Shown piece by piece: positions 1 to 28,287 of a DNA stretch of 28,287 bases. The stretch covers positions 1 through 28,287 of IMG/VR virus record IMGVR_UViG_3300025695_001894. One strand, written 5' to 3'. Source of the stretch: a virus. The first letter of the stretch is position 1, and every line of letters begins with the position of its first letter. The notes below the pieces were generated by a model, which saw only the letters and a list, made by a program, of their open reading frames with translations, had not been told where the DNA came from and searched no databases. The translations under genes and the position numbers were made by a program.

Positions 1-1
1 C

Positions 2-220
2 CTAGGAACAGCAGATAGATTCTTAGTAAGAATCAACTTAGCACTTGAATTAGAAAAAAACACTATAAATTATCTTCTAATAGATTCTAATAATGTAAAA
101 AAACCACTTGCTAGAGGTCAATTTCCTTTAACACAAGAACAAATTGATAATCATGGAAATGATATTAACTGGGCATATGATTATGCAGCAGAACAATTAG
201 GTGTTACTTTAATAAAATAA
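2..220 (+). CDS. C-terminal part of an unrecognised protein
   Basis: An open frame runs from the left edge to a TAA at 218-220, giving about 72 residues of a protein whose start lies outside the window. The visible part begins LGTADRFLVRINLALELE and ends AAEQLGVTLIK. It has no membrane segment, cysteine cluster or motif I recognise. It is soluble in composition, with alternating hydrophobic and charged residues. The 17-base gap to the next gene suggests one transcript. The neighbouring small DUF7936-like gene is a phage type, so a virion or phage accessory protein is plausible, but no function can be assigned from this fragment. Confidence 0.7.
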   Translation, partial: LGTADRFLVRINLALELEKNTINYLLIDSNNVKKPLARGQFPLTQEQIDNHGNDINWAYDYAAEQLGVTLIK

Positions 221-237
221 ATAAAAATAGATAAACC

Positions 238-597
238 ATGGAAACAATTTGGAAAATAACAAATTTAAAAAGAATACCTGGTAATGATTTAGTTATCGAA
301 GCAGAATATGGTGTTACATTTAAATTAGAAGATGAAATGGATAGAAGATTTGGATTAGTTACTTTAGAAGGTGATGCAAATGACCCAAACTTTATACCAT
401 ATGAAAATTTAACTGAGGATATTGTAATAGGATGGGTAAAATCAGTATTAGGAACTGAATCTATTGCTGCTTTAGAAAGTGAATTACAACAAGAACTTCA
501 AAGTAGAATTGATGAAAAGAACAATCCAGAATTTATAGAAGAAAATCCTTTTGTAAAGAAAAGAACTCGTAAAAATAAAGATACTTCAGAAGAATAA
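238..597 (+). CDS. Small phage protein, DUF7936-like
   Basis: 119 residues. The N-terminus (METIWKITNLKR) and a mid-protein segment with LTE followed by WVKSVLG match my memory of a small protein common in T4-like phages (pattern: T-x-W-x-I-x-x-L-x-R ... LTE-x-x-v-x-W-V ... LG), which I associate with DUF7936. The first ~70 residues look like beta strands. A helix follows (about 75-95), and the tail is lysine/glutamate-rich and probably disordered. The biochemical role is unknown; some relatives are found near structural genes. The start is the first ATG, with no Shine-Dalgarno ahead of it. A terminator hairpin follows 25 bases after the stop, so this gene ends its transcript. The family name is from memory and moderately uncertain. 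Confidence 0.7.
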   Translation: METIWKITNLKRIPGNDLVIEAEYGVTFKLEDEMDRRFGLVTLEGDANDPNFIPYENLTEDIVIGWVKSVLGTESIAALESELQQELQSRIDEKNNPEFIEENPFVKKRTRKNKDTSEE

Positions 598-622
598 TTA
601 ACAATTTAATTAAATAATTTAC

Positions 623-657
623 AAGCACGGAATGATGAAACATTTCCGTGCTTTTTT
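623..657 (+). terminator. Rho-independent terminator
   Basis: The arms AAGCACGGAATG (623-634) and CATTTCCGTGCTT (641-653) pair with one bulged base around a 6-base loop, followed by a run of T (652-657). It closes the transcript of the preceding gene. It also rules out a start at the ATG at 632, which lies inside the left arm. Confidence 0.85.
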
Positions 658-664
658 ATATAAT
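657..664 (+). promoter_or_regulatory. Putative late-type promoter box TATATAAT
   Basis: TATATAAT lies directly after the terminator and 24 bases before the ATG at 689. The same octamer at a similar distance precedes several other genes here (9426, 12087, 12949, 18650, 19172; TATATAAA at 27934). It resembles the T4 late promoter box TATAAATA. The background is AT-rich, so any single copy is weak evidence. Confidence 0.45.
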
Positions 665-688
665 GATATATACACTAAATATTATTAT

Positions 689-1588
689 ATGCAAAAACAA
701 TATTCTATATTCCATATAGAAGGTGGATTAGGAAAACACATAGCTGCAACTGCAGTCGCAAAATGCATCAAGAATACACATCCAGATAGAGAATTAATAG
801 TAGTTTGTGCATATCCAGAAGTTTTTATTAATTTACCATTTATTTCTAGAGTTTATAAAATAGGAATCACACCCTACTTTTATGATGAATATATCAAAGA
901 TCAAGACTTTTTAGTTTTTAAACACGAACCCTATTTTACAACTGATCATATTAAAAAATCAAAATCTTTAATAGATAACTGGTGTAACTTATACGATTTA
1001 AATTATTTTGGTGAACTACCAGAGATTAAATTTAATTATAGGCAACTTCAATTTAACCAAAATCTATGGTATAGAGAAAAACCTATATTCTTAATTCAAA
1101 CAAATGGAGGTCCATTAGAAGGTCAAAAATATATCAATTCATGGACTAGAGACATTCCACCATATCTATTAAGTACTATTATTGAATCGTTTAAAGATGA
1201 TTATCATATAATACAAGTATGTAGACATAAAAATCAAGCAATACACCCAGATGTCGAAGTCATATCAGAACCTATGAGCAATACTGAATTATTTGGACTT
1301 GTTCAAGCATCTAGTAAAAGATTATTAATAGATAGTTCTTTACAACATGTAGCAACTGCTTTAAATAAAAAATCAACAGTTCTTTGGATAGGAACAGATC
1401 CCAAAGTATTTGGATATGATTTACATGATAATATTTCAGCAAATTTAAATGATGATAATTTTAAAAGACCTGAAAGTTATTTATTTGATTATGGGTTTAC
1501 TGGAGAATTATATGAATGTCCAGTTGAAGATATGAGGACTATGTTTGACGTTACTCAAATTATAAATAGTTTAAACTTACAAAATTAA
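689..1588 (+). CDS. GT9-like (heptosyltransferase-type) glycosyltransferase
   Basis: 299 residues from the ATG at 689. The frame is open from an ATG at 632, but that codon sits inside a terminator hairpin, and the protein fold starts only after residue 1 of the shorter form (MQKQYSIFHIEGGLGKHI). Two Rossmann-like halves are visible. The first has the G-G-L-G-K-H loop and a strand pattern ending in FINLPFISRVYKIG. The second has LLIDSSLQHVATALNKKSTVLWIGTD, matching the C-terminal donor-binding region of GT-B enzymes of family GT9 (ADP-heptose:LPS heptosyltransferases). The likely role is transfer of a sugar to a surface glycan or phage-decorated acceptor. It heads a run of carbohydrate and sulfation genes with 2-3 base gaps. 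The donor sugar cannot be read from sequence. Confidence 0.75.
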   Translation: MQKQYSIFHIEGGLGKHIAATAVAKCIKNTHPDRELIVVCAYPEVFINLPFISRVYKIGITPYFYDEYIKDQDFLVFKHEPYFTTDHIKKSKSLIDNWCNLYDLNYFGELPEIKFNYRQLQFNQNLWYREKPIFLIQTNGGPLEGQKYINSWTRDIPPYLLSTIIESFKDDYHIIQVCRHKNQAIHPDVEVISEPMSNTELFGLVQASSKRLLIDSSLQHVATALNKKSTVLWIGTDPKVFGYDLHDNISANLNDDNFKRPESYLFDYGFTGELYECPVEDMRTMFDVTQIINSLNLQN

Positions 1589-1591
1589 AAT

Positions 1592-2404
1592 ATGAAGCAA
1601 ATATTTTTTCAAAGCTCATTACCAAGAGCCGGCAGTACACTATTACAAAATATATTAGCACAAAATCCTGATTTTCACGCAACACCAACATCTGGAGTTT
1701 TAGATTTATTATTAGCATCAAAGAATGTATATAATAGTTTACCAGAATTTAAAGCACAAAATGCAGATGTGGTAGAAGAACATATTAAAGGATTTTGGAA
1801 AGGTGGATTAGAAGGTTATTTCTCTAATATAAAAGAACCATATGTTATTGATAAATGCAGGGGTTGGAGTGCTTTTTATGATCTTGTTAATTTATTTTAT
1901 CCAAATCCTAAAATGGTATGTATGATTAGAGATCCTAGAGATATTTTTACATCTATGGAAAATAATTATAGAAAGAATCCATTAGCAAACGCAGGTGTAG
2001 TTGATACTTCGCAATTAAAAGGTACAACTGTAGAAAAAAGAATAGATCATTTTGCAGCCAATATACCGGTTGGTTTATCGTTTGATAGATTAAGAGATAT
2101 AATATCTCAAGGTATACATAGAAATATACTTTTTATTAAGTTTGAAGATTTAACAAAAGATCCACAGGCAGAAATGAATAAAATATATGATTATTTTGAA
2201 GTAGAAAGGTTTAAACATGATTTTAATAATATTGAGCAAATAACACAAGAAGACGATAGAATACACGGTCCTTTTGGAGATCATAAAGTAAGACAGGTAG
2301 TCGCTCCTATAAAATCTAAAGCAGTTGAGACTTTAGGCCCAGCTGCATGTCAATGGATCAGGCAAAATTACGATTGGTTTTATCAAGAATTTAAATACTA
2401 TTAA
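1592..2404 (+). CDS. Sulfotransferase family protein
   Basis: 270 residues. It carries the two PAPS-binding signatures of sulfotransferases: a 5'-phosphosulfate loop near the N-terminus (SLPRAGSTLLQNIL, about residues 9-22) and the 3'-phosphate motif in MVCMIRDPRDIFTSM (about 108-122). Family members move sulfate from PAPS to a hydroxyl or amine on a carbohydrate, peptide or small molecule. The next gene, 2 bases downstream, encodes a kinase that makes PAPS, so donor supply and transfer are coupled in one transcript. The surrounding glycosyltransferases point to a glycan acceptor, but the acceptor is inference. There is no signal peptide or membrane segment, so it should act in the cytoplasm. 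Length is normal for bacterial and phage sulfotransferases. Confidence 0.88.
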   Translation: MKQIFFQSSLPRAGSTLLQNILAQNPDFHATPTSGVLDLLLASKNVYNSLPEFKAQNADVVEEHIKGFWKGGLEGYFSNIKEPYVIDKCRGWSAFYDLVNLFYPNPKMVCMIRDPRDIFTSMENNYRKNPLANAGVVDTSQLKGTTVEKRIDHFAANIPVGLSFDRLRDIISQGIHRNILFIKFEDLTKDPQAEMNKIYDYFEVERFKHDFNNIEQITQEDDRIHGPFGDHKVRQVVAPIKSKAVETLGPAACQWIRQNYDWFYQEFKYY

Positions 2405-2406
2405 TT

Positions 2407-2877
2407 ATGATATATTGGTTTACAGGTCAGCCATGTGCTGGAAAAACAATTTTAGCTAATAAATTAAGAGATTACTTAGAAGCTAAACAAAATGAAAAAG
2501 ATCCAAATAACAGATATAAGGCGTATCGAATAGATGGTGACGAAATGAGAGAGCTATTTACAAACAAAGACTACACAATTAACGGAAGGGTAGTTAATGT
2601 TGGTACTGCACAAAAAATTGCACATTACCTTCATAATCAAGGACATGATGTTATAGTATCTTTAGTTGCTCCTTATATTGATCAGAGAGAAGATTTTAAA
2701 AAACTTATAGGTATAGAAAATATGGTTGAGTTCTATGTTCACACCTCAGAATCAAGAGAAAGAGACCATTTTAAAGCAATAGCTTATGTACCACCAGTTT
2801 CAGACTACGTAGATATTGATACGACATATGACACTCCAGAACAAAGCTTTGAAATAGTAAAAAAATGGATACAATAA
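2407..2877 (+). CDS. cysC: Adenylylsulfate (APS) kinase, CysC-like
   Basis: 156 residues, slightly shorter than cellular CysC. APS kinase phosphorylates adenylylsulfate with ATP to give PAPS, the sulfate donor. The Walker A loop GQPCAGKT is at residues 7-14. DGDEMR (43-48) matches the family's D-G-D-x-x-R, and SLVAPYIDQRE matches the S-P-Y-x-x-x-R-E region that follows the V-x-V-S strand. The C-terminus has a divergent lid. The start abuts the sulfotransferase stop (2-base gap), and the 3' end overlaps the next gene by 13 bases. No ATP sulfurylase is evident in the window, so APS would have to come from the host or from elsewhere in the genome. Confidence 0.88.
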   Translation: MIYWFTGQPCAGKTILANKLRDYLEAKQNEKDPNNRYKAYRIDGDEMRELFTNKDYTINGRVVNVGTAQKIAHYLHNQGHDVIVSLVAPYIDQREDFKKLIGIENMVEFYVHTSESRERDHFKAIAYVPPVSDYVDIDTTYDTPEQSFEIVKKWIQ

Positions 2878-3209
2878 AAAAGAATACATATTTCTGTGAT
2901 ATTGATGGTACTATATTTAAGTATCGTAAATTTGAAACATATACAGAATCAGATGTTGAGGTTATAGAATCAACCAAAAAATATTTAGTCGATAAAAAAT
3001 CTGAAGGTCATATGATAATTCTAACCACTGCTAGGCCGGAAGAAATGAGAGAGCATACTGAATTAGAATTACAAAATAATGGTATACCATATGATAGATT
3101 AATTATGGGAATTGAAAGAGGACCTCGATACTTAATTAATGATATGGATCCAAATAACCCAGGTGAAAGAGCAATAGGAATAAATTTAATAAGAGATAAA
3201 GGAATATGA
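2865..3209 (+). CDS. Small HAD-superfamily phosphatase
   Basis: 114 residues. HAD motif I is FCDIDGTIF (nucleophile D12, acid/base D14), motif II is ILTTARPEE, and a terminal acidic motif appears in GPRYLINDMDP. There is no cap domain, as in short C0-type HAD phosphatases of capsule or nucleotide metabolism. It probably dephosphorylates a small sugar or nucleotide substrate in the cytoplasm. The start overlaps the APS kinase end by 13 bases and the stop overlaps the next ATG (ATGA), so translation is coupled. Removing the by-product PAP would make sense after sulfotransfer, but known PAP phosphatases belong to the unrelated CysQ/IMPase fold, so this is only a thought. The substrate is unknown. 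Confidence 0.8.
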   Translation: MDTIKKNTYFCDIDGTIFKYRKFETYTESDVEVIESTKKYLVDKKSEGHMIILTTARPEEMREHTELELQNNGIPYDRLIMGIERGPRYLINDMDPNNPGERAIGINLIRDKGI

Positions 3210-3604
3210 AAAAGTATTTAGCACAAGCAGCTTTTCAGTCATCATATAATGAAAATAAGTATTCAATGTACATTGGAAGATGGCAACCATGGCACGCAGG
3301 TCATAGATGGTTAATAGACCAAAGATTAGATGAAGGTAAAAATGTATGGATTGCAATTCGTAATATTCCACCAGATGAAAAGAATCCTTGGACTGCAGAA
3401 GAGGTATTAGCAAATCTACAAATTGAATTAAAAGATTTAATAGAAGAAGGTAGAGTAGTTACAACAATTGTACCAGATATTGAATCGATAAATATAGGAA
3501 GAGGTGTTGGATATGATGTTATAGAACATTGCCCACCTGATCAAGTAAAAAATATCTCTGCAACTAAAATCAGAGAACAAATGAAAAAAGATGGTAAGTT
3601 ATAA
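3206..3604 (+). CDS. HxGH nucleotidyltransferase (NMNAT/cytidylyltransferase-like)
   Basis: 132 residues. The nucleotide-binding signature GRWQPWHAGHRWLID (HAGH at 30-33) and the C-terminal ISATKIREQM (about 117-126) are the two hallmark motifs of the HIGH-superfamily nucleotidyltransferases. These include NMN adenylyltransferase, glycerol-3-phosphate and other cytidylyltransferases, and ATP sulfurylase. The enzyme should join an NMP to a phosphorylated or acidic small molecule with release of pyrophosphate. Its place between a HAD phosphatase and DUF2061, inside a sulfation cluster, suggests it serves the same pathway, for example by activating a sugar or alditol phosphate. It is far shorter than ATP sulfurylase, so I do not assign that activity. 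Overlaps on both sides (4 and 14 bases) indicate coupled translation. Confidence 0.78.
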   Translation: MKKYLAQAAFQSSYNENKYSMYIGRWQPWHAGHRWLIDQRLDEGKNVWIAIRNIPPDEKNPWTAEEVLANLQIELKDLIEEGRVVTTIVPDIESINIGRGVGYDVIEHCPPDQVKNISATKIREQMKKDGKL

Positions 3605-3809
3605 AAGACATATTGCAAAAACAATAAGTTGGAGAATTATAGGAACATTAGATACAATGTTACTTTCAGCAATAATCACTGGAAGTTGGCAAACTGGTTT
3701 AACAATCGGAGGTGTTGAAGTTTTTACTAAAATGATACTATATTTCTTTCATGAAAGAGCATGGTATAAGTTAAGTAAATTTGGAGTTGATACAACTGAA
3801 CAACTTTAA
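3591..3809 (+). CDS. DUF2061 small membrane protein
   Basis: 72 residues. The segment KTISWRIIGTLDTMLLSAII, then GGVEVFTKMILYFFHERAWYKL, is the signature of DUF2061, a small integral membrane family with two hydrophobic helices (about 13-33 and 36-53). It presumably sits in the host inner membrane with the basic N-terminus inside. Function is unknown, but I recall cellular DUF2061 genes lying beside sulfate-activation genes (cysC/cysD/cysN) in Bacteroidota and other bacteria. That fits its position at the end of this sulfotransferase/APS-kinase string. It overlaps the preceding gene by 14 bases. It is followed by ~100 bases of AT-rich DNA with no recognisable gene. Confidence 0.85.
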   Translation: MVSYKRHIAKTISWRIIGTLDTMLLSAIITGSWQTGLTIGGVEVFTKMILYFFHERAWYKLSKFGVDTTEQL

Positions 3810-3897
3810 AATTTATAAAAAATGATATGAAAGATTATCTTAATCCAAAAAAACATATAGAAAATTAACATATCATAGAAACTAATTTTTAAAAAAC

Positions 3898-3905
3898 TAT
3901 ATAAT
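3898..3905 (+). promoter_or_regulatory. TATATAAT box just before a start codon
   Basis: This is the same octamer as the putative late boxes elsewhere, but only 4 bases from the ATG at 3910. If it were a -10 box, transcription would begin at or beyond the ATG. It may be chance, or part of an initiation-region preference for AT. Confidence 0.2.
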
Positions 3906-3909
3906 AAAT

Positions 3910-4842
3910 ATGTCAGAAATTATTAAACACCAGACCGGAATATACGGAACCTATATGTATATTGATTCAGTATTAGAGGGATCAAATTCAACGTGGGATT
4001 TTTCAGGTTGGATTTGTTCAGTTGAACATGAAATAGAAGATCTCTTAATAGATGGTACTTCTATTAAACCATCCTTTTCGCCAAGACCTGATGTGGCTGA
4101 GCTTTATAGTCCAAAGGGATTTAACCCAGGCGTTAAATTTACTCTTAAAAAAGAGGATATTTTTAAACCATTACAGATTAAATTTGAAGGAGCTGATGAA
4201 TTACATGACATAAATTCTTTAGCAAGATGGGTATCTTATTATTCTGGATTTGCTAATGAGGATAAAGGTATAATTGTTGTAGATAATTTCTACGCAGATC
4301 CTGATTTTGTTAGAGAATGGGTAATTAATGAGATTAATTTTAGTTCTTCAAATTATCATAAAGGGGAAAGAGCAACTGAAAGATTTTCAATCTATGGAAT
4401 GAAAGAAAAGCTTGAAAAAATTATTGGCAAACCAATCTATAATTGGAATCATGATAATTATGCTAATGGGATATTTCAATTCTGTACAGCAGATCAACCA
4501 ATTGTTTATCATGTTGATAATCAAACGTATGCTGGAATTGTATTCTTAACACCTGAAGCACCTGCAAGTACTGGGACTGCTTTTTATCGAAGTAAAGTTA
4601 CAGGTGACTATAGATTTGACGATGAAAAAAGAAAAACAACCAACTACGTTAGAGCCTTTCAGGGTAAAAGTGCTGAAATGAATTTTTATGATGGAACAAA
4701 TTTTGAAAAAATAGATGAGGTGGGAAATGTATATAATAGATTGGTTCTGTTTGACGCTAAAAATATTCATGCAGCAACTCAGTACTTTGGAGATGCTATA
4801 GATAATGCTAGACTTTTCCACATGTTTTTCTTTGACGTATAA
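3910..4842 (+). CDS. DUF6445-like 2OG-Fe(II) oxygenase with N-terminal beta domain
   Basis: 310 residues in two parts. Residues ~15-95 form a beta-rich domain with SGWICSVEHEIEDLLIDG and RPDVAELY...GFNPGVKF. It resembles the small beta-sandwich accessory domain fused to many glycan-modifying enzymes. From ~120 on, IIVVDNFYADPDFVREW and HVDNQTYAGIVFLTPEAP...GTAFYRSK match the DUF6445 branch of 2-oxoglutarate/iron oxygenases. Likely iron ligands are H201, D203 and H287, with R301 as a candidate 2OG anchor. Such enzymes hydroxylate or otherwise oxidise a substrate, here perhaps a surface glycan or its carrier protein given the flanking glycosyltransferases. The reaction and substrate are inferred. 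It starts at the only good ATG and lies 13 bases before the next gene. Confidence 0.78.
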   Translation: MSEIIKHQTGIYGTYMYIDSVLEGSNSTWDFSGWICSVEHEIEDLLIDGTSIKPSFSPRPDVAELYSPKGFNPGVKFTLKKEDIFKPLQIKFEGADELHDINSLARWVSYYSGFANEDKGIIVVDNFYADPDFVREWVINEINFSSSNYHKGERATERFSIYGMKEKLEKIIGKPIYNWNHDNYANGIFQFCTADQPIVYHVDNQTYAGIVFLTPEAPASTGTAFYRSKVTGDYRFDDEKRKTTNYVRAFQGKSAEMNFYDGTNFEKIDEVGNVYNRLVLFDAKNIHAATQYFGDAIDNARLFHMFFFDV

Positions 4843-4855
4843 TAAAAACAACAAT

Positions 4856-6700
4856 ATGAAAATTAATGTAATTACCCGAAGTACTCGCCTTCATAATTTA
4901 AAAACTGTAAAAGAATCTGTATTCAGCAATATACCTAAAGGATTGAAAATAGGATGGCATGTTGTATTCGATGTGAATTCGCTTAAAGATATTGATGCAG
5001 AATTATTAGGTGAACTAGAGGACTCAAATACAACATACTACTTTAAAAAAGGAGATGTCGTTGGCATGTTATACCCACAGACTGGTGAGATAATTTCAAC
5101 TTTCAAAAAATCTTGGGTATATTTTTTAGATGATGATAATATAATGCATCCAAATTTCTATACACAGATTAGTAAAAAAATAGAAGAAAATCCTGAAAAA
5201 ATGGTCCATGTAGTTTCACAGAGGGTAGATGGAAAGGATTTTACAGGTCTTGATTTTAGATTAGCTGATCCATCATTTGTAAAAAAGAGTAGAATTGACC
5301 TTGCTCAATTTATAGTTAACTCTGAGGTATACAATGAATGGGGTTATAAATTTCAACCAGATTATTGCGCTGACGGTATTTTAATCGAGCAGGTTTTTAA
5401 AGAGCACCCAACCTGGTTTACATTTACAATTGATGAATTAAGTTACTATAATTACTTAGAGAAAAAATCAACAGCAAAAGTACCTAAAGTATTGTATGTT
5501 GGCAAGGACGAGCCTGAATTAAAATCACTTAAAATACTTGATTATGAGGCAGATAATTTAGATGTTAAGTATTTAAAATCAGATGACCAAATTCAAATTC
5601 ATTTAGCCAAATTTAAACCAGACGTTATTATAACAAGAGGTGGATCATGGAAAGAATTTCCAGGAATGGCAAACATGCCTCTTCAATTTCGTAGAAAATG
5701 GGTAAATGTGCCTGTTGATAAATCAATTGAAGAAGTTGGACAATTAGCATATCAGTGTTCTATGGAAACCCTATTATCACCAGATGGACTTGAAGATTCA
5801 GAAATGATTTCATACACAACCCCAATTTATAACACAGGGGATAAACTGTACAACACCTACGGGTCTCTATTAGAACAGACTTACCAAAATTGGGAGTGGG
5901 TTCTTATTAATGATTCAACTGATGGCGGTAGAACTCTTAAAACAGCAGAAGATATTGCAAGTCGAGATCCTCGAGTTAGGGTTTATGATTTTAGAGAAAA
6001 GAGTGGAGGAAACATTGGTGAAGTAAAATGGAGAGCAAATTGCATGGCTAAAGGATTTATTTTAGCAGAATTAGACCATGATGATTTATTGGTTCCATGG
6101 TGTACTGAAGATTTATATAAGGCGGCAAAGAAACATCCGGAGGCTGGATTCTTTTTTAATGACACTCTTGAAGTTAATGAAAATTGGGAATCTCAAACCT
6201 ATCCTGATGGATTTGCATTTGCGTATGGATCCTATAGAGATGAAGAGTATAAGGGTAAAATGATGAAAGTTGCAAATCAACATAATATTAACCCAAAAAC
6301 TATTAGACACATTGTTGGTGTTCCAAACCACGTAAGAGCATGGAGAAGAACAACCTACTTTGAAATCGGAGGACATAATAGAAACCTTACAGTGGCTGAT
6401 GATTATGAATTAGTTGTAAGAACTTTTTTAAAGACAATCACTTGTAAAATACCAAAACTTGGATATGTTCAATTCTTATATAATAATGCAAATGGCCAAA
6501 ATACACATGACATGGCTAGGGCAGATATTCAAAGAAGAGTGCGCACGATTGGCTACTATTATAATGAGCAAATCAAGAATAGATTTGAAGAACTTGGTCT
6601 TAAAGATTGGGCATATGAAGAATTTCCAGGAGCTCCACTTCGGGCAAAGCCAAGATATGGTGCAGAAGAAATGGCTGCCAATATAATCTATCAAGAATAA
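4856..6700 (+). CDS. Double glycosyltransferase (GT-A + Rossmann linker + GT2)
   Basis: 614 residues from the ATG at 4856. An in-frame ATG at 4805 lies within the previous gene and would add 17 unconserved residues. Residues 1-200 form a GT-A-like domain beginning MKINVITRSTRL, with an acidic metal motif DDDN at 92-95. Residues ~208-305 look like a separate Rossmann-like domain (VPKVLYVGKDEPELKSLKIL ... FKPDVIITRGGSW). Residues ~315-600 are a classic GT2 domain: SYTTPIYNTGDKLYNTYGSL, WVLINDSTDGG, and the catalytic-type DHDD at 407-410. Two catalytic domains in one chain suggest it adds two sugars in sequence to a surface polysaccharide or virion glycan. It is transcribed with the neighbouring oxygenase and other transferases. 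Donor sugars are unknown. Confidence 0.82.
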   Translation: MKINVITRSTRLHNLKTVKESVFSNIPKGLKIGWHVVFDVNSLKDIDAELLGELEDSNTTYYFKKGDVVGMLYPQTGEIISTFKKSWVYFLDDDNIMHPNFYTQISKKIEENPEKMVHVVSQRVDGKDFTGLDFRLADPSFVKKSRIDLAQFIVNSEVYNEWGYKFQPDYCADGILIEQVFKEHPTWFTFTIDELSYYNYLEKKSTAKVPKVLYVGKDEPELKSLKILDYEADNLDVKYLKSDDQIQIHLAKFKPDVIITRGGSWKEFPGMANMPLQFRRKWVNVPVDKSIEEVGQLAYQCSMETLLSPDGLEDSEMISYTTPIYNTGDKLYNTYGSLLEQTYQNWEWVLINDSTDGGRTLKTAEDIASRDPRVRVYDFREKSGGNIGEVKWRANCMAKGFILAELDHDDLLVPWCTEDLYKAAKKHPEAGFFFNDTLEVNENWESQTYPDGFAFAYGSYRDEEYKGKMMKVANQHNINPKTIRHIVGVPNHVRAWRRTTYFEIGGHNRNLTVADDYELVVRTFLKTITCKIPKLGYVQFLYNNANGQNTHDMARADIQRRVRTIGYYYNEQIKNRFEELGLKDWAYEEFPGAPLRAKPRYGAEEMAANIIYQE

Positions 6701-6725
6701 TGATTAACATGTGATTAATTAATAT

Positions 6726-6962
6726 ATGGCAAAAAAAGAAAATCAAATAGCAAAAGTAAAAGATCCAAAAATCGGTAAAAAATATAGTTATCGATTTGCT
6801 GGATCTATACAATCTGGGTTACTTTTCAGGCATAGTGAAAGTTTAACTAAAACTTATGGATATCCGTGGTTTTGGTTTTACAATAGCGATGATACACCAA
6901 ACGATCGTGGAGAATACTTAAAATACCCAGTCGGTATTTATAACATCTTAGAAAAACTTTAA
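6726..6962 (+). CDS. Small conserved-looking protein, function unknown
   Basis: 78 residues. A basic N-terminus (MAKKENQIAKVKDPKIGKKY) is followed by a compact segment rich in aromatic residues (YGYPWFWFYNSDDTPNDRGEY). No catalytic motif, cysteine pair or membrane helix is visible. The composition fits a small beta-barrel (SH3-like) fold. It lies between the double glycosyltransferase and a 3'-5' exonuclease, one base before the latter, and is likely cotranscribed. The start ATG is preceded by TTAATTAATAT with no Shine-Dalgarno. I do not recognise the family. Confidence 0.75.
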   Translation: MAKKENQIAKVKDPKIGKKYSYRFAGSIQSGLLFRHSESLTKTYGYPWFWFYNSDDTPNDRGEYLKYPVGIYNILEKL

Positions 6963-6963
6963 T

Positions 6964-7686
6964 ATGTACTCTAGACAAGACTTTAAAAATCTACTATTTA
7001 TCGACATTGAAACAACTTCAGAATTTCAATATTACAATGAGCTTGAAGAGGCTAGGCCTAAATCTTTAGAACATTGGGCTAAAAAAGCCCTCCAAATTAA
7101 AAAAGGCGGGGATCATTTAGAAAAAGATGATGCTGAAATGTATCGACATATGTCAGCACTCTATCCTGAATTCGGTAAAATTAGGGTAATATCAATTGGT
7201 CAAATTAAGTTTGATGAAGATTCAGATAATGTGAAAGCGCATGTTAGATCTTTTTATGGAGATAATGAAGCTGAAATTTTAAGAGAATTCTTAGGAACAA
7301 TGCAGGCTGTTTTTAACAAAAATTCAAATGTTCAATTGGTTGGACATAATGTTAAGAATTTTGATATGCCATACATTATTAAAAGATCGATAATTAACCA
7401 GCTCGCAATTCCACATCAGTTTCATTTTCAAAAGAAAAAGCCATGGGAAAACTGCATATTAGATACTTATGATATTTGGAAATTTGGTGGGATTGGCAGC
7501 GCTTCTCTTGACTTAATTTGCGAGAGACTTAATATTCCATCACCAAAGGATATAATGCATGCTGTTGAAACAACTGATCAATATTGGTTAGGTAATTTAG
7601 AAAAAATAAAAGAGTATTGTGAGGGCGATGTAATAGCCACTATGAACGTTATGCTTAGAATGTCAAATTTAAATATTATAGAATAG
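6964..7686 (+). CDS. DEDDy 3'-5' exonuclease (PolB-exonuclease-like)
   Basis: 240 residues. Exo I is LFIDIET (D14, E16), Exo II is NVKNFD (D134) and Exo III is YCEGD (Y218, D222). The Y-x3-D spacing marks the DEDDy subgroup, as in the proofreading domain of family B DNA polymerases. The insert between Exo I and Exo II (~25-70) carries charged helices seen in the predicted PolB-like exonuclease family of Bacteroidota. As a stand-alone protein it would trim single-stranded DNA or RNA 3' ends during replication or repair. Oddly, it sits alone between glycosyltransferase genes with 1-base gaps on each side, so its expression is tied to the surface-modification operon. No polymerase is in view. 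Confidence 0.85.
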   Translation: MYSRQDFKNLLFIDIETTSEFQYYNELEEARPKSLEHWAKKALQIKKGGDHLEKDDAEMYRHMSALYPEFGKIRVISIGQIKFDEDSDNVKAHVRSFYGDNEAEILREFLGTMQAVFNKNSNVQLVGHNVKNFDMPYIIKRSIINQLAIPHQFHFQKKKPWENCILDTYDIWKFGGIGSASLDLICERLNIPSPKDIMHAVETTDQYWLGNLEKIKEYCEGDVIATMNVMLRMSNLNIIE

Positions 7687-7687
7687 C

Positions 7688-8524
7688 ATGAAAATCTGGG
7701 CCTATGTAACTATATGGAACGAAGAGAAGATGCTAGATTTTTATCTTAGGCATTATTCTCAATTCTGCGATAAAATAATCTTTTTTGACAACGAATCCGA
7801 TGATAGGTCTCATGAGATAATTAACTCATACCCAAACACAGAAATAAGAACCTATTCTACGGAGGGAACATTTAATGATTACAAGCATCTTAATTTAAAA
7901 CATGAGGCAATTAAAGAGGCTAGAGGAAACTGCGATTATGTAATTATTAGCGATTGTGATGAATTTATTTACCACCCGAATTTAGTTCAATTTTTAGAGG
8001 AACATTTAAATAAGACTGCAGTTTTTTATCCAGCAGGATTCCAAATGGCTTCACATTATTTCCCAGAAACTGATAGTCAAATATACAATGTTATTAGGAC
8101 TGGAGAACCTTCACCATGGTACTCAAAACCTATCTTATTAAATCCAAATATGGTCCAAGATTTTTATTGGGTTGAAGGTTGCCATGAGGTTGAAATTGGT
8201 AGACTTAAACATACTGGATATATTTACCATGTTGTTCCTGAAGATGTGAGGCCTAATGGACCTTATAAAGAACACCAGTGGGGTAATTGGAAAATAATGT
8301 TTGATCTATTACATTTGTTTGAAAAAGAGCCACTTAAGCTGTTGCACTACAAGTTCTTAGGCAGTGAGTTTGTCATGGATCGTTATAAACAATATGCTAA
8401 TAGAGTTAGTGAAGCCAACAAAGATGCAGGGTTAGCTGCTCAATATGAGAACACTGTCAAAACAAATTCAGCACATGCTGAGATTGAGCTAATATTAGGA
8501 AATTCTGTCATATTAAATTTATAA
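7688..8524 (+). CDS. Glycosyltransferase (GT2/GT92-like)
   Basis: 278 residues. The N-terminus MKIWAYVTIWNEEKMLDFYLRH, then KIIFFDNESDDRS and the metal-binding ISDCDEF (DCD at 89-91), is typical of the GT2/GT92-like 'N-E-x-x-x-L-x-x-x-L-x-H-Y' transferases that pass sugar from a nucleotide donor to lipopolysaccharide or other surface glycans. The C-terminal half holds EGCHEVEIGR and a helix-rich region (KIMFDLLHLFEKEPLKLLHY). It is the last of four glycosyltransferase domains in this island. The gap after it contains a dense set of inverted repeats and a promoter for the next gene. It starts 1 base after the exonuclease stop. Donor and acceptor are not deducible. Confidence 0.83.
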   Translation: MKIWAYVTIWNEEKMLDFYLRHYSQFCDKIIFFDNESDDRSHEIINSYPNTEIRTYSTEGTFNDYKHLNLKHEAIKEARGNCDYVIISDCDEFIYHPNLVQFLEEHLNKTAVFYPAGFQMASHYFPETDSQIYNVIRTGEPSPWYSKPILLNPNMVQDFYWVEGCHEVEIGRLKHTGYIYHVVPEDVRPNGPYKEHQWGNWKIMFDLLHLFEKEPLKLLHYKFLGSEFVMDRYKQYANRVSEANKDAGLAAQYENTVKTNSAHAEIELILGNSVILNL

Positions 8525-8527
8525 AAT

Positions 8528-8594
8528 ATGACAAAGTGTCATTATATTGATTTTGGCATAGTTTTTATAGTAACTATATTGAGCAATAATGCTC
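8528..8594 (+). promoter_or_regulatory. Hsp20 promoter region with three inverted repeats
   Basis: A candidate host-type promoter combines TTTTG (8551-8555) and TATATTGA (8575-8582), 19 bases apart, close to the Bacteroidota pattern TTTG-N19-TAnnTTTG. Around it are three inverted repeats: ATGACA-AAG-TGTCAT (8528-8542), TATAGT-A-ACTATA (8566-8578) and GAGCA-ATAA-TGCTC (8581-8594). The first looks like an operator upstream of -33. The second overlaps -7. The third would be a hairpin at the transcript's 5' end. Functions are inferred from position only. Confidence 0.5.
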
Positions 8595-8616
8595 TTAAAA
8601 ATTAAATAATTAAATT

Positions 8617-8994
8617 ATGTTTTTTACAAGTAGAAATTTAGACAAATTAGTGGATGACATTATTTATAATAATGTACACCCACTTTTCAAATCAACAATT
8701 ACAAAGTATACTAATATCCCGTATATTGAAAGATCTGAAGATGGAGTATTAATTAGATTAGAACTTCCTGGGTATGAGAGCGAAGATCTTGAAATTTCAA
8801 TTCAAGACACTGAATTAACTATTAAAACTATTGATGGTTTTGAAAGTGATTCATTAGATTCTTTTGAAAGAAGTTTTGAATTAATAGAAGATATTGATAC
8901 AAATACATGTTCTGCTGAAATGAAAGCAGGTGTTTTAAGGTTAACCTTTAAATATAAAAAAGAAAAAAAGGCTAAAAAAATAATAATTAAATAA
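8617..8994 (+). CDS. Small heat-shock protein (Hsp20/alpha-crystallin)
   Basis: 125 residues, about the usual minimal sHsp length. The alpha-crystallin domain spans ~35-115: GVLIRLELPGYESEDLEISI, then SFERSFEL and the diagnostic AEMKAGVLRLTF (A-x-x-x-x-G-V-L-x-L). The C-terminus ends in a lysine-rich stretch with KIIIK, which may supply the I-x-I anchor for oligomers. sHsps hold unfolding proteins for refolding by DnaK/DnaJ, and a DnaJ-like gene lies 700 bases downstream. T4-like phages often carry an Hsp20. It has its own regulatory region with three inverted repeats, so it is probably controlled separately from the glycan operon. Confidence 0.92.
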   Translation: MFFTSRNLDKLVDDIIYNNVHPLFKSTITKYTNIPYIERSEDGVLIRLELPGYESEDLEISIQDTELTIKTIDGFESDSLDSFERSFELIEDIDTNTCSAEMKAGVLRLTFKYKKEKKAKKIIIK

Positions 8995-9035
8995 AAATAA
9001 TTGTTAAAATATTTTTTTATATCAAATAAAATGTT

Positions 9036-9043
9036 TATATTTA
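9036..9043 (+). promoter_or_regulatory. Host-type -7 box TATATTTA
   Basis: The stretch TTTATATTTACATATAATTA (9034-9053) recurs almost letter for letter before the gene at 14347 (14312-14331), and as TTTATATTTGTATAGTAATT at 14007. The core TATATTTR matches the Bacteroidota -7 consensus TAnnTTTG. The start codon follows 24 bases later. A -33 element is not clear. Confidence 0.55.
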
Positions 9044-9067
9044 CATATAATTAAAAAAACACATAAC

Positions 9068-9358
9068 ATGGAAAATTTTAACGATTTTGAATTTGATGAT
9101 GATTTCAGTGATGAAATTATGGACATAATTAAAGAGGCTAATATGCAAGAAGATCTAGAAGAAATTAAATTAAAATTAGCAAATGAAAACTACAATGCAA
9201 TTATTTTAAAGGGTATTGATGTTGATGCTATGATTAGAATGAACATGGATATTAAACCAATCAAGCAAACACTGCAACAAATGTTGGATTTATTTCAAGA
9301 TCTTGAAGAGTATGAAAAATGCGCAAATATCTTAAAATGCATTAAAGAATTAGAATAG
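9068..9358 (+). CDS. Small acidic protein with UVR-like C-terminus (paralog A)
   Basis: 96 residues. The N-terminal 25 are very acidic (NDFEFDDDFSDEIMDI). The C-terminal ~35 form a helical hairpin with LLDLF-type heptads and EEYEKCANILKCIKEL. This ending is shared with the proteins at 10475 and 11019 and resembles the UVR motif of UvrB, UvrC and McsA/ClpC adaptors (L-x3-A-x3-E-x-Y-E-x-A-A-x2-R-D-x-I), with Cys in place of the first Ala. UVR hairpins mediate protein-protein contact, so a partner-binding or adaptor role is possible, but unproven. It has its own promoter-like box upstream and a strong terminator downstream, making it monocistronic. Confidence 0.82.
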   Translation: MENFNDFEFDDDFSDEIMDIIKEANMQEDLEEIKLKLANENYNAIILKGIDVDAMIRMNMDIKPIKQTLQQMLDLFQDLEEYEKCANILKCIKELE

Positions 9359-9378
9359 TTAAAATCTAATTAAAGTAG

Positions 9379-9407
9379 AGGGAACCATTAATGGTTCCCT
9401 TTTTTTT
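9379..9407 (+). terminator. Strong Rho-independent terminator
   Basis: The perfect arms AGGGAACC (9379-9386) and GGTTCCCT (9393-9400) flank the self-complementary loop ATTAAT and are followed by eight T. It ends the transcript of the acidic protein gene. Confidence 0.92.
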
Positions 9408-9425
9408 GCCTAAACAAATTACAAA

Positions 9426-9433
9426 TATATAAT
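9426..9433 (+). promoter_or_regulatory. Putative late-type promoter box TATATAAT
   Basis: TATATAAT lies after the terminator and 24 bases before the ATG at 9458, the same distance as at 657-664 and 12087-12094. It would drive the dnaJ-containing operon. Confidence 0.45.
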
Positions 9434-9457
9434 ATAATAATAAAGAACTATAATATT

Positions 9458-9673
9458 ATGGAAGATAACATACATATCGCAAGAATAGCAACTGCTCTAG
9501 AGAAGATTGCAACCTTAATGGAAAACGCACAGACTAGGGAAATTAATATAGCTAAAAAAACTAGAGTTGCAGAATCTAAAGCAATTAAATCTGCCTTGAT
9601 GGAGCAGGTGAAAAAGGACGCAAGACAGAGAGTATCAGATAAAAAGGCTAGACAATCTCCTAAAAAATCATAA
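9458..9673 (+). CDS. Small helical basic protein, unknown
   Basis: 71 residues, almost entirely predicted helix. The N-terminal heptad segment (ARIATALEKIATLMEN) looks like a short coiled coil for oligomerisation. The C-terminal half is strongly basic (VKKDARQRVSDKKARQSPKKS), as in nucleic-acid-binding tails. No known family is recognised. The stop codon overlaps the start of the DnaJ-like gene (TAATG), so the two are translationally coupled and this is the first gene of that operon. Confidence 0.75.
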   Translation: MEDNIHIARIATALEKIATLMENAQTREINIAKKTRVAESKAIKSALMEQVKKDARQRVSDKKARQSPKKS

Positions 9674-10482
9674 TGAGCTACTACGATACCTTAAATGTAT
9701 CTCAAACTGCAACACAAGAAGAGATTAAAAAATCTTATAGAAAGCTTGCAAAAGAATATCACCCAGATATAAACGATGGAGACGATTCTAAATTTAAAAA
9801 ATTGGCAGAGGCATATGAAACATTAAGTGATGATAAACTAAGAAGGTCATATGACCTTAAAAATATGGGTAGAACAAGTGCGCAGCATGAATTTGAAAGG
9901 GCCTGGTCAAGCGCGTTTAATCAAAGTGATAGTTTTTCAGATATGTTCAATAATATCTACAATGAAACCTCTAAAGGCCCTGATGTTAGAGTTTCCTTGA
10001 ACATTACAATGGAGGAGGTTTACTATGGTACAAGAAGACATATAAATGTAGGTCAAGGTGGTTTCAATCTAAATATACCTAAAGGAATATTAAATGGAAC
10101 TAAACTTAAAATAAGGGAACGTGGGGCAGAGCACCCGATAAATTCAATGGCTCCTCGTGGAGATGTAATAGTTACAGTTAATACACTATTTGACCCAGAT
10201 CTGGTGGTAAATGGCTCAGATATTTATGTTGATATATCTTTAGATTGGTGGGATATTTTATTAGGTGGTGAATTTGAGGTTAACACAAAAATTAATACGG
10301 TTAAGATAAAGGTTCCTCAAGGTTCACATGATTCTAAATTATTAAGAGTAGTTGGTAAGGGAATGCCAATATATAGTACAGAAGAATATGGCAATTTGAT
10401 GGTTAAACTTAGAACTAAAAAAATAGATTTAAGCGAGGATCAAATCAAACTACTTAAAAATATAAAAGAATCCAATGGATGA
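9673..10482 (+). CDS. DnaJ/CbpA-like co-chaperone
   Basis: 269 residues. The J domain occupies residues 2-66 with HPD at 30-32 and the helix III/IV sequence FKKLAEAYETLSDDKLRRSYD. There is no Cys-rich zinc finger and only a short linker, so it is a type II (CbpA-like) J protein. The two C-terminal beta domains follow: ITMEEVYYGTRRHINV, IPKGILNGTKLKIRERG and WWDILLGGEFEVNTK. It would deliver clients to host DnaK and stimulate its ATPase. It is shorter than cellular CbpA (~300) because the Gly/Phe linker and the dimerisation tail are reduced. It overlaps genes on both sides (1 and 8 bases). Together with Hsp20 it suggests the phage re-tools the host folding system. Confidence 0.93.
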   Translation: MSYYDTLNVSQTATQEEIKKSYRKLAKEYHPDINDGDDSKFKKLAEAYETLSDDKLRRSYDLKNMGRTSAQHEFERAWSSAFNQSDSFSDMFNNIYNETSKGPDVRVSLNITMEEVYYGTRRHINVGQGGFNLNIPKGILNGTKLKIRERGAEHPINSMAPRGDVIVTVNTLFDPDLVVNGSDIYVDISLDWWDILLGGEFEVNTKINTVKIKVPQGSHDSKLLRVVGKGMPIYSTEEYGNLMVKLRTKKIDLSEDQIKLLKNIKESNG

Positions 10483-10735
10483 AATTGAAGATTATGACAA
10501 TACTCCAGGTTTTATTAAAGATTTACAAGAATCTTCTAAAGATACTATGATGGAAATGATATATGATGCAATAATTAATAAAAAACACGGTGCATTAAGT
10601 GGAGATAGTCCAATTGAAACTAAAATTGATGGACTTAACTTAATACTGAATTTTTTTAAGAACAGAGAAGAATATGAAAAATGTTCTGAAATAAAAAAAA
10701 TAATAGACGAATATAATGCTAATAATCAAGGTTGA
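10475..10735 (+). CDS. Small acidic protein with UVR-like C-terminus (paralog B)
   Basis: 86 residues. The N-terminal half is acidic and unlike its relatives. The C-terminal segment (LNLILNFFKNREEYEKCSEIKKIIDEY) is the second copy of the UVR-like hairpin shared with the proteins at 9068 and 11019. It overlaps the dnaJ stop by 8 bases and the bS21-like gene by 20 bases, so it is produced from the same message. Its position between a J protein and a ribosomal protein homolog fits an adaptor, but no partner can be named. Confidence 0.82.
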   Translation: MDEIEDYDNTPGFIKDLQESSKDTMMEMIYDAIINKKHGALSGDSPIETKIDGLNLILNFFKNREEYEKCSEIKKIIDEYNANNQG

Positions 10736-10910
10736 AAATAACAATATAGAAAAGGCTCTTAAAATCTTTAAGAATAAAGTTAGAAAAACTGGACAGGCTC
10801 AAAAATTAAGAGAGAATAAAGAATTTGAAAAGCCATCTATAACCAATAGGAAATCACTACAAAAAGCCAAGTATATCCAAAATCTCAAAGACTCCAATCA
10901 AGAAATGTAA
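10716..10910 (+). CDS. rpsU: Ribosomal protein bS21 homolog
   Basis: 64 residues, the size of cellular bS21. It begins MLIIKVENNNIEKALKIFKN, matching the bS21 start (V-I-K-V-x-x-x-E-x-x-x-x-A-L-R-x-F-K). It continues with the basic K-T-G...LRENKEFEKPSITNRKS, matching R-x-x-x-Y-x-K-P-S-x-x-R-x-x-K. The tail is lysine-rich. bS21 sits on the 30S platform beside the anti-Shine-Dalgarno; in Bacteroidota it helps occlude that sequence. A phage copy may replace host bS21 in assembled ribosomes and change start-site choice. The start overlaps the preceding gene by 20 bases, supporting coupled translation. It is the last gene before a hairpin. Confidence 0.85.
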   Translation: MLIIKVENNNIEKALKIFKNKVRKTGQAQKLRENKEFEKPSITNRKSLQKAKYIQNLKDSNQEM

Positions 10911-10933
10911 TATAATGATATAGTATTTTTTTT

Positions 10934-10963
10934 AACCAGGGTAGCCTTCTTTGGTCTGGTTTT
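10934..10963 (+). terminator. Terminator-like hairpin after the bS21 gene
   Basis: AACCAG (10934-10939) pairs with CTGGTT (10956-10961) around a 16-base loop that can pair further (GCC with GGT). A short T run follows, and an eight-T run precedes it. The hairpin is weaker than others here, so termination may be partial. Confidence 0.5.
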
Positions 10964-10966
10964 AAA

Positions 10967-10998
10967 TATATAAAATATCAAACGAAATATAATCGTTT
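10967..10998 (+). promoter_or_regulatory. TATATAAA box and leader hairpin
   Basis: TATATAAA (10967-10974) may be a promoter box for the gene at 11019. Shortly after it, AAACGA (10980-10985) and TCGTTT (10993-10998) form a small hairpin followed by T's that would lie at the transcript's 5' end. Confidence 0.3.
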
Positions 10999-11018
10999 TT
11001 AAAATTATAACAATCAAG

Positions 11019-11276
11019 ATGGAGGATAATCGTGGAGATGACAAAGATTCTTTAATGAGATCTAGCTACTATATAATAACAAAGAATTTTACAAAGACTG
11101 TAAATAGATTTGTTGTTTTTAGAGATGGATCTAATATAATAGATATTCCACACGGAACTGGTCAGAGAAGTAAATTTATAGACTTATTATTAGAATACTT
11201 TATTGAGATTGAAGAGTATGAAAAATGCGAAACGCTCAAGAAATTAAAAGAACTTGTCATAATGGCAGGCGACTAA
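11019..11276 (+). CDS. Small protein with UVR-like C-terminus (paralog C)
   Basis: 85 residues. The N-terminal part (MEDNRGDDKDSLMRSSYYIITKNF, then VNRFVVFRDGSNIIDIPHG) may form a small beta unit. The C-terminal FIDLLLEYFIEIEEYEKCETLKKLKEL is the third copy of the UVR-like hairpin found at 9068 and 10475. The N-terminal regions differ between the three, so the shared hairpin is probably a common docking element with separate heads. It lies 14 bases before phoH and is likely cotranscribed with it. Confidence 0.8.
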   Translation: MEDNRGDDKDSLMRSSYYIITKNFTKTVNRFVVFRDGSNIIDIPHGTGQRSKFIDLLLEYFIEIEEYEKCETLKKLKELVIMAGD

Positions 11277-11290
11277 ACATACCCTAATTT

Positions 11291-11998
11291 ATGCAGAAGA
11301 AGACTAATTCAGAACCAACGCCTAGCGTTAAACGAATGTCAGTTAAAGAAGACAATATTAAACATGTTAATTTACGAAACAATCAAAGAGAATACGTCCA
11401 ACAAATTCTAAAGAATCAAATCACATTTTGTTCAGGCCCTGCCGGAACTTCAAAAACATTTACTGCATGTTACACATCCCTACTATTATTAGCCGAAAAA
11501 AAGGTTAAAAAGATTATTTTATGTAAGCCAATCCAAGAATCTGGAGAAAGGCTTGGATTCTTACCTGGCGATATTGCAGATAAAATTGACCCATACATGC
11601 AATCCTATATTTCTAATTTTAAAAAAATCGCAGGTAATGAATTAATTGAAAGCCTGATTCATTATGGATTAATAGAATTCAAACCACTAGCATTTATGAG
11701 AGGAGATACCTTTGATAATGCTTTCATGATTTTAGATGAATCTCAAAATGCACAATGGCATGCTTTAATTTTATTCATAACAAGGATGGGTAAAAATTCA
11801 AAAGTGCTTATAACCGGAGATATTAGTCAATATGATATAGCCAAAGATAAAGTGTCATTTCATAAATTTATTAAAATTTTTAGTAAGGTAAATGGAGTCG
11901 GTGTACATGAATTCACAACAAAGGATATTGTTAGAGCTAAAATTTTACAGGATATAGTGCGCATATATGATAAATGGAAGGATGAAAATAATCTTTAA
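11291..11998 (+). CDS. phoH: PhoH-like ATPase
   Basis: 235 residues. Walker A is GPAGTSKT (49-56), with Ser where most relatives have Gly. Walker B is FMILDESQNA (145-154), and LITGDISQYD is the sensor-like strand. The KPIQESGERLGFLPGD segment is the hallmark of PhoH/YlaK proteins. PhoH homologs are NTPases or helicases linked to RNA metabolism in cells and are common in marine phages. The extra N-terminal ~25 residues are polar and likely disordered. A long-stem terminator follows, separating it from the homing endonuclease gene downstream. Confidence 0.93.
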   Translation: MQKKTNSEPTPSVKRMSVKEDNIKHVNLRNNQREYVQQILKNQITFCSGPAGTSKTFTACYTSLLLLAEKKVKKIILCKPIQESGERLGFLPGDIADKIDPYMQSYISNFKKIAGNELIESLIHYGLIEFKPLAFMRGDTFDNAFMILDESQNAQWHALILFITRMGKNSKVLITGDISQYDIAKDKVSFHKFIKIFSKVNGVGVHEFTTKDIVRAKILQDIVRIYDKWKDENNL

Positions 11999-12008
11999 TA
12001 TATAAACA

Positions 12009-12072
12009 AAGCCAGTATAGAATGTTGAATTTGTAGTTATTTTCATAAGAAATTCTATACTTGGCTTTTTTT
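12009..12072 (+). terminator. Long-stem terminator after phoH
   Basis: AAGCCAGTATAGAAT (12009-12023) pairs with ATTCTATACTTGGCTT (12052-12067) with one bulged base, and T's continue to 12072. The 28-base loop is unusual: it carries the sequence that can pair with the leader and start of the downstream gene (see 12021-12134). Confidence 0.85.
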
Positions 12073-12134
12073 CATAAATAAAAAGATATATAATATAACT
12101 ACAAATATATCAACATTTATGAAAAACTACAAAT
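12021..12134 (+). promoter_or_regulatory. Start-sequestering pairing at the homing endonuclease gene
   Basis: AATGTTG (12021-12027) and ATTTGTAGTTAT (12029-12040) are exact complements of CAACATT (12111-12117) and ATAACTACAAAT (12095-12106), just before the ATG at 12119. The same left segment can instead pair with the start itself: ATTTGTAGT (12029-12037) with ACTACAAAT (12126-12134), and TTTTCAT (12040-12046) with ATGAAAA (12119-12125), with a 2-base bulge. A late-type box (12087-12094) lies between the arms. Confidence 0.6.
12087..12094 (+). promoter_or_regulatory. Putative late-type promoter box TATATAAT
   Basis: AGATATATAAT lies 24 bases before the endonuclease ATG. A transcript started here would lack the upstream arm (12021-12046) and so escape the sequestering fold. 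Confidence 0.5.
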
Positions 12135-12928
12135 ACTATTATGTGTATCGAATAACAAATAAGATTCATAATAAACACTATTATGGATATCGATCTACAA
12201 ATACAGCACCATCATTAGATATCGGAATAAAATATTATTCTTCAAGTAAAGATAAAGATTTTATAGAAGATCAAATTAATAACCCACATAAATATAAATA
12301 TACTGTTGTTTGTATTTTTAATAACAGGGAAGATGCGCATAATCTAGAAATAAAATTACATAAACGATTTAATGTAGGTTCTAATCCATCATTTTACAAT
12401 AGGGCAAACGCAACATCTTCTAAATTTTCAATTACCGGTACGATTTTATCTGAAGAAACTAAGAAAAAAATGTCAAATGCGCACAAAGGTAAAATACTTT
12501 CCAAAGAAACGCGAGATAAAATATCAAAGGCAAATAAAGGAACCAAGCACTCTGCTGAATTTAAGGAAAAAATAAGAGCGAGAGCTATTGGAAATACATA
12601 TCATAAAAATAAAAAGCATTCAAAAGAATCCAAAGATAAGATTTCTAATTCACTTAAGGGCAGAAAAGCATGGAACAAAGGTCTAAAGACGCCGGATGAT
12701 GTCAAAGCAAAACAATCATTATCTAAATTAAATATGACCCAAGAACAAAAAGATAAAATGCATTCTTGGAAAAAAGGTCGACCTTGCCCAGATCATGTTA
12801 GACAGAAATTATCAAAACCTCAGAAAAAGGTGGAATGTCCGCACTGCAATAAGATAGGAGGTATTTCTGCAATGAAACAATCTCATTTTGATAGGTGTAA
12901 ATGGAGAATTGATAATCCTGAAAAATAA
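12119..12928 (+). CDS. Free-standing GIY-YIG homing endonuclease with NUMOD3 repeats
   Basis: 269 residues. The N-terminal ~90 form a GIY-YIG nuclease: YYVYRITNKIHNKHYYGYRS holds the two tyrosine motifs and the catalytic Arg (R25), and a conserved Glu follows in AHNLEIKLHKRF. Residues ~105-230 hold repeated NUMOD3-type DNA-binding units (LSEETKKKMSNAHKGK, LSKETRDKISKANKGT, HSKESKDKISNSLKGR, AWNKG). The C-terminus has a probable zinc finger, CPHC...H...C (about 239-260). Like T4 Seg enzymes, it would cut homing-negative relatives and spread itself by repair. It stands between phoH and rnhB, each side bearing start-sequestering inverted repeats. No intron splice structure was seen. Confidence 0.9.
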   Translation: MKNYKYYYVYRITNKIHNKHYYGYRSTNTAPSLDIGIKYYSSSKDKDFIEDQINNPHKYKYTVVCIFNNREDAHNLEIKLHKRFNVGSNPSFYNRANATSSKFSITGTILSEETKKKMSNAHKGKILSKETRDKISKANKGTKHSAEFKEKIRARAIGNTYHKNKKHSKESKDKISNSLKGRKAWNKGLKTPDDVKAKQSLSKLNMTQEQKDKMHSWKKGRPCPDHVRQKLSKPQKKVECPHCNKIGGISAMKQSHFDRCKWRIDNPEK

Positions 12929-12935
12929 GAAACTA

Positions 12936-12986
12936 TTTTGCTTCCATCTATATAATATCTATATAAAATTATAAATGGAAGCAAAA
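12936..12986 (+). promoter_or_regulatory. Hairpin hiding the rnhB start, with late-type boxes in its loop
   Basis: TTTTGCTTCCAT (12936-12947) is the exact reverse complement of ATGGAAGCAAAA (12975-12986), the first four codons of rnhB. The 27-base loop holds TATATAAT (12949-12956) and TATATAAA (12960-12967). Read-through RNA from the endonuclease gene would hide the start codon. RNA begun within the loop would not. Confidence 0.7.
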
Positions 12987-13607
12987 CTTATTTACCTTAA
13001 ATCTAGCTACACTGGATTAGAAACTACAATAGAAATTGGATTAGATGAAGCAGGTCGAGGAGCCCTTGCAGGACCTGTCACAGTCGCAGCATGTATAATG
13101 CCTTTTGGATTTCAGCACCAACTTATTAAAGATTCTAAACTTTTAAATGAAGGGCAAAGAAAAGAGGCTAGAGAGATAGTACTTGAAAATGCACTAGCAT
13201 ATCACGTAGAACACATTTACCCCGATGAAATTGAATCAACAAACATCCTAAGAGCTACACTTAGAGGTATGAACCAGTGTCTCTTAGAGGTTAAGAAGAA
13301 TCATAACTTTGATTTTATTTTAGTTGATGGAGATCAATTCCATGGATTTGAAGGAATTCCATTTGAAACTGTAATCGGTGGAGACAATAAATATACATCA
13401 ATTGCAGCTGCAAGTATTTTGGCTAAAACTGAAAGGGATATGATGATGAAAGAATTGGATGAAAAGATTCCAGGATATGGATGGAACTCTAATAAAGGAT
13501 ATGGCACTGCAGCACACATCAAAGCAATTAAGGAAATTGGGCCAACTGAAAACCATCGACCAAGCTTTATTTCACATCTACTAACTGAAACAGCTTCACT
13601 GTTTTGA
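12975..13607 (+). CDS. rnhB: Ribonuclease HII
   Basis: 210 residues, the normal RNase HII length. The catalytic signature GLDEAGRGALAGPV holds D24 and E25. ILVDGDQ supplies the third acid (D118), and KTERD the fourth (D155). DSKLL and GGDNKYTSIAAASILAK are also diagnostic, and the C-terminal GYGT...H...GPTENHRPSF matches the substrate-binding end. The enzyme cleaves RNA-DNA hybrids 5' of a ribonucleotide, removing primers or misincorporated ribonucleotides during phage replication. T4 uses an unrelated RNase H, so RNase HII here is a different solution. The start codon is inside a 12-bp hairpin arm. The stop overlaps the next start (TTGA). Confidence 0.95.
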   Translation: MEAKLIYLKSSYTGLETTIEIGLDEAGRGALAGPVTVAACIMPFGFQHQLIKDSKLLNEGQRKEAREIVLENALAYHVEHIYPDEIESTNILRATLRGMNQCLLEVKKNHNFDFILVDGDQFHGFEGIPFETVIGGDNKYTSIAAASILAKTERDMMMKELDEKIPGYGWNSNKGYGTAAHIKAIKEIGPTENHRPSFISHLLTETASLF

Positions 13608-13948
13608 GAAGTTTAATACTCGGTATAATCCTATTTGTAATAGGACAGTCAATGATATGGTTTCAAACTAATGGTCAATTTGTATGGCCCTGGTTTAAAA
13701 AGAATCCATTGATCCTAGCACTTATTGGAGGGTCTACAATATCCTATCTATTTATTATAGCTACCAGATTAGTTGCTGGATATTATGGTGGTCAATTATG
13801 GCCTGGCAGATTTATAGCTTTTGCTATGGGTATGATTTCATTTTCTCTTCTAACCTATTATTTAATGGGAGAGTCTTTAAGCACCAAAACAATAATATGC
13901 TTATGCCTCGCATTCTGTATAATATTGATCCAGTTATTCTGGAAATAA
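13604..13948 (+). CDS. Four-helix membrane protein, unknown
   Basis: 114 residues starting at TTG (13604) in a TTGA overlap with the rnhB stop. The next in-frame ATG would remove the first membrane helix, so TTG is preferred. Four hydrophobic segments are visible: SLILGIILFVIGQSMIWF, PLILALIGGSTISYLFIIA, RFIAFAMGMISFSLLTYYLM and TIICLCLAFCIILIQLFW. The segment between helices 2 and 3 holds GYYGGQLWPGR. The layout recalls half of a DMT-type transporter, and I recall similar proteins in marine myoviruses, but no substrate or role is known. It presumably inserts in the host inner membrane. A clear terminator follows. Confidence 0.78.
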   Translation: MRSLILGIILFVIGQSMIWFQTNGQFVWPWFKKNPLILALIGGSTISYLFIIATRLVAGYYGGQLWPGRFIAFAMGMISFSLLTYYLMGESLSTKTIICLCLAFCIILIQLFWK

Positions 13949-13963
13949 ATTGTTAATAACTTT
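13948..13963 (+). repeat. 16-bp direct repeat, copy 1
   Basis: AATTGTTAATAACTTT starts at the last base of the stop codon and recurs exactly at 14252-14267, again after a stop codon. In both places a terminator and then a TATATTTR box follow, so a whole intergenic module seems duplicated. It contains the short palindrome GTTAATAAC. Confidence 0.75.
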
Positions 13964-13975
13964 TTGAAAATAATT

Positions 13976-14005
13976 AGCCAAACATTTTTTTGTTTGGCTT
14001 TTTTT
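13976..14005 (+). terminator. Rho-independent terminator
   Basis: AGCCAAACA (13976-13984) and TGTTTGGCT (13991-13999) pair perfectly around six T, followed by a T run. Confidence 0.92.
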
Positions 14006-14008
14006 GTT

Positions 14009-14016
14009 TATATTTG
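14009..14016 (+). promoter_or_regulatory. Host-type -7 box TATATTTG
   Basis: This is an exact match to the Bacteroidota -7 consensus TAnnTTTG, placed right after the terminator and 36 bases before the ATG at 14053. TTTG occurs upstream at 13989-13992 inside the terminator arm, with a 16-base spacer that is shorter than usual. Confidence 0.55.
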
Positions 14017-14052
14017 TATAGTAATTAAATAACAACATTAAAATATAACATT

Positions 14053-14253
14053 ATGACAAAATTAGAATTAGACTACAGTAAAATTAGTAACGTTTTAGTT
14101 GGAGGAGTTGATATGCAAGATTATCCAGATTTCTGTGATGCATACATTGAATCCGCTGATTATGATGGTCGCGAAATGACCGACGAAGAATTAGATCTTT
14201 TAAATGAAGACGGATGTTTCATCTCAGAATCAGCTCATGAGAGTCTATATTAA
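14053..14253 (+). CDS. Small acidic protein, unknown
   Basis: 66 residues, strongly acidic (calculated by eye, far more D/E than K/R). YSKISNVLVGGVDMQDYPDFCDAYIESADY is followed by a helix MTDEELDLLNED. The V-x-x-x-D-x-x-D-Y-P-D-F-x-D-A pattern resembles short phage and cellular proteins often annotated only as hypothetical. The acidity could suit DNA mimicry or an inhibitor role, but nothing in the sequence proves it. It is monocistronic: its own host-type promoter box lies upstream and a terminator downstream, as expected for an early-expressed takeover gene. Confidence 0.75.
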   Translation: MTKLELDYSKISNVLVGGVDMQDYPDFCDAYIESADYDGREMTDEELDLLNEDGCFISESAHESLY

Positions 14254-14267
14254 TTGTTAATAACTTT
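14252..14267 (+). repeat. 16-bp direct repeat, copy 2
   Basis: This is an exact second copy of AATTGTTAATAACTTT (first copy at 13948), again beginning in a stop codon and followed by a terminator and a TATATTTA box. Confidence 0.75.
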
Positions 14268-14281
14268 AACATAACTTTAAC
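14260..14281 (+). repeat. Tandem 11-bp repeat
   Basis: ATAACTTTAAC occurs twice in direct tandem (14260-14270 and 14271-14281), one helical turn apart. The spacing suits a protein-binding site, but its distance from the promoter box (~33 bases) and the intervening terminator leave the role open. Confidence 0.6.
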
Positions 14282-14283
14282 AT

Positions 14284-14310
14284 CTGAGATTTTTTTAGTC
14301 TCAGTTTTTT
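14284..14310 (+). terminator. Rho-independent terminator
   Basis: CTGAGA (14284-14289) pairs with TCTCAG (14299-14304) around a 9-base T-rich loop, followed by six T. Confidence 0.8.
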
Positions 14311-14313
14311 ATT

Positions 14314-14321
14314 TATATTTA
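14314..14321 (+). promoter_or_regulatory. Host-type -7 box TATATTTA
   Basis: It sits in TTTATATTTACATATAATTA, which is identical to the stretch before the gene at 9068. The start codon at 14347 follows 25 bases later. Confidence 0.55.
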
Positions 14322-14346
14322 CATATAATTAATTAAAACAAAACAA

Positions 14347-14532
14347 ATGATAAAAAAATTAGAAGTGAGTGCAGAAAATAGCAAAATAATTGATGGTAGT
14401 TTATACATAACTGCGGTTTTTGCTCAAAACCTGGTAAAAGGTCAGAAAGCATTGGTTGATGTTTCAAATAAAGTTAACTTTCCAGGAATGGGTCAATTAG
14501 TTAAGTATAACGGCGAATACAATAGAAAATAA
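14347..14532 (+). CDS. Small protein, unknown
   Basis: 61 residues, beta-rich (KKLEVSAENSKIIDGSLYITAVFAQNL) with a glycine turn near the end (FPGMGQLVKYNGEYN). There is no catalytic motif or membrane helix. It opens a run of three closely packed small genes ending in uvdE, with 2-base spacing to the next, and its host-type promoter box suggests early expression. I do not recognise a family. Confidence 0.7.
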   Translation: MIKKLEVSAENSKIIDGSLYITAVFAQNLVKGQKALVDVSNKVNFPGMGQLVKYNGEYNRK

Positions 14533-14534
14533 TT

Positions 14535-14918
14535 ATGAAAGTATCTAATATTAAATGTAATGGGGTTGCCAATACAGCAGTAGCTAATTCTTCAATTCCT
14601 TCAATTCAAACTGCGATATCTCTATTTAGAATGCGATTTGATGAATCTGAAATTATAGAAAAGTTTACCACAAATGATGATTATCATATAGGTTCAAGAT
14701 TTACCAGCGATAACACAGTTGCTTTAACAATTGCTAGTGCTCTAGTTGAAGAGGCAGAAAAAGAACTTAGAACCAATGATTCAATAATTATCGAAGGATA
14801 TATCTTGGCTTTTATTGATTCTTTAAGCGGTACTGAAATGGATCAATTAATAATCGAAGGTATGAGAGATTGCGCAAGCACAGATCATCGGTATACCTAT
14901 GAAAAACAATGGGATTAG
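14535..14918 (+). CDS. Helical protein, unknown
   Basis: 127 residues. Most of the chain looks alpha-helical after an N-terminal strand region, with a hydrophobic-acidic pattern (IASALVEEAEKELRTNDSIIIEGYILAFIDSL). The C-terminus carries a possible metal-type cluster (CASTDHRYTYE), too sparse to call. It is spaced 2 bases after the preceding gene and runs directly into the next start. No family is recognised. Confidence 0.72.
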   Translation: MKVSNIKCNGVANTAVANSSIPSIQTAISLFRMRFDESEIIEKFTTNDDYHIGSRFTSDNTVALTIASALVEEAEKELRTNDSIIIEGYILAFIDSLSGTEMDQLIIEGMRDCASTDHRYTYEKQWD

Positions 14919-14921
14919 GTG

Positions 14922-15149
14922 ATGATTTCTTTTCAAGAAAGAAAGGATAGAATTCTCAATACTTCGCATATTATTAGTGTCGAAGACTCTACAGTATATG
15001 AAGTTCATGGTATTGAACAAGTAGGATCTATAATATACATCAACACTGGTGGTATTTTATTTCAAGATACTGAAGTAATGACGTTAAAGGAGGCTGGAGA
15101 GGCTGAAAGATTTTTAAACAAAATTAAAGAATTACTTATAATAAAATAA
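14922..15149 (+). CDS. Small beta-rich protein, unknown
   Basis: 75 residues from the ATG at 14922. A GTG immediately upstream (14919) is also in frame, right after the previous stop, and could add one residue. Strands alternate through HIISVEDSTVYEVHGIEQVGSIIYINTGGILF, then a helix (EAGEAERFLNKIKELLIIK). The pattern suggests a small PH-like or SH3-like fold. It is 3 bases upstream of uvdE and probably shares its message. Function is unknown. Confidence 0.7.
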   Translation: MISFQERKDRILNTSHIISVEDSTVYEVHGIEQVGSIIYINTGGILFQDTEVMTLKEAGEAERFLNKIKELLIIK

Positions 15150-15152
15150 AAT

Positions 15153-16079
15153 ATGGCTACAAATTACGGATATTGCTGCATAAATTTAACCTTAGAAAAA
15201 GAGCGCGGAATTAAAATTGGTCGTTCTATGATTAAGAAAACCTTTCAAGCAAAAGGTATCAAATACGCTGGAGAATTGGCAGAGGCTAATCTCAGGGATA
15301 TGATTGAAATTATCAAATGGAATAATCAGCAAGGTATTAAATTGTACAGGATGTCCTCTAATATGTTTCCATGGATGTCTGAATATCAACTACAAGATCT
15401 TCCAAATTTTAATACTATTAAAAGTCTATTAGAAAGGGCAGGTAAACTTGCGATGGATAATGGTCAACGAATTGGATTTCATCCAGGTCAGTTTTGCGTA
15501 CTTCCAAGTCCAAATCCTCAAGTTGTAGAAAATACAATTGATGAATTAGATAAACATGCACAAATCTTAGATTTAATGGGTCTTCCTCAAGACCAAACCT
15601 ATTCTATGAATATTCATTTAGGTGGCTCATATGGAGATAAAGAGGCTGCTATGCAAAGATTTGTAGATAACTTCAAACGTCTTAGTAAATCTGCACAGAA
15701 TCGTCTAGTCCTAGAAAATGACGATAAACCAGCTCAATATTCAGTAACCGACCTTTACGAAATCTACAAACAAATAGGAACACCAATCACATTTGATTAC
15801 CACCACCATAGATGTTATGAAGATTCAATGCCTGAAGAGGAAGCACTAAAACTTGCAGCTTCTACATGGCCAAAAGGCATTCGTCAATTATGTCATTACT
15901 CTTCTGCTAAAAAATTACATGAAGATTCTACTGCAATTATGAGAGCGCATGCTGATTATTTGTATGAAAAGATTGAAACATATGGAATGGATCTAGATAT
16001 AGAACTAGAAGTCAAAGCAAAAGAATTGGCTCTAATTAAATATAATAAAGACTATTTAAGAGAGATGGTTTTATCATAG
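15153..16079 (+). CDS. uvsE: UV damage endonuclease (UvdE/UvsE family)
   Basis: 308 residues, the normal length of bacterial UvsE. The TIM-barrel signatures are clear: GYCCINLTL at the N-terminus, YRMSSNMFPW, IGFHPGQFCVLPSPN, MNIHLGGSYGDK, LVLENDD and TFDYHHHRCY. The His, Glu and Asp in these segments bind the three metal ions of the active site. The enzyme nicks DNA 5' to UV photoproducts and some other lesions, starting excision repair without UvrABC. It would protect phage genomes in sunlit water. T4 uses the unrelated DenV. The gene ends an early-type operon (14347-16079). Confidence 0.94.
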   Translation: MATNYGYCCINLTLEKERGIKIGRSMIKKTFQAKGIKYAGELAEANLRDMIEIIKWNNQQGIKLYRMSSNMFPWMSEYQLQDLPNFNTIKSLLERAGKLAMDNGQRIGFHPGQFCVLPSPNPQVVENTIDELDKHAQILDLMGLPQDQTYSMNIHLGGSYGDKEAAMQRFVDNFKRLSKSAQNRLVLENDDKPAQYSVTDLYEIYKQIGTPITFDYHHHRCYEDSMPEEEALKLAASTWPKGIRQLCHYSSAKKLHEDSTAIMRAHADYLYEKIETYGMDLDIELEVKAKELALIKYNKDYLREMVLS

Positions 16080-16080
16080 A

Positions 16081-16088
16081 TATATAAT
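16081..16088 (+). promoter_or_regulatory. TATATAAT box next to a start codon
   Basis: AGATATATAAT ends only 2 bases before the ATG at 16091. The sequence matches the late-type boxes elsewhere, but a start site 6-8 bases downstream would fall inside the gene, so promoter function for this gene is doubtful unless the message is nearly leaderless. Confidence 0.25.
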
Positions 16089-16090
16089 TT

Positions 16091-16630
16091 ATGAAATTTA
16101 TAAAGACATTTGAAGACTGGCAAGGAGTTTCTCCTGAATTAAAAGCACATATCGATGAGGATTTGGATTTAACAAATTCTTTGTTTAGATTGGGTAGTGA
16201 TGCTTATTGTAAATTATTCGAAGAGGTTAAACAATACTGGGACAAGGGTAATATTATTCTTAAAGGTCCTTCTGGTTGGATGGCTAAAAACCTTGAAGTC
16301 GGTAAGGATGCTGTTTATAAAGAACGCGGTGGAAATCAAATTAAAGTTAAACTTGACAGTCCTAAACGAGGTGGTAAGGCTAAATTTATAGTTTACCGTA
16401 ATAGTGGAAGAACCGATAAAGAGGGTAATATTGTTGCTAAGAAAATTGAATGGGGAGACCCTTCAACTACTGTAAAGAATGATGATCCTGGACGTGCTGC
16501 TAATTTTTGGGCAAGACATGGATGTGATAAAGCTGAAAAAATGGATCCTATGAAAGCAGGGTTCTGGGCATGTTATGGACCAACACTTTTTGGAAAGCAA
16601 CTAGGACTTAATTCTGATCAGCCATGGTAA
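16091..16630 (+). CDS. Tagged phage protein with ARHxC...YW/FWxC motif
   Basis: 179 residues. It begins MKFIKTFEDW, the first of four nearby proteins sharing the start M-x2-(I/V/L)-(K/Q)-x-F-E, which resembles the T4 capsid-targeting sequence MKTYQEFIAE. The C-terminal part holds IEWGDPSTTVKNDDPGRAANFWARHGC...KAGFWAC, close to the G-D-P...R-x-x-F-x-A-R-H-x-C...Y-W-x-C motif I recall from many uncharacterised phage proteins. The two Cys plus His may bind metal. The motif's function is unknown to me. It overlaps the next gene by 7 bases. The likely location is inside the phage head, on the strength of the tag only. Confidence 0.75.
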   Translation: MKFIKTFEDWQGVSPELKAHIDEDLDLTNSLFRLGSDAYCKLFEEVKQYWDKGNIILKGPSGWMAKNLEVGKDAVYKERGGNQIKVKLDSPKRGGKAKFIVYRNSGRTDKEGNIVAKKIEWGDPSTTVKNDDPGRAANFWARHGCDKAEKMDPMKAGFWACYGPTLFGKQLGLNSDQPW

Positions 16631-16974
16631 ATCCAGACTGTAAATGTAGAGATTGTAAATGTGGAAAGGAGTCAATGGAGGAGATGATCCGTAAAATTGA
16701 TGATAACACAAAACCATTTATTGAAACTATTATATCTGAAACTGAAGTTATCAGAGAATTTAAACCAGGCTATCCTGCACATCTATTTAAATGGCATATG
16801 GATCCTGAAGATAGGTTGGTAGAAGTATTAGAAGATTCCGATTGGAGATTTCAATATGATAATGAACTACCGACTCCAATGATTGTGGGTGTATATATTA
16901 AAATTCCTGAGGGGGTAATTCATCGAATTATTCCAGGGACATCAGATCTTAAAATTAAGATATATAAGTCATGA
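16624..16974 (+). CDS. Cupin-like small protein
   Basis: 116 residues. A cysteine-rich start (CKCRDCKCGK, residues 6-15) could hold a metal. From ~50 on, HLFKWHMDPEDRLVEVLEDSDWRFQYDNELP and IPEGVIHRIIPGTSDLKIKI follow the two-box cupin pattern (H-x-W-H-x-D-x-E-D-R ... W-x-F-Q-x-D-N-x-L-P ... I-P-x-x-x-x-H-R-I). I recall this from small proteins of large phages. Cupins bind a metal and a small ligand, but the role here is unknown. It is the only gene in its cluster without the F-E tag. It overlaps both neighbours (7 and 4 bases), so it is coupled to them. An alternative start at 16675 would omit the cysteines. Confidence 0.7.
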   Translation: MVNPDCKCRDCKCGKESMEEMIRKIDDNTKPFIETIISETEVIREFKPGYPAHLFKWHMDPEDRLVEVLEDSDWRFQYDNELPTPMIVGVYIKIPEGVIHRIIPGTSDLKIKIYKS

Positions 16975-17741
16975 AACGCATACAGTTATTTGAAGAATTC
17001 TCAGCTAATCGAGTTGTTTGCGATAATTGCAAATGGACTTGGAGATTAGAAGATGGAGGAGATGACACCTACATTTGTCACGAATGCGGTCATGATAACA
17101 CACCAATATTAGGAGAATCAATGTCGATTAATGAAAGTAATCTTATTAAAGATTTTAGCAAAAAGGCTAAAAAATTCTTAATGGCTCTTAAGGAAGAGGG
17201 AAAAGAGACTGCAGAGATTTTAAATATCTTGTATGGCCATGTGTTTAAGAATCAAAAAATGACTGATCTTGAAAAGGAGCAGGTTGGAGAACAATTAAAG
17301 GACGTATTAAAAACAGTTGGATTAACAACAATTGCAGTAATGCCAGGTGGTGTTATATTTGCAATCATAATTAAATCCCTAAAACTACAAAAACATTTAT
17401 TCCCTTCAAACTTTAAATATTTGAATGAATCATATGTCCTTCAAGATCTTGAAGATGAATTTAATATCAAATTAGATCTTTATGATAATGGTAGATGGTT
17501 AGAACTTTCACGTATTATAGTTCCTAAAGAGACTAGAGGTTCTGGTATAGGATCAATAGTGATGCAGAAGGTAATAGATTATGCTGATAAAAACAATAAA
17601 AAGATTTATTTAACACCATCTAAAGATTTTGGAGCCACTTCCACATCAAGATTAGAAAAATTCTATAAAGAATTTGGATTTGTTAAAAACGAATATAGGG
17701 ATGAGTCCAAGGAATCAATGGTTAGATTTCCTAAAAATTAA
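16971..17741 (+). CDS. Tagged protein: zinc ribbon + LETM1-like + GNAT acetyltransferase
   Basis: 256 residues with four parts. (1) MKRIQLFEEF, the putative capsid-targeting tag. (2) A zinc ribbon CDNC...CHEC at ~17-38. (3) A helical region ~55-140 (KKFLMALKEEGKETAEIL ... LKDVLKTVGLTTIAVMPGG ... LFPSNF) that matches the ribosome-binding-like LETM1 domain of Bacteroidota proteins, including the P-G-G turn and L-x-P-S-x-F end. (4) A GNAT fold from ~150 with the acetyl-CoA loop IVPKETRGSGIGSIVMQKV. The GNAT part probably acetylates a protein or small molecule. With the tag, the protein could be packed in the head and injected. A possible prohead-protease site L-G-E follows the ribbon. The domain order is unusual. 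Confidence 0.75.
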   Translation: MKRIQLFEEFSANRVVCDNCKWTWRLEDGGDDTYICHECGHDNTPILGESMSINESNLIKDFSKKAKKFLMALKEEGKETAEILNILYGHVFKNQKMTDLEKEQVGEQLKDVLKTVGLTTIAVMPGGVIFAIIIKSLKLQKHLFPSNFKYLNESYVLQDLEDEFNIKLDLYDNGRWLELSRIIVPKETRGSGIGSIVMQKVIDYADKNNKKIYLTPSKDFGATSTSRLEKFYKEFGFVKNEYRDESKESMVRFPKN

Positions 17742-17747
17742 GATATT

Positions 17748-17795
17748 TTAGTCAACCTGATGGAACTAAAAAAAAATGAAAATAAAATTGACTAA
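17748..17795 (+). promoter_or_regulatory. Weak inverted repeat abutting a start codon
   Basis: TTAGTCAA (17748-17755) pairs with TTGACTAA (17788-17795), whose last base is the A of the ATG. The loop is 32 bases and has no TATATAAT box. At 8 bp this could be chance in AT-rich DNA. Confidence 0.25.
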
Positions 17796-18643
17796 TGAGA
17801 CGCGTTAAATTATTTGAAGAATTTGTTAATGAAAACAGTACATTTACAGGGGATGAGGTAGCTCAATATATTGAGGATATTACACCAGAAGAAAGCGATG
17901 TTCCAGATTATTTCATTAATAAATTTATTAAGCCAAATGACGGTTGGGAGCTTAAACAAATCAAGCTTAAAGACCTACTAAAAGACAAAGACTTTAAGGA
18001 TTATTATAATTCAGGCGAAGAGCGATATGATGAGTATGAGGTCGATCCAAATGATTTATATAATGACCTTGTAGTTTATAAAGGCCAAATCTTAGATGGT
18101 TACTCAAGAGCAGCTAAAATGCTACGAGATGGTGAAAAAACCGCAGGTGCATATGTTCTTGAGCATTTCATAAATGAAGAGAACTATCAAAGTCCTTACA
18201 TTAAAAATGAGAAAGTAACTGGTAAAGTATATCATGCTGCTGGAGAACCTATCAAGGCTCTTAATAATAGGCCAATGTGGTTTGCCTTAGAAAAGGAACA
18301 TTCAGATGATGGATGGTATACTAACATGATATCAAATGGTGGTGCTTATCAGTATTCTGCTAAGATTAACGGGAAGATTTGTGATGTCTTTGAAGATAGA
18401 ATCCAAGAATTATTTCAAGAGAATGGATTAGATACTAGAGAATGGGAAGTTGCAATTGTGAGCAATCCTTCGGCTGAAGAGGTAATGAAACTTGAAGGTA
18501 CTAAACTCTTAATTAAGAATGGTTTTGTTGGTGCTATTTATGTTGACTACGACCCTAGAGATTTTCAAAAAGATTTAGACGCACTTATAATTTTTAATGC
18601 TAAGAAGAGTATTAAAGGTTGGAAGCTAGAAAAATCTCAATAA
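17795..18643 (+). CDS. Tagged protein: ParB-like domain + putative ADP-ribosyltransferase-like domain
   Basis: 282 residues. It starts MRRVKLFEEF, the shared capsid-targeting-like tag. Residues ~45-125 resemble a ParB/Srx nuclease-type domain: WELKQIKLKDLL, then DLVVYKGQILDGYSRAAKML with the D-G-x-x-R motif. From ~140, KVYHAAGEPIKALNNRPMWFALEKEH, GAYQYSAKI and the closing DALIIFNAKKSIKGW follow the strand order of toxin-like ADP-ribosyltransferase (ART) domains (Y/V-x-H ... W-F-S/A ... A-Y-x-Y ... D-A-x-I-x-F). A catalytic Glu is not certain. T4 packs and injects its ART, Alt, so the combination is suggestive. The ART call is tentative; the ParB-like call is firmer. Confidence 0.6.
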   Translation: MRRVKLFEEFVNENSTFTGDEVAQYIEDITPEESDVPDYFINKFIKPNDGWELKQIKLKDLLKDKDFKDYYNSGEERYDEYEVDPNDLYNDLVVYKGQILDGYSRAAKMLRDGEKTAGAYVLEHFINEENYQSPYIKNEKVTGKVYHAAGEPIKALNNRPMWFALEKEHSDDGWYTNMISNGGAYQYSAKINGKICDVFEDRIQELFQENGLDTREWEVAIVSNPSAEEVMKLEGTKLLIKNGFVGAIYVDYDPRDFQKDLDALIIFNAKKSIKGWKLEKSQ

Positions 18644-18649
18644 ATAAGA

Positions 18650-18657
18650 TATATAAT
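18650..18657 (+). promoter_or_regulatory. Putative late-type promoter box TATATAAT
   Basis: AAATAAGATATATAAT lies after the preceding stop and 17 bases before the ATG at 18675. AAATAAGATATATAA also precedes the gene at 27961. Confidence 0.5.
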
Positions 18658-18674
18658 AAAAAAAATATTTACAA

Positions 18675-19142
18675 ATGGCAAAATTAAAATCATTCGAGCA
18701 GTATATCTCTGAAATGGATAGAACTGAAGAAATCGAAAAAGAAATCGAAGAATTAGGTACTCCTGATAATAAAGGTACTGAAGAAGTAGAAGACGAGGCT
18801 GAAGAAGTTCAAGCAAATGAATCTGAAGAAATAGAATCAGATGAAGAAGAAACAGTACCTGTCTCTGAAATGTTAGAATCATGTTATTCTAAAGTAAAAG
18901 AGGAGGCTAAAGTTTGGGAAAGCGACGCACATGATGACCATACAATTGAAACTTATATGGTTGAAAATGCTGCATTAGTAGCTTCTCTCGCAGCAAATAC
19001 TCTTAGTGAAATGAAAGAGGACATGTCTGGCGAAGCTTATGAAGCATGTTTAAATCAAATGGTTGAAGCATACACTAAAAAATGCAATGAATACAAAGAG
19101 TCATATGGAACACCAGACGCTGGAGTTGAAGACATTGAATAA
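18675..19142 (+). CDS. Tagged acidic protein, likely head-internal
   Basis: 155 residues. The start MAKLKSFEQYISEMDRTEE is the closest here to the T4 internal-protein leader MKTYQEFIAE. ISE at 11-13 fits the prohead-protease rule (I/L-x-E, cut after Glu). Residues 14-60 are almost pure Glu/Asp/Ser/Thr and surely disordered. Residues ~64-155 form a helical domain with three cysteines (EMLESCYSKVKEEAKVWESD ... GEAYEACLNQMVEAYTKKC). No known family is evident. The composition fits a scaffold-core or internal head protein. A promoter-like box precedes it and a strong terminator follows, so it may be expressed alone and at a high level. Confidence 0.75.
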   Translation: MAKLKSFEQYISEMDRTEEIEKEIEELGTPDNKGTEEVEDEAEEVQANESEEIESDEEETVPVSEMLESCYSKVKEEAKVWESDAHDDHTIETYMVENAALVASLAANTLSEMKEDMSGEAYEACLNQMVEAYTKKCNEYKESYGTPDAGVEDIE

Positions 19143-19164
19143 TCACCAGATTAAACATTTTAAA

Positions 19165-19200
19165 AAGTCTATATATAATAAACATATATAGACTTTTTTT
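19165..19200 (+). terminator. Terminator with embedded promoter-like box
   Basis: AAGTCTATATAT (19165-19176) and ATATATAGACTT (19184-19195) pair perfectly around a 7-base loop, with T's to 19200. The stem and loop include TATATAAT (19172-19179), 21 bases before the ATG at 19201, so the element may both end one message and start the next. Confidence 0.85.
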
Positions 19201-19716
19201 ATGCCTAGAATCCCGATAGAAGTAACATACATGCAAGTTGCGTATCAATTTGCAAAACTAAGTTATGCAACTCGACGTAAAGTTGGTTGTGTTATTGTAA
19301 AAGACAATCAAGTAATATCATTCGGTTATAATGGAACTCCCCGCGAGTTTGATAATAAATGCGAAGAGGATGATATAGTCTATTATGAAAATCCAGATAC
19401 TGCAATAGAGTTAATAGAAAATCATGGGTACGATTGTGAAAACGGACGATGTATTAAAAAAGACGCAATTACAAAGCGTGAAGTTCTACACGCTGAATCA
19501 AACGCAATTATGAAAGTTGCCAAATCAACAATGAGTTGCGAAAGAGCTACCCTATATACTACAACCTGCCCCTGTTTTGATTGTGCAAAATTAATCATAC
19601 AGGCCGGTATATCGGTTGTATATTACACTGAAGATTATAGAGATATGAGCGGCGTAGAACTATTAAAAAAAGCAGGAATTATTGTTAACCAAGTAAATGC
19701 ATGGAATGAGTATTAA
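19201..19716 (+). CDS. Deoxycytidylate deaminase
   Basis: 171 residues. The zinc-dependent deaminase motifs are HAESNAI (H97, E99) and TTTCPCFDCAK (P124, C125, C128). The N-terminus (VAYQFAKLSYATRRKVGCVIVKD, then GYNGTPREFDNKCE) and the extra Cys/His insert typical of T4-type dCMP deaminase are present. The enzyme converts dCMP to dUMP, feeding thymidylate synthesis for an AT-rich phage genome. T4 dCMP deaminase is about the same size. The ATG comes directly after the T run of a terminator, leaving a very short leader if transcription starts at the embedded box. No thymidylate synthase is in the window. Confidence 0.93.
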   Translation: MPRIPIEVTYMQVAYQFAKLSYATRRKVGCVIVKDNQVISFGYNGTPREFDNKCEEDDIVYYENPDTAIELIENHGYDCENGRCIKKDAITKREVLHAESNAIMKVAKSTMSCERATLYTTTCPCFDCAKLIIQAGISVVYYTEDYRDMSGVELLKKAGIIVNQVNAWNEY

Positions 19717-19906
19717 TAAAATCTATTTACCAGAGGTTGAAGAATTAAAAGAATTTTTAAAAGAGAATGGAAGTAGCCGGTTCTATATAAGATATGTTAG
19801 AAACAGGGATGTTTTTATCGGGTCTAGTGATAGTACGGATTTTATTGATACTTTTTGTAAAAAATACAATAAAGATGGGATGGCTGAGTTCACTGAGATT
19901 GATTAG
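19706..19906 (+). CDS. Small protein, unknown
   Basis: 66 residues from the ATG at 19706. An in-frame ATG at 19697 adds MHG, but the second start gives the natural MSINKIYLPEVEEL. The pattern is helix (EVEELKEFLKENG), strands (RFYIRYVRNRDVFIGS), helix (DFIDTFCKKYNKD). It overlaps the deaminase gene by 11 bases. The family is not recognised. It could be a small regulator or binding protein. Confidence 0.68.
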   Translation: MSINKIYLPEVEELKEFLKENGSSRFYIRYVRNRDVFIGSSDSTDFIDTFCKKYNKDGMAEFTEID

Positions 19907-19952
19907 GAAACATTTTTCAAAAAATGAATATAATTATAAAAATATAAATAAA

Positions 19953-20468
19953 ATGTCAGAAACTAAAGAAAAACTAAAACAGTTTCAATGGAAAAAAGGA
20001 GATAATTTCGGTAAGATAGAAACAGTGTCGCGTGAAGATTCCGAATTTATTTATTTTGAAAATGGCGGTCAAATTTTTAAAAATGTTTTAAATGAGTTCA
20101 TGGAACCTGTTATCGGCGGTGTTGTACCATTTCCAAGTATTGATAAACCAAAACAAAATGTTATTGATAAAAAAACAATACAACCTCAAAATATAATTGA
20201 AGAACCTGAAAAAAATCAGCCCAGTGCAATTGAGCAATTGGTTGAAAGACTTTCAAAAAAGAACATTGAAAAATTTGAGACTTCAATAAACTTAAACATA
20301 CCAACAAAGGATATCTACAACATGTTGGTTGAAAATTCAGATGAAGATCCAAAGGAATTAATTGATACCATTGCAAAAGTTGCTGTCTCTAAAATCGAGA
20401 TAAATAAGTTACAGGAATATTTAACAGAAGAAATTACTAATTTTATAAACAAATACTACAATGAGTAA
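19953..20468 (+). CDS. Unknown two-part protein with small N-terminal beta domain
   Basis: 171 residues from the ATG at 19953. The frame is open from 19794, but the upstream codons overlap the previous gene and encode a hydrophobic artefact. The N-terminal 55 residues (FQWKKGDNFGKIETVSREDSEFIYFENGGQIFKNVLNEFM) look like a small SH3-like barrel. A proline/lysine-rich linker follows (~60-90), then a helical C-terminal half with IEQLVERLSKKNIEKFET...INKLQEYLTEEITNFIN. This layout suits a phage structural or adaptor protein. The stop overlaps the next gene by 8 bases. No function is assigned. Confidence 0.75.
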   Translation: MSETKEKLKQFQWKKGDNFGKIETVSREDSEFIYFENGGQIFKNVLNEFMEPVIGGVVPFPSIDKPKQNVIDKKTIQPQNIIEEPEKNQPSAIEQLVERLSKKNIEKFETSINLNIPTKDIYNMLVENSDEDPKELIDTIAKVAVSKIEINKLQEYLTEEITNFINKYYNE

Positions 20469-20853
20469 AGGAAGCACAATATCAAGAAAACAAAGAAGAG
20501 GTCAATTTAGAGCTGCAGGTTATCTAAAAATCAAGAATATGTTTGGAAGATTTTCTGAGCAAGGAAAGGCTTGGTATAATAAAATGGCTGAGGATGGAAG
20601 GGCTGCACATGAAGCGAATGTAAATAGAGTTAATGATTCTATCGGTGACCAATTACAAACTAAATTAAATAGTCTAAAAGAAACTTGGAAAGAAATAGGC
20701 TATAATGATTCTGAGATTAAATTGTTAGAAGAGGCCTGGTCGTTAATTGTAATTAAAGATAAAGACACTTATAGAAAAGATAAAAAAGATGCTAGAAAAC
20801 TTCAAAAAGAGGCTCAAGAATCTTTAAAATCTAGATTAAATGCAAACAGTTAA
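20461..20853 (+). CDS. Basic helical protein, unknown
   Basis: 130 residues, strongly basic at both ends (MSKGSTISRKQRRGQFRAAGYLK and KDKKDARKLQKEAQESLKSRL). The middle helices carry W and acidic residues (LKETWKEIGYNDSEIKLLEEAW). Coiled-coil potential is present near the C-terminus. It could bind nucleic acid or act as a small virion component. Translation is coupled to both neighbours by overlaps of 8 and 14 bases. I do not recognise it. Confidence 0.75.
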   Translation: MSKGSTISRKQRRGQFRAAGYLKIKNMFGRFSEQGKAWYNKMAEDGRAAHEANVNRVNDSIGDQLQTKLNSLKETWKEIGYNDSEIKLLEEAWSLIVIKDKDTYRKDKKDARKLQKEAQESLKSRLNANS

Positions 20854-21148
20854 GATAACATTAGCTGACAACGGCGTCATTAAAACAGTATGTGACGATA
20901 ATATCAATGCTGCTGGTGAAAAGTTCGAATCAACAATAGTTTATGAATTTGATACAATATCAGATAAAATTAAATTCATAGAGGATATTTGTCTAGATAT
21001 CGGACTTTCTTTTGGTAATTCTAAGAGTAGGGATCAAATAAAGATTTCTACAGATTGGGGCCTGCATTACAAACCAAATCCAAAAGAGGCTTTAGAAAAA
21101 ATAAGCGAACTTCAAGTTAAATTAGAAGAATTGAAGAGCGCGTTATAA
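20840..21148 (+). CDS. Small protein, unknown
   Basis: 102 residues. Strands dominate the first third (VKITLADNGVIKTVCDDNINAAGEKFESTIVYEF). A helix follows (DKIKFIEDICLDIGLSF), and the C-terminus ends in a heptad-like helix (EALEKISELQVKLEELKSAL). It overlaps the preceding gene by 14 bases and ends 7 bases before the next. No catalytic or binding motif is visible. It is part of the run of unknown genes that leads into the baseplate operon, so it may be a tail assembly factor. Confidence 0.73.
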   Translation: MQTVKITLADNGVIKTVCDDNINAAGEKFESTIVYEFDTISDKIKFIEDICLDIGLSFGNSKSRDQIKISTDWGLHYKPNPKEALEKISELQVKLEELKSAL

Positions 21149-21155
21149 AAAAGAA

Positions 21156-21557
21156 ATGATTAATCAAAGGGTTGAATGCGTTTGGTGTTCTTCAAAAAAA
21201 GAGTTTAATAAGTTTATTAGAGATATTGATCGAAAATCTACTAAGGTAATCGATCATGTCTCTATTAAGAATAAACTACTAAAAGCAGATCCTTACTATA
21301 AGGAACCAAATGATTCTATTATTGGATTAACCATTATGTCTGAGATTAAAAGATTTTTATCAGAAGATAGACAAAATATCTTAATCTACCAATTTAAAAA
21401 TCTAGACGAATCTACCGTATTTAATTTTATAAGTTATATCTCAGAACAATCTGAATCAATTATTGATATTTCATTAGTGATAATAGGAAGAGATGATTAT
21501 CCTCAATCCGGGGTGCTAGATCAATTCAGTGGTGTTAAATTTATAAGCTATGATTAG
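21156..21557 (+). CDS. Unknown alpha/beta protein
   Basis: 133 residues. A Cys pair near the start (CVWC, residues 8-11) is isolated. The rest alternates helices and strands (NILIYQFKNLDESTVFNFISYISEQ, IIDISLVIIGRDDYP), giving a small Rossmann-like look without a P-loop. The order resembles a receiver- or toprim-like core, but no conserved acid cluster supports an enzyme. It overlaps the next gene by 8 bases. Confidence 0.73.
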   Translation: MINQRVECVWCSSKKEFNKFIRDIDRKSTKVIDHVSIKNKLLKADPYYKEPNDSIIGLTIMSEIKRFLSEDRQNILIYQFKNLDESTVFNFISYISEQSESIIDISLVIIGRDDYPQSGVLDQFSGVKFISYD

Positions 21558-22137
21558 ACATAAGATTTTTGCAAAGGGTGAACATATCCATTGCCTTATA
21601 ACTAATTCTAAATTTCCAAATGTATTAATGCCTGTTAGGGCTTTTATTCACGACGTAGAGTTTAATGATAAAATGCCAAGGTACCAGATCAGGATTACTA
21701 GGTTTTATGACGATCTTGACTTTCTTAAAAGATATATGTTTGGCATGAAATATGATAAATCATTCCAAGGAGGTTACACTAAATTTAATCTTTCTAGAAA
21801 GAGATTTAAAACAAGAAAGGAATTAGAAGATCAAATTAATTCAAATTGGGAATTATATCTATTAGTTGTAGATTCTGTTATGTGTGCCAGAACACATGAG
21901 GAAATTAGTGAGTTATATACTAATATACAAGATTTTTTAATAGAAAAGAAATTTAAAGAACTTTTTGAATTATCAAATCGAAGCACATATTCTAATGGTA
22001 AGTATTTCTATAAAAGCAAAGGAATTTTTGCGGCCCATTTAAAGAAATTTCTGGGTGATAGATTTAATGGTAGTTCTGATTATTTTGATAAACTATTGTA
22101 CAAACCAAAATCGATTGAACTTGACGATTTAGAATAG
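21550..22137 (+). CDS. Unknown protein before the baseplate operon
   Basis: 195 residues. The N-terminal ~75 are beta-rich and basic (HKIFAKGEHIHCLITNSKFPNVLMPVRAFIHDVEF, YQIRITRFYDDL). The C-terminal half is helical and basic (KRFKTRKELEDQINSNWELYLLVVDSVMC, KFKELFELSNR). It overlaps the preceding gene and ends 44 bases before the large tail gene, with a TATATACA box in that gap. Position suggests a structural or assembly role, but no family is recognised. Confidence 0.73.
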   Translation: MIRHKIFAKGEHIHCLITNSKFPNVLMPVRAFIHDVEFNDKMPRYQIRITRFYDDLDFLKRYMFGMKYDKSFQGGYTKFNLSRKRFKTRKELEDQINSNWELYLLVVDSVMCARTHEEISELYTNIQDFLIEKKFKELFELSNRSTYSNGKYFYKSKGIFAAHLKKFLGDRFNGSSDYFDKLLYKPKSIELDDLE

Positions 22138-22151
22138 TTAATTAATGTAGA

Positions 22152-22159
22152 TATATACA
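22152..22159 (+). promoter_or_regulatory. Possible promoter box before the baseplate genes
   Basis: GTAGATATATACATAAAC is a variant of the AGATATATAAT box, 22 bases before the ATG at 22182. A TATATTTA box (22168-22175) also lies in this gap but is only 6 bases from the start. Confidence 0.3.
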
Positions 22160-22181
22160 TAAACAAATATATTTACAGAGA

Positions 22182-23999
22182 ATGGGATTCGGAAGTTTTA
22201 CTAATAATCTTGGGAAAGGGATAATCAAAGCAGGTAAAGATGCTTTAGGTATTGCGGGTGATGCTGAAGTGCAAAGTGCAGAAGATGCTAGATTAGCAAA
22301 ACAGATTAAAGATGAAAGTGGTGTTGATTGGTCTGTTGTTGACTTAGAATGTCCAGATGGTGTTTTAAATACTTTCCAAAAGTCAAATATTAAAAACATT
22401 TTAGTTTCTAGTGCAACCCAAGTAGCAGCTGATCCTAAAGGTAAAATAATATCTACTCCAATTCAAGAATATACAACTAGTAAAAATTCATCAAAGTCTT
22501 CAATGTACATTAAAGACGTCGACTCAGTTGGTTATAAATCAACAGCAGCAGGAAATGATGGTGATGAGGTTACTGAAGGCCCTAGACCTTACTCGGTATT
22601 TAATAGATTTTCATTAGTTAATTATAGAGGAAGTCAAGTAAATGGAGAAGCAGGTGGATATAATGTTGGTAGCGGAAAATATTCTAAAATTCCACAAAAT
22701 GATTTAATTAATCCAACTGCAACTAAAATTATAGAGGTTACTGGGGGTATAGAACATAATAAAGCCTATAAATATGATTATTCGGATTTTGCACTTGTTA
22801 GATATTATGGTAAAATACCAAATAACCTTATGATTACGCTAAGGAGATTTGCATTTCCAATCACAGATGATATTATTACACCAAAAATATTGGGCCCTGA
22901 TGGCGATATGATTGAAAACTCGCATCCTGATATTGCCAGAGCAATTACATATATGAGTGAAGCTTCTGGAAATAAACTTGAAGATATTTTAAAATTTAGC
23001 CATGGCTTCAATTGGAAACCAGCGCAGGCGGAAGTACAAGAATTACAGGGTAAGAGTCAATCATCTTCTGGTAAATTTGGAGCAATGGTAAATGGTAGTA
23101 ACTTCCTTAGTGCAGCAGCCAATGCATCTGCCGGAAGAGGTGCAGTAAAATCTAATTCAAGAGAACAAAATGCAGGATATGACGCATTTAAAAATACCTA
23201 TCCAAACCATGTATTTGGACCACTAAACGTTATTAAAGATGTTTTAGTTAGAGAAAAGGGTTTAACATTCGAACAAGAATTTACACTTAAATTTGAATAT
23301 GAATTGAGAAGTTTTGGTAATGTTAATCCTAAAATTCTAATGTTAGATCAACTTGCAAATATATTAGCACTTACCTCAAACACAGCTCCATTTTGGGGAG
23401 GCGCCGTTAGATATATTGGAGGTGGAGGTGTTGGTAGACCTCTTGGTGATCTTAAAAAATTACAAAGTGGTGATTATGCAGGGTTTATGGGGTCAATAAT
23501 GAAAGATATGGGAAGTATGTTTAAAGGAGTTGGTCAAGATTTAAAAAACCTAACACAAGGTAAAGATTCAAAGCTTCTTAATAATTTAGTAGGTGGACAA
23601 TTGATGAAATTATTTAACACGCCACAGGGTGGTCAAGCAGTTAATTCATTATTGACAGGAGATCCTACAGGACAATGGCATGTAACTATTGGAAATCCGT
23701 TAAATCCAATTATGGTTGTAGGAAATTTATGCTGTCAAAGTACTGATATACAATTTGAAGGAGGAACCGGAGTACAGGATTTTCCAGAGAGAATGGTTGT
23801 AACTATTAAACTTAAACCAGGGCGCCCAAGAGATAAAGGTGAAATTGAAAGTATGTTTAATGCAGGAAGAGGAAGATTCTATCTTCAACCAAATGATGTT
23901 GCAGATATTAATGACACATCTGACACAAGTGCCTATGGTAACAAAGACAGAAAGCCAAATGAGTACGTTAACAAATTTAGAAAATTAGCAAACGGATAA
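22182..23999 (+). CDS. Large tail/baseplate structural protein
   Basis: 605 residues, the largest protein of the tail block. The N-terminus is a short glycine-rich helix (MGFGSFTNNLGKGIIKAGKD). Long beta-rich regions follow, with YDYSDFALVRYYGKIPNNLMITLRRFAFP, a helical insertion rich in Gly/Ala/Ser around 290-330 and 400-500, and a C-terminal domain with GQWHVTIGNPLNPIMVVGNL ... DFPERMVVTIKLKPGRPRDK ... FNAGRGRFYL. The C-terminal part resembles the tube-like fold of tail-tube initiator proteins, a guess from strand order and its place just before the LysM and hub genes. The stop overlaps the next start (TAATG). It is a virion protein with good confidence; its exact role is open. Confidence 0.72.
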   Translation: MGFGSFTNNLGKGIIKAGKDALGIAGDAEVQSAEDARLAKQIKDESGVDWSVVDLECPDGVLNTFQKSNIKNILVSSATQVAADPKGKIISTPIQEYTTSKNSSKSSMYIKDVDSVGYKSTAAGNDGDEVTEGPRPYSVFNRFSLVNYRGSQVNGEAGGYNVGSGKYSKIPQNDLINPTATKIIEVTGGIEHNKAYKYDYSDFALVRYYGKIPNNLMITLRRFAFPITDDIITPKILGPDGDMIENSHPDIARAITYMSEASGNKLEDILKFSHGFNWKPAQAEVQELQGKSQSSSGKFGAMVNGSNFLSAAANASAGRGAVKSNSREQNAGYDAFKNTYPNHVFGPLNVIKDVLVREKGLTFEQEFTLKFEYELRSFGNVNPKILMLDQLANILALTSNTAPFWGGAVRYIGGGGVGRPLGDLKKLQSGDYAGFMGSIMKDMGSMFKGVGQDLKNLTQGKDSKLLNNLVGGQLMKLFNTPQGGQAVNSLLTGDPTGQWHVTIGNPLNPIMVVGNLCCQSTDIQFEGGTGVQDFPERMVVTIKLKPGRPRDKGEIESMFNAGRGRFYLQPNDVADINDTSDTSAYGNKDRKPNEYVNKFRKLANG

Positions 24000-24499
24000 T
24001 GAAAAGCTTATATGAAAAACCAATAATTGATGGAAAGGTTAGAATGACTCAACCATCATTAATTTTTGTAAACGAAGTTCCAGTCATTGCAGAGCACATT
24101 GTAACTGAAGATGATATATGTAGAATAGATTTAATCTCTTTAAAATATTATAGAGAGGCAGCATACTCTGATTATATATTAAAATATAATGGAATATCAA
24201 ATCCCTTTTCAATAAATGTAGGTGATGTTTTATTAATCCCTTCAACTGAGGCAGCAACAACAAAAATTATTCCGTTTAAATTGTTTAAATCAGTCAACGT
24301 TGATGAAGATAAATTGTCAATTAGAGATCAATTTATTAACACAAAAAGGCTTAGTAAGAAAGACGCAAAAAGAATTGAATATTTACAAAGAAAGGCTGCA
24401 TCTAAGCCTAATGGTTCAAGTGAAATACTTCCACCAAATATTAGAAAATCTGATGATGCACCAAATATCACTATAGGTAACGGTAAAATTATAATATAA
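23999..24499 (+). CDS. LysM-like baseplate protein (gp53-like)
   Basis: 166 residues. Residues ~45-85 match a LysM-type fold: DICRIDLISLKYYREAAYSDYILKYNGISNPFSINVGDVLLIP, with D-x-I, Y, N-x-I-x-x-P-F and G-D-x-L-x-I-P in the expected order. T4 baseplate wedge protein gp53 and contractile injection proteins of the Pvc7/gpX type use this fold next to the hub gene, and the gene here directly precedes the hub. The C-terminal ~60 residues are basic, proline-rich and likely unstructured until assembly. It starts at the TAATG overlap with the preceding gene and ends 1 base before the next. Confidence 0.75.
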   Translation: MKSLYEKPIIDGKVRMTQPSLIFVNEVPVIAEHIVTEDDICRIDLISLKYYREAAYSDYILKYNGISNPFSINVGDVLLIPSTEAATTKIIPFKLFKSVNVDEDKLSIRDQFINTKRLSKKDAKRIEYLQRKAASKPNGSSEILPPNIRKSDDAPNITIGNGKIII

Positions 24500-24500
24500 C

Positions 24501-26003
24501 ATGGCTGCTTTAGACAATCACATTTTAACAATAATAGAACCTACTATTAAATTGGATGAAGTTCAATTTCCATCCTTTGGGGAAGAGGAAGGCAATGAAA
24601 AAGCAAATACTAGTAAAGGTTATAATGTATTAATATCGATTAATAACTATACATTCTCGGATGAGGATATTAGATCTATGCTCCTTAAAGTTGATTCTAA
24701 AATACCTACAGTTGATATAGTTTTAGAAGATAGTCTAGGTCTTTTTAAGACAGATACATACCCAAGAGATGGTGATGTTATTAATCTTAGATTAGGCGCG
24801 CGCCAAAAAGAAACATATAAGGATATTAGAATTGATTTTGATATTACTAGAGTTAATTCACCAACTGCTAATCCCCAAGATCCTAGCGGTAGGGGAATAA
24901 AATACACAATATCCGGCAGAATGAAGGTACCAGGGCTCTATGCCGATATTTCAAAATCTTATGGTAAAGGGACTTCATTAGATCATATTGAATCAATTGC
25001 AAATGAACTTCAATTAGGATTAGCGACAAACATTGATTCAGCAGATGACGAAATGAATTTGTTTATAGCATACGATTCAATTAATGACAAGTTAGATGAA
25101 TTAGTTACACATTCATATATTAGTGATGATTCTTTTCAAACATACTCTATAGACCCTTACTATTATATTAATTATGTTGATATGAATAAGCTAATGGAAT
25201 CTGAAGAAACCTTCGAAGATGCGCTAGCAGCATTAGATGTTAATATGACGGATCAACCGTTAGATGTCGATACAGATAATTCTAATAATATGAAGCATCC
25301 ACTACTTTTATCGAATCATAGAAGATACATGGGAACAAGTATACATATTTCTGGGTATTCTTTAAAAAATAATGCAGGTTCTAACTTAAAGAAAAATGGA
25401 TATAAACAAACTCTTAAATTTTATGAAAATGATTCAGATGAAGGATTAGTTAGTTTTGATATCGAACCAATCTCAAGTAAAAATATGAAAGATATTGAAG
25501 AACCTTTAAAGGGTAGAAGAGGAGAAGATAGATATTTAAAGGAAGTTAAATCTAAGTGGATGGGTAGAAAAAACTCAGATCCTGAAACCACAAATATTCA
25601 TTTAAATTACGAATTTGCTGCAATGCATAATAACCAAAATTTAGATGAACTTAAAAAAATGACACTTGAGATTGAGTTAGCAACAATCAATCCAGCAATC
25701 CATAGGTATCAAAAAATTCCTGTGATTATATTTAAAGAGAGCGCAGATGAAATAGGTGCTGATAAAGTGATTAAAGACAAGAAAAATGAACAGGGGTTTG
25801 ATGTGTCTGATGATGCAACTGAAGACGTACCACAGGCAGGTACTGTAGTTGCTGATGAATTTTTTAGCGGTTATTATGTTGTTGGTTCAATACAATACAT
25901 ATATAAATCAGAGTACCCTTCAGTTGCTCAAAAGATTACACTGTTAAGAAGAGAATGGCCAAGTAGAATTAACAATATAAATGAAGAGACGGTATCTTCA
26001 TAA
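24501..26003 (+). CDS. Baseplate hub protein (gp27/gpD-like)
   Basis: 500 residues. The N-terminal third has the hub beta-barrel pattern: INNYTFSDEDIRSMLLKVDSKIPTVDIVLEDSLGLFKTDTYPRDGDVINLRLGA, then FDITRVNSPTANPQDPSGRGIKYTISGRM. A middle domain (~150-260) begins SLDHIESIANELQLGLATN and is followed by SYISDDSFQTYSIDPYYYINYVDMNKL. The C-terminal part (GYYVVGSIQYIYKSEYPSVAQKITLLRREWP) is the strand pair that closes hub barrels. Trimers of gp27/gpD-type proteins join the tail tube to the central spike. A lysine- and acid-rich linker near 430-460 is probably flexible. It lies in order LysM protein, hub, structural protein, spike. Confidence 0.8.
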   Translation: MAALDNHILTIIEPTIKLDEVQFPSFGEEEGNEKANTSKGYNVLISINNYTFSDEDIRSMLLKVDSKIPTVDIVLEDSLGLFKTDTYPRDGDVINLRLGARQKETYKDIRIDFDITRVNSPTANPQDPSGRGIKYTISGRMKVPGLYADISKSYGKGTSLDHIESIANELQLGLATNIDSADDEMNLFIAYDSINDKLDELVTHSYISDDSFQTYSIDPYYYINYVDMNKLMESEETFEDALAALDVNMTDQPLDVDTDNSNNMKHPLLLSNHRRYMGTSIHISGYSLKNNAGSNLKKNGYKQTLKFYENDSDEGLVSFDIEPISSKNMKDIEEPLKGRRGEDRYLKEVKSKWMGRKNSDPETTNIHLNYEFAAMHNNQNLDELKKMTLEIELATINPAIHRYQKIPVIIFKESADEIGADKVIKDKKNEQGFDVSDDATEDVPQAGTVVADEFFSGYYVVGSIQYIYKSEYPSVAQKITLLRREWPSRINNINEETVSS

Positions 26004-26021
26004 ATAAAAGATAAATAATAT

Positions 26022-27212
26022 ATGTCAGATTTTAAAAACATAAAAGACTTTAAGAAAGGATCACTATCAAAACATCCGTACCAGGACCCGACCTATTTGT
26101 CGTTTGTCTTACTATTTGACTTTTTTGATAAAAATAATTCACCACTACTATCACAAGCAACTGAAGATTATTTAAAAAACCTGGCAGTAGATGACCCATA
26201 TTATTTAGAAAGATTAGAGGCTTTACAAAACTTTAAAAAGACTCTTGCAACCATTAATAATGTAATGCCATGGTATTGGCAAACTCTTGAAGGTCTTGAA
26301 AGGCTTCAAAAATACGATCCAACCAATGCCTATTGGGGAGGAGATGATGCTGTTTTAAAGATTCAAATGTTAGAATCTATAAACTTAACCGCTGCTGGTT
26401 TAATGCATTTGTATAAGAAGGCAGTATTTGATGAAAACAAATGGAACTACATAGTACCTGCTAATTTACGTAAATTTAGAATGTGGATATATGTTACTGA
26501 GATACGAACTATTAAAAACATTTCAAAACCAGTAATAAATGGGATCCCAAAGAAACTTAACAAAGAAGCTATCACCGGATTTCCAGATAACTTTAAACCG
26601 TCTATCGATATTGAAAATGGAAATTCAGGAATATCTGGCCAGAACTCTAGACCGTTTTTTATGTTTGCACTAACTTTTTGTGAATTTGATATGACAAGTG
26701 GCGCTGATTTTTTATCCAGCCTTTCAAAAAATCCTGAAATGGCAACTGGAGAACTTTCAATTAAATATGAGAACCTGGAAAATATCCAAGCAAGGGTTCT
26801 TAATGGTATAATAACTAGCAGGTATAATACTGATCTTCTATCTCCAGCACCGGATTCTGAAAATGAAAGCTTTGATAATTTAGGTGATTTTATCATAGAT
26901 AAAATTACAGATAAGATTGGCGGCGCAATTACAGGTGCTAAAGAGGATTTAAAAAATCTTGCAGAATCTAAGAAAAATGATTTAGTTCAAAGAGTCCGTA
27001 ATGCTACTGTTAATAGAATACCAACATTTGAAAACATTTTTCAAAATGCACTAAGAAGTGCAGATAATGCGACTGATGTTAACCAACAGTCTAGAACTAT
27101 AGGAAAGGCAATTTATGCAAATGTTAATGATACTGTACCAATAACTGGAAGTGCTAAAGCAGCTCTTGATAAGGCGGCTGAAAGATCACTCGGTAATATA
27201 TACGATGAATAA
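26022..27212 (+). CDS. Baseplate structural protein
   Basis: 396 residues. The N-terminal half is helical with conserved-looking blocks (YQDPTYLSFVLLFDFFD, PWYWQTLEGLERLQKYD, YWGGDDAVLKIQMLESINLTAAGLMHLYKKAVFD). Then comes a beta region with WNYIVPANLRKFRMWIYVTEIRTI and FFMFALTFCEFDMTSG that looks like a tube- or collar-type fold. I recall this WGGDD...LESINLT...MHLYK pattern from large-phage baseplate proteins. The C-terminal ~110 residues are amphipathic helices. The hub and the spike flank it, with the stop overlapping the spike start (TAATG), so a central baseplate location is likely. The exact T4 equivalent is unknown, possibly gp48/gp54-like. Confidence 0.7.
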   Translation: MSDFKNIKDFKKGSLSKHPYQDPTYLSFVLLFDFFDKNNSPLLSQATEDYLKNLAVDDPYYLERLEALQNFKKTLATINNVMPWYWQTLEGLERLQKYDPTNAYWGGDDAVLKIQMLESINLTAAGLMHLYKKAVFDENKWNYIVPANLRKFRMWIYVTEIRTIKNISKPVINGIPKKLNKEAITGFPDNFKPSIDIENGNSGISGQNSRPFFMFALTFCEFDMTSGADFLSSLSKNPEMATGELSIKYENLENIQARVLNGIITSRYNTDLLSPAPDSENESFDNLGDFIIDKITDKIGGAITGAKEDLKNLAESKKNDLVQRVRNATVNRIPTFENIFQNALRSADNATDVNQQSRTIGKAIYANVNDTVPITGSAKAALDKAAERSLGNIYDE

Positions 27213-27931
27213 TGAGTATTGGGAAAGAAGCTGGAAAAAATAAAATAAGAGACACTCATTGGATTGGAGAGGTCGTAGATAATGCGGACCCTTCTAATTT
27301 AGGGAGATGTCGAGTAAAGGTGTTTGGTAAATTTGATGACCTTCCATCTGATGCTATTCCATGGGCTACTCCAATGAATCGCGACCATGTTGGTTCTCAT
27401 TCAATTCCAAATATTGGGACTGTTGTTGCAGTTAGATTTGACAATGGTAATATCTATCATCCAGAGTATTGGTTTCAAATAGATCAAAGTAAAGCATTAA
27501 AGGCTGATATTTTAGATCCCTCGGCTGCACCGCAGGATGTTGTTTCATTAGTTTATGATTCTGTAAGAAATGTTAGAATCTATCACTCGCCAGAAGACGG
27601 TCTGGTAATTACTCGAGGAAGTGGCGCTAAAGAGAGACCGCTGATTCAAATCGATGAAGAGGGCATTATTAAAATCTCTACAACTGAAAAAATATTCTTG
27701 GATTCAGGTAACATATTTTTAAGTAACACTGGCGAGGGAGGTGCTGATGAATCAGAACCTGCAGTTCGTGGAGTTTCCTTAGAAAAATGGTTACAAACTT
27801 TATTAGATGATTATAAAACTCATTTTCATCCAACTGGAGTAGGTCCTTCTGGTACTCCAGCTGCACCAACCCCTATGACAATTGCTAAATTAAGTAGTAC
27901 ACATGAAGATTATCAACAAAGAAATAAATAA
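27212..27931 (+). CDS. Baseplate central spike base (gp5/gpV-like, no lysozyme)
   Basis: 239 residues. The N-terminal OB-fold of gp5/VgrG/gpV proteins is clear: HWIGEVVDNADPSNLGRCRVKVFGKFD, IPWATPM, IGTVVAVRFDNGNIYHPEYWFQI. Beta strands follow (NVRIYHSPEDGLVITRG, IIKISTTEKIFLDSGNIFLS). The end has THFHPTGVGPSGTPAAPTP, like the H-x-H-P-x...G-P-s-s-x-P tail of gpV-type baseplate assembly proteins. No lysozyme domain is present, unlike T4 gp5, and the needle repeats are short. The protein would sit under the hub and puncture the outer membrane. Its gene follows the hub block, the order seen in contractile tails. Confidence 0.85.
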   Translation: MSIGKEAGKNKIRDTHWIGEVVDNADPSNLGRCRVKVFGKFDDLPSDAIPWATPMNRDHVGSHSIPNIGTVVAVRFDNGNIYHPEYWFQIDQSKALKADILDPSAAPQDVVSLVYDSVRNVRIYHSPEDGLVITRGSGAKERPLIQIDEEGIIKISTTEKIFLDSGNIFLSNTGEGGADESEPAVRGVSLEKWLQTLLDDYKTHFHPTGVGPSGTPAAPTPMTIAKLSSTHEDYQQRNK

Positions 27932-27933
27932 GA

Positions 27934-27941
27934 TATATAAA
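27934..27941 (+). promoter_or_regulatory. Putative late-type promoter box TATATAAA
   Basis: AAATAAGATATATAA is shared with the region before 18675. The box lies 19 bases before the ATG at 27961. Confidence 0.45.
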
Positions 27942-27960
27942 TCTATAAAACATATCTATT

Positions 27961-28287
27961 ATGCCAGCACAATGGCCAACATTTGTTAAAAACGTCTCTA
28001 AAAAATTAGAATCTAGAAGTGCAGATCCTAGAAAGGAATTTGCTATATTTTTAGCAAATGAGTATTTTAACGCCGTTAAGAGTTCTCAAACTATATTTGG
28101 AAATAAACATGTTTCTGGCAAGAAACGTATTTTAGAAAAAGGATTTATTGCAGCCTTCAAAGAAATTTATGAAAATGAAACAATCAAGTTTGAGAATAAA
28201 TTTGAAATGTCAAGGTATTCGGATTTCTTTGAACCTCTACCTAACAACAATTTTGATTTTGATCCCCTTTGTGAAATTGAAGAATGG
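27961..28287 (+). CDS. N-terminal part of a probable tail protein
   Basis: The frame is open from the ATG at 27961 to the window edge (109 codons, no stop). The N-terminus MPAQWPTFVKNVSKKLESRS and the helix-rich stretch EFAIFLANEYFNAVKSSQTIFGNKH look like a virion protein, and it follows the spike gene in the baseplate operon. Its length and function cannot be judged because the 3' part is outside the window. Confidence 0.7.
   Translation, partial: MPAQWPTFVKNVSKKLESRSADPRKEFAIFLANEYFNAVKSSQTIFGNKHVSGKKRILEKGFIAAFKEIYENETIKFENKFEMSRYSDFFEPLPNNNFDFDPLCEIEEW

Follow-up and report, generated by a model that had tools for sequence, protein, structure and literature searches.

In a 28.3-kb virus fragment (the window, i.e., the whole stretch of DNA that was analysed; 31% GC), the 120-nt gap that separates phoH from a homing endonuclease gene (HEG) contains, in this order, a terminator-like hairpin, a GATATATAAT box, and a leader, and the loop of the hairpin carries a strand complementary to the leader and to the start codon region of the HEG. 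We consider it likely, with a probability of roughly 0.7, that this element controls expression as the front end of a mobile HEG cassette, consisting of a terminator, a promoter, and a start-codon lock that silences read-through RNA. The element has the anatomy described below, keeps its pairing through covarying changes, accompanies HEGs, is absent where the HEG is absent, and moves together with the 3' end of phoH.

Anatomy of the phoH-HEG region

The three genes concerned lie on the + strand in the order phoH (11291-11998), HEG (12119-12928), and rnhB (12975-13607). The features of the region are as follows.

11291-11998, + strand: phoH (Pfam PhoH, E = 1.5e-62)
12008-12072, + strand: Rho-independent-terminator-like hairpin (stem 12008-12023/12052-12068, then T7), seen only with the HEG
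12022-12028, + strand: lock arm a (ATGTTGA), pairing with 12110-12116 over 7 bp
12029-12040, + strand: lock arm b (ATTTGTAGTTAT), pairing with 12095-12106 over 12 bp, within the terminator hairpin's predicted apical loop or next to it
12041-12048, + strand: arm c (TTTCATAA), able to pair with 12117-12124, the start codon region that includes the ATG at 12119
12068-12079, + strand: 5' arm of a local start-codon hairpin, pairing with 12115-12126 (12/12 complementary) and overlapping the terminator U-tract
12085-12094, + strand: GATATATAAT box lying between the two arms and presumed to be a phage promoter
12095-12106, + strand: leader arm b' (ATAACTACAAAT), partner of arm b, starting right after the box
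12110-12116, + strand: leader arm a' (TCAACAT), partner of arm a, just 5' of the start codon
12119-12928, + strand: HEG with a GIY-YIG-like start and NUMOD3 motifs (PHROG homing endonuclease, E = 3.8e-32; NUMOD3, E = 2e-14)
12936-12986, + strand: rnhB start-codon hairpin (12936-12952/12970-12986, 17 nt, 94% complementary; z = -5.8) with TATATAAT in the loop region

The predicted terminator on the phoH side combines a stable stem of 15 to 16 bp and a U-tract with a loop of 28 nt; it was not listed by a simple scanner that allows loops of at most 8. The first 10 bases of arm b (12029-12038) have an alternative partner at 12125-12134, and the direct repeat AACTACAAATA occurs at 12097-12107 and 12125-12135. 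On recheck, the original prediction proved to have placed correctly the pairings of the terminator loop (7 + 12 bp with the leader, and alternatively with the ATG region), the repeat, and the box. The GIY-YIG Pfam model stayed below threshold for the HEG protein of the window.

The TATATAAT box occurs 13 times on the coding strand of the window and once on the opposite strand, and 7 of the 13 copies lie no more than 60 nt from a start, in zones that make up 9% of the window. It is enriched before genes, and it stands between the arms at all sites; it is presumed to be a promoter. A scan for sigma-70 promoters was uninformative, the sites being no more numerous than in shuffled sequences, and an Rfam scan of the window gave no match at the gathering score. 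No Shine-Dalgarno sequence precedes position 12119 or most of the other genes of the window, and what the lock is supposed to cover is the AUG.

Two further observations concern other parts of the window. Boxes of the TATATTTG/TATATTTA type precede small open reading frames (ORFs) at 13949-14534 and resemble Bacteroidota promoters, which suggests a Bacteroidota host for the phage. At 19143-19200, a hairpin (AAAAGTCTATATATAATAAACATATATAGACTTTTTTT) with the box inside it lies immediately 5' of an ATG and is kept in many relatives.

Conservation of the element in relatives

We then compared the phoH-rnhB site among relatives with and without the HEG. About 25 phoH relatives lack the HEG; in them phoH is followed directly by rnhB after a gap of 37 to 60 nt, which contains no terminator, loop arm, box, leader, or HEG. 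The HEG is present in four lineages, namely the window, L009/L036 (with L033 as a fragment), L019/L034, and L035, and all four keep the terminator, the arm, the box, the leader, and the ATG. The sequence of the terminator stem is different in each of them, and the loop and leader arms change together, reading TTTGTAGTTA/TAACTACAAA in three lineages and TTTGTGGTTA/TAACCACAAA in L035. Around the start codon, the arm pair TTTTCATAA/TTATGAAAA is replaced by the compensatory TTTTCATGA/TCATGAAAA in L019, and L035 has TTTTCGTGAA/TTCATGAAAA with one G-U pair. Complementarity is therefore kept with compensatory changes throughout the HEG-carrying lineages, and, as described below, it is found before other HEG families as well; the leader lock pairing, as a predicted helix, is well supported. 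The original prediction would have failed had relatives shown no such conservation, and it withstands that check.

The original prediction had further proposed two alternative locks. The leader pairing on which it relied is widely conserved, and the window and L009 have the alternative start-codon pairing, as do L019, where one change is compensatory, and L035, where a G-U pair occurs. The coding repeat AACTACAAAT, on the other hand, is absent from L035 and from all other families. An arrangement of two alternative locks would thus be specific to the window/L009/L019 sub-lineage, and in the other families the start-codon helix would constitute the second half of a single lock.

Searches by DNA similarity found no close relative of the locus among phage isolates. 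The nearest isolate HEG is that of Vibrio phage phiKT1024 (37%), which has a simple hairpin lock instead.

Movement of the element with the HEG and the phoH 3' end

In L009, where phoH lies at 1689-2399, the first ~450 bp of the gene are 89 to 99% identical to the HEG-less L021 type, and the identity then falls to 60 to 72%; from that point on the gene is window-like (82 to 89%), the switch lying ~260 bp before the stop codon. This sharp switch is a footprint of co-conversion, left by homing in which the donor was window-like and the recipient an L021-like phage. The phoH gene of the window is itself L004-like upstream and diverges from L004 in the same 3' third. This break in identity between phages with and without the HEG marks the last ~260 bp of phoH as part of the mobile tract that was co-converted along with the HEG.

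The HEG C terminus (KWRIDNPEK) and the bases that follow match the phoH tail of L004-type phages (12895-12928), and hence the HEG lies within the 3' end of an older phoH, the tail of which is fused in frame to the HEG C terminus. In L019, a 54-residue remnant of the phoH 3' end is kept after the HEG (5594-5755), and the HEG/phoH junctions of the window and L019 are independent insertion junctions. The HEG brought with it a replacement phoH tail, the terminator, and the lock. The gene has the properties of a mobile free-standing HEG: homing endonuclease domains, presence/absence polymorphism, and co-conversion of its flanks. A HEG-less locus with a HEG-type phoH end (KWKDENNL, TATATAAATAA) was seen in L002 (4697-4760), and it looks like a scar of HEG loss.

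The hairpin at the rnhB start codon

The original prediction had drawn an analogy with rnhB, on the other side of the HEG, and the relatives bear it out. The rnhB start codon lies inside a stable hairpin in 15 of 16 leaders, with z scores of about -5 to -10 relative to shuffles that keep base content only. The stems differ widely in sequence (CATCTATATA..., CATGTGTATA..., CATTCTCTGTATA...), and the same kind of box is found in or near the loop. This hairpin occurs in phages with and without the HEG alike.

Occurrence before other HEGs and covariation

The element turned out to be more general than first reported. A scan with a two-arm pattern leaving one base free in each arm matched 21 viral contigs, in which the matches precede GIY-YIG, HNH, and NUMOD-type ORFs; the ORF of one of them, L114, had no Pfam match. 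The same pattern gave eight matches in bacterial genomes, none of them before a HEG, and these served as a chance control. The free base pair is of the Watson-Crick type at all 18 distinct sites, with all four pair types represented, and is complementary in two of seven chance matches from the bacterial genomes. A second scan, of IMG/VR, used the box and the leader arm alone with no upstream requirement and returned 16 stretches with 17 sites, all within the list of the first scan; the upstream complement was present at 17/17. A third scan, combining the box with GIY-YIG start codons, gave L134 and L133. The arms of L134 (TTTATTTAGTTTGGTC/GACCAACTAAATAAA) have no sequence resemblance to the others and still form a duplex of -23.0 kcal/mol, and in L133 the box is enclosed by a simple hairpin. 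Two side observations come from these loci: L116 carries a second terminator-loop lock in one phage (8774-8903), 3' of rnhB and before a degenerate, prematurely stopped GIY-YIG ORF, and L125 (near 10070-10200) has a relic-like terminator loop (GTTTGTAATTATTC...) 5' of a non-HEG gene.

In an alignment of 17 rows, 96.8% of the cells of the 13-pair helix are paired and 27 cells are changed on both sides. The covariation score was 0.311, compared with 0.070 +/- 0.022 after shuffling (0/500 as high) and with no more than 0.050 when the partners were slid. Since the search pattern itself dictated the core arm bases, the informative positions are the free base and the three flanking pairs; the rows are related sequences rather than independent events. 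The second helix involves either the start codon or the bases immediately 5' of it and follows the coding sequence of each family (ATGTATATC, ATGAAACAT, ATGAAAA).

A survey based on protein similarity only yielded 92 distinct HEG starts, 11 of which had an upstream/leader duplex at z < -3. Seven of these belong to the group found by the scans, and the other four (L179, L197, L246, and L196) have arms of unrelated sequence. A TATAAATA box is present in the first three, and each of the four has, ahead of the promoter region, a hairpin that contains or overlaps the 5' arm and is followed by, or itself forms, a terminator. Many HEGs among the 92 had no such lock, and inspection by eye of 13 isolate HEG leaders revealed no convincing terminator-loop lock, local hairpins being present in some of them (phiKT1024, Phi1 segC, and Makalu). 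The terminator-loop layout is thus recurrent, not universal.

Predicted folding

The RNA of 12001-12150 folds with a z score of -5.6, and none of 200 shuffles folded as well; the upstream/leader duplex of the window reaches -21.3 kcal/mol (z = -6.6 against dinucleotide shuffles). The expectation that folding would surpass that of shuffled sequence was accordingly confirmed. In the same duplex test, 4 of 322 non-HEG genes of the same loci fell at z < -3, one of them (L114) being itself HEG-like. The 5' arm lies inside a hairpin at all 20 sites examined, and at many of them its core (TTTGTNGTTA) falls within the predicted apical loop or next to it.

The minimum-energy fold of the window region (-35.3 kcal/mol) consists of the terminator and the local hairpin (12068-12078/12116-12126). 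The 3' strand of this hairpin, ATTTATGAAAA, spans the ATG, and its 5' strand is made up of the terminator U-tract and CATAAAT. The fold contains neither proposed lock. The lock of arms a and b without the terminator amounts to -25.1 kcal/mol, i.e., the terminator plus local hairpin is favored by 10 kcal/mol in nearest-neighbour folding with nested pairs. By our estimate, the lock could form alongside the intact terminator as an H-type pseudoknot, sterically possible with connecting lengths of 0, 11, and 27 nt. In L035, the lock itself is the minimum-energy structure. The predicted probability that the AUG is unpaired is ~0 to 0.05 in the long RNA and ~0.45 to 0.6 in RNA starting from or after the box.

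A competition of terminator and lock for bases 12021-12023, which had been suggested to link termination to translation, found no specific support, since transcription of the terminator is complete before there is a 3' arm, and the lock can form with those pairs left closed (5 + 12 bp, 12024-12040).

Proposed mechanism and alternative explanations

In the reading that we prefer, a polymerase arriving from phoH would meet the terminator as a first barrier. In RNA that reads through, the terminator loop would carry the strand complementary to the HEG leader and start codon region; once the leader emerged, the loop strand would pair with it and block binding of the 30S subunit at the AUG, and in the window the second, local hairpin would block the same AUG. 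RNA begun at the GATATATAAT box would lack the 5' strand and leave the AUG largely free, so that the endonuclease would be made only when the box promoter, presumably late, fires. Where the box is of the GATATATAAT type, the transcript may start within arm b', leaving some of that arm outside the RNA. Against this reading stand this last point, the preference of the folding for the local hairpin in the window, the absence of a Shine-Dalgarno sequence, and the many HEGs of the wider survey without such a lock.

The same complementarity could act in trans: the hairpin loop of the terminated upstream RNA would pair with the 5' end of the HEG mRNA, and abundant phoH RNA would silence the mRNA made from the box. 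We find this doubtful as the main mode of action. It agrees with the finding that, at many sites, the best-conserved stretch of the arm is in the predicted loop or next to it, as in loop-linear antisense pairing, and with L179, L197, and L246, in which the leader arm starts at about the expected +1 of the TATAAATA promoter, so that the arm would be present in the late mRNA. At sites of the GATATATAAT group, however, the pairing begins 0 to 2 nt past the box, with bases that are probably outside the short mRNA, and the simple hairpin relatives (rnhB, L133, and phage phiKT1024) would act only in cis.

It is also conceivable, and somewhat less probable still, that the local hairpin 12068-12079/12115-12126 (plus GATATAT/ATATATC) is the only working lock and the loop complementarity ancestral baggage. 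This hairpin belongs to the minimum-energy fold, seals the AUG, and is common to the window and L009. Its form changes, though, in L019, where the stem ends before the AUG, and in L035, whereas the loop-leader pairing is kept in both with compensatory changes.

We regard it as improbable that the arms are a DNA operator, i.e., half-sites in inverted orientation that bind the endonuclease or some other DNA-binding protein and co-vary because both track it. The sites do flank a promoter-like box, a direct copy is also present in the coding start, and autorepression by I-TevI of its own late promoter is known (PMC2988022). Against an operator, the same arms precede unrelated GIY-YIG, HNH, and NUMOD-type proteins and lie inside a hairpin in 20/20 cases, the second helix changes with the coding sequence at each start codon, and G-U pairs occur where RNA permits them (L035 and L118).

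Chance or AT-rich composition, with short A/T helices being common at 31% GC, is refuted by the covariation (0/500 shuffles), along with the duplex z score of -6.6 and the free pair (18/18 versus 2/7 in the control), and can be set aside.

Relation to known systems and significance

Translational hairpins on homing endonuclease starts have been described for I-TevI, I-TevII, I-TevIII, and segB of T4 and for mobE of Aeh1 (PMC2988022), and leader hairpins hide the late gene start in early read-through RNA of T4 e (lysozyme), soc, and gene 49 (PMC3014915). As in the former group, the endonuclease start would here be sealed in RNA from upstream promoters, and the layout that we propose is the same, the late promoter being placed so that the late RNA loses the 5' strand. 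In those genes the structure is described as hiding a Shine-Dalgarno sequence, whereas here there is none and the start codon or adjacent bases are paired; moreover, the 5' strand lies here in the loop of a terminator preceding the promoter. Because no Shine-Dalgarno sequence is present in the stem, we say that the HEG element works like the T4 type and do not class it as a member. In T4 e, soc, and 49 the promoter is inside the hairpin, and rnhB of the window phage looks just like these; they are simple local hairpins of non-HEG genes with no terminator described between the arms, unlike the HEG element.

With intrinsic terminators the element shares the stem of 15 to 16 bp and the T7 tract, and it differs from them in the long, 28-nt loop that is tied by covariation to the leader of the next gene. 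In loop-linear antisense RNA control, a hairpin loop is complementary to a ribosome-binding region; the HEG element differs in being encoded in cis, upstream, and on the same strand. Our literature searches yielded precedents of the T4 type only and no terminator-loop variant. The differences here are the lock strand in the terminator loop, the pairing of the start codon, and the whole front end travelling with the HEG; the first of these is what is new.

A broader proposal would be that locks of the terminator-loop kind serve phage HEG cassettes generally as a modular safety catch, having re-evolved or recombined before different nuclease families in several phage groups, with the terminated RNA acting also as a trans antisense RNA. 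We put this forward tentatively, as a possibility with the odds against it.

Homing endonucleases insert between phage genes, and their expression at the wrong time must be avoided. A front end of terminator, lock, and promoter that moves with the gene offers a testable answer, at the level of sequence, to the question of how such a free-standing endonuclease keeps itself insulated. The T4 paradigm is thereby extended to phages with genes that have no Shine-Dalgarno sequences, and the findings suggest that a regulatory antisense strand can be encoded in the loop of a terminator.
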